Of a stretch of DNA of 64,000 bases, positions 1 to 64,000 are shown piece by piece. The notes under the pieces are model-generated. The model worked only from the letters and a program-made list of their open reading frames with translations. It did no database searches and was not told the DNA's origin. The stretch comes from Ascidia mentula (Eukaryota; Chordata; Ascidiacea; Phlebobranchia; Ascidiidae). Position numbers and translations under genes: made by a program. How positions within the stretch are numbered: position 1 is the stretch's first letter; each line of letters opens with the position of its first letter. Location: assembly GCA_947561715.1 (NCBI GenBank), contig OX387201.1, positions 22,024,001 to 22,088,000 on the forward strand, read 5' to 3'.

Positions 1-70
1 CATATTTTAAACAGGAGCTCAAACCGCACCTAAGTTTCTACAAATCGTAAATCAACGTGTTTACATTTAC

Positions 71-3000
71 CTCCTGTGTATAATCTGCAGGGATTTCATG
101 GCAAGCGTCAACCAATTGTCAGTGACGGTTTCAAGGTCAGAGGTCAACTGCATCCACGTGTCCCGGCCGTGGACGGGCAGTAGAGCTTGTACGTTGTTCG
201 AATATCTCTCGTATATTTCCTTGATTCTTCGGTATCTGAATGCCAACTTCCTCATCCAATCGACTCCGCCGCGCACTCCAGTGGCCATGCACACATTCCC
301 AGACGTGGATCGAAATCCGTCGGTGGCGAAATTATACGTGGAAAGGTCCTGTCCATTGTCGTCGGATGACACGTCATCAATGTGCACTTGGTCGCATTCC
401 TGTGACGTCATAACGATTGCGTCATTAGCAAGCAAACTTGCAGGGGAAATTAAACGACAATTTAGGGAACGGAGTCAGTTGGAAAAAACTTAAAATTTCC
501 CACCAGACCATTTTGTGATTTCGAAACACGCCGAGATTAGAATTAAGTAACATCCGGGTGACCAAGTGGACGTAAAAAAATCGTCGAACTAAATTTAAAT
601 GTCGACAACTTTCAAATCGTGATTTGCCAGTAAAGCCTCGAAACATCAGCAGCAGTGACCCGCAATGCGGTAATAAACATCATAACATGGATTAAGTCGA
701 ACCTCAAGGTCGTTGAAGAAGAGGTGCGTGTCAGCCAGGTTGAAAATAAGCTCCTCCATTCTGAGACCGAGTGCGCAAGTTGCCGACGCATCCTGAGGAA
801 ATATGAACCGGTTTGTAACTCGACACCAACGGCGCCCCTGGGCTGAATGAATTATTCATGGGGAGCAAGACTTTAATTTTCTCCGTCGACTGACTGGGAG
901 ATAACTCAAGTGAAATTGAAGGTGTTTTGCCCAACCTGGGTTTCGTTACGTTTTAATCCCCGCGTTTTCTGTGGGAATGGAAAAGTTGGAAATGTCCTAA
1001 TAGTTGTTCCTTCAACCACGTCATGAGACTGGGCGGGAAAATGGCGGCTGTTCTCAGGTTGTTTAATGCTGGGTTTACTTTAAAGCATGAAATTGACATT
1101 TACAATATTTTTCTACCGGTTTGTCAATATATCTTCATCAATTCTGTTTCATTTTGCAAATTAAGCGAATTCTATTTTTTTCACGGAAAATTAAATACAA
1201 ATTTTAAATTCCAGCAGGTGTTTAACAGAACCTTGGTTTAAGTGAGGATTGGAACAAACTCTCCTTCAAGAAACTTTAATCGATGGATTTATTCAAAAAT
1301 GAAAAGTCGTCCTAGGTTTTGGCAGCAAATTATTACCCGTGGGATGTTTAGGTGCGGGATTAACCATGAATGTTTCAACAGAAGTTAACTCAGATAGATT
1401 TATTTTTGTTTGAAGTTTTGCTTCCGTGTTGCGGAGCGAAACCTAAGTTTGAAATTCTGGCGCCCACAACAAAAACCTCTCTAAGCAAACAAAGTTAGTC
1501 ACGACCTCCCCCCCAATAAGTTGGCTGTGACGTCACCGGTCACGCTTTGATGATCAGCGGAGACAGTAGCTATTTAGTTACTCGCCCGGCAGGTGACAGG
1601 TCGCATGAATCAGTGTGAAGAAACCCGCGAAACGAGATGGTGACTAACCGGATAATTGTTCTGACCCACCAAATAAAATTGAGTAATTGACTTATTTCAC
1701 GTCATCAAAGCGCTTTGATCGTTTCGCAGAGTTCGTAAAGCAACAAAATCATATTCAATATTTTGTTAGTTGTTCACAGACATTAAATAAAGGACAGTCA
1801 CATTGGTCGAATTGTCAATAATTGAATTTAATCTTGAGATGAAAGAAAATAATTAAACGATGTGAGGACCCCAAAACATTTTCGGTGGCACTTCTTTAAA
1901 ACATTGGGCCAAAAAGTTTGAAAGTCGGTATCTGTTGACGTCATAAAGAAATGCTCGGCGCAAAAAAGGTAAAAAAAACCCACGGTCGTCGTTGAGAACC
2001 ATCAACAGAAAGTCGACCCCCTCCCCACTTCTTCGGCGGTCACGTGTCAGCGGCGATAACGAGCTTTGTGATTTAACAATCGCCCGTCGGGGCGGCAGGA
2101 AACGGGGCTGTCACGTGATCATGGGAACGCGTCAGAGCGCCGCAAGTGGTCACGCTTGATTGGGAGCGAAGTGCGCGTGAAATTCTTGCTAACGAGACTC
2201 ACCTTTCCGTATCTCTGAGCATAGGAGGATGTGAGGAGGGAGTGGAAGATGATGATCGTCTCGTCCAGATCCCACACGAAAACTCGCTGTAACGAAGAAG
2301 AAACATTTGGTAACCATGGCAATACCCAACACGTGACCGAAAACCTTCTGAAGTAAAATTAACAGGTTTTAATGCTGATGGCAAATACCAAGCTTAACTC
2401 CATACAAATGTTTGGGGCGAAAACATTATTGGGTTTCTAGTTCAAACGATGCTTTTGTTCCTGCACAAAAACTACTACAACTTGATCAGTGATAACAAAT
2501 CAAATCAGTTAAGTCACTAAATTATGAAAAATAATTTATATGTTCCTGCAAACTAAATGACATGGTTTTAAATTGCATAAATCGAAATTGACGTAATAGT
2601 AAATGGTTTAAAAAACATTAATTGCTTTCTTAACATTTTATTGTGTTTTCAGTAAATGTTCCTGCATCAGACTTTGAATACCAGTTTGTTTGCAATAGTG
2701 AATAATGCATAGATTGTGCAGGACTCCTCGTAATACACTTGTGGGGTTCAGAAATACAATGTTGTACTTTGCAGTGCGGACAAATTAATTTTCCCCTTCC
2801 CGAAACATTTTCCCGTCTTATATTTAAGTTTCGCAACCTCATGCAGATAACATGAATATTTTTGTTCAATATTTGTTCAAGCATTTTCATTCACGATATT
2901 AAATTCCATCTTCGAGTGCGGAAAGCTGATTCGAACGTATTGGGATCCAGTTACCGATCAACTGCTACCGTGGGGGCAAAACAATCACAAAGTGCTCGGG

Positions 3001-6000
3001 TAGTTTCAGTAAATAACACCTCCTCTCATGTTGTAACTAATTAATTATTTGTCACTTAGAAAGTTTGAACATTTATCAACAATTTGACAACGAAAAATGT
3101 TTTTTCACGGAATCAAACTTTTCATTCCAGAAGTCAACATAATATTATTATTATTCCTGGGCTGCTTCTTTTACATTACATGAAAATTCCACAATATTTG
3201 AAACTTTATTCTAGGATTTCGCCTAAATCTTCACCCCCCTCACAGGTTGGAATCGCGAAGTCGTTCCATATATAAATTAAAAATTAAATTCCGATAAAAA
3301 TTAACGAAAACGGATGATGTTTGTTGTCACAGAGTAGTCAGGAAATATTGATGGTTGAATTTATGAAGGGAGAAACTGGAATGTCGCGTCAGGTTAATTT
3401 ACTGGTGGCATCGACGCGACGAAATCCCTACGCCATAAAATGAATCGCGCGACGAAAATCAACTCTTATCGAATAACGCCCTCCCCCCCCACAACATTTC
3501 CCGCTCCTGTCAACCAACAATTAGATTTGAGCGTTAATCGCGTTTCCCTCTTTAATACGTAACAATCGACCCGAGGTTTAGAATCCCGGTCCGGTTTTCG
3601 ATCTCTTCGCTCTTGAGGTTTTGTGGAATTCGATCGCGACAGAGAAAAATAATTGAAAAATATTAATTGTAAATATCAGCTCTGGGGATGTTTGATATCT
3701 GTGGAAGCCAACAAACTTATTGTGGATGTGTTGGAGTAAAGCTTACACAGAGGAGATAGTTTGGCGATGAGTCATTAATTTATGGGAATGCCTGGGGTAA
3801 ACGAACCGCTTAAAACATCGCTCAGCAACAGATTCGCGAGTCCTCCCTGATTACAATATTGGAACTTGTGCTCGTTCTTGTTCGAGTAAAAACTACTGGA
3901 ATTATTTTGTCTGAGGTGCGAATAACTTGGAGTTAATCACACTGAATTGAAAATTGAAGCTAATATGCTGATTATTACAAGCAAACGTTTCGAACACTGC
4001 TGATGGTTCAGTCCTGTCTTCTGTTTTACCCGCCCGTTTTTGAAGTCGCTATGCAACTCAGTTACCTCACAGCACTGATGAAGAACACAGCAATGATCGA
4101 AAGGTTTGCTTAACAATGGTCGGCAGATTAGATTCGTATTTTGTCTGAGTTTGTGTGGAAATACTGTCCAAAGTAGAAGAAAAACCACGTGAACCCTCAG
4201 GTTACCTCGAGTTGGGAATCTGGACCTGGCGATGGATTTTTCCGATTGTTCCGAGATTTTGATTTTCCGCTCGATTTCCTCCTGTCGAGATCGTCCACCG
4301 AATATTTCAAAGTTTCACCCGAAACAGATTGTTCTGCAAACGACATTGTTACGTCACAGTAACAATTCTTTGGGACACTTAGCAAGCAAAGATTCGTGCG
4401 GTTTGAATAATCGAAAAGTATTGTTTTTTTGCGCCATGCAAACTAGAACAACTGTTGATCATAGAAATCATACCAGGCGGTGGTTCTTGTAGTTGATACG
4501 TAACTGGGGAGGATATGACCGCCGCAGCGCTGTTGTTTCCATAGTAACCACCTGGTGCGCCGTAGTAGTGAGGGTAACTGGCAGCGGCGTAACTCTCCTG
4601 TGACGCAACAATCAAAGTTTTTACGAGTGATGCGAAATCCATTGTCTACGTCACAACAAACCTGTGGTGACGTATTCATGTTGTGTCCTGCACTCAGTGA
4701 TGCGTGACCGCCATATCCATAACCACCACCAGCTCCTGAAAACGATATATACGTCATAATCGTGTTTAAGTGCATTGTCATGTGGGGTTAGTATACTTTA
4801 CCTATGTTAGAAGGAAAGAAGCTCGCTATCGCTTCCATTCTAAACGCGAAAGCAAATTCTAGAACGTTACAACGACAGCTTCTTTGTTCAGCAAACCTTA
4901 ACAGATAACTTAAGGCTGTTTTTCTTAAATTCAATGTTAATTTCCTGCCTGAAAAACTTTTCCACTAGATAAACCTCAATTCCAGAACACTGTTATCCAA
5001 ACGATTGTGACGTAACAACTACTTTTACGTCACTATTCTTGACATTAACAGTGGGGTTTTCGTAATCAAGCAACGCTCAAGTTTTTGCCAGCAATAATTC
5101 CGCACAAAAAGCTTTCGACGCGAGATGTTCGGCCTTCTGGGACCCCATTTCAGGCATGGGCAACCGCGCGTGACGGCGCTGATTTTATTTTCTTTCTTCC
5201 CCGCCTTACGTTGATGAGATGGAGGAGGTTGTGTGGATTTATCCTAGCTATGTTCAATTTGTTGTTGTTAATCACCAACTATTTCTGCAGTATTTTCATT
5301 GTCATCACAACATGTTTCCTGTGTTAACCCTTCATCATGTCAACGTCCAAATTAAGTTCCAAAATGTTTTTAATAAACAAGATGTTCTGCATCAACGTTA
5401 ATTCGGACTAAACGTTTTGGTATGTTTGCATTTCAACTGACGCCAACAATAAGTTCTCAAATTCTAAACAATAACATGTTTGTCCGAAATGAAAACAAGT
5501 TCTTTAATTGTTAGAAGTGAGAACAAGGAACCCGAATCGCGTTTTGTGGGGGGAAGGACTCGATCCGCATTTCATAATTTGACCAAAAACCATTATTTGA
5601 CCAAAACGCACGTTCCAGAATTATGCGCTCGTTGAAGCGTGACTAAACCGTGGTACAGTTTCAAAACATCTTACATTTGTGACGTCATAAAGAAAAATCT
5701 AACTTCATCTACTTGCGGCATTCGCGATCTGGGGTTGGTAGCCCTGGGTCCTGGGTATCTGGGCCCAAGGAACCCCCTGGGTCCGTTCGAGTTTTCACCC
5801 ACAACTTTGCGAGTAACCTGACCCGGTGGGAACCGCGCGAACGAATTCGAAAGGTCAAGCGAGTGACCTTGACGGGTGGGGGGAAGATTAACTTTCGCCG
5901 CAGAATCGCGACTGGAGGCTGAAGCCTCGCAATTAATTATTTTCTGAAATATCCGCGACTTTTTTCAGACATTTTTAAACGCCAAACTGGGGAGGAGTCC

Positions 6001-9000
6001 ATTAAACAAACACCGTGAAACGTCACTGGGGTTAAAATTTACTCAGGCCCCCGCGTTACGGTCGATTGCGCACGGGGCGCGCTAATTGACGCGACAAAAA
6101 TCCACGAATTTTCAGCCGAAAATTGTTCCTCGGTCGAAAGCGCAACGCGCGCCTCGATTGTTTTGTCATAATTGCGCACCTGTGTGCCAGATTCCTTCAT
6201 CGGATTATGACGACACAATGCACTAATGCGTCATAATTGTCGCGGCACGTGCTAATCCTGAATCAACAAGCGCACGCCGCGGATGAATATAAGGAGCACT
6301 AACGAGCTTCTTTAACTTGTTTGGATAACAATCACTGCACGAACAATGGTATTGTGACATAACAAAGCGGAATGCTGCCCGCTTAGAATCGCTGCAGATT
6401 TGTTGCAAACATTGTAAGCATCGCCCACACGAAGTAGCAGCGAACTTTTAAACTTTTGTATTGGAGAAGGTTTAATGTGGATGTGGTGGAAATGTTGCCA
6501 CTCCATACACGACCAACCTTACCACCAACCATGCTCAATTGTGGATAACCCCATGTATGTTGGTATGGTTGCGCACTTGCGTTGAACGTGGGTTTTGAGG
6601 TTGTCACACCCATGCAATCCACACAACACATGCACAACACATACCAATATTATATCCGCATGTGTCTGCATTTAAATGAAATATCTACGATCGACTAACA
6701 GTCAACAATGTCACACAAAAAAATCCAGTTTCGGTAATTTGGCGGAATTCATTCAGAAAAACATTAACCGTGATTTAAATCTATTGTTACGACTTCGCGA
6801 AAGTTCTTTGTATCAACGACAAAATTTAAAATTTGATACCGGTAAAAAGCAATGAATCGAGATGTTGTTTACCATTTATCTGGGAAAATATCAACCACAC
6901 AATATGTTGTAAACATTGTGTTTTGTTGTAAACGAGTTGAACAAAATGTTTCAGCATCACTTTTTGCATCGTAACAAAGTCATGAACGTTTTTCATTTTA
7001 GTTTTTCAGTCCGTAAAGTTGTAATTGATGAATGCGGGTCTGTGAGTTTTCAAAATTGAAACATTGTGATTTTTCGCAAAACTAGAGATTGTATGGACTT
7101 GTTGTGTGATTAATAAGATACGTGAAGTGTTAAATGAAACAAAAATGTTAAATATCAGAAATAATTTTGAGGCTTTCGGGTTCGGCACAGAATACAGAGA
7201 CCAACTTTTCAGCAGAAAACTTCGGAAAAAACACGGGACCTGTGAAAAACTCCGTGAGAAGTTCGTGAAACCGTGAGTGGGAATTCATAAATCATTAAGA
7301 ATTTAATTGAAGGTTACGTGATTTAAATTCACGAACTTCACGGCAAAATCGATATTAACGTTGAATATCGGACTCAGAGGTTGAGTAGCCGCATGGTTTA
7401 TTCACCTCCTTGTACATAGTTTGTAACACGACTCGCGACAACGATTCGAGCGACAAATTTGGGGATGAGTTAGGTTTGCGATTGGCCCCAGGCGACTACA
7501 ACATTATTACGCCATGCTCTGGTGGTGTTCTGTGAAACTTAGTGGTAGAAAGTTCTCTCTATCCTGGTAATTGTGTTAAATTCTTCTTCACAATTTTAAT
7601 AAAAGAAAATATTTGTCGTGACGAAGATCTTAAACACGTTTTATGATGAAATTACGAAATAAATTCATCGGACATACTTTGACGTCACCCACGCGCGCTT
7701 AAAGTACGACCTTTGTTTGTTCTTTTGTTCACAAGTTTCTGTAATGTCAACGAACGCCGAGATCAGGTCGAGGTTGGTGACAATTTCTCCCGGCATGCAA
7801 TGCAGGTTGTATTCGGTTATCACATATAAGTGAACAAAACCGAACAAAATCGCGTCGGAAACGGTCTTCCCCCCTTAAAACGCGACGCTTTGTTTATTTA
7901 TTTCGTCTGGCGCGAAGTGCGAAACTTTAGAAGCCGATGAAAGACCGAAGCTCGCGGCTCGCGAAAAGACAATGCGCATTGACACGTCACAAAGACGAAC
8001 TGCAAATGATCAATCATCGTCCTTTGTCGGAAAGCGAACAACATTCGACAATTAACGAAAGGCGACAGAATTAGAACGCGTCAAAATGGCGATTGCGTTT
8101 GCATCTCGAAAACATGTGTTACGTCATAATGAGGCGGCGTAATTACCGTCGCGCGCCAACAAAATGGCGAACTTGGTGATTTTTTGAAATAGTGAAATCA
8201 CAGATGTTTTTTCATTATGCAATAATGCAGTCGATATAAAATTGCACTAAGTTAGTTCTTCAAACGATTATTAAGTTCCTAAAGTTGACTCACATTTTAC
8301 AATTTCACTAATTTTCCTTCAATCACTAAATGAACAGCGACGTGGAAGACTAACTTTGCAGACGATTCGTCGAGTTCAACATTGCTGGGCGACACAAAAA
8401 TTACAGCAAGGTCGAACAGGCCACTTACCGTACATGTACTGGCCCCACATCGCCGGGTAAGCTGCCATTTTCACAGTTTCCAATATTTTCTTCAATATTT
8501 TTCACTTCTCGATCAAGGAAAGTTTTTCGCGAAAACTTAAACTTCCACAACCCAACTTTTCATTTCTTGCAAGCTTTTTCGAACTTTTTAGTTAAATCGA
8601 GTCGAGAAGACGAAAACTTCGCGACCTTCTCGCCAGTATAGCCAGCTTCGAATGCACTTATCGACTGTCAGGATCTTGTTTTTGGCAAGAAAAGGCAGAA
8701 GCAGATTGACAGAGCGGCCCGGGGCACAAACCAACGCAATTTGATACGACGCCCGCTCTCCTCGCCACTAATTTCCATCGAATGCTTCCCGAAAAAAAGG
8801 GAAAATTCGTCATATGATGGCGCCCACAGCGCACCAGCACAGCGCTATTATTTTCCTTTGGTCGCAACAAAGCTAACTGTGGATTATTGGAGTCGTTTTA
8901 ATCATTCCAATTTTGAAAAGTTTCCATCAACAGTTGTAATTCGTACTTTTTTATCTTTATATTTTTTTAATCAAGTTTCAGAATAATTATCAACCTTGCG

Positions 9001-10909
9001 AAGCACAACAGGAAGCTGATTTGCTGACCATTGTCAACCAAACGTTTCGAACACTGCTGTGCTTATCATCAGTGCTACTTCGCCAACAATTATTTGCCCT
9101 TTTCGATCTAACACGAAACTTCTCAGCCCAACACATCAGCACCATAGAAGACAACAAAAATCTCAACATTAACAATAAACCATTGTGATCTAACAATAAG
9201 TAACCATAGTTACAGTGGACAACTGGTCATTGTTCTCACATAGAACGATTTTGTTTCTTGATTAAAATTACAAATTGAAAACAAAATTGACATTTTTTTA
9301 ACAAAAATCTGACAAATATACCTTGAATTGGTATCGCATACTGCGCATGCGCGGGGAATGCCGCCTGTGTGACGTATGAATATGGTGCTTGTGACGTTAC
9401 AGCACTGTCTTCCAATTTCACTGGGCGGTTTCCTAAACGACAAAAAATCGCGACAATTAGTGCAAAAATGACGTCACCACCGTGTGACGTCACATACCTG
9501 GTATTTGAGGCGGAGGAAGTCGAGTATACTGGAATTGACTTTGCATTGTTGCGTAATCAATGGAAGGATGCACTGGTGGAATCTATTGAATCGAAACAAA
9601 GAAAAATGTTTGAACGTTGACCCCTCCCTCCCTCTCCACACACACCCTCACCTGGTCCGATTGTGACGTCACTTGGTGGTATTGTGACTCAACAGGAATG
9701 GCGATGGGAGGCGCGATCAACGTTTCTGGAATTCTAAACCACAATAAATGACGTAGTATCAAATCTGCCTCACGAAACTTTCTCACTAAACAATTTCACT
9801 TTTCTACAAAAGTCACTTTTCTCGCATACGGACAACAATGTTTAGCGAATTTGTCCGTCTTGCATAATGCTCACCCAGCATTTAGTACTGGAGTCAGTTA
9901 CTATGGCTTAAATGGGCCATTTCCAGCAACCGCAGATTACCGAGAACTCGTTTAATCGACGACGCAACAATTTCCTTTAACAAGGCTCAGTTTTTACGCG
10001 GAGAGGTTCTTGTGTTGTGCAAGGCTTTATATTATGCTGGCACTGCTGCTGATTTCTTGCTTGCGTTTCTATTTTGTTACATTTGAATTTTTAACTTCGT
10101 CCGCAAACAGTGGGCACCAAAACATACAGTGGGCACCAAAACATACACGGAATCTTTACAATATTTTTACGTTGATCAAATTTGTGATTGTAAAATATTG
10201 TTTTTATGATTGTTTAAATTCAAAACAAACATTTCTCTGCCTGACGTCATGCATGTTTGTAGAAAAAACATAACTTGTTTTAACTTCTGAAATATTCTGT
10301 GATGATTTTAATAATTTGTGGGTACTTTGTCTTTGTCTGAATAACCACAATGAATTAATGTCAATAATTTGCATATTATAAATTTGCATGCATTGTTTTG
10401 TCATAACCTCCCTCAGTCACAACTCCCACAACAATATGTTGCAAATTCCTTTAATATTCAAATTCTACTCCACCAAAATCAATCCATGGTGGTTACAATA
10501 CTCACGCGTACCCAAGACACAAAACACTTACACAAACTGTGGATGCTGATATTGGGCGTGAATCGTTGTCAGCGGAGTCACAGTTTCTAAAGCATAATAA
10601 TTTACATTGTTACGTCACAAGCAACTTAACAAATATTCTCACCACCGTCGTTGTACCCCGACGATCTAGCTGCGTACGGCTCCCCTATCTCTGACGTCAT
10701 ATGCTGCGTGACGTCATGCATCTGCTGTATAACGGGTACTGGCTGGTGCGGGTCTAGAGCGAGGTAGGCTGTGTGTTAGTCGAGCCGGTAATTGCCGCCA
10801 CTTCCTAACCTACCCTCACTTTCCTCAACTCCGTCATCGCTCGTACGCACGGTCGTCATGGCAACCGGTGACGTCGCAGAGGGTTGCGGGGAGTCAGGGG
10901 AGGACACGA
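71..10909 (-). CDS. eya: Eyes absent (EYA) transcriptional co-activator and phosphatase, 3' part beyond the left edge
   Basis: EYA proteins pair with SIX factors and carry a HAD-type tyrosine phosphatase in the C-terminal EYA domain. I spliced these coding exons (minus, 5' to 3'): 10909-10814, 10768-10643, 9725-9652, 9528-9498, 9432-9322, 4735-4662, 4597-4474, 4333-4206, 2286-2203, 792-703, 399-71; all phases agree, giving about 422 visible codons. The exon at 2286 holds the HAD nucleophile motif ([17 protein letters not shown]). Exons 792 and 399 continue the domain ([37 protein letters not shown]), nearly identical to vertebrate EYA. N-terminal exons are rich in Pro, Tyr, Gly and Ser and include QAPYSY and TYQLQEPPP, as in vertebrate EYA. 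The last exon ends in phase 2 with a GT donor, so the remainder of the domain lies outside the window. The ATG of the longest form was not found; the exon at 10909 needs at least one exon further upstream. Identity is near certain; the distal 5' exons are less so. Confidence 0.96.
3979..4112. repeat. Foldback repeat in an eya intron
   Basis: The left arm (AAGCAAACGTTTCGAACACT) and the reverse complement of the right arm near 4060-4112 (AAGCAAACCTTTCGATCATT) match with few differences, so the segment can fold on itself. The 20 bases at 3983-4002 recur exactly at 9040-9059. It looks like a short non-autonomous element rather than a regulatory site. Confidence 0.55.
4802..4838 (-). CDS. eya: Second alternative first coding exon of eya (isoform start MEAIASFF)
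   Basis: A 37-base exon encodes [12 protein letters not shown] plus one base and ends at a GTAAAG donor in phase 1. It lies just 66 bases upstream of the exon beginning at 4735, whose first two bases complete a Gly codon. It cannot be an internal exon after the exon ending at 9322, because that join gives an in-frame stop. It therefore looks like the first exon of the shortest form, with its own promoter in the preceding intron. Confidence 0.65.
4839..8428 (-). other. Long non-coding interval of eya between the two alternative first exons
   Basis: No exon was found here. The interval should contain the promoter of the 4838 start exon. GC-rich, CpG-rich patches lie at about 5700-5900 and 6040-6290, unlike the AT-rich surroundings, and could be regulatory; that is inference from composition alone. 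Confidence 0.3.
8429..8468 (-). CDS. eya: Alternative first coding exon of eya (isoform start MAAYPAM)
   Basis: A 40-base exon encoding [13 protein letters not shown] begins at an ATG in good context (AAAATGG). An in-frame TGA lies 36 bases upstream, so this is a start exon and not an internal one. It ends at a consensus donor (GTAAGT) in phase 1, which fits the exon that begins at 4735. Using it would skip the five upstream exons at 9322-10909. Supported by splice and phase logic only; no transcript evidence is available here. Confidence 0.7.
9038..9076. repeat. Second copy of the GTTTCGAACACTGCTG repeat
   Basis: This piece shares AAACGTTTCGAACACTGCTG with 3983-4002, then continues with a CATCAGTGCT segment matching the reverse complement of the right arm of that foldback. 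It looks like a partial copy of the same family, again in an eya intron. Confidence 0.5.
10108..10145. repeat. 19-bp tandem duplication
   Basis: The 19-base unit CAGTGGGCACCAAAACATA occurs twice in direct succession, inside an eya intron. No function is suggested. Confidence 0.8.
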
Positions 10910-11379
10910 CTGCAAAATCGAATTTTTTATTCAAGCATTCCCAAGCAGGTTGACAATGTACGGGGGTTGTTTGCATGGCGTGGAATGATTTCACCGAGCC
11001 CGGTTGTGTTTCCAATTAAATCCATAAACACTTTTAAATTAATTTCTTTTGTAAAATATCAATAAATTTGTAAGAACATTTTTATTGGAACACTCGCCTT
11101 TATGAACTGTGCTTTGACCATGACGAGGTGATGACGAAGGAATTCTGTGTGTTACGTCATCATTTGGAGTGCTGTATTCCGATATGGCAGTTGCCATGGT
11201 TACACAGCTACTAAATCTTTAAAAACAGCGGCACAAATTATGGTCGCATTAGATCAAAATTTGTCCAACGCTAGAGGCGCACGAGGGTTAAATCCAAAGG
11301 CATACAGACAAAAATGTTTTTCAATTGGGGGCGGGTGATTAAAAACATTTGTCAGGCACCCGACCCAGAAGAAATCCTT

Positions 11380-11540
11380 ATCGGGATTCGTGCCCAGGAT
11401 ATCCTGGGTTCAAATCCCGGTGTGGTCAAAAAAACGTTTTCCGATTTTGGGATGATCGGAATAATTAGGGAAGGACCCCGCCCTAATGTTGAACAGAAAC
11501 CAGGATAACACGGGTTCGAATCCCGGTGCGGTTAGAATCC
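11380..11540 (+). mobile_element. tRNA-derived SINE fragments, two B-box copies
   Basis: Two segments about 108 bases apart share the order CCAGGAT, GGGTTC(A/G)AATCCCGGTG, GGT. The GGTTCRAATCC core is the pol III B box of tRNA genes. Neither segment has a full cloverleaf or a matched A box at tRNA spacing, so these look like pieces of a tRNA-derived short interspersed element, one of them duplicated. Confidence 0.5.
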
Positions 11541-12235
11541 CATCTTCCCGACAAATGAAAGTCTTATTTTGAATCTTTTCGCATTTCAATGCCAGGAAAA
11601 CTCGTTTAACCAACCATAAAATCTTGAGCAAATAAACTGGTTGGAAATATTGTTACATTTTACCGAAAATTCTGTTTGCAATGTTTGTTGTAATTGATTT
11701 TATAAAAACTAAAAGTTTAATTGATGTTTTAAAACATTGCGTGCATCTTTTATTAAATACTTAATTCCAAATTTCACCAAACTTTAGTAATGTTTAGGAT
11801 AAAGATATAAATTACTTTGTTCGAATAAAATTAGAAAAACGAGATTGGAGACAGATATTTTGAATAAAACTGTTTCTGTCGTAAGTCGTGAATAGGATAT
11901 GAAAAATCGTGCGATTAATTTCTCCGCAGCAAGTTTCACGGAATAACAAGTTTCCCTGCCTAAATTCCACAACCAAAAAGATTTGTTTTTAAACTTAATA
12001 CAAATGTTAAACAATGATTTTAAAAACCAATAAACTGTTTTACTACGTTTTGAATTCGGACGCACAGGGATTTTATGAGATTGTCGGAAAACAAGAATTC
12101 ATAATGAAGAAATTTTTGAAAAAATACACAAACTTTGTTTTAAATTTCCAAACAAACTTGTTCGTGCCATGGTTAGGTTGAACCACAGGCAAATATACCC
12201 AAGTTTACCAAATACTTTAACTGCAAAAATATCAG

Positions 12236-12288
12236 TGCCTTAACTAAGGCAGAACGCCGCCTTAGCGTTCTTATGCTTAGCGTAAGCA
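12236..12288. repeat. Cluster of three adjacent short hairpins
   Basis: Three perfect inverted repeats lie head to tail within 53 bases: TGCCTTA-AC-TAAGGCA (12236-12251), AGAACGC-7-GCGTTCT (12251-12271) and TGCTTA-GCG-TAAGCA (12274-12288). Stems are 7, 7 and 6 bp. CTTAGCGT occurs in two of them. It is intergenic; function unknown. Confidence 0.6.
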
Positions 12289-12938
12289 CCGATTGCTGGG
12301 TGTGATATTATAGAGTTACGTAGACAGAAAATTTAATCCTTCACCGAGTCAACCTGAGCCTGTGGCTGTAGTAACAAGATGCCTGCATGCTCACTGAAAT
12401 CGAAGATTACTTGATTGAAACCAAACCGCCCTGCTGAAATAACACACGTCACAATCAACACTGTTACGTCACTGACGAGTGGCAGGCGGCTGTCTGGGCC
12501 TTGCAGGTTTGCAGAAACGTAGATATTGGTAGAAATAGTTACAATTTTACAGCAAAAAACATGTTTTGCACATTACCAATGCGTCTGCATTACATCACAT
12601 CGCGGATGACGACATAACAATAGTATTAGAACATTGCGACATAAATAGCGGCAAAAAAGTCGTAATGAAACAACAAACAACATACATCTGTCTGAACTAA
12701 TATATTTCCTCTACTGCTGTTGCTCCTGGGTTAAAACTTTCACAGCAGGGTTATGTGGGAGTGTGGGTCGGTTGCTTGACGATAACTCGTGGCGCGAGTC
12801 AAAAGGAAACCCGAACCATCGGATATCGAGTTACTCGCGACGAGTACAATGAAACAATAGGTGTTGGAACCGTCGCAATTATTCTTCCCGGAGATATAAG
12901 AAACACCGACACATACAAGCACCAGCTAACAATCAGCC

Positions 12939-15900
12939 TCAATCATTCTTTGATGACGTCACACTGATCTCATTGTTCGTCTTTGTGACGTCGACAGAGT
13001 CCCATCCGACCTCTTCCCAACCTCCCCACGAGTCATCGCGAGATTTCGGCGAAGATTTTTGTTCGGGAGCTGATGACGTATTACTACCATCGTTAAGCCA
13101 AGCCTCAAGGTCAAGCTCGTCTTGCTGAGATGACGTCACTTTGGTCGGTTTCCCCCCGCCTATGACGTCATCAAACTCTGTTCTCGAAAGAGATTTGGAA
13201 GACTCGGATGTGGCAACACTAGGTGGCGTGTTTGTAACACCGAATGTATCCCAGAATTCAGAGTTTACGTCATCTGGTTTTTCTTGTGTTTGGCTGAAAA
13301 TATTCAGGTTTATTAAATATGTAAAAATATCCTGCAATTTACTGAAAAAAAAAACCTTCATGAAGCAATTTACTCTGTAAGTAAAACAGACAAAACAGAA
13401 TAAAATTAAAAATTTGTTGTGAATTTTTATTTTATTTGGGGTTAAATCTTTAAAAAAGTGGATTTGTCAAAAAATGCTTTAAGCAGTTTTTCTAAAAAAA
13501 ACATTATTGAAAAATTATGTTTTGTTCAAGTAGTGAATGGAAGGAAGGGATATTGTGATATTTTCTAGGAGAATCACAAAATACTAATTACTAAAATGTA
13601 TTAACATGTAGGCAAGTAATTGTTGGAATTCCTCATCATATAACAGGTTGGCAAATTCTGCAACATTACGAACTTGACCTTTTCATGTGAGTTGACATTT
13701 GTCACAAATCAAGTGAACTTAAATCAAGTCACTAAATAAATTTGTGCTACTTGGCATGAACATGCTGTAAGTGTGGAATTATTTTGGCGAACCAACAATT
13801 ATTCCCACCCTGTCTCAACTTTGTGGGCATTGTTTGCAAAACATTGTTAATAATAGACCTATTAAGGTGAATCCCCTTGTTTAAAACCACAGCTTGTCAC
13901 ATGACACTGATGTAACATCAGACTTACTCTTTGTTTTGGATGAAACTCGACAAGTTGCTGAATCCAGTTTTGCTGTAATCTGTCAGCTGTAAATTGTAAT
14001 GAAATTTAAAACATGGTATAGTCTAGTTGTAACGTTAAATTTATTCTAAACCGAGAAACAACATAACTTATTGTTGATGCTACCAGGCATAATGACCAGA
14101 AATAACACATGCTATATTTTGGGTTCATCCGGCAATGCCATTAATATTTGCAAACTATCGACAACATCTGACAGCATAGAAGATTGATGACAGCTATGTT
14201 GGCAAACCAGTATTTTCAATAAAGCAGCAGACCACAATCTTGATTTAATTTCATTTATTTTCACTAAAATTAGAGAATGGATTGATCTGTGCACAGGTTG
14301 GCTGATAAAATATCGATATTATGTTGTGTTTTTATAATAATATTGTGAGGGTTCAACTGCATGAAGCCTGTACACGTATATGAAGACTTTATCCCATTTC
14401 ACAATTTCTATTGTGTATTTTGCTTACAACTGGTTACATTGAGGCTATGCAGGTAAAGTTTCAATCCTCATTTGTAAACCAAACAACTTATTGTGAAATG
14501 TTGATACCTTTCCAGCCCACGAAGAAACACTCGATGTGATGTCATCAACCACGTGACCCTCGGAGATTTTTTGCTGAGTCGGCTTCACCACTTTATCGCT
14601 GACTTTAGCTGTGATATCTGTGGCCATAGTTGAGGCTTGCGACCCCAGTTTAGCCGCCTGCAAAATATGAAGTGAAATTGATTTTAAATATTATTCAAAT
14701 AATAATAATAAAGTTTAAGATTGTTATGTGCTGCATTAGCACACAAGTTAATATTTAACAACATGGAGATTTGTCATCAGCAGAAAACCTTGAAATGTCC
14801 CTGGGATTTTTGGTACAAGTCCGGCCCTAGTTTTGTTCCAAGTGTGTTTGGTTTAAAATCATCTGTAAGGAGATGTTTTTTGTTTCTGCCCAACAAACAT
14901 ACTCACATTTTCTTTAGCAGCACTTGCGGCAGTCGAAGTCCATTTAGCTGCAACCTGCCACCCAGTGGACAGAGATGACATTGCTCCGGCAAGAAAATCT
15001 CCTTCTTCTTCTTGCTTTGGGTTCGGACTATTTCCAAAGCCAACATATTTCGAGTTGGGTTCTGGGTGGTTGGATGATGCTGATTCTTCTGTGTATCAAC
15101 ATGTGTTTAAAATTCACCACAACAAACAAATAATCCTCTATATTCATATGTAAGCTGCGGACAGGGCCACCATTTCAAACTACTATGTCAAGCCACCCAG
15201 CTACATAATATAATCTTATTGTCGAAGTAGTTCTGCCCGTTCCTCACTTAAACACTGATTCTACTGTACATACATAAATATGTTTTACCAGCAGATTAAA
15301 AACTTGTTAAATGTGCCAACCAGTAGAATTCGTGTTACTAAACAAATGCATTATAAACAGAGTTCACACCTTAAAAAAACATGTTTCTTGAAACCAGAGA
15401 AAATTACCATAATTTTTCAAATAAAACTACCTTTGGGTGTAAAGTTTTGAGAATAAAAGCTGTCGTCCTGCGCCAACCATGATTCAAAATCATCGATCTC
15501 ATTTCCATCTTTCTTAGCAGAAGATGCTGCTGAGCTGCTTCTGAAAAATAATATCATGTAGAAGATGAACAATTGGAATGTGAATATTGCAGAGGGATGG
15601 AAAGCAATCACTTAAACTTCTTACTTGTGGGTTGTCGAAAGACCAAAAGACGTTTTTGCCGCCGGAACGTAACTTTGAGCTGACGATGTCGATTCATCCC
15701 AAGAATCACCAGCAGCTTCTGTTGAAATCTAAAGACACAAACTATTTGTTAATTGAAATAATGGTGTCTTTTGAAAAACTACCCTGCTGTCCTATTGATA
15801 AAATAATTAATGTTTAATATTTATTGGCAAACCATTACCACACTTTACTACTGGTTTTGGAAAATTACTGGTGTTGCTACAGCGAAAAATAAACATTTGT

Positions 15901-17220
15901 AAAAAGGCTGGGTGATTTCTATGGTGGGTTATGCCTAATTCATATTTTTGACTTCGGTCATTCATGTGGACAAACATCCAAACTTTGGAAAATTTCACTG
16001 TGTTTTTTATGTTTGTCAATCCACAGTTGATTATAAACAAAATGATTGTTTACCTTATCACGAAGCAACGCTGCCGTTTTGCTTCCATACTTTTCATGAA
16101 TCGTCCAATTCTCATCAAAATCGTCGTGAGATTTAAAGAAGTTACGAGCGGGATCATTCCCTCCAACCTAAGTCAACAGAAAATTAATGTGTTGGTTTCT
16201 GAGGTTTTGTATTTGTGTAAGGTTTGTATCTTGGCAACTCTTGAAACAAAGTAACAAAAACCAATACTTCATGGTTATTGACTGTAGATCAATTTAAACA
16301 AACAATCAATACATTGGTTAAAAGGCAAACAGAGATGGAAAAATGTGAAAATATTCAAATGATGAATTAACAGCATGTTTGTACATACATAGTTTCCAGT
16401 TTTAGACTCAAGTTTAAATACAAGTAAACATGGCTCTGTTTTCGTGAATAAGGAGTTTTTGCAAGGTACTTTGAACATATGAGTAAGCACGAAAAAGCAA
16501 ACAGTGCTTGACATATCAACTGGCAAAATGCAGTGTAACTTGTTCAGTGCATTAACGTTTGTATGTGTTGGAAACAAAATGTAGTATCTGAAAGAGCAAC
16601 TAAATTTAAGCTAGCAGCCAATACTGTCACAAAATTAATCAAGAAAAATCCATATTAGAATGAATCAAACACATTTTTTTTACAAAACATGAGACATTTT
16701 GCTCATAAACGATATTCAGAAAACATGCCTTCATTTTCTCAAGTTCTACATCCTTCCATTTGTCCATCGTTGTAGAACGAACGAAACTGAGGTGAACCCC
16801 AAGGCCTCTGTGCTTCCCGGAACATTCTAGGCAAATCCAGATTCCATAAGACACAGAAACCCATTGGGGGTTGAGTGCCCCACATTCAAAACACGTCTGA
16901 AAAAAACAAAAGCACCTAATAACTCCATCTAACTTATTATAATCTAAATTTTTAACATAAATCTTATGGAATTGATTTTAAGACAGAAAACTTCATAACC
17001 ATACAACTTACAGTATAAGTGGCACACAAGTAGATACTTCCTGTGTAGAGGTACCCCCCAAAAATGTAAATTTATTCATTTTATTGATAATAGAACTATT
17101 TTGGATCAAAATGTTGAAAACCATTCAAGTTCAACAATAGAGATCTACTAAGAAACCAACCTTGTTGCCATTCTTTGGCTTTAATTCCTTAAGAACGCTC
17201 CTTGTTTTTGGACTTGCCAT
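12939..17220 (-). CDS. arfgap1: ARF GTPase-activating protein 1
   Basis: ARFGAP1 stimulates GTP hydrolysis on Arf1 at the Golgi and helps control COPI coats. Nine coding exons (17220-17161, 16896-16729, 16167-16054, 15728-15625, 15540-15431, 15088-14907, 14657-14508, 13986-13928, 13293-12939) splice into 433 residues. The zinc finger is intact (C22, C25, C42, C45, spacing 2-16-2) and is followed by GKHR with the arginine finger at about residue 50, then LGVHLSFVRSTTMDKW. The middle has KYVGFGNSPNP and a lipid-packing-sensor-like stretch (AMSSLSTGWQ); the C-terminus is acidic with Trp motifs (DDSWGGWEEVGWDS), as in human ARFGAP1, and length is close to the human protein. The intron after 16729 begins with GC rather than GT (AAG|GCATGT); using it restores EKMK-VGGN, matching EKMKAGGN in human. 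The start is 317 bp from that of the divergent gene at 17538. Confidence 0.95.
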
Positions 17221-17537
17221 CAGGAAAGCTGTTTGTGTTCAACTCGAAATTTGATGAATAAATATTGAGAATAGACACACAAGCGGTAGACGCCGTTTCA
17301 CAACAGCATATCCTCATAACTATTCAGTCAAAAGAATATATGTCGGTATTTGTTGTATGGCCGAAGCGTTGTGAAAATAATACGAACTGAGTCAGCTGAT
17401 TCGATGACGTGGTGTGTTCATTGTCGTCACAAACACCAACTATTCTGTAACAAACCTAAATAATTTCCTTATTTTAGTGATTTTTACTCGACGAACTTGG
17501 TTTACAAGATATGGACACCAAAGTATCATGACTTAGC
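17221..17537. promoter_or_regulatory. Probable bidirectional promoter, ARFGAP1 and the unknown gene at 17538
   Basis: Only 317 bases separate the two start codons, which point away from each other. 5' UTRs and both core promoters must fit here. No TATA box stands out. The shared-promoter reading is inferred from spacing. Confidence 0.45.
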
Positions 17538-18865
17538 ATGCAAAAATATATTGACTTTCGTAAATTTCCGGAAACCATCGGAAATCAGCAGCCTATCCGA
17601 AATGCTAAACTTCTTGTTCAGAAACAGAGACCTTACGTTTATCCATTCGCTAAAGATCTAAGGTGGGTTTTTAATAAATTATTTTCAACATTTTTTGTCG
17701 TTTTATATTTGTATGATTACGTGTATCTCTACAATCAATGTTTATTTTTGAAAGCTTTCCCTATGTGACGTCACAAACATTACGTAGCAACTACATGTCA
17801 CAGTTCAATCTCAAACAATCTTCCCGGCGCAAACTTCGACCATCGTCATCAGGACGACGTCATAATCCCCAGTCGAGAAAGGTTAGGAGTTTTTACAAGT
17901 GTAACAGGCGGACTGATGGGTTACACGAGTATAGGAGGTGCTCACATGACCAGCAGCAGTTTGTTTATATCTGGGTTGGGCAATTACTTATTGAACAAAG
18001 ATGCAAAATACTTTTAAATCGTCGCCAGGAAGTCATTTCCATTGAAAAGTTATGAAACCATGTTACAAATAATTTCTCCAGGCATTCCACCTTCTGCGAA
18101 TATACAATGAACCCGTGTGTGACGTCACCACATCTAAGAGATCCTCAAAGCATGACATCATAAAGAGCAGTATGACGCAACAGGCGACACCTCTATCTAC
18201 CTGCAGGTCGGCTTTCCGACAACTTGAAGTCCTTCCGAAATTAACCGAACGTTTCCGGAATAATCCGAAAGCTGCCACAAATATAATTCCAGTGGAGTTA
18301 AATACAAAAGGTTTGAAACATCACGGTTTTCTCGTCAGCATATTTTATTGCCAACAAATTGCTTCAAGTTCAACGAACCATAGGAAACAACAGCTAACTT
18401 ATAGTGCGATTGTTACAAATGTTCCCATACAGTTTTGTGTTGTTTGAATTCTCAACTTAACTTTTATGCGCAGCATCGATTTCAACTGACCCTGTAATTT
18501 TGCTTCCGGCGTGCCAGGTAATATTTTTGCACCAAAATATAAAAATATTTTCAAAAACAAACAATGGCGACATTTCTTCAGATGAAGGAGATCGACTTTA
18601 TGACGTCACACGCGTGGAAGATGAATCCGCGGAAGCGAAAATTTTTCCCTCTTAAAACCAACCATAACTGGAGTTCGCCACAAGGTATTGTGACGTAATA
18701 AGAGTGCTCGTAATGACGACACACATTCTTGCAGGTTGTGACGTCAAGGCCGAAGAAACCATGACGACAACAACTATGACATCATACAAGCCTCTGTTGC
18801 CGCTACGTCGCAGAACGAACAGAAAACATAGCAGGATTCTTGACTCGTCCATTTTTACGAAGTGA
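17538..18865 (+). CDS. Unrecognised 241-residue basic protein
   Basis: Six exons (17538-17662, 17788-17881, 18082-18310, 18474-18517, 18582-18684, 18735-18865) join in consistent phase to give 241 residues ending at TGA 18863-18865. I do not recognise the family. There is no signal peptide, membrane segment or obvious fold. The protein is Arg/Lys-rich and low in acidic residues, with runs such as QSSRRKLRPSSSGRRHN and AWKMNPRKRKFFPLKTNHNW, and a basic tail (PLRRRTNRKHSRILDSS). It is divergent from ARFGAP1 and convergent with PPP1R8. A second acceptor at 17804, 16 bases after the first, is phase-compatible with exon 1 and would give a different C-terminus (see findings). The consistent phases and good donors support a real gene; the acceptor at 17788 has a weak pyrimidine tract. 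Confidence 0.7.
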
Positions 18866-18878
18866 CGTCGTCGTGACG

Positions 18879-21800
18879 TCACACCAACAACGCGGGGGCG
18901 GGGCGTTTACCCGGCCACGCCTCTTTTACATATTTCTTTCGTTGTTTAGCGTCCTTTGCTTTTTCAGTAAACACTGGAGGTCGCTGTGTTGCGAGTGACG
19001 TATCTATGGCAACCTGAGTAATGAAATGTTTTTGTTAAATGTCATTCCCCTATTGATTGGTTTGCACACAAATTTACCTCCGTTGACTCATCAACATCTG
19101 GAGCAAGATTTGGGACAAAACCACTCATGCGTGAAGGGACAGGGTCAGGTTTGTGAATTTCTGTAAATTAATAAAAAAAATGAAAAAAAAAATGCAAGTT
19201 TCTTTGCCACAAAATCCACCTTCTTTGTCCAAGTCTTCGTACAATCCCTGATTGTAAAATTCCTGGATGTGTTTTTTTACCTCTGTCGTCGACGACACTA
19301 AACCTGTGCTCTCTCGAGGACGCTGAAACATTACAGATGTTTTTATGTAACTTGTCCCAATATCATGTCATGCAGCACTATTATATATTTGACCGAAAGT
19401 TGACAAGATTAACATTTGTGATAATTTACTATATATTACCTTATTTGGGATCATCTGCACAGATATCATGTTTCTGAATCTTCCAACAGATGAATCAACA
19501 TCCTCTGAAAATTAACAGTCATGTAAAAATCCTGTAAATTTATTGTTATTTAGAATGGATTATATTTGAAAAACACTTCTAGAAACAAATGATGGCTTTT
19601 GTAGCAAAATAATTTTTTCTATAAAACCAACATCCACAGATCTATCCACAATGATCACTGTTTGAATTTTCACTGTAAATTACCGGGGTTTATGATTTCT
19701 TCATCTTCAGCAAAACCAACAGCTTTTCTTTTTCGTCTTTTAAACTTGGGAGTCATGTCCTCCAGTTGGAGAGCAGTTACACGTTTGTTGTGGGCTGTGT
19801 TGAACTCCGTCAAATTCTAAATATCACAGTTCAGACAACGCTAAGTTATATTCACAATGATAACAAATCAATCAGCAAAACAGACAAAATTTATCTTGAA
19901 ATTAACAATTCCGTGATTGCGACTCAATCAGTTATCTTTATGAATTTATGAACCTTTAACATCACAAGTCAATAAAACAAGTAAAAAACAATGAAGCATT
20001 AAAATTGTGTGAGTGGTTTACTGTGGAGTCATGTGTGCTCAGAATGGAGATGGGTAAATATTATTTACCTCAAGCTCTTCCTCCTCCTGAGGGAGATCAA
20101 ATATCATATCCTCTTCAGTTTTTGCGTCACCAACTTGGGCAGTGATTGGAGGTCGCTCTACATAGACATCATACAAACTTACAACCATTATTTACAAATT
20201 AAAACAGAACCCCAACCTTTTAGTATAAAAGATCTGGTGGAGGCTCCGAAGTGGAAAGTTGTGTCAAATGGAATTGGAGTAGGTTTCTTTGATTCCAAGC
20301 GGAGGTTTCGAATAAACGATCCGTGCACTTGCAAAATATATGGTGCAGTGATGTCAATTTAGCCCATTGCAAACAATACAGCAACAACTTTTTGACACTG
20401 GATAACATTACACAATATTAATGCAGACATTTTGAAGAATAATCATTTCTAGAAACTCAACTTTTCTTAGATTTGAATTAAACTAAAAAGTGAAAATTTA
20501 AACACATGATCAGATGTACATTTTTAAGATTGAATAGAGGAATTTGAATAGAAAACAAGAGATACATTTTACGGAGATTTTGAACAAGCCTGAACTTACT
20601 GCTTCCCAAATCAACAATGAACATTCTTTTTAGATGTTTGTGAAACATGAGCGCTGCATGAACTCGTGAACATGAGGCATGATCCATCACAAAATCACAT
20701 GAATCAGAATTTCTCCCGAAGAAATAACATTTCTTTTCATCAATAATTAGTTTCTGAACAAAAATATCATTTCTAATCACACGGAAAATATTTACCTCAC
20801 CAAATGAACATAAGATCAACTCTTCTTTTCTGTGACAAATGAACTTCAATTTCAATCATTCTAAGTCTTGTGTCAACACGTTTGTTTTTTTAAAACATGT
20901 TTTGCTTAATTTTGAAAATACAAGGACTGGCTCATACTGTTGCTAACATTGTCATGTTTCAGGTACGAAAAACATTGCAGAAAAAAACATTACAATGTTA
21001 ACAACAGAATGGGCCAGTCTCTGTATTCACAGAATTAAGTAAATCTGTAAATATTGTTCCTGTGTTTCGCTTAAATATTCTATTTGAATAAGAACTGAAT
21101 ATGCTTATTAAAGCAAAACATGTTTTCAAAAAAATAAAAGTGTTTTAACATAAGGTTTATAATATGTGAATTTGTCACATATGCATTGAACATGATTTGC
21201 AACAAATACATTAAAAACTGTTGCTTAGGTGCATAACGCAACATCAATAATTGTGATATTGGGCCTAAAAACCTAGCAATCATTTGTTGTGGGATTCAGT
21301 TTGAATAACCCAAGCTATAATTCGAACTTGGGTAATTCAATGCATCCAAATTATCGTTGGAACATGTAAGTTACAAATTTCTGAACTCTAAACACAAACT
21401 AGTTTATTTTATTGTAAACACAAGAAAAAGTGCAAGATGGATTTTGGTTTGGATTACCACTACTTTTTTTACAACATGATTCAAATAATGCAGATAATCT
21501 TGTATCTGTGTAGCTATGTGAAACACATCTTAAAATAATCTTAAGCTAAACAAGTTAACTTATAAAAACATCTATGTTATTGGAACCTAATCAAACATAT
21601 TGAAATGTTGTTTCCTAATGGGTTTAGCAAGAACAAAACCTTTAAAAATGACTACAGAAACATGCAAAATATGAGGATAATTAGGTTAAAACAGTTTAAT
21701 CTATGTACACATATGAGCATGCGATGTATACAATTTATACCTCAATCAATTTGTCCCCTTTCATCACGTCAAGATGTGTTCCAGGTGGTGCAATTCCAGC

Positions 21801-21955
21801 CCTAAACAAAATTTAAAACCGTTTCAACAATATTGCTGTTTTTGTCAGAGAATTAGGCTATAGTCTTTGACAAAAATTAAAACAACTCACCATGTCGGTA
21901 CTTCATAGTCGTTTTTGAGAACGATTGTCGCGTTACTAGACTTCATCTTGGCCAT
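18879..21955 (-). CDS. ppp1r8: Nuclear inhibitor of protein phosphatase 1 (NIPP1)
   Basis: NIPP1 is a nuclear PP1 regulator and spliceosome-associated scaffold. Ten exons (21955-21891, 21801-21741, 20753-20600, 20327-20217, 20157-20069, 19816-19684, 19504-19440, 19322-19220, 19160-19078, 19013-18879) give 332 residues. The FHA domain spans roughly residues 40-130 with GRN (55-57) and SRVH (71-74). The central part NLTEFNTAHNKR, then EEIINP and EDVDSSVGRFRNM, follows human NIPP1 closely. The PP1-docking RVxF site appears as KAVGF (191-195), a variant of the human RVTF. The end KKYVKEAWPGKRPAPALLV matches the human C-terminus. The protein is slightly shorter than human (about 350). The stop lies 13 bp from that of the plus-strand neighbour, so the 3' UTRs probably overlap. 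A large hairpin sits in its second intron. Confidence 0.96.
20901..21043. repeat. Long near-perfect hairpin in a PPP1R8 intron
   Basis: The arm 20901-20959 pairs with 20985-21043 (59 bases each) around a 25-base loop. The inner 43 bp differ at only six positions by my reading; the outer part is slightly less matched. It could be a precursor for small RNAs or a foldback mobile element. No target-site duplication was seen. Confidence 0.65.
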
Positions 21956-22822
21956 CTTCCTGGCACTTGCCAATAATATATATTGATCAAAAGTACGAAC
22001 ACTTGGCTCAACAACATAACATGAGCACACACGCTTGTTCTAGATGACCGCAAGTATTTACCACTTGATATAAAGTACAACAACAAAATTTTGAACAATC
22101 TTTATTCATCTTTTGCTAACTTTAGGCACTAAAAAACGCACAGATATATATGCATTTGATTTATATACAATAACAATCTTCTGCAGTATCTTTTCAAGAA
22201 AAATACCCCACTATATTTTGACTGATTGATGATAAATTGATGTTTTACCTAATTTACAAGATAATATTTTGAATGTATCGAATTCATGGTAACCGGTAAG
22301 TTTGTGAACATCATGAAATAGGAACATATTGTAGCAAATGTCGTTCCTTCTTTAATAAAAAATAATAACTGAGTATTTATAAAAACCAGTGTGCTTTTTT
22401 TCATAATGTAATAATTAGGAATTGCAATAAATGATAGCAAAGCAAAACGCACCAATTCGTGTGAAAACCTGCGCATAGCAAGCATGGCGCAACGAAACAA
22501 AATCGTTCTCATTTTGATAAAACAGACTGGGAAGAGAAGTTATTTCTGAAATTGTGAGAATCAGGTAAGCGCCATTGATATGTCTCACTACCAACAACAT
22601 GAAACACGTTCAATGGTGTAGGTTTTATTTAATATTTGAAAAATATCTTGCGTTTGTGGTGTTCATGCACCTATGAGTATTAATTACATGTGGTATGAAA
22701 GTAATTTTGTGGGTTATAACATCTGAAGAATTTACTTTGAAAAGAGAATTGATTTTAACCGAAACTTTTATGAACGGAATTTGTCTAATGATCTGTTCGC
22801 TTGAATGTAGAAGTAAGAAGAT
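21956..22822. promoter_or_regulatory. Divergent intergenic region, PPP1R8 and SNAPC4
   Basis: The 867 bases between the two divergent start codons must hold both promoters and 5' UTRs. The sequence is AT-rich and no coding exon or clear core element was found. Confidence 0.35.
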
Positions 22823-25800
22823 ATGGATTCCTCAGAAGAAACAGAAATGGAAGAAGACATTTTAAAACTGCAGCTTCATGCAATACCCTTGGACTTGAAC
22901 CCATCTCTGCCCGCTGCTGAAAGTGAAGACGAATATGAAAGTGATGAAGGTGATTGGGCACCACAAATCTTAGAATTTTATTTTGCTGATCATTTATAAT
23001 GTATTGTGATTTGCTTATATTTGTGGTGCTCACATTTTGTAAATCTTATTTAAATTTGTAGATAGTGTGGTTGATTTCATCGGCAAAGATTCGCAAACCT
23101 ATCCTGAAGAGACAGGGAGTGACAAACAACCCGGTACATCAAAATCAGGTATTCATAATAGATTTATTGTTTACAAGATAGATGACGAGCTATGATGTTT
23201 ATAGGTTTAAACGAAGACAATGTGACACATGAAGGGTCTCAACCCCTAACCCAACCCGTCGATGAATCAGATGAGGTGCAATAACATGGATCCATAAAAC
23301 CAATTGTTAAATTTCACTTTTTACATCACTTTGAATAAATAATCTTCTGTTTTTATGGTCGTCAAGATAGTAAGGAGAACCTCAACAATATTTACATGCG
23401 TGCATAAGATGACATGACGCTTTGCATCAGCAAAAATCAACCTGTTTAAATCTGTTTCAGGAACTCATTGATTTGTCTGCAAATTATGCAGCCACACCCC
23501 TCAACTTATTAAAACTAAACCTTGCGTATCAAGAAGTAGTGACACAGCAGCTGGAAAAAATAAAACAACTGTTACAAGACAACAAAATGAAACAGGTATT
23601 CCATTCCAACTGTGCAACTTTCACTACTTGTTATACGATGTTTATTTGTAGACGTTGTTGGTTGAGGAACAAAACCGGTTGGCAGAAGCCGCACAACCAA
23701 TGCCCAAAATTATGTTTGGTGTTTTCAGACAATATTTAAGGGTAAGTTTTCGTATTTTTTTAAGTTTGTTTTTAATAAATGTTTTTAGAGCTATTTTAGG
23801 ACAGTTTGCAGGAGATTTTTTACAACTGTTACGTCAAATGAAAAAAATGTTAATTGTTTGTATAAATCATAGCAGCAATATTTTTTCTGATTTTTTAGGA
23901 TGAAAATGGGCTTCCTCCGTGGAGTAATTGTGAAGTTGAACGACGAAAAACTGAATGCGGAGAATTATTTAGCGGAAATCCTACAATAGCAAAGAAATGG
24001 GCGAAACCTGCAGAGCAAAGTTAGATTTTCTGAACACGAAATATAAATATTACAAACTAATTTGGAAAAGTATTTTTGATTTATTCTGCATATGGTAGTA
24101 TTTTTCGGAAAGTAGTATTTTCATGACCACAACTGCAAGGATGAATTTTGCTTTATTAAATGAGCTTTGATTGTTAAAATATTACTTTGGATCCTTTCAA
24201 AAAATTGAAACATTAAAAAAAAAATATGTGTTTCTTTCATTTTATTTGGAACATGAAAAAATATATTTTGAATTTGTTTTAATTTATTTAGCGTTACGTG
24301 GAGCTGTTGAGAAAAATGCTCATAGAGTTTTGACGGAACCTCTTCTCTCAAAGTTGGATTATCTGCAGGAAAAATACAAACTTACTGAAGACCAACTGTT
24401 AGTGCTCGAATTTTACCCAAATAAATTTTATTCAACTTTTTATTTTTTATTCAACTTTTTATTTATTCCTAACAGAAATAAAAATTTTCAAGGAATGCAA
24501 CCTTAAAAATTATTATTTTGCAGAATTTTGGACAAAATTAATGCAGCCAAAAAACAAATAAGTGAAACCAAGTCCAAGGTAGGGAGCATGAAATGCAACC
24601 TCTGCAACACTAATTGTTTCTTTAGTAACGTTATTTTTATATCAGTTTTTTGCCTTTATTACTGTAAACAAACCTAGGTCCCAAAAATTAAATAAATTTT
24701 CTGGTTATTTCAAAGTAAAATTATTTTTCTAGGTTCAGGTGGAAATATCTGATCGAAGCCGTGAGTGGGATTGGGACATAATTTCCAACATGGAACTTTC
24801 GATGTACTCACCACAAAACTGTCGACTCTATTGGAAGAATCATCTCCACCCATCGATCAACCACAAACCTTGGTCGATTGGCGAAATTGAGGTGAAAATT
24901 AAACCTTTCTGTGATGAATAAAAATATTAATTGTAGATGGTTGATGACAAACTCGCAGTAATAAGTTTCGTGCAGTGATATTTTTTACTGCCTATGCATA
25001 TTTTAATCAATAGTTTTAAATTGTTGTTTGGAAAGAAAAAAATATATATTCGTTTTAAAAACGAAGAAAATACAAGTGCATGACAAAAGACAGGAGCTCT
25101 GCATAGGTTTTTACTTGGCAATCAAAGCTATTGCTAGTTTAAAACAATGTTTGTAATATTATGGATATTGTAAATATTTCCAATTTTTTACAGAAACTGA
25201 AAGATGTCTTGAAAGATCATAGAAATCATAACTGGATTGAAGTTAGTAAAGAAATGCCGGGAAGGACAGAGATGGAATGTTGTCGGATTTATCAACTCAA
25301 AATCAGCTCCACTTTCAAGTATGATTTCTATTAATTATTGTCATCCTTCGACTTTTTTAATTTTATGTTTGTCACGTGATGTAGAAAGACCACGTGGACT
25401 CCAGAGGAAGACCAAAGGTTGATCAAATTAATCCACCAGCACAGGGTCGGTAACGTGATCCCGTACACGCAGGTGATTGGTTTAAAATGCGCGGGATTTC
25501 TCGAGAATCAACAAAATGTTAATCCATATTTTACGCGCAACCCAAATTTATTGCAGAATAAATATGGATTTAATTTTACTGATGGTTGATGTTGGTTTAG
25601 ATCGCGATTAAACACGGAGGAAGAACTTCTGCTCAGATTGTTCACAGATGGACGAAAACTCTCGACCCCTCATTTAAACGAGCAAAGTAAGCTGATTAAG
25701 TATGTGTAGTGTGGTTGGCAGTATTTCCATGGTAGGAATGCAGATATTTAGATCGGACGAAGTTGTGTAAGATTGGAAAGAGTCGCCATATTTTGGTGTT

Positions 25801-28800
25801 CACTGATTGGCGGCAATGTCAGAGATATGCGGACACACCCCGGACACGCCCACAATGCACACAGCAATATTCATTCCTACACTGACTTGGTTGGGGACAA
25901 TTTTGTTTCGAGTAAAAATATGTCTACTGCCCTCAGGTGGACGGCAGAGGAAGACGCGAATCTGATCAAAGCAGTGGTGAAGTACGGCACCAAGTGGTCA
26001 TATATACGTGATCTTGGATTGGTTCCGGGTAGAAACGATTCACAACTCAGAGAAAGGTAGGTGTTAGTTCCTCCACCATCCTGACGGACAAATAAACTGA
26101 AATTTAATTTTTTTTTCAAATCGTTTCACATCCTGTTAACTTCAGTGTTCATTGTTGTTTTGGTTTTTCCAATCCCCGAGTTTGACCGCGCAAGATTTTC
26201 CACCGACCTATAGACACGTGATCATTTAACATTCGATAAATACGAAACTGGGACTTGTGACATCACTGATCGCCGACGTCATTGTCACATTTCCAACGAA
26301 TTTGTTTGAAGGTATACCAACTGTTTGAAAAGCGGTAGAAGCGGGAATTGGTCGAGAGATGAAGACGAAAAACTCATTGAACTCCGCAAGAAAACAAATT
26401 CATGGTCGGTGGTCGCTCGTCAGTTCAAAGGTCGGACCGACAGTCAGTTGTTGAAGAGGTGGCAAGTCCTGGACAGGTTCGCTCCTACTTTAATATGCAA
26501 ATTCATTCAAATCCAGTTAAAACCCCACTTGTATCTTCCAGTGCGAGGAAACGTGGTGTTGAGATTGACTACAGCGGAGTTGGAATTTCTCCGCATCATC
26601 GGGAAATCAGGGAAATGAGATTAAAATTGGCGGCAACAATATGTGCTGAACATATGTCAGTGAAAATTGGTGAGGATTTTCAACAAAATATTTTAAATCA
26701 AAAAACTTTTTGAATAGTTTATCTTTTTATAATATTTCGTGCGATAAATTTCACAACAAATTTCGTCATTTCCAGAAAACCCGGACCCGAATCTCGCGTT
26801 CAACGACGAAGGTAAGAAAAATTCCATAACCTTTGTTAGAAAAAAACGTCACAAATATTTAATAAAAGTTTGATTGAAAATGTTTTGTTTGTTGAGTAAC
26901 CAGAGAGTGTGTGTGAATATAAAGTACTGAAAACGAAATGTTGGGTTTGCGTAGAAATCTTTGAAGACAAAAACACGAAACGGCTTCATCTGATTAAAAT
27001 CACCCCCCGTCCTTTGGAAGGTTCCGGTCATTATACGGAGATCGACAAGTTGGAGAAGGTTTGTGGTTAATTAACCTTGTTGACCAACTTGTAGCTTGGT
27101 AAAAAAAACACTTGTAAAAATCCTCTGTCGCATTTACACAGTGTTGGTTTACGGATGAAACCCGATATCGAACCATGAGTATTTTGCGCAAAATCTACTC
27201 TATGTAAATTGTGGATGAATAAAAGAAATAAAAATGGCATGGGCACCGATAAAACCATTAAGGTTGTCGAGTCAGGCGCCCATGTAAAGGTGATTCCCTC
27301 ACGGAGAATCACCGTCTGCCGTAGGATCGCAGCCAGTCGCACTGGGAGGTGATGGGTTGCGACAAGCTGCATGTGACGAAAAGGTGGCCACCCGGCCGTG
27401 CTGGCCAAAGCAAAACGAATTATACGCGTTTTTTTGTCTTTTGTGACGTAGTTATCGAACACCATGTCGAGCGATGACGTCATCAAGCTATACAAACAGC
27501 TGTTGTCGGCGAAGAGCAAAGTCCAGATGGACGAGGAGAAGAGACAGGAGGACCCGGATCTTGTCATGGTGGACAGGAAGATCCTACAGTTGTTAAGTAA
27601 GACGCAAGGATCCTGGTTTAATTCCGGCCGACAAATTCGGGGTTTGACCTTTAACCCCCAGTTCGAATAACTTTCAAATCCACTGAACCTCACACTACAT
27701 ATGGTGGATTATCTTGTCATGTAGGATTCTTGTATGGAAACTTTTATTTCCAAGGGCAAAATCAGTCGAATTTCAACAACGCAAATATATTTGGATGATC
27801 GACATCGTCATTGTGTGAGGTGTTGCCATGGAGATAACATAGAGAAATTGTTAAAATTTGTGTTTTGATTGATTTCTTTGATTGGTCAGATGTTATCTAC
27901 CGACCAATGAAAGTGAAGTCACGTGGGGCTGATAACCCAATCCGCGAGCAGCACAAAAAGTTGGTGGAGTCGGGCAAGGAGTTTTCGGCGAAATTACTTT
28001 TCGGTCATTTCGTGAAAGGTAGAAACATATATTCAAGAAATTGTATCACAAGCATGATGAGGCAATGATATCAGGGGGGATTTTTGTAAACAAACTTGTC
28101 TTGAATTTTCCAGCGTTGAACATCAACGCCCAAAACGCTCTTGACGCCATCAAGCGGAAAAAGAAAACGCAAAATAACAAAGGTAATTTTCTCTACATTG
28201 TTGATTTCTGACAAAGAGAATTCGTTGGAATTCGCATTTTATGGTTTTAGTTCAGGTACAACTTTATACTTGTGTAATTATTTAATACAAACACTCCACA
28301 TCCCAACATTCACACGTACATTTCTGTGTAATATCAGGAACAAAACTAAAAGATCTTCGGGATAATAATCTGGTTACAAAAGAAAAACAAGCAATTGATG
28401 ACGTCAGGGAAATGATGACGGGTGAGTGATGACGTAAGAATGTTGATATTATCGTGACCAAACATCACATCGATGACGTCATCAGGTCGGTCGGCGCGTA
28501 GTAAGAAGAGTGACGTCAGAAGTCCTGGAAAGTCACGTGCTTTTGCCCGCAACCTCTACCTCCCACTTTGTGCACCAAACCGCGCAACCACTCAAGCGTA
28601 TCGGAACCTTGTTACGGTACAGTGACGTCATTGGGTTATTGTTTCGTCATAATCATGTGTTTACCTCAACAGGCAAGGGAAAAACGAATCGAAGTTGCCA
28701 AAACCATTCTAAATGATAGTGACGTCACAAAAGACAAGAAATATAGCATCGAGATGTCATCAACTCGTGACGTACCGTCTACTTCGCGGGCGTCCGGAGA

Positions 28801-29175
28801 CACAACTGCACAAATTAGAGCCGTTGTTTCTGACAATGATGACGTAAACGATCAAGGACATGATGACGTCCCTACAAGCGGTGATGACAACGTAAAGCAC
28901 AACACTGAAGAAATTTTGACCCGAATAAGAGTAAGTGTGCGAACCAAAAGTTAAGATTATATCTAACTACGTGTGTGTGTGTGCAGTCAACCACGAAATA
29001 CAAAGTGTTCCGGTCACGGTTCAATGCTTTGTTCACGTGGCCAACTCTCCTCGCTTCACTGGTTCCGTACAAGCGATCTGAGAGAGGAGGGAATTTAAAG
29101 CCGGTCGTCAACCTTAAACGTACCGCCGTTTCACCGCCGGATGGCGCCACACCGCACAAAAAAGTTAAACCCTGA
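22823..29175 (+). CDS. snapc4: SNAPc large subunit with Myb repeats
   Basis: SNAPC4 (SNAP190) binds the proximal sequence element of snRNA promoters for pol II and pol III. I joined 24 exons with all phases agreeing (22823-22949, 23062-23148, 23205-23275, 23461-23595, 23652-23741, 23899-24019, 24292-24397, 24524-24578, 24733-24891, 25194-25318, 25385-25472, 25601-25686, 25937-26056, 26312-26476, 26542-26669, 26776-26811, 26955-27058, 27452-27596, 27890-28018, 28114-28182, 28338-28421, 28486-28616, 28673-28930, 28987-29175) into 935 residues. An acidic N-terminus precedes LNLAYQEVVTQQLEKI and a coiled stretch. Myb repeats fill about residues 270-511: EWDWDIISNMELSMYSPQNC, TTWTPEEDQRLIKLI, KWTAEEDANLIKAVVKYG and NWSRDEDEKLIELRKKTNSW, each ending in a GR(T/N)(D/S)-type helix. 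The C-terminal third is less conserved and basic at its end; it is shorter than the human protein. The link of exons 18-24 to this gene rests on phase continuity. Confidence 0.93.
27237..27415. other. GC-rich structured block in a SNAPC4 intron
   Basis: Inside an otherwise AT-rich intron lie several inverted repeats: CATGGGC (27238-27244) with GCCCATG (27278-27284), GGTGATTC with GAATCACC (27289-27313), and GGCCA with TGGCC near 27385-27406. The composition contrast and stems suggest a SINE-like insertion or a structured intronic RNA. I cannot assign a family. Confidence 0.4.
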
Positions 29176-29969
29176 GACGAGGTTTTGTGACGTAACAATC
29201 GCAACCTGATCCTGGATTGTGGTGAAGTTTGAGAAGATTGGATTCTGACCAGTTGTAATATCTGCCATCACAAAGTTGTCAGGAAAATCTTTTGAACAAT
29301 TATCGTGACTTTCTACTGTGATATAAACATGATTCTGGTGATTGTTGCCATCACAAAGCCGACCTTTATGACGTCATAGTGGGAAATATTTATTTGTCTT
29401 TACTTTTTCCTCATTTCTTTTATTTTGTTCTTAGATTAAAACAATACAATTCGGCGCAAAGCAATATATTAAAAATGATCACCACAAGTTTTGTTTAACT
29501 TTTTCGATAAACGGAAGAATCCAATTTCTTACGGCTGTCCTCATATTTTCAATTGTTTTTTTTCTTTAATTTTTCACCCTTTTTTGCGCAAGAAAATTAC
29601 GTCATACTAAGTAACGAAACAAAGCGCCATTAAAATTGTTTCCACACAAATGCAAACAATCGTGCGTTTAATATTGCGTCATATTGAGGGGTTTATGACG
29701 TGTCTATCTGTCACGGGGGAATATCGAATATCCCGTAGTTTTAACTATTATAGTTTACAGCTACCGGCCCGCTGCCCCCCATATCGCGCGAGACCGTTGT
29801 TACGTCACTATCACCAAGTTTATGTTGGGACAATGGGCATTATCGTGGCGCGAAGTGCATTCGCGAACCAAACAATCGACGTAATTGGCGGCCGTCGTCG
29901 GGCGCGAGGTGTTCGATAACTAATCGGTTGATATTCTCGAAAATGGCGGCGGTGAAGGTGGATTTGGTT
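29176..29969 (+). other. SNAPC4 3' flank and upstream region of AP-2
   Basis: No coding exon was found. ATTAAA at 29435-29440 is a possible SNAPC4 poly(A) signal. The part from about 29590 to 29969 is CpG-richer, has a YY1-like AAAATGGCGGC near 29940, and leads into the TATA box of AP-2, so it is a likely promoter-proximal region. Confidence 0.4.
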
Positions 29970-29977
29970 TATATAAA
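29970..29977 (+). promoter_or_regulatory. TATA box of the AP-2 gene
   Basis: TATATAAA lies about 40 bases upstream of a sequence ending in a consensus donor (GGACAG|GTAACC, exon end 30016). The first coding exon of AP-2 has a good acceptor 22 bases before its ATG (TTTTTGTTCAG, exon start 31372), so a short 5' UTR exon ending at 30016 can splice to it over a 1.36-kb intron. Confidence 0.5.
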
Positions 29978-30016
29978 CCGTCCGACATTGCCCAGAGGCA
30001 TTCACCAGTCGGACAG

Positions 30017-31371
30017 GTAACCTCCACCAGAATGAAGAGAATCAACTTTCATCCTTCGGCGTCGATAGTTTGGTTTTCTTTGATGAGTAATTACCAGCTT
30101 CACCCGCCCCAGGCGAAATCCAAACTCGCGATTTCATCGAGTTGTTTGAAAAAAAGAAGACGTGGAAGTCGCCTGCGACGATAATCTTTGCTTGAGGACG
30201 ATTTAGAACATATAGCTGGTCGAGGTGCAGTTTTGTAGCCCAAGGTGAGTGCGCCAGAGGCCTTGCCTGAGGATTTCTGAAAGCAATTTAGAGCAGAGAG
30301 AGTCGACAGTCGAGTTTATTTCCCAAGTGGTCATGTTTAACGCAGCAATATCAGAAAAATACCAAATGTCCGAATATCGTTTGTAGAATTATCACGAAAC
30401 AAACCAAAAAACAGTCGGTAACTCTAGACGTTCTCTGTCCTTCTTGCTCAGCGCTGGTGGGGAATTCTAGAATTTTAATTTAAAAGCACCGCGCGTCTGC
30501 TCCAGAGTTGGAGTTTTTTTACAAAAATAAAAAACGAAATTGGATAAAATTGTTTTCGGGAAATTGCCTATGTCGGATGAGCGCAAAGAAATATTTGAAA
30601 CATTTGCACCCGTCTTTCTACATTCAAAAATATCGGAATTCGTCAACACCTTGATGACGTCATCGAAGTGCCACGTGACGCCCCGGGCTAAAAAGTTTGG
30701 CGCCAATTCTAAGTAGGCTGTCATGAAAACAGTTTCGGACGCGACGAATTATTAGCGAACTCATATGACCTTGACTTTGTTCAAACAAAAAAATAATTGT
30801 TGGGGGAAAATTAGTTTCTTTATTGACGAGAAAATATTGAAAGAAAGATTTGTCGTCATTAAAGTTGTAACTTGTCAAGAAAGTTTAAAATTTCTTATTG
30901 AATATTAGTTTTTTTGCGGTTATACGAGGTTAACTCATAAAAAAAAATATCGCTTGCTGAAATTTCACAAAGTAAAAGAAAATTTTGACATCAAATTTAG
31001 AACGACCTTTCTTACAAGTCATGCGCATGCGTAGTACGTCAATATTATCTCTTTTCAAATCAGCTTCAAGTGATAATTGGCAGTCTCACACATACCTGTT
31101 AGCTCGTTATTGTGAGGCTAACAATTAAATGGAAGACTTTCGGTTATTAGAATGACTCACGCGGCATCGAATCATAAACAATCATCGTGATTAAATTTCG
31201 TGAAACTGTTTCAACAACAATAAATCACACGAAAATTTTGCGAAAAATTGTGTTTGTCAACATTTGAAATAGAGAGTGACGTCGAAAGTTTGGTGACGTT
31301 AAAATATTTGGTGACGTCTACGCGTTTACTGATTTGTTTCGTGAATCATTTCAATCGATGTTTTTGTTCAG
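30017..31371 (+). other. Probable first intron of the AP-2 gene (5' UTR intron)
   Basis: Non-coding, AT-rich, no exon seen. It begins at the GTAACC donor and ends at the acceptor at 31370-31371. Several TGACGTC(A) sites fall in it, at about 30655 and 31280-31320. Confidence 0.45.
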
Positions 31372-31393
31372 AATTTTAAAATATTAATAAACA

Positions 31394-35111
<3,718 letters not shown>

Positions 35112-35237
35112 ATTGTTTTTCTTTTTGCTGTTGATTATGACGTAGCAGTGTGTATGAAAATATAACTGACCGTTTCACGCTTCAATAACTCCGCGTCTCC
35201 TTTTGTGACGTCACAGTCGAGTTACCAAGTTAAAAGT

Positions 35238-35243
35238 TTTATT
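35238..35243 (-). terminator. Candidate poly(A) signal of OSBPL1A
   Basis: AATAAA on the minus strand, about 157 bases past the OSBPL1A stop at 35400. It lies within the 288-bp gap to the convergent AP-2 stop at 35111, so the two 3' UTRs may overlap. Confidence 0.5.
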
Positions 35244-35399
35244 TTAGTAATTGCACAACAACAGTAAAACAATCAGGACTCGGTGCATAAGAAGGAAAAG
35301 ATAAAAAATCTTTGTGATGAAATAATCAAATCCACGATCAATTTCCTACTGCCACGTTGACGTTTGTGACGAAAGAGACGATGACGTCATTAAGAGCTT

Positions 35400-38300
35400 C
35401 TAAAATACTTCTGGACATTCTGACCAATCCCTGTCCAGATATTTGCGAAGAAACAACCAATCCTGGCTCTTTGAAGCGGGGTTTTCCCCTTTTTTAAACC
35501 ACCTGTGTGATGTCATAATGGAACATTGTCAGGGAGGCCGCTTTCGAACAGAAATTACAACAAATTCGTTACCTTGGCGACCATTCCAGCTTCTTTTTAT
35601 GACGTAACTTCCTAGCAGCTCGCTGTTGTTCCTCCAACCTGTGCTTCTGTGCACTAGCTCCATCTAGTGTAAACAGCAACATTTAATCATGTAACACTTT
35701 ATTGTCATAACGCGTGACGTCACTCACCAATGTCGCCATTCTCCAACTCTCGAATATCTGGTCGAAGTCGGCTGTCGGTGGGGGGAAGATCGTAACCTTT
35801 GACCTCTGGCGCATTCAACGACATCGCGAACTTTGTCATATTGTACATCTGTGACGTAATAAAGATAGAATGACTAATATGACCACCGTCAGATGGAGCT
35901 GTGTAGCCAGAGCTTGGGTCAAACTGTTTTTGGACAACCTCTGTTCTGTTGTGCGTGGGATAGAATGTTGTGCGCGGGACAAACTTTCCAGATATTGCAA
36001 ATTTGTTAAACTTTGAACCAGCTTCCTCGCTACATTAACATTAATGTTGAAAAACTTAAATAAACTAAGATGAAAGAAGAAGGCAGCCACAAGTAATATT
36101 ACCAATATTTATCATGTCAATACTTGCAATAAACCAAGCTTTTACAATAATGAATCAGGAATACTACTTTTAAATAATTCTGGCATATTTTAATTTGGCC
36201 AGATCCGTTAATGTTACAAGTTATGACTGCAAATTGATCCAGAAACAGAAAAAAACCTCAGACATAAAGTTACCCCTGACAACAAAGTTATGATAATTGG
36301 CAAACATTGAGTGGATTACCTCCTCGGACGATTCAGGACGTTTTTCCACACTCCATAATAATCTGCAATCATCCCCGCAATCCTCGGACATTGTTGATAA
36401 GTACGGAGATGCTTCTTCTGATGAAACTGAATGCTAAAAACACAAGAATTAAATTAATTAAAAGATCATGTCTAAGTGAAATATATATTTGTAAATGACC
36501 ATGTTGTCATAATACGAGGAACTTACAGATCTAGATTTTGGTTTCTGTGATGAATTACTCACGGCCCCACCCGTCATGGAAAGGAATCGTTCATGCACGT
36601 CAGGACTCATTGAGTAAATGTGTTTCGTCCAATCACCTTCGAGCACTCGGACTTTCTGTTTGCTGCAAAAAATTCTAAAATGAAACTGGATATTTATGGA
36701 TAAATTGGGTTTACTGAGGCAGTAAATCAAAATTAAATAAAACAGTGAAACAAACAACTTTTGGAACAATACACACTGTAATCAAAGGTGGAAACATATG
36801 TTGCATTGTGTGATTACCAGTGGATCATTATACCAGTTATGCCCCACAGATAATGAAAGAAAACCAGACATGTTTATTAAAGAAAATAATAAAAGCTTTT
36901 CAGAGAAAATCATATCAGAAATTATGGTGCCTAATGGGAAAAAGTAAGATTTACTGAAAACAATTTAAAAAAAAATTAAAGTTGTGATACATGGGAAGCA
37001 AAACCTCCCCTGGTATAATCGCTTACTCTGATGTAAAGACGTGACCTTCAACCTTGTTCAGGTCGTTCCGGAACCAACTGTATGGTTTGAATGTCACAAC
37101 ACATTTCTCGTTGGTCCTAGAACAAAAAAATCATTTGAATGAATTGACCAACAGGATCCTGGACTCCATATTAACTACATATCAGATGCTTTCACATAAA
37201 TTTTAAGTAACTTTTTTAGTTGAAAATAAATAAACAAAATTTCAAAACATTATCCAGTATGTTGCTGCTTGGAGAATCTAACTATGATAAATTCGTTAAA
37301 ATTACTTGTGGTTAACAATATCCATGACACCGTGCTGTTCAATCCACAGTTTTCCCACCACGATATTATGGACCGAACACTTTGGGTTGGTCCAAGTGTA
37401 CGTCTCGTCATGCCTGATTGAATATTAACACTGAGATACGTATGAACGTGAAACCACAAGGCTATGATTTATTTTTTTATGAATTTTCAGACCAAGTTGA
37501 AGCAACTGTGGAGTTCTTTGGGAAAAGCAAGCAGGCTGGAGTCAAGTTTTCACCAAAAAAAGGAACAAAAAAAAAAATTTATGTGAACAATTTCTTTTGT
37601 AAGCCAGCAATTACAATGTGATTTTGTTGATGACAACAAAATGCTTTGCAGGGAATACCTTGTTTGAAAAATATTTACCCGTAAAAACAATCAGTTACAT
37701 ACACAGCACATTGGCGAGGGATTCAGTAAATTGTCATAGTTGCCATAGTGATTGTTTGGAAACAAATATTTCCTTACTGTGGGAAGTGAAGCGTTAAAAT
37801 TCCTTTTGGTTCCACTTCAACGGTTTTCCCCCAGAACTTAAGCTTGGGGTGGATACTGCCGTGGAACATGAAAGGGTCATTTGGGTTCGTTCCTTCAGCA
37901 TGGAAAGCAGAGACAGGTGGGTGATGTGACACCTGCTCTGATACCCAAGTGAAACCAAGATCAGGTCTAAACAAAATAGATAATTGTACTACGTTGTTGA
38001 CCTGACAGCCAACATAACCAAACAGTGAATTACAGAGAGTAATGTGCATAGTATTAAACACAGTAAGAAAAGATATCGAAATCCAACTAGATTTAGGAAT
38101 TTCATGTTTCAAATGGAATTTCCATACAACTACATGATGTACAAAACTTACTGGAAACAGCCTAATTTGCTTGTTTTGAACAATAAAAATTGAAAGTTTA
38201 CATTTCTCATAAAAACTAAAATGCACAATATGTAGTTTTAATACAGCAGGGGTAACAATATGCAAGCATATATAAATGTGCACAAGGAGTTTTAACTGAA

Positions 38301-41300
38301 ATTCTACATTGCTTGGTAAGAAATATAACAGCACAAGTTAAAGTACAAATTATTAGTGTTGTACAGAGGAAATTTCTTGTTTTTTTTACACAGAACAAGA
38401 AACAAAATGATTATAAAGAAAACAATTTGTTGCAACAAAAACTTGTTTTCTTATATTTCTAATAATATTGCTATAAATCGTGCTTAAGAGTGGGATAACA
38501 AGAATGTGTTGGAGGCGAGCAAGCAAGTGATGTCTTGTTTAAACTCAAGACTCAAAACAAACAACGAGAATTGGCTAAAGGTCAATATTTGATAGGAGAT
38601 AAAAGTAAACGTAATAGAGGGAACATCGACCACACTGAGGCCACAGGAAGGACAAAATATTACAAGGTTACTCATTCAGCAACTGATATTAACATTGTCA
38701 CAAAAACTAGAATTATGCCACATTAATATAATTAATAATTCATGAAGCCATTTGTAAACATGTATAAGTTATGAACAAATCATGTTCAGTAATGTCCAGC
38801 TATATTATTTTCAACCACAATAAGAGTGTTTGATCAATTTATTAGGATGGCAAATTTTATCAGCACGAGGCAACTTTCGATAATTTTAAATCTCGCTGTG
38901 TTATTAATGGCGTGCATGCAATTAACCTTATTACCAACATCATGTGTTACAAAATCATTAACATGGGCCAATACAGACTTAGTTTCATATGTAAACTACT
39001 AACACGTTCACAGATGTGTATGCGATATCTCTGTAACATGTGTAGCATTGGAAGGAACAGGTTTAGATAACCTATGTCTCTAAAGTTGTTCAGCAAAATC
39101 TCCAACTAACCTTTGGTACTCGTACGTCTCCCCCAGAAGAGGGTTAAACGGTTTCCCAAGTCGATTTAACTGAGAAGCAAGAGCTGACACGGCAAATGCT
39201 GCAACGTACTTAAAACAAACAAAATTGTAATCTAGCAAACATTTTTCCAAAAATTCTTTGAAGATCTTAAACTATGGGAAGATTTTTGTAAATTAAACAT
39301 CTTCTACCTCAATTCTCTCCAAGGAACTCTCAGCATGATTTGCAGCCTCAAGTAGTTTGCTATACTCCATATATTCGCACAAGCGTTGAATGAAGCTGAG
39401 AGGTTCATTGAATATCACGGGCATTGTGATTTTTGATAGCTCCTGCAATGAAAATGCAAGTTACATCCACACACTTTGCATACATGCTGGTGTTAATGCA
39501 GAGAGTAGCCCAAAATGTGTACAATACATTTTCTTCATTGTATGCTTGCATTAATATTGTATTATATGTTACCTTTCCAATACACTGCCTGAGGATATGC
39601 CAGATGCTAAAATCATCGCGAGAAAACATTGGAAAAGGTAAAGTTTCGCGATACAACAAGTCAGACTCAGTTCTGCCACTTGATGGCACCACAGAAGATG
39701 TTCCATTTTCTTCTGAAATGGACGAGTGATTGTTCTTTGATACTGAGCAAGACCATGTCACCGATGAGTGAATAGTTTGGGATGTCGAAGTTGCGTCTTC
39801 TTCATAAACTGCTTCGTAATCTGCCTCAAGCGTTTCCTCCATCACCAAACTTGCGTCAAATTCACTTGTGTCGTCGTCTGCAATGAAACGAAGATTAACA
39901 GCAAAACATTGCTGCACACAAGTTTGTAAGGACAGAGGCAATCTACAAACATTTTAAAATCGACAGAAATAGAACCTGAGTATTTTGTGTCATTATTACC
40001 AATGAGACACAAAATATATGTGAAAAGTCCACAGCCATAACTGAACAGATTTTAAACAGCTGATAAAATTGTAACCATTTAATCAATCTTGTTATGCTGG
40101 GTTTGCTCGTTGAAAGCATACCTTTTGAACATTGGTACAAACTCAATTTCTACAAAGTGGGTCACAAATGTTTTACAACCATATATAAATAAGTGTAAGC
40201 GTGCTAAAACAATTGGTTTTATCAAGAACACCCACTTGCATCACACTTTAAGGCTTACACAAGGCAGCAGATTGGAAACCAGTTATATAAACAGAGTGGT
40301 CATATAGCTTGAGCATTACAATACAGGAAGTTGGCAGGGTAGAAGCTGTCATAATGTTACTACTCTGAAGAATACTTCATCAACAAACCCCGTTAATCAT
40401 CTGTTACATAAAATTTACAACTAATTTCACTAACGATAATGCTGGTGACTGAAAAAGTAATAATAACAAAACTTAACCACAATATTTTTCATTTTTAAAA
40501 AGTTTGTGCTTTATCATAGTGAAACACACTTGCCATCTACCTAACTTTAAATGTCCTGAGTTACCTTAGACTGATCGATCTAATTGAACTAACCTCATTT
40601 ATTCATCTATACACAAGTCTGTATTATGCTTACCAGATTCTCCAGAAACTGCGTCGTAAAATTCATCTTCTTCGCTTACAAATCCTCCACTTGACTTGGA
40701 AGCGATCGAGTGATTCCGGCCGCATTCCCCAATCGATCTGATGTAAATGTCAGGTTTGTCAGTTAAACCATCAAGCAACGTTAAGTGTTCGGGAGGCGGT
40801 ATATGTGAAACTTAATTTTATGGCGACTTGACATTTCATGTGCTTTAAAAATGACCTTTATTGCGCAATGACTGTAACTGGAAATAAACTTAACAACTTT
40901 CTAATCATTCAAGTAAGTTGTCTGTTTGTATTAGTTTTTCACAAAAGCAGAACTATTATGTCAGCAATACCCCCATGTAATGGAAGGTTTCAGTTTTTAT
41001 CAAATGATTCGTATTAAATGATACCTGAAGTACTTCAGATACTACAAGATAAACGAAGAACTAACCTTTCTTCGTCACTTGGTGAATTTGGCATCACTCT
41101 GGTGGGACTACCGCCACCTTGTGATGAAAATGCTTGTTCCAGGTTGTGGTGTGTAGCAGCCAATGACTGCAATGCTTGTTGCAACACTCGATTTTTTTCT
41201 TTTTCCTCCAAGAATTGGGATTTTGTTGTCTGTGATTTTAGGGACAGTAATTTCACATACACAAGGACATTAGCAATTTAAAGAGCATTGGTTTAACCGA

Positions 41301-44300
41301 ATTAATCCAAATTTAGAGTTATGTACAGCTTCTGCAAACAATCATAAATAATAGAATGGTTAAACCAACACACATGAAAAGATTTGAAACAATCGGTTGG
41401 TGCACAGCATTAATATCACTGCCACAAATCACATGTCATTTCATTACATATATTCCAGTAACTGATTATGTAAAAGCAAATAGTGGCCATGTGATGATTG
41501 GGAAAGATGTCTGGCCACCAGTACAAAGTTCACTTTTCATGACAAGGAAAACAATAATCTTCTAATTTACACTTGTTCTTGTCACTAAACAAACAAATTG
41601 CTGAGTGCCTACTTCAATATTCACCCTCGGTACACTTACTAAACCTTGAATTTAACTTTAATTATGTGTTCCTATTAAACTTTGAGGGTGTAACTAAATC
41701 ACCTCAACGTACAAACAGAACTCAAATTACGTGAATATAAAAAATCCATCGATGAAATAACCAAGTGTGAATATTTAAACAAAACCTGAGGAACGAATAT
41801 GTTCGGCTACTTAAAGAGTCGACCCAACAACACGAACTCAGTAAGTGCTGACATAACACAGACTGTGTAGAACCACTGCCGGAAGCAACGGTCGACTGTG
41901 CCATCATTACATAGGTCGGCTAATTAACTTGCAGTAAGACCTCGTACAACTTAAGCACGAACCACTTCTTTGACATTTTCTCGCATCTTTTTCTTTTGAG
42001 GCACGAAAGCAGTTTCCGGTACATAATCATGTTTGACTTTTTATTAAGAATATTGAGAAGTTTAACCAACTTCATTTTGTTGCGAATAAATTTAAAGAAC
42101 GCAGAATCCGCCCTAACATAACGAATTAAGCCCAAGCGCAAGCCTAAAAACCTTTCATATTAAATTACCGACATCGTTGGTTCGTCGAGCAACCTTCACA
42201 AACATTTACAACAAAAACTCTCAATACAGAATTAGTGAGAAATTAGGGAATACCTGGAGGCTCAAAGACACGCCCGGGCCTTTTTTTCTTGGGTTATGAA
42301 TGCAGGCTCACGAACGACAAATAAAACCAACGTATAAACACGTTAAGTCATGCGTGACCATACGTCACCAGGCTACACAAAAATATACCTATGGTTAACG
42401 TACACGACTGATATCTGCAACATGAGTTATGAAACACAGCAGAAATACAAAATGAGAAGTTGTATTAGAGTTAACACGACTTTGCAACAGTTGATGGTTA
42501 CCTAAGTACCCCAAGTCAAAAGAAGAATGCTGACAAAATACCAATTCATTAAATCATTTAGTACAATGCATCGAGTTTAAAGCAACAGTTTCAGCTCGTA
42601 CATCTGTAGCAGATGTTAACACAATTTAAACCACATTTAATTTTGTAACGCAGAATGTTTAGTTCACATTTGATGTCGCATAAATTTAAATTCTTGAATT
42701 GATAATTTATTCCACTGGTTATCAAAGTAGCCAAGCAACCCTGCGTGTTCGTTTAAAACTTAAAGGTGAACTGGAGAATTAATGGATGCTACAAGAAAAA
42801 GTTTGAGAAACACTGATATATTGCCACAAGATATCTGTAATCATGTTCTTGGATAAGTGGCATGCATTGCACTGATATATTTAAACTGATGACTATTGGT
42901 ACAAAAAAAACTTCTGTAAGGTCAACAAGGCCTTTAAAAAGAGGCAAATGACTTAAAATGCTCAACTCATTCTCTCCCTGTTATAACCTACAACCTCTGC
43001 TCTGGTGACTAATCTAATAATATTACCTTCGTGTTAGCTTTAAACTTTAAACCCATGGGAGCATTCTAATTAACTTCTGCTTCCCAAGGTTAGAGAAGCT
43101 TCAACACTCTGCAACACTAATCACCATAACGACCACATGACATATCATACAACCATCAAATATTAATATGTTTAAAGCAGATAGTAGTGGTGTTGGATAA
43201 GCAGATAGTAGTGGTGTTGGATGTATGAAATTACCTGATCTCGTTGTCGGAGTAAAGAAAGACAATTTGTGAATGATTTGGACATTTCTGTTGCATTTGA
43301 CAAAACTTCGTGGCATTTTCCCAACACTTGACTCGACAATCGTTGACCTTGAAAAGATTTCAATGTCATCAAACACGGTACATGTTTATACGCATTGACA
43401 TTTGGTTTTACAAAGTAAGAAGCAACACTGCAGTAAACAAAAAAAAACACTTAAAATCTTGTTGAAATATTGTGCAAATGATTTCAAGCAATGTTTTAAA
43501 ATTAACCTTTATTATTAACTGCATCACTAGTGACAGAATGTCACTGACGTGTTTTTTAAAAAGTTTAATTTTTAAACCCAGCCCCACCTTCAATGTTGAC
43601 TTTAACATTCTCTGCCAACTTTTGAACCAGGGACGTCAGTTCTTCAACCCGACCCTCCAACACTTGCTGGTGCACTTGAGCATCCTGGTTTATAACAAAA
43701 AAAAATAAAATTTGTTTGTTTAACAGAATTAAAACAATTCCTTGCTGTAAATCTTGACTAGGTTAAGAACAGTGGAATTATAACACAAAGCTTGAAAACA
43801 GGTCTACAGATTTAATAGTAATTAACAAAGTAATCCAAATTACTGTCATCATTTTTTTTGCAGGAATGAGTAATATTCGTGGTAGCTTTTATTGCGAATA
43901 GAAATTTCCATTTTGCATGAAACGATCTTTTCATCAAGGTTTAATGATACCAACCAACCTTCACCTCACCTGCAAGATATTCTTAATATCTGTGAATGCC
44001 ACAGTTTCAGCTTCATCCTCAGAATCGCTTTCATCCATCGACTTCCCAGCCACAACAAAGTAGTTACTGTACTCGATGTGTTCTTGTAGAGCTTCAATCC
44101 ATTTCTGCATCATAACACGCACGCCTGTTTATAGTAGGACGACCCCTCAGTAAATGACATTAAATTAATGACCTTTAGTAGCATTACCCTACACGACATG
44201 TCATGTAATGCGTTGGCGTAGCAACGACAGGAAGACTACAAATTGCATTGAAATAATGCACAGTAATTCTAAGGCACATTGTCAGTTGAAATGTGAATAA

Positions 44301-47300
44301 TCACGTAATTAATCAACATTAAAACAATTGAAACAGTTGCAAGGAATTTATTTGTTTTGTGATAATAAGAATAATTGTTGCAGTTTAACTTGAACTATTA
44401 TTTCATATCTTCATGTGCATAAGTAAATAAAGCTTCAGCCAAATATTTTTCACAATAAAACAACAATTTGAGAACTCATGCAAAAGTAATGAAAAAGTCA
44501 CCGTTCTGTTGATGAGAGGTCGATTTTTCTGGTGAACCATTAAGTTGTGATGAGATCCATCAAAATAATTTATACGAAAACCCCAGTTATTTTCTTCCCG
44601 TATCTGAAACAAAACACTTTTGCTTTTAACTCAACAAACAAATATGAAGTTTGTAATCTGGTTTTAATAAGTTGTATGATTCGTCGTACCACAACATTTG
44701 CTTCAGTGAGATACTTAAAAGATTTGCGGCGTGACCCGGTTGCAGCATCAGCTCGCCGAGCAAAATACGAAATAACTCCTTTCTCCAAAACAACCCAATG
44801 CCACCTTGGGTTTAAAAACCTTTTCCTCTGCAAACAACAACAGCCTTTAATCAAAATACCACAATGATTTGAAAACAAATATAGCAGCAAATCTATCAAG
44901 TTGATTTAAAATTCTAAGAATGCAAAACTTTAAGAATAAATTATAAAGTTTAAGTCACAACAGTAACATCAAAAACTCATTGGTTACCACAAGAAAATAG
45001 AAAACTTTGTTAATTGTTTCTGTTGGTCCCAATGTATTATATCAGTAATTTAAATGAATCTGTTTACTAAATAAACAGCAAAATTTACACATAATATATT
45101 CAGTGAATTAAAGAAATTAACCAAAAGCTGCAACAACATAATATCGTTTCTAAATGTTGGTGTGTGTTGAAATTTGCTATGTTTATGTTTGTGTGGAAAG
45201 GAAACAAACTCTTGAGTGACCAAACACTGTCACCTAGTGGCAGTATGATTATTAACATTCTTGCACTAGGTGGCACCAAGCATTTGATTGAAAATAAATG
45301 CTTGATTACCTTCAGTAACGGTCCCTCGAACCTCTGCACAACTTTGCACGGATGGAGACGTTTCACTTCAAGAAGTTTCTTCATCTGCAAGCTTCTGCTG
45401 ACATCTAGTGGCAACTCATCTATACACAAAGTTATTTAAGTGTAGAAGATGTTCTAAATACTTGTGGCAAGGCATGTTTTGAAAACATTTCCGCCAAATT
45501 ATTTAAAATCTCTGCTAAAATTGAAAAGAACATACTGACTAAACACTTTACACAAGAAAAATATCATTTAATACAAAGGAAACTGTAAAAGTGTAAATTG
45601 GACTGACAGCAGTCTGTGGAGTGGCAGCAGAGCAACATTGACCAAACCATTGAAGTGTTCTCATAACATGATGACCCACTAAGATAACAGGATAACAGCA
45701 ACATAGAAATCACAATAGAATTGGTTGATGTTTTTTGTACCTTGTTTGTTTTTCTTCGAGGTGTCGGCACCATGCTGGATGAGCAGGAGGGTCATAGGTC
45801 GATGGTCACGCATAGCTGAGTGGTGCAAAGCAGTGTTCCCACGTTCGTCGCACATATTGACGTCAACCCTACCCTGGTTGTTCGAGATCTGCAATTGTTA
45901 ACAAACAAAATCTAACTTATTTTTACAATAAACAATTCATGAAATCAGTCTTTTTCAAAACATTTGGAAATATCTTATCGAGTAATTTCATTTATTTCAA
46001 AATCATTTGTTTCTTGTATTCTAAACCTCACTGTGAAAAGATTTTGTCACTTGCTTTCGTTATGTGAGAGAATTGTTGGTATTTAAGCCATGTGTTGTTA
46101 CATCACACAGAGAATTATCACGCTTCAATGCACATACCTGCTTTTCCACATCATCGACTCGACCTTCCTTGACAAGTTGAAAAAAATCCTCATTTCTTTT
46201 CAAATGTTGAACTTTTTCAGCCGCTACAAAACAAACATAAAAGTTGAATATACACGATATATATTTCCAAGTTATAGATTTTCAGGACAAAACCATTTAT
46301 AATATAATGACCAAACGCCAGTTTAATCAATGCTTTTAATGCAAGAAGAGCTTTTCAGTTGATTGAATATTATGTCAAGCAGCATCAACAACCATTTGTC
46401 ACAGCACAATTTCATAAAACCACGAATACATAAGTTGAAGTTAGAAATATTAAACCATGAACTGCATCCCAAAGTTAACAATAAAACATAATCAAATAAA
46501 CTTTTTGTGGTTAAATAAGAAGATAAAACGACAAATTACCCTCAAGCACGTTCTTGATACTTGGGTTCAATGAAATCTGACGAGGTTTCTTGTTTTCATC
46601 GTTTGAAATTGAAGGATCTGCGTCGTGTTGAAGCAAGCAATGGACAATATCCTTAAAATTGAAGAAAAACAAATTATTAATATTTGCAACATCTGTTAAT
46701 ATGAGTAATTACACTACACAAGTTTTAAACAAAAAAAACATTATTTGCCAAAAATGTGGTTGCTCAACCAAGTACACAATTCTAACTTCTGTAGAACAGT
46801 TTAGACAGTGGATGAATGAGAAGTGCAACATATTTTTTATTTCAAGAGAAAACTGACAGGATAGAACTAAATTTAGTCAACATAAACCATGTTGCCAAAG
46901 CCTCCTTTGTAAAATTCATTCACCAACACACAATGAAATTGCAATTTTGCTGCTAGGGGTGCGTATATGTACAAAGGCCTCATTTTCATAATACATCTCC
47001 AGAAAAAACATAAAAATCACAACAATTAACCTCTCTGTTGGTATGGGTTGCTTTGTGTAGTGGGGTATCTCCCGTGTCATTTAATATGTTAGGGTCAGCT
47101 CCATTCTTCAGCAACAATTCAACCACATTGCAATGACCAAAGTAACTTGCCAAGTGCAATGCCGACCAAGACTTCGTACTTTTGGATTGACCTTAAAAAC
47201 ACTTTGTGTTGAGAACAATCTCCTCCAGTAGCTGTAAATGTAAAAAAGTGCCATACCTTTATGGTTGAGATCAAGATTTGAAGTTTCATCGCACAACTTT

Positions 47301-47365
47301 ACAACTTCCTCAAGATTTCCATGTCGGGAGAAATAGAGTAATTTTTCTTCAGAGGTTTCACACAT
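35400..47365 (-). CDS. osbpl1a: Oxysterol-binding protein-related protein 1, long form (ORP1L)
   Basis: ORP1L is a late-endosomal sterol and phosphoinositide transfer protein that contacts the ER through VAP. Twenty-four exons join in phase to 1022 residues (47365-47257, 47191-47031, 46651-46540, 46223-46138, 45888-45741, 45419-45310, 44827-44690, 44603-44502, 44104-43970, 43684-43588, 43347-43235, 41229-41066, 40737-40634, 39877-39573, 39442-39308, 39208-39111, 37966-37778, 37413-37306, 37116-37027, 36662-36527, 36433-36320, 35848-35728, 35663-35573, 35502-35400). Domains in order: ankyrin repeats about 1-205 ([32 protein letters not shown]), a PH domain about 235-345 ([16 protein letters not shown]), a coiled stretch, an FFAT-like motif at 514-523 ([10 protein letters not shown]), and the sterol-binding ORD from about 610 ([20 protein letters not shown]) with the family fingerprint EQVSHHPP at 716-723. 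The C-terminus ([16 protein letters not shown]) matches human ORP1L. Length and order agree with the human long form (950). Confidence 0.96.
43177..43222. repeat. Tandem duplication next to an OSBPL1A splice donor
   Basis: GCAGATAGTAGTGGTGTTGG occurs twice in a row, at 43177 and 43201. It ends about a dozen bases inside the intron from the donor at 43234. Probably a recent slippage event. Confidence 0.8.
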
Positions 47366-48391
47366 TTTCCCAAATAAAAAGCATTTGAAGGTGACGGAAA
47401 TCTCAAATTAATTAAAATATAAAAAATAAATTTCACTTGCATACCAGAAAGGTTCTAAATAAAACAAAATTCATGTTAGTAATATTCTAAAGTCTACAAA
47501 TTTCAAATAAGCCTACTAATATAAAAGCAATCGTCATAAGTCCAAAACTGTTTAAGATTTTTTAGAATTTCCTAAATAACAACAAAACTTTTTTGAACAG
47601 TCAACAATCCTACGAGAAGCGCGTTCTAAAATTTTCTTCCTGGCGCGATTTTCGGCATTATGACGTCAGTGTTTACACAATCAGCTGATTTTTAATTTCA
47701 CGCAGTTTCAAACGCAGCAAAAAAAGCGCCTCGGAAATTAAACCTTTAAAATCAACCAACTGATTAACAAATATTGGCAATTGATTGGTGTCAAAAGTGA
47801 AAAATTCTTTGGTGTCAAATATTGGACCATGTGGGATAGTAGGTTACACATTGACTTCATACATTTTAACAAAAAAACTTCATAGGCGTGTGTAACCCAA
47901 AATGAGGGACAGAGTTGTTTTATCGTTTCAACACATTGCGCTGGTTAAAACAGGACAACAACGGTTACACATAGAAGCGGAAACGGTCGTAAATCGGCCT
48001 GGGGTTGATTGTCTTTTGTTCTTCAGGAAGAGATCTGTTAGTCATCCACCAACCGCCGCATATACGAGATAATATCTGTAGCTTCTCAGTGCGTGTTTGT
48101 ATGTTACGTGTATTGCAGAACTACTTACTGGTGTAAAACATTTGTGCTCAAAAACTTTAGTCAGTCAGTTTGTAAACCGCACGTTTCTGTAAATTGTATT
48201 TGTTGAAGGAAAAACAGAGATTGACAAAAGACTTAATGAATTTACCCAAGGAAAATATACGTATTCGACTTGAATTGGACCTGAGCTAATCTACTGCTTG
48301 TATCTTTGCTGTAATTTCTATTACACCTCTTTTTGTGAAGGTTATCCTACTGTATTTTCCAACATAATTTTAAAGAGAAGGTGGGAAAAGT
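47366..48391. promoter_or_regulatory. Divergent intergenic region, OSBPL1A and the ZP-domain gene
   Basis: About 1 kb between two divergent start codons. No coding exon was seen. It must contain both promoters; one TGACGTCA site lies near 47660. No TATA box was clear enough to call. Confidence 0.35.
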
Positions 48392-51300
48392 ATGAAGGTG
48401 TGGATCAGTGTTACCCTACTGCTCGGGATTGCTGGAACTGGATGGTCACAAATCGACTTCACATTCGATTGTTCAAGCAACGCGGTCGCAATAACGTGAG
48501 TAAAAATGCAAGGTTTTAAATACAAGATGAATCTATAAATTTTTACAACAATTTGGTCTTTTCCACTCACAAGTTCACCTGCAATTATCGGCCCAATTTA
48601 AAGACTTTTAATTAACCGACAAACGATAAAAATGTCAAGTTGACGCTTTCAAAATTTGTGAGAAACGTTTGTGGCAGAGAAAGGTTAATGCATTTAATGT
48701 TTGCAGTCTACGAGAAGCCTACCTTAACACATTTGTCACACTCCCTGTTCGTTCCGTGTTCTTCATCAAGCCCGGGGATGACCTGCACACCATCATAACC
48801 ACCGGATCACCGTCATCACCATGCAGCACCACAGATACAGGCGATTACTTGGCAGCAACCTTCGATAGTTTCCAGGAATGCGCGTATTCGACCGTGGTAA
48901 GAAATATTAACTGGTTTCGACCCAAAAGTGATTTATTCAGTTGGAAATCTTGGTCAAAGCCTAAATTTAAACGTATGTAGGATATTCCGTTGGGTGGCGC
49001 AGTGCACACCTGGTACGATTTTGGGGGTGTCCCCAAAGGGGTTCCGCGAAATTCCTTGAATAAATGTAAAGAGTTCCGTGGGTTGTTATCAAGAAAAACG
49101 TTTAGGATTACCTGAAGTTTCTCAAATTTGGGGTTCCTTGGAATCTCAGCTAACTCGGTAGAGGGAGCAAGAGATTTGTAACAGACCGAGTTGCAAAATT
49201 TTTATTTCTTCTCCAGCAAACTGGTGGAACAATCACATTCCAATACAAAGGAATGCTCATCACTACAAACAATGGAGTCGTCGACAGGGATTCAAGACAT
49301 TTCTTCACTTTCGAGTGCGTTTACGCTGACACTTACGATCTCACTGCTGTTCCATTCCAACCATATCTAGCGTAAGTAGAGGAAATATATTATAAGTTTC
49401 GAACACGACGCGTTCATTTAATTCCACCTCACTTTTGGTGACTGATGTTTTCGGACAGCAATAAAACGTGGGAAAGTCCCTTTATTTCATCATTAAGTGG
49501 TTTCATCGTGTCTATGGGTTCGACAACCTGTGGGTTCGGAGCCGCATGGGGCTCTTCTATACCCACTGTTATCGATCCGTAGAGTCGATAAACTCATTTA
49601 CAAAAACAACTATAATGCAAATAAATAAGATTTTAAGTAAGTAATAGTGACGCTTGTTAACAGCAAATAGGTTTCAAATTCACTAATTGTGAGTGCTGTA
49701 AGGGGTCAAAATAATCCAACCAACTTAAGGGGTCAAAATAATCCAACCAACTTAAGGGGTCAAAATAATCCCAACCAACTTAAGGGGTCAAAATAATCCC
49801 AACCAACTTAAGGGGTCAAAATAATCCAACCAACTTAAGTTTTGTGTCTCCCAACATGTTTTAACTTGGTTTAAAAAGAATGTATTTGACTTTCTGAATA
49901 GCAAATGTTGCTTACCGCTGGTCAGTTCTGAAACATTTGAATTATTCGCAAACTGCCTTTGGAGTCGCCCTCAATTCATTCCTAATATCTTGAAGCAAAT
50001 TGCTGGTAACGTGACGTCACTTGAATGCAGGAATTTCTTCTCCTCCGACTCGGCGTCGGCCACCCTCACCCCCACCCTCTCACTATGGAGTGACAGCGGT
50101 TTCAGTGTCCCACTGCCAACTGACCGGGGAATCCCCACCACCGATACCGTCTACGTGCAGATTGAGAGTCACAATATATTCCTCATCGAGGTGGGGTTAA
50201 CTGGGTTCACAATTGGTCATATGAGACGACGCGAATTTTGCCAATTTTATTTAGAAATGATGGTTTATATTCGCCACATAATGACGTGCTTTTGTATCAG
50301 AAATTATTTGCAATATTAGTCCTGGGTTTTAATTTTAATGAGCGTTCACAGAAAAGGCATTGTAGCTTTGGGTTGTTGTACTTCGCGAGTTATATAACTC
50401 AACTACCAGGTTATTGGTTCAAGATCTACCAGTTTTCCAGAATTACTCGAACCCTGTCTACAGTCTGTAACAATTACTATGTTCCAGGTTGTCAAATGTG
50501 CCAGTTCCCCGAGCGACACTTTAGGGTTTGTTTCCGAAACAGTTCTTATTGTGAATGACATGGCGATGAGTGGGGCCGCGATCATCCAACAAGACATGAG
50601 TGTCTTCAAATTCTCATTCCCTCCACAGTTCGGCCACTTCCAGAACCTTTACGTGGTTTGCGAAGTTCAAATTTGTGACACGGTCGCTTCTGGAGCCACA
50701 TGCTTGGTCAGTGCTTGCTTCGAAGTTTTTATTTAACTTTGACTCAAAATCCCAACATAAAATTTAGAATTATCTGAATATTGTCTGACGCTTGAAAAGG
50801 GAACAAATTGTCCATTTTAATTGATGCTAGTCAGTCGATACGCAACATTATCGCAATGGAATGAAAATTGTTTTATAATTTTGAGTTACGATGTAAACTC
50901 TATTTCCCAAGATAAACATTTTCAAAGACATCAATATTGGATTCCCAAACACAAAATTAAACTCTTTTAATAACATGGGTAAAAAAAATCCATAATTTCT
51001 GCAAGAATCTGATGTCAAATAATCAACCATTGGTTTCATGCAACAATTAGAGAAACGTGATTTTGACATTTTTCAGGTTCGTCGCAAACGAAGCGTTTCC
51101 GTAAAGTTGGTGAAAGATGACAACGAAAGGAAAACTTACATTCTGTCGACTTCATACAGCGTGGAACCATCCCCCGACCAATCACAAGAAAGCAACCAGA
51201 TCGCACCAGCTGATGTGGTTCCTCGCAATGAACAGGTTGACGCAGAAGAAGTGGAAGAAAACACCAACCCGATATCAGAAACCATCCAAAACTCCAACCC

Positions 51301-52069
51301 GATATCAGAAACCATCCAAGACACCAACCCACAATCAGAAACCATCCAAGATACCAACCCGGTATCAGAAACCATCGAAGACACCAACCCACAATCAGAA
51401 ACAATCCAAAACTCCAACCTGGTATCAGAAACCATCCAAGACACCAACCCACAATCAGAAACTATCCAAAACTCCAATCCGTTATCAGAAACCATCCAAG
51501 ACACCAACCCACAATCAGAAACCATCCAAGACACCAACCCACAATCAGAAACTATCCAGGATACCAACCCACAATCAGAAATCATCCAAAACACCAACCC
51601 ACAATCAGAAACCATCCAAGACACCAACCTGGTATCAGAAACCATCCAAGACATCAACCAGGAATCGGAAACCATCCAAGACACTAACCCGGAATCAGAA
51701 ACCACCACGACTACGAAAGCAGCGACGACGACAGAAACCACCACGAAATCAACAACAACCGAAACCACAACGACCAGGAAACGACCATCTCAGGTTGTAA
51801 ACCACACCCCGAAAAAAACAACCAACGGCAACAACGGTGCTTCGGTCATTTCTCGTCCCCATGGCAACACCAGCGGTGACGTCAAACACGCGTCCGATGA
51901 TGTAATGTCGCGTTTCGTCACTTACGTCACGCAAGCGGAGATGGTGTTTTACCTTGCCATTGGTCTGCTGGTTCTCATGGTCATTGTTATGATGGTTGCT
52001 ACTTACAAGAGGTGCGTGGGGAAAAAGAAGGTTGCCAGAGTCGGTGAAAATGTTTGGGGAAAAAACTGA
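48392..52069 (+). CDS. ZP-domain type I membrane protein with a decapeptide repeat
   Basis: ZP-domain proteins polymerise into extracellular coats after release by furin-type cleavage. Exons 48392-48495, 48707-48896, 49217-49371, 50031-50190, 50488-50706 and 51077-52069 give 606 residues. The N-terminus is a signal peptide (MKVWISVTLLLGIAGTGWS). Exons 2-5 carry paired cysteines and a ZP-like end (FQNLYVVCEVQICD, GATC). RRKRS at about 278-282 is a consensus furin site just after the domain, as in ZP proteins. Then come 14 copies plus a partial one of a 10-residue unit (consensus NPQSETIQDT, about residues 340-485), a Thr/Glu-rich stretch, a transmembrane helix at about 565-585 and a short basic cytoplasmic tail. 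The signal, cleavage site and membrane anchor are clear; the ZP assignment rests on cysteines and layout, as I see no strong family motif. Exon 1 to exon 4 borders are the weaker part of the model. Confidence 0.8.
48985..49190. mobile_element. SINE-like segment in an intron of the ZP gene
   Basis: Contains GGTGGCGCAGTGCACACCTGG-type sequence and an A-box-like AGCTAACTCGGTAGAG, typical of tRNA-derived elements. It is GC-richer than the surrounding intron. Ends and target duplications were not resolved. Confidence 0.35.
49461..49582 (+). CDS. Possible alternative terminal exon of the ZP gene
   Basis: After an acceptor ending ...TTTTCGGACAG an open frame continues in the phase left by exon 3. 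It encodes about 41 residues (NKTWESPFISSLSGF, then TTCGFGAAWGSS) and ends at TAG. Used as a last exon it would give a short secreted protein lacking the repeat array and the membrane anchor. No good donor in the phase needed for exon 4 was found, so it is not a normal internal exon. It may be chance. Confidence 0.25.
49700..49836. repeat. Minisatellite, five 27-28-bp units
   Basis: Units begin at 49700, 49727, 49754, 49782 and 49810, each starting AAGGGGTCAAAATAATCC. Units three and four have one extra C. The near identity suggests recent expansion; the array is in an intron of the ZP gene. Confidence 0.9.
51266..51703 (+). repeat. Coding tandem array, 30-bp unit, 14 copies plus a partial one
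   Basis: Each unit encodes ten residues, consensus NPQSETIQDT, with variants NPISETIQNS, NPVSETIEDT, NLVSETIQDT and NQESETIQDT. The unit length is a multiple of three, so copy changes keep the frame. The array is hydrophilic, has no Cys and is rich in Ser, Thr, Glu and Gln, forming a stalk between the furin site and the membrane anchor. Confidence 0.95.
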
Positions 52070-52974
52070 AAACATGAGATTTTAACCAAAGTTTGACGTG
52101 GTGTTTGTGATATTTGTTGTATAAAAAACCAAGTTTGCTCGATTGTTTTTCGGTCTTTATTTATTCGGAATAAAATGTTTGAATTAAAATTCTGTTGGAA
52201 TGAAAATAATTAAAAACAAATAAGAAAACTTTCTTTGCAAAAGTTTGGAAAACGCAGATTGTGTTCTGGAATGTAATGTGTTATAACCGAACCCTCTGAG
52301 ATATTATGTTCTGGTCAGAGATTATATCAGGTTGAATGGGGGGACAAACAACAACCTTTTTACCAATTGTCAAAGTCAGCGCCCTAACCCAGTTGGCAAT
52401 AGTTGACGTCACAATAGAAGTTCTTAGTCATAATGCAGTCTAACTGTGGAGTGTGGATCTGCAGAGAAACGGTTTGATTTAAACGTCATTTTTGTGTTTA
52501 ATTGTGCAATTCAATTAGTCGTCTACGCGTCTGTCCCTGCAGATCAGCTTTCGCAACTAATCCAGTTCGTACCCACACCTTACAACACGTCTCGTGGCTT
52601 AAGGCCTACTGGTTGCCTTTGCGGTTAATATTGATCAGTTTCAAAGCAAACAATGTTGTCCACGAGCACTTGTACACAGACTCCACCTCCCTTGTGTAAT
52701 TTCGAATCCCATCGGGAGTCATTTTGCAAACTGATTTCAGCGTTTCTTAAACCTTTTACATTGGTCCTGAACTTTCACCTTATGTGTGCCTACTAAACTG
52801 TTCATTTAATGTTTGGTAATGGCCCTAAAACACCCTTTCCAACAACATAAACCCTGTAAGGTTTCCTGCAACAGATTATTCCAACACATGCGAAAATTTC
52901 CACAAAAACTTCTGTATTTCCACCAACCTTTTCATAACAACGCTGTCTGTTTAAAAATTCACAAAATAATTATT
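52070..52974. other. Convergent interval between the ZP gene and eIF3h
   Basis: AATAAA at 52169-52174 is a good poly(A) signal for the ZP gene, 100 bases past its stop. On the minus strand ATTAAA at 52805-52810 could serve eIF3h. Around 52360-52400 the minus strand reads GCCAACTGGGTTAGGGCG, an A-box-like tRNA-derived piece. Nothing else is recognisable. Confidence 0.45.
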
Positions 52975-55900
52975 TCAGTCTTTGTTGTCAAGAGCTTGAG
53001 CCATGAAAATTCTTCCTAGTGTTTGTGAGGAATAATGACAAACTTTGTCGCAATAAGCTGTGACTTGACCTGGAAAGTAAAACAACAGTCAGTAAGAAAT
53101 CTTGCAAATAACAATAAAAAAACTAGTAATATTTCCTGCAACGGCGACCAAGTCTGCAAACCTAAAAAATGAGTAATTAAAAATTAAAACAACATTTATT
53201 CCCATGGAGCTTTAGGGATTTTATCTTTTAAACATTCCTGCAATGCAACGTAATTTGTTGGCAAAATAATTTAATTATTTGCAGCCTAATTTCCTTCTTA
53301 AATTTTCCCATATCAGAGGCAGAAGGTTTAGTTTTTTGGACAACAAAAATTGTTCAAACAATAAAAAATACCAAAGTTAAAAATAAAACCTCAAGTAAAA
53401 TTAACCAACTACAGATGTTATACCAATGTGCTTGGCAGAGGATATGAGATATCAAGTAAATACACATGGACATATAACAAGAGGTAGTTGCTCAGTTGGT
53501 TAAGAGTGTGGTTGCTTGGTTTTACCTAATATGTAAATAACAGTTTGTGGTGGTTTCATTCAATCTTTTACTTTTCTTACAGAATGAACATTTGTTTGTT
53601 AATAGAAACAACATCCTGGGTAACTCCCTTATTTCCAGGAAAAGAAAAAACAACCCCAGACCCAGATTCTCAACCCAATTTCCCCACCTGCTGCGAGTAG
53701 AGCGTCAATCCTCATTGGTTGCGGAACAGGTTTGAACAGTTTGTTTGGATCCTCTTCCGGGAGTGGGGGTTCCCCTCGTTGAGAACGAGCCGCATTTTCC
53801 GTCTGTCTCCGTTGTGTGTGGACGAGCTTGTTCTGGTGTTGCTTGGCAGCTGATCTTTGATATTGCACAAACTTTCCACCTTCCTGTGTGACCTCATCAA
53901 CTGATGACATCATCAAGTGGAGTTGACGTTCCAAAGATGAACTGCAGAAGAAACATGAATTAGGTGGAAGTAAGTACACGTGTGTGATGTTGGCTGCTGG
54001 GGGTTTAGTGATTATTTCATCAACAACATTTCACACTAAGGTTTTGCTGACGTTCTGACATTTAAATTAGAAAAGCACCGAAAATTCAGTTTGCCGAATT
54101 TATTCGGGCACAGCATTCTTCAGCGCCAAAAAAGGCTGTATGATAGGATCACATCTAATCCAGCACATGTTTTGTTTAAATTTATCGCGATTTTAAAGAG
54201 ATAGATACTAAAATTAGTTTCGGTTTATACGGCAACTTTTGCCAAATATAAAAGTAGCTGTTCGGTGTATCACTAATTAAAATCCCTCTAGCTAAAATAA
54301 CACATTGTGCAACTAAAAATATTTCAAAATACAATTACAATACATTCTATGAACGAGGGTAGCTCTTTAACCCAAACATTGTTTTGAGAGTGAAAAGTTT
54401 TAACCTGTGTGAAAGATTCAAGTAATCGACTTTCTCAGGGATCGGATTTTCTTTCTTCAGTTTTAGAAGCAGCATGTTGATCAACGGGGAATTCTTCACA
54501 CGGATCGGAACTTCCTCGTAAATCTCCTCAAACGTCAATCCTTCTTTCTTTACCCTGCAAAAAAATATGTTGGGTTTTTCCAAACACACCTTTACAGAAC
54601 CACAATTGATTCCAATGCATGGCAGAAAAATATACATTCTGATCTGTTTATTAAGAGCTAGACAGGGTGTACACATTGTTTCGACCTATAAGGACTCATC
54701 AGTGCAGCTGTTGACTGTTTTTGTAGTAGTACACAGACTGTAGTTTGCTTTTACTTTGTAAGAAAGGTCTTGAAAAAGAACTAATTGTGCATTTACTAAG
54801 AAAACATACAAATATACAGTTCTGCATGCTGTATTTCTCTATATTTCCTTACACATCCAGACCTCTTGGATTAACTTATGTATGGATGCAATATTGTTGC
54901 GATTGTTCATCACTACAAAGTTTCAACAAATACTAGGTATAAACTCATACAGAGCAAAAATCCATCTCAAAGTTTTGAACATTTTATCTTAGCTTTAACA
55001 TATTGGACATAATCACATAATTTGGATGCAAATAAAACAGATTTTTAACTCACGATTCATATGAAAAATGTTTTCCTTTGTACATTTCCATCATTTTTGG
55101 GGTGAGACGGTAAGCTTTTAGAGACAGACACCCCTGACTGGTTTTAATCGGGTCAAAAATTAGGACGATGGATTCCTCGATTGCCGACTGATAAGAGAAC
55201 TGTGAGTCTAGGAATGCTCGGTTTATAAAATTTCCATGGTTTGAGGATTGGTACCAGCCGACGTGCAGGTGGTCGATGTTGACATGCCTCAGTGACCTCA
55301 TCATGTCCATCTGGTATTGCACTGGAAAAACATGCAATGACTTTATTGGAATATTACAGTGTATTATTGTAACATAGCGATGTTGCTTTATTATCACCAA
55401 ATCATAAAAATGACTAGTATTTTTCCTCTAAGAATTACAAAATAAACAGATGAAAAAGTGAGATGAACTCGCAAGCTTGTGTACTTTTGCAAAAATCAGT
55501 CTTGTGCAAAACCAAGAGAGTTCAGATCAAACTAAACAGGTCAAGATAATTGCTTGATTTCTAAGCATTAATATTTTCATTTTTTGTGTTTTTAAATATT
55601 TATTAATTTAAAACATACAACTAACAATACTCATAAATATTTAACACTGGAATAATAACCTATTAACACCATGTATTTAGATTTAGTTTTACCAACAACA
55701 TAAATTTACGCTACATAAATTAATCACAAGCAATAATGTTATTAGAAGGAGATGACAAAAAAAATAAGTTCGATGCCTTCATCAAAATCTGAAGTTTCAT
55801 TCGTCCGAGGGAAAGGAAAGCAGTTTGTGATTTCCAAAGTATCTCCGACCACAAGCCCAAGTAAAACTCCCTGGACAAGTTCTGGACCTCCGCTGTCCTC

Positions 55901-56204
55901 TTCACAATGTTTGATAATTCGTAACACAACCTGAACAATAAAACACATCAGTAATTCCTGCATAGAGGATTGAGTGAAGTCAACACAAGTTATTCAGGCA
56001 TTGTCCCAACATAATATGTTGCTTGGTACTGTGGACACAAATATAGTCCTATTTCTTGTTTTCTAAATTTTGTAACATGTTTGTTTTTATAAGAAGTTGT
56101 TGATTCGACAAACAAAATTAAAAAAAATGTCAAAGTTTTTATAAACTTACCAGTCCATCTATCTGTATATTTTTCACGCTTGTTTCTTGCGAATTACTTT
56201 CCAT
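52975..56204 (-). CDS. eif3h: Eukaryotic translation initiation factor 3 subunit H
   Basis: eIF3h is an MPN-domain subunit of the eIF3 complex. Exons 56204-56151, 55930-55777, 55321-55054, 54554-54405, 53941-53688 and 53069-52975 give 324 residues. The start [14 protein letters not shown] and [20 protein letters not shown] open the MPN domain, followed by [15 protein letters not shown] and [13 protein letters not shown] sequence; the JAMM metal motif is incomplete (no Asp in the usual place), as expected for this non-catalytic subunit. The C-terminal part has [17 protein letters not shown] and ends [14 protein letters not shown], close to human KLFMAQALQEYNN. Human eIF3h is 352 residues; the difference is a shorter N-terminus and linker. 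The second intron starts with GC (GAAG|GCATCG); it is required to keep the frame and joins DFDE to VQYQM as in human. Confidence 0.96.
53480..53525 (+). mobile_element. tRNA-derived SINE head (A-box piece)
   Basis: AGTTGCTCAGTTGGTTAAGA resembles the D-arm and A box of tRNA genes. No B box at tRNA spacing follows. It lies in the last intron of eIF3h. Confidence 0.35.
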
Positions 56205-57719
56205 TTTTCAAGATTTTTCTCAAACAATGTAATAAAAATTTTCACAAACGTGGGAATACACTTAAATCCAATGAGACTGCCAACATTTTTTGCCGGGGCG
56301 AAAGGTAGCTGTCCAATGAGACTAACAACTTAAAATTACCGTATTTTACGGACCATAAAGCGCACCCGATTATAAGGCGCACTGTCAATAAATTGCTTTG
56401 ATTAGTTTTTTGTTCATACATAAGGCGCACCGGGCTATAGAACGCAACGTATTTTTAGGAGTATGGGTTGCCGTATAAAGCTCAAAAAACAAAAACTTGT
56501 TACGTAATAAATGTAAGCAAGTCACAATAATATGAATATCACAGTTGCTAGTTGCTTTTACCGTAGTTTATTGTGTAAGACGGTGGTTTATTTATAATAG
56601 TATCGGTACTGGTTTTGAGTGTAGGCAATAAAGCACTACTTGATCCATACATTAGGCGCACCGGCTTATAAGGCGCACGATCAATTTATGAGGAAAAAAA
56701 GGATTTAAGTTGCGCCTTATGGTCCGTAAAATACGGTACAGCGAATTTTGTTTGTCGAGGTCAACAGAAGACACTCTTGTATTCGACCATATTTGTCCTT
56801 GACTTTATTATGATTTGAAATTGCATTATTTGTCTGTAATCGTTTTGGCTATCGTTGTTGGAGGCGGTGCAGTTGCACGTTTTTAAACGCAAAACCTCCT
56901 TGCATTAAATCAACAGAGACGAATAAAAAGTTAAATAAACATTGTGTGTTGTACAACAAGTAGCGAAGACCTTGACCAAACCGAGTCGTAGTTTGTTGTA
57001 AATACGCCAGACGAACTGTGCAATCTATGTGAGAAAACTTGGGAATCACCAAACTAAAGATGTTTAGGTAAAGAATGCTGGATCGTTTCATACTTTTCAC
57101 AAAGATAAACATTATGTTAAGCGTGATTGGCGAATTGCTGACAAACATAATTCTACGAACAAACATAAATGTTTGTAGAGGAAAATACCAAGTAAAAAAA
57201 CTAACCAGCTATGTATTTGTTAGTCGAGTCTTAAACGTGACGCCAAAAGTAATTCTATACCACTAAGGTCGACGTTTTGTCTCCCAAAACACACAAACAA
57301 ATATCCGATAACAACACATTACATAGAAGTGAATCCTCGCAAACAATACCCAGGCTTTGTACGTTGATGTAGAAATGCGCAAGGAAGACACAGCAAATCA
57401 TGCGACGCGGTGATTGGTCGTCATCAATCACGTGACTATCATGTCACACGCCTTCAGCTGGAGAGGTAAAGCGTAACCGTAGCAACGTCATCGGAATGAT
57501 TTGTTTCATTGGATGGTTCCAGATGAAGCCTCGCACTTTGCAGTCACGACGAATTAAAAACAAAAGTTTAACATCTGTAGCAAGAAGTCGTCAGTAGGCT
57601 GGAAATAGTTTTAAAACTGCAAGGATTCCAAGATCGGCTAATCATGTCAAAACAAAGTAAGTCAAACACACGGTTTCATTTAACACATGGTTTTGAAGAA
57701 TCATTTTGTCTTTCCACAG
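56205..57719. other. Divergent intergenic region, eIF3h and the kinase gene; contains a DNA transposon
   Basis: Apart from the inverted-repeat element at 56337-56738 no feature was found until the probable 5' exon of the kinase. That exon ends near 57655 with ATGTCAAAACAAA|GTAAGT, and its intron ends at the acceptor before 57720. Confidence 0.4.
56337..56738. mobile_element. 402-bp non-autonomous DNA transposon with 22-bp terminal inverted repeats
   Basis: The element starts TACCGTATTTTACGGACC and ends with its exact reverse complement; the repeats are identical for 22 bases (56337-56358 and 56717-56738). Subterminal copies of a motif around AAGGCGCAC occur several times near both ends. It has no coding capacity. 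The ends begin and finish with TA, so a TA target site is possible, but no longer target duplication is visible. It looks like a MITE; the superfamily is not assigned. Confidence 0.8.
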
Positions 57720-60488
57720 ATGCATGAGATTGATGCTGATGAGATTCTGTGCGACCCGAGGTCAGCTATTGTCGGTGGTGGAAGTTTTGGAACGATTTTG
57801 TTGGGTGAACACAAGTCACTCAACAAAGTTGCTGTGAAGATCTTGACTCTCCAAGGAGGGCCAGGAGATATTCCTCTTATAAAGAGCGTGTGAGTAGAGA
57901 GAGCTTATCGCTAGTTACGGCGCGGCACTTTACCTAACTATATTTCAGAATCATGAGTGAAATTGGGAAACTTCAAACTTCCCAAAGTGAAAACGTTGTC
58001 AGAACGTACGGTTGGGCAACGCTGTCCTGCAGTATTGGAATCGTTACAGAATATTGTGAGGGCGGATATCTCCATCAGTTACTCCTGAATCCAAGCGTTG
58101 GATTGGATATTTCGCTTCGCCTCAGGATGCTCAAAGAAACCATGGATGCTGTGGTTTTCTTCCACGAGTTTCCACAAGATGCTTTGGTTCATGGAGACCT
58201 GAAACCTGCAAATACCCTTCTAACCAGAAGCCTCCAAATAAAGGTTGCCGACTTTGGTAGCGCTCGTATGGCTGCAGTAACTGGTTCGACCACCATTCGG
58301 GCTCCAGTCGAAAGCGAAAAAATCGAATTCACTGCTGAATATACGGCACCAGAAAAGTTAAGACGGATTACAATGAAGCCAAAGAAAGAACACGATGTTT
58401 ATAGTACTGGAGTGATGACCCACATGTTCATCTTCCGTGAATTTCCCTACCCACCATTGGATGCAAATAAACTGTGGATTGCAATCATCAACGGAGAGAG
58501 ACCCGACTGTGATGAGATTGAAGAGTTGAAAGCAAGCTTGGGTGACGGTCAGAGGGAAATCCTCACAACGATGGATGAAGAAATGAAACGATGTTGGGAT
58601 CAGGATCCGAGGAAGAGACCTCCTATGAGAGAAGTTCGCGACCGATATCAACGCTTGTTAGACAAGAAAAACCCAGCTGACATCTTACAACACGTGACAG
58701 ATTCTGTGCGGCAAATGAGTTTAAACGATCCTGTCTCAGCCAATCAGAGACCACTTGTTCCGCTTCGCCAGTTTTCGCCATTTACTAGAAAGTTCGATTT
58801 ACCAGAAGGTAAAAATATGTTTTATTTGAAATTTTGACAAAACATGAATTGTTGGTAAAGGAAATTATGAAAGTCACGTGTCGGCGGAATATCTGTTACT
58901 TTGTGATTACAATAAGCTTCGATTATAACTTTTTTATGCTTACCAATGGTTTGTAGAAGAACGCAGTGGGTCAAAAACCGATGACCTTTCGAGCACATCA
59001 CGTGACGTCACACAAGGTCAAACACCACGCGGTGTTTTGAAAATTCAAAGGTCATCCACTTTGCAAATGGAGACACCTGGTGTCGTGTTGCCAGGTATTA
59101 CATTTTAGATTTTTTAAACTAAGCGTATTTTAGTGGAAAATTAATTTTAGTTCATATGATGAACGGGGATTCGAACCCTCGATCTCCTGCTCGTGTTCAA
59201 GGAGTATTGTTCAGTTGACATTGTGGCTTACTCAAGGTCATCATTAATTTCAAACATTATCAAACCGTCACAGTTTTTTGAATCAAAGAAAAACTTTTTA
59301 CCAAAATCCACTTATATTTGCAGATGACGTCACAAAGTCAAAACTACAAGAATTGTTTCGTCAACAAAGTGAGTACTAAGAATTAAATATTATTAATAAT
59401 TACCTACAGAATCAAAATTTTGAAATTCATGTTAGAGTAATCTAATATCAAGAAATACCGGCATATTTAGGAAATCCTTGGTCTCAAAACGTAGTCAGAT
59501 GACGTTGATTGGTGAATTAATCGCTAACACACAAATGACGTGACTACAACGACCTCTGACGTCACTTAGTGCTTGTAACCATACACCCCAAAAATGTGAT
59601 GTCTCAATGATTTTCTATAAATCACCATGGAGACCAGGTTCGTCCAATAGACCTTGGGTTTTCGAACCCTGCGTCAGTCGATAAACGTGTGACGCAATAC
59701 ATCACCATGACATCTAGCTTTACACAATGCTTGTATGTTTAGCTGGAACCAAAACTCAACTGGTGATAGATAAATATTCAAAATCACTGAAAGATGGAAA
59801 ATATACCGAGGCCATTATGACGAAACAACAACTTTCTCGATTGATTGAAACTCAAATTGAAACTACGGCTGAAGATTTGGAGAAATTCGCTGTTAAAAGC
59901 AGAAACGAGAAGAGATTTCGTAAAGCTTTGTTGTTTTTCCAAATATCATCAGATTATTATGCAAAGAAACCCAACCCCAAACTTTCAGCTAAAGGTTCAA
60001 GGAATTGCGCGTGGCAATTGATGAAAACAAACAAAGCAATGGTAAACAGTGACGTCACAAACAAACCTATTGTTGGTGATTACGTTATCCCACTGATTAG
60101 GGACATTCGTCACCAAACACAGAACTTGGCAAATGTTGAAGACAAACTTCGCGTTGTGTCTGAATGTTGGTGCCTCCATTACATCGAATATAGTCTTGAT
60201 TTAATCGACTCCCATCAATCGAGGGAGGAAACGATTAAAGAAGGATTGGATCTGATGAGGAGCAAGTTTGAAGCAGAGTCGGGGAAGTACCGAGTATACG
60301 GAATTCTTCTCAACAATCTTGGTTATGTTTGTGAGGAAACTTCACGGGTTCGTGACGCGGTTGGGTTTTATCGGCGAGCTGTTGATGCCCACAGAATGGC
60401 TGAAGACTTCCCGACTGAACAAGAAAAGAAGGAATTGATTGAATCAAGTGAAAATAACTTGAAAAGAAACGAAGCAAAGTTGCGATAA
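57720..60488 (+). CDS. RIPK-like protein kinase with a TPR-like C-terminal region
   Basis: Five exons (57720-57889, 57949-58808, 58957-59094, 59324-59368, 59743-60488) give 652 residues if the start is the ATG at 57720. The kinase domain has all key residues: GGGSFG glycine loop (19-24), VAVK Lys40, HGDLKPAN catalytic loop (Asp140), DFG (160-162) and TAPEKL, so it should be active. Sequence style is that of receptor-interacting and related tyrosine-kinase-like Ser/Thr kinases. A Ser-rich linker follows (about 345-405). The last exon (about 405-652) is helical and has TPR-like pairs, such as RFRKALLFFQISSDYY and LLNNLGYVCEETSRVRDAVG. No death domain or CARD was seen. The upstream exon carries a short ATG frame that overlaps this start. 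AATAAA at 60724-60729 is a good poly(A) signal. Substrate and pathway are unknown. Confidence 0.88.
59155..59225 (-). mobile_element. tRNA-like SINE fragment (minus strand)
   Basis: The minus strand reads GATCGAGGGTTCGAATCCCC, a B box and T-arm, preceded by GAACACGAGCAGG. No paired A box or acceptor stem, so a SINE fragment is favoured. It lies in an intron of the kinase gene. Confidence 0.45.
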
Positions 60489-60723
60489 GAATGACTGAAT
60501 GACTATGTATGTTTCATTATGACACCTGGTGGTCAAAACCTATTTTCAGTTTTAAGAATGACTTTTGTGACGTCACACACGCAAGAACAATCGTGTTAAT
60601 ATACGTTTTCTTGCGTCTCTGTGTGCACCATTGTTTAAAAACTTTGTTTGTTTCGTCACAATGAACATCAATTGCTTGCATGACTTTTCATCTTTCATCG
60701 TGATTTTTCTGAAAATTGTAACA

Positions 60724-60729
60724 AATAAA
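60724..60729 (+). terminator. Poly(A) signal of the kinase gene
   Basis: AATAAA about 236 bases past the stop at 60488, followed by a GT-rich stretch (GTTGAATACTTTGTG). Confidence 0.6.
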
Positions 60730-61976
60730 GTTGAATACTTTGTGTTCCTCCCACTCGCACTGAGTGTTTTAGTCTTGAGTAGTGAGAGATTTGCAAAATA
60801 ACGGTAATATTATGTTGGAATGGGATGTCAGTTTACAAATTGTTGCTTGCCTTTAAATAAAGTTCCACAATGTTATCAACTGGTTTTGGAGAGATTTATA
60901 CTAGTGACACGTCACCATATATAGTCCTTATTTATAAGATTTGTTCTTACTTGTGGTGGACGTCCTTATATTTAGGCATTTTGAGCTGTTTAAGCCATTG
61001 GCGTCCTTTACATTATGTTTTGGATGAAGTTAAATGCAGAACGTTTTTTGCGTAAATAATTAATTTAACTCTTCAACATCACGGATATAAAAGGTCACCT
61101 TGCAAAATTTATGTAAATGACGTCGAATTTTTTTTCCGTCGCTCTTATGTCGGTTTCACATCGGTGACAGCCCTGTCTTTATACGTGTCTTCGTTGTTTG
61201 GGAACTTCTTATATTCAAGTCACGTGATTCCTATTCAAACTAAACTTGTTCGCTACAACGACTCTATACATATATGCTGAAGATATACACCCTACTTACT
61301 ATTCCCTAACACCTGTATTCCATTATTACGTAACTAACGTAATTGATTACTCAGAAACACATTTTATAATATATTTTGACACCAGAAGATTGAAGACCAC
61401 AGCAGTTGTTTATAAATCACAAACTTGGCGGAAAATGATGGCTTGCAACTTCCATTTTCAATAAACGCACTTGCAAGTACCAGGTGTTTTTCGATGAAAC
61501 GCACTCTTAACATTCTACCTCAGGCAACAAAATCGTCAACTTCGAACATAATTGTGTTTCTATAGCGCCACCACGCGCTCATTGGCAATTGTTAGCAGCT
61601 CTGTTTACCAACCTAATGTTATGAGACCTTAGGTTTCAGGTCGCATAATTTTCGTTTAGAAACCTGCGTTCAACACTTCCACATCCACATTAAGCTTGTA
61701 TACGACAACTTATGTAGGAAGTTACAGCAGTCGCCAAGCAAGGGCCAACCCTTTGTATGACTAACAATTAACGAGCGTTAAATATTATAAATAATCCTGA
61801 GTCGTCTGTTTAACGTTTTTTGATTTATATATTTATAAGAGTGACGTCATACAGCAAATGAACGACCAGGATCGCTTATAAAATCTATGCGTGGGTGGGA
61901 GTTACACAAAACCTCACCCTCACACACTTAACCCAAATCCCTCGGTAAACCTCACAAAGCTTTCAACACTTGCCAT
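60730..61976. other. Intergenic stretch with no recognised feature
   Basis: AT-rich sequence between the two convergent genes. Only short chance reading frames were seen. TGACGTCA occurs near 61842. Confidence 0.4.
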
Positions 61977-61982
61977 TTTATT
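61977..61982 (-). terminator. Poly(A) signal of the peptide precursor gene
   Basis: AATAAA on the minus strand, 107 bases past the stop codon at 62089. Confidence 0.6.
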
Positions 61983-62088
61983 TACAACAAAACAACAATA
62001 TAAAAGATGACTTCCGTCACCATGGAAATGAGACGTTCGGATATAACTTACACAAACACAGCAACTATGACGCGTTTGACGTCACAAT

Positions 62089-62925
62089 CTAGTTGATAGA
62101 AGTTTCGTTTATGACCTCAGAAAGGACTTTGTCGTCAATCTTGCCAAGAATGAGAACGTAAGCCGACAGATCCGGAGCGTCAGAGGATGGTAGAGTGTCG
62201 GCTTCCAATGCGGCAGAGTCAGCACCTGATCTTTTTTCCGGGGTTTTCTTGGCAGATTTTGTTCCGGAATTTCTGTCAAATAAAAGTTTTCTAAATTGAA
62301 AGAATATAAATAACTTTTCGAACAATGACCAATTGGACACTTCAAGCCAGGAAAATCCCCCCCCCCCCAATCTTTAGTTCCCGCGCAAATATCGCCTTCA
62401 ATCCAACAACATTTAACTTAAACAAATCTTAACCTCATCTAACCTCAACACTTACGTCAATCCATTTATCAACACTGTTTTAAATATTCCAGAACCGCAG
62501 TCACCAGCTGCACTGATGAGACATTATAGGTTAAAACAATGTGTTTGTAAACCAACAAATTTCTTCTTACCGTTTGCCGATAATGTAGGTGAGGAATTTT
62601 CGCATTGCTGCCTGGTTGAACGAGTTCGACTTAATCTGGGTCGCATAAGATTGCGAATATCTTTTCTCGGGCGTACTGAAATCTGCTGAGTCACCATTCT
62701 GCTCCAGCGACGCAAGATTGCTGAATAAGCAATATCCAGTTAAATTAAGGAGGATTTTTGTGCCCATAGGTTCTAGTTTTAAATTTTAAATTTGTAATCA
62801 TTTTTGATGAGTCATGCTTACGTCAAAATCCGGGCTTCTTCGTCTGTAATTTCCCGGTTGACTGAAGCCGATGTTCCAGTTTGAAAGTTTACGAACAAAA
62901 CAACAACAAGAATCATTTTAAACAT
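62089..62925 (-). CDS. Secreted neuropeptide-type precursor, candidate PACAP/VIP/GHRH-family ligand
   Basis: Three exons (62925-62822, 62720-62571, 62272-62089) splice in phase to 145 residues. Residues 1 to about 20 are a signal peptide (MFKMILVVVLFVNF). Residues 56-82 lie between Lys54-Arg55 and Gly83-Lys84-Arg85: a 27-residue peptide with a C-terminal amidation signal, beginning YSQSYATQ and ending QAAMRKFLTYII. PACAP-27 is also 27 residues and amidated. Aligned without gaps, Q16, A18, basic 20, K21, aromatic 22, L23 and aliphatic 26-27 agree with PACAP/VIP, and Y1, T7, Q16, R20, K21, L23 and I26 with GHRH. The usual Phe6 and Asp3 are missing, so the family call is tentative. A second PEKR site (residues 96-99) opens another segment ending AYVLILGK (122-129). 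Each putative peptide has its own exon, as in vertebrate PACAP genes. A prohormone role is well supported; the family is not proven. Confidence 0.7.
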
Positions 62926-64000
62926 TTTTGAACTTTTTAATGTTTTTCCACAACAAGAATGAACGTCTATACTGAAACGAACATAGGTTTAGTGTTTGGT
63001 GAAGTTGATCCCCAACCTTCTTCACCCAGGGCCCACTTTTGTGTTCAAAAATATCTCAGACTGCACCAAAGCCACCAAATGCCGTAAAAGCATTTGTTTT
63101 TCTACGTCATTGCTGTTGCAAGCCAACAATTACGCACTTGACATAAAACCGGAATCGGACACTGAGCATAGTTAGAACTCCGGTAACAATTATGTAGAAC
63201 AATATTATTCCACTAACTTATACCAACCTTACCATGCGGTTAACCTTAAAACGGAGGCTTGCGTTCGTCTCATCCGAATCTAGATGTTGCAAGAAACCAA
63301 CACCAATTTCTGACTTCTGTGATCAATGTGTCGTGGATGCGTCGCATTTATACCAAACCGATCTCATTCTATTGACATTTATCTGGGATTGTGACGTCAC
63401 AGTGGCGTTTTTCTAGCACAACGCCTTTTGTTTGAAACAATCGAGAATCCTGAGAAATTGAGGGGAAGTCGAGAAACCAATGAAAATTTATGGCGGAACC
63501 AACAAGTCATCCACCATATGGCGCTCGATTGTTTCGTAGTCAACGAGCAATTAATTGCCCGTCTGTGACGTCACTGTAACAATTGTTGCAAAATTCCAAC
63601 GTGCGTCGCAAAACGTACATTTACTTTAGAACACAACACACAAGCAATGTTACGTCACACATGGGTTTGTAATGGAAACGCGACACTTGTTACGTGATAG
63701 AGGGTAAGTAATTGTTTTTTAATTGAAGAATGTTTCTATTGTTGTCACAACTCGACCTTTGTTTGTTTTTGTCACATCTGCAGCACGAACGTGTTTAAGT
63801 TCTTATTATGACGTAACAAACACATATGAATCCAGTCGTTCGAAACAGGGATTGTGATGAAAACATCGTCAAATCATTACATTCGAACGAAACATTTAAT
63901 GTTTAAAATATTTAGATTTTGTGACATATTGACCGGTTCGTTCGAGTCCTGCAACAATTGTTTTCGAAATTTTCTGCCGTAAGTTGGATTCTTATGAACT
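62926..64000. promoter_or_regulatory. Upstream region of the peptide precursor gene
   Basis: No coding exon was identified. It contains the promoter of the minus-strand peptide gene. TGACGTCA-type sites, which fit cAMP-response elements, occur at about 63392 and 63566. A short plus-strand frame at 63234-63416 has no recognisable content and is left out. Confidence 0.35.

Follow-up and report, generated by a model that had tools for sequence, protein, structure and literature searches.

A three-exon locus in the genome of the phlebobranch ascidian Ascidia mentula appears to encode an amidated peptide hormone, and this hormone is, with somewhat better than even confidence, a relative of the PACAP/VIP/GHRH/glucagon ligands that has evolved fast and would act on class B1 receptors. 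The locus (C69:22086089-22086925) lies on the minus strand of a 64,000-nucleotide stretch of assembled DNA (hereafter, the window). The original prediction, made from the letters of this stretch, took the animal to be a Ciona species; it is A. mentula, whose assembly kaAscMent1.1 has been published in a paper that also lists a poly(A) RNA run, ERR10378036 (PMC11109543). In the parts available of two papers, published searches of tunicate genomes or transcriptomes report no secretin-family homologue (PMC7251081, PMC2880984), and Cardoso and colleagues specifically report no PACAP homologue there (PMC7251081). Release of the A. mentula assembly, in 2022, came later than the Cardoso study. PACAP cDNAs have been described from the tunicate Chelyosoma productum, with 27-residue peptides 85-96% identical to human PACAP; they are doubted because genome searches found no homologues (PMC7251081, PMC2880984). 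Unlike those cDNAs, the candidate gene has diverged strongly and is part of an assembled genome. A mass-spectrometry atlas published in 2025 covers 23 Ciona neuropeptides; in its available text, PACAP, secretin, CRF, and calcitonin have 0 occurrences each (PMC12441681).

Materials and methods

The A. mentula sequence searched comprised 195.8 Mb in 79 contigs, which is 1.1 Mb and 16 scaffolds below the published kaAscMent1.1. Signal peptides were called by eye, and the receptor queries were assembled, also by eye, from exon translations. Statements credited to cited papers refer to the parts of those papers that were available.

Reference hormone sequences were entered by hand. In the anchored test, the 27-mer was compared without gaps with 12 peptides, including PRP, in a register fixed at the cleavage sites, and 20,000 shuffles of the 27-mer were scored. 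The family profile was made from 11 vertebrate secretin/glucagon peptides, with PRP left out. The profile rank was judged against a null set of 159,267 open 27-mers, all distinct, taken from 341 kb of the animal's own genome, namely the window plus 58 loci; many of these loci, L032 and L033 included, were picked on account of a match to a GPCR or a hormone, and some overlap, and the 341 kb are not a random sample.

Results

Gene model and precursor

Three minus-strand exons join in frame into an open precursor of 145 residues, with two GT-AG introns of 101 and 298 nt, both in phase 2 (Table 1). The precursor reads, in order, leader, KR, the 27-mer YSQSYATQIKSNSFNQAAMRKFLTYII, GKR, and a C-terminal flank. 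Exon 2 has the acceptor TTATTCAG/CAA and the donor CG/GTAAG (the slash marks the exon border) and translates as NLASLEQNGDSADFSTPEKR-YSQSYATQIKSNSFNQAAMRKFLTYII-GK(R), or, with the spacer written out, (T)NLASLEQNGDSADFSTPE-KR-YSQSYATQIKSNSFNQAAMRKFLTYII-GK(R). The full translation of exon 3 is NSGTKSAKKTPEKRSGADSAALEADTLPSSDAPDLSAYVLILGKIDDKVLSEVINETSIN, followed by the stop codon.

Table 1. Features of the candidate peptide gene, in window coordinates.
Feature	Position	Strand	Basis
Exon 1: start codon, putative signal peptide MFKMILVVVLFVNFQTGTSA, then SVNREITDEEARIL; donor AC/GTAAGC, phase 2	62822..62925	-	Frame and splice sites
Exon 2: 150 nt, phase 2-2; spacer, KR, 27-mer, GK and 2 bases of Arg	62571..62720	-	Frame and splice sites
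KR cleavage site ahead of the 27-mer	62660..62665	-	Sequence
27-residue peptide YSQSYATQIKSNSFNQAAMRKFLTYII, predicted C-terminal amide	62579..62659	-	Translation
GKR amidation and cleavage site	62570..62578	-	Sequence; last base swapped for first base of exon 3 upon splicing
Exon 3: C-terminal flank NSGTKSAKKTPEKR... through stop codon; acceptor TTTGACAG/AAA	62089..62272	-	Frame and splice sites
AATAAA, possible poly(A) signal, about 110 nt past the stop	61977..61982	-	Motif match only

The original prediction had described a 27-residue block between KR and GKR, and the span given for it coincides exactly with exon 2; the block is as described. The signal peptide assigned to the same precursor is likely there too, as the leader MFKMILVVVLFVNFQTGTSA, but it is placed in a separate upstream exon and not within that span. 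Left unspliced, the exon 2 frame has an upstream ATG of its own, with an alternative leader beginning MGTKILLNLTGYCLF, and meets a stop straight after GKR (CGG TAA). The donor CG/GTAAG links exon 2 in frame with exon 3. The upstream exon is favoured over the unspliced leader MGTKILLNLTGYCLF on the ground that the splice sites of this exon fit the reading frame.

The general features of an amidated neuropeptide precursor are all present in the model, namely a putative signal peptide, dibasic sites, a glycine as amide donor, and an open spliced frame. As in the secretin family, a peptide of about 27 residues lies between dibasic sites within one exon of a signal-peptide precursor, in a gene model built from sequence only. 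It is very likely that the locus encodes an amidated peptide precursor. That it is a chance open stretch with no expressed gene is highly improbable: exon 2 is stop-free in one of its two other frames as well, and openness alone is therefore weak evidence, but three exons joined in frame by consensus splice sites, the stops in frame 0 of exons 2 and 3, and a hydrophobic leader and paired processing sites in the right order all argue against chance. Intron phases of vertebrate family genes for comparison were not found in the open papers searched.

Seven of ten open frames picked from the neighbouring sequence matched Pfam (ArfGap, FHA, Myb, oxysterol-binding, eIF3h twice, and kinase). We know of none among these that neighbours a vertebrate secretin-family gene, and the neighbours were set aside as support for family identity. 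Elsewhere in the window, a 348-residue open frame at 51023-52066 (+) was seen by eye to hold a repeat like NPQSETIQDT and a Thr-rich stretch, with a hydrophobic segment close to its C-terminus; it had no Pfam match.

Likeness to the secretin/glucagon peptides

The 27-mer resembles the PACAP/VIP/GHRH group, in register, better than chance. In the anchored test, 1 of 20,000 shuffles attained the PACAP score and 1 of 20,000 the VIP score (p 5e-5 each). The p values were 1e-4 to 7e-4 for GLP2, GLP1, human GHRH (2e-4), PHM, and chicken secretin. Human secretin gave 8e-4, while glucagon, GIP, and rat GHRH gave 0.00125 to 0.0018 and PRP gave 0.007. With the register left free, offset 0 was picked by 10 of 10 secretin/glucagon ligands (p 0.0013 to 0.047, z 1.9 to 3.9), which is not ten independent tests because the ligands are related to each other; PACAP gave p 0.0013 (z 3.88) and VIP p 0.0022. 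By the same measure, five true family pairs range from z 3.1 (PACAP-GIP) to 7.2, and the candidate-PACAP pair stands at 3.9.

Against the full profile, the 27-mer ranked 1 of 159,267 open 27-mers (z 5.03, 4.4 bits), mostly through its C half, against a null of random reading frames that is lenient for an amphipathic helix. The original prediction had aligned the C half with PACAP and GHRH in this same register, and the anchored, free-register, and profile results all bear the alignment out. Scored whole against parts of the profile, it was exceeded by 1 of the 159,267 with the PACAP-like part and by 13 with the glucagon-like part. For the C half, 1 of the 159,267 scored higher with the full profile, 5 with the PACAP-like part, and 206 with the GCG-like part, and the conserved helix pattern of positions 16-27 is present in register. 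The N half is weak, with 2,548 of the 159,267 scoring higher (full profile). Blocks preceded by KR or RR and followed by G[KR] number 12 in the 341 kb, the candidate included (4.4 bits), and the runner-up reached -22.8 bits. Scaled to the genome, this gives about 7,000 blocks, among which a rank of 1 in 159,267 would be expected by chance in about 0.04, with a null that consists of random frames from non-random DNA. Each of 17 control peptides, taken in its best register, scored below the candidate (TIP39 -5.4, the best control; PTHrP -8.7; CRF -17.4); the candidate's 4.4 bits compare with 31-59 for left-out vertebrate members and 25.4 for human PRP in register.

Among 19 other peptides in the free-register comparison, 17 gave p > 0.05, and galanin, NPY/PP/PYY, CGRP, orexin, ghrelin, and other unrelated peptides were rejected at z 1.1 or less. 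The two below 0.05 were PTHrP (p 0.0015) and Drosophila DH44 (p 0.046). PTHrP reached z 3.98 (offset 1), the top of the 29 peptides and slightly above PACAP at 3.88. This score, level with that of PACAP, makes a PTH-type role conceivable, in which the peptide would be a ligand of the PTH-receptor relative L044 (see below) and not of secretin/glucagon-group receptors. The genome has this PTH-type receptor, and a search for a PTH-family locus (PF01279) found none, an empty answer that does not amount to absence. PTH (z -0.94) and TIP39 (z -0.30), however, did not match, and the length of 27 residues and the GKR site are secretin-like; the PTH ligands of vertebrates are longer and are not known to be amidated. 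We consider a PTH-type ligand improbable.

DH44 (z 2.0) raises the question of a CRF/DH44-type peptide. These are likewise amidated helical class B1 ligands with an ...RK..II-GK end, and the candidate end RKFLTYII-GKR resembles RKLMEII-GK, the end of CRF. CRF/DH44 peptides are about 40 residues long, however, with an SLD..FHLL core; the 27-mer is short for CRF, lacks that core, and gave z 1.3 with CRF itself. The genome also holds a separate CRF-type gene elsewhere, which makes CRF-type identity unlikely in its own right. The original prediction had named a CRF-like match as an example of what would count against it, and we give the CRF alternative the least credence of all. The CRF/DH44-type precursor is one open frame on contig C67 (C67:6124483-6124602, plus strand; L059 1267-1626), with a leader, KRRRAQLSLDISLHILSGMMVRARNEERRAMQKAQAQANRVHLQRIGK, and a stop. 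It scored 24.9 bits against a Pfam cut-off of 22.1 (E 0.005), and control genomes gave one match, below the cut-off. A CRF/DH-like peptide is listed for Ciona (PMC7481443).

Residue pattern and structure model

Positions scoring positively are Y1, S2, Q3, T7, S11, Q16, A17, A18, R20, K21, F22, L23, I26, and I27. Seven of 27 residues are identical to human PACAP-27 (26%), or 18% over the 38 residues of PACAP-38; the figure reported for the amphioxus PACAP/GCG peptides is 10-15% of PACAP-38 (PMC7251081). The N-terminus had been called diverged, without Phe6 and Asp3. Both are indeed missing, as are His1, Tyr10, and any acidic residue at position 3, but this end is less bare than claimed, for Tyr1 (GHRH, GIP), Ser2-Gln3 (glucagon), and Thr7 match family members. 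The absence of the N-terminal motif is a serious point against membership, but the amphioxus peptides, with their low identity, are reported to keep Phe6 in one of three (PMC7251081).

A single-sequence AlphaFold2 model gave one helix over residues 3-27 (mean pLDDT 74.7, pTM 0.34), a result compatible with any helical peptide. For residues 13-27 the hydrophobic moment was 0.29, an ordinary size (0.22 to 0.62 in five family members), and its direction of 191 degrees was closer to GHRH and GLP1 (212 and 214) than to PACAP and VIP (265 and 263).

Database searches

The search with a secretin-family profile that had been proposed as a check came back empty: Hormone_2 (PF00123) matched neither the precursor nor the peptide at E up to 10, and no other Pfam family did so. 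A whole-genome search with Hormone_2 gave two weak places elsewhere (E 3.3 and 9.0), the candidate locus not being among them. One of these, L032, was rejected as a secretin gene after no dibasic-flanked block was seen in the three frames read. At L033 1438-1590 (C73:3338081), YESESYQRHVSKVLSTKVAKEFVNSFKR had a glucagon-like score without a preceding dibasic site or a clear acceptor or exon borders, and was judged a chance match. Queries with the PACAP and glucagon peptides returned nothing from the genome at E<=10, nor did PF00214 and PF01279, and in all four cases an empty answer is not equivalent to absence. No PDB chain matched the peptide, no relatives were found in prokaryote contigs, and the peptide's letters were not found in the open papers searched.

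These searches and the missing Phe6 and Asp3 bear on the main rival reading, in which the peptide would be a lineage-specific ascidian amidated neuropeptide without secretin descent, with a convergent helical C-terminus and a class A or other receptor. The family signal lies mostly in a short amphipathic C half, no Pfam family matched, and various Ciona-specific peptides have been reported in Ciona (PMC7002689). Against such an origin stand the common register in 10 of 10 family members, the first rank among the open 27-mers, and a length and GKR site as in lamprey PACAP (PMC3434177). On balance we regard it as unlikely, although of the rivals it deserves the most attention.

Class B1 receptors

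The original prediction held that class B receptors have relatives in tunicates, and at least five class B1 receptor genes were found in A. mentula (L044, L045, L047, L048, and L058). L044 is PTH-type, with PTH1R as its best PDB matches (4.5e-45), L045 is calcitonin-type, and L047 is CRF-type. L048 belongs to the secretin/glucagon group, with 5vai_R (an unnamed chain) at 2.6e-51 and GLP1R at 7.2e-51, then GLP2R, VIPR2, and the secretin receptor, and PTH1R at 2.9e-46. L058, found with the L048 query, matched 5vai_R (3.8e-30) and GLP1R (7.4e-29), and its group is less certain because GIPR, VIPR1, the secretin receptor, and PTH1R (5.5e-28) follow closely. L048 (C72:16.60 Mb) and L058 (C72:19.48 Mb) are on the minus strand of one chromosome, about 2.9 Mb apart. 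The TM2 motif LR...VKD is kept in L048; L058 retains only LR.

L046 and L049 looked adhesion-receptor-like by eye, and ten 7tm_2 loci (L002, L004, L007, L012, and L051-L056) matched the class B1 queries weakly at most. Loci L044-L049 cover 7 of 12 HRM matches, and part of at least 153 7tm_2 matches was covered. The count of five is a lower bound because the remaining 7tm_2 matches and 5 of 12 HRM matches lie outside this coverage. Numerous 7tm_2 matches are clustered on C2 at 0.4-7.8 Mb, with more tandem groups on C1, C69, C70, C71, and C73; the clusters are local expansions of class-B-like receptors. A comparable receptor set with duplicates, 8 genes in all, has been described in Ciona (PMC1764030, PMC2396169), where GCG-type receptors are expressed in the intestine, gonads, and neural ganglion (PMC1764030). 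The copper-monooxygenase domain common to PAM and related enzymes (PF03712) had 52 matches in the genome, and PAM was not distinguished among them.

Discussion

The in-frame exons with consensus splice sites, the cleavage and amidation motifs, the in-register likeness, and the receptor genes are directly supported. The original prediction of a PACAP/VIP/GHRH-like ligand is borne out as far as a better-than-chance likeness goes; it falls short in that Hormone_2 does not match, the N-terminal hallmarks Phe6 and Asp3 are absent, and PTHrP scores level with PACAP. Since the candidate fails two membership tests, the Pfam profile and the N-terminal hallmarks, it is described here as a variant and not filed as a member.

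The candidate shares with PACAP-27, VIP, and GHRH the length of 27 residues, the amidation site, the KR and GKR flanks, and the register, together with Q16, A18, K21, L23, and hydrophobic residues at 22, 26, and 27. It differs from them in lacking His1, Asp3, Phe6, and Tyr10, with 7 of 27 residues identical to PACAP, VIP, or human GHRH. Unlike PACAP-like genes, its three-exon model carries one such peptide, and no PRP- or PHI-like partner was seen there. With the glucagon/GLP/GIP peptides it shares Ser2-Gln3 and Thr7 (glucagon), Tyr1 (GIP), and Phe22, but it is identical at 3 to 5 of 27 positions. Glucagon and GIP are not known to have an amidation site. The pairing of PACAP-27 length with an amidation glycine, part of the original prediction, has a precedent in lamprey PACAP, where 27 residues stand next to a GKR site and the dibasic sites also match (PMC3434177).

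The amphioxus PACAP/GCG peptides, set beside the candidate by description only, are also low-identity peptides of an invertebrate chordate, with 10-15% identity of peptides a-c to human PACAP-38 (PMC7251081). Peptide b is reported to carry Phe6, the only one of the three to do so, and peptide c to carry Tyr22 (PMC7251081). In contrast to the candidate, they have 32-33 residues, three peptides per gene, and a functionally characterised receptor (PMC7251081).

We infer transcription, processing, receptor pairing, and descent, and propose the following course. The precursor would enter the secretory pathway, a convertase would cut at KR and GKR, and a carboxypeptidase would trim the end before PAM amidates it, to give a 27-residue amidated peptide. 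The peptide would form an amphipathic helix. Its C half (Q16, A18, R20, K21, F22, L23, I26, and I27) would dock on a class B1 receptor at the extracellular domain, with L048 or the less certain L058 as the likeliest partner, and the diverged N-terminus (YSQ..AT) would trigger the receptor core. That the peptide works as a class B1 ligand is fairly likely, judged from its letters, and descent from the PACAP/glucagon family is plausible. More tentatively, and short of an even judgement, this may be the first tunicate ligand of the secretin/glucagon receptor group to be backed by a genome, with the docking helix kept, the N-terminal motif rewritten (the aromatic residue at 5 and not 6, and Gln3), and L048/L058 co-evolved.

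The candidate turns the presence of this hormone family in sea squirts, close relatives of the vertebrates, into a testable question. If the peptide activates such a receptor, it would help to bridge amphioxus PACAP/GCG and the vertebrate hormones, and, if true, it would show the extent of the drift that the N-terminal activation motif can undergo.
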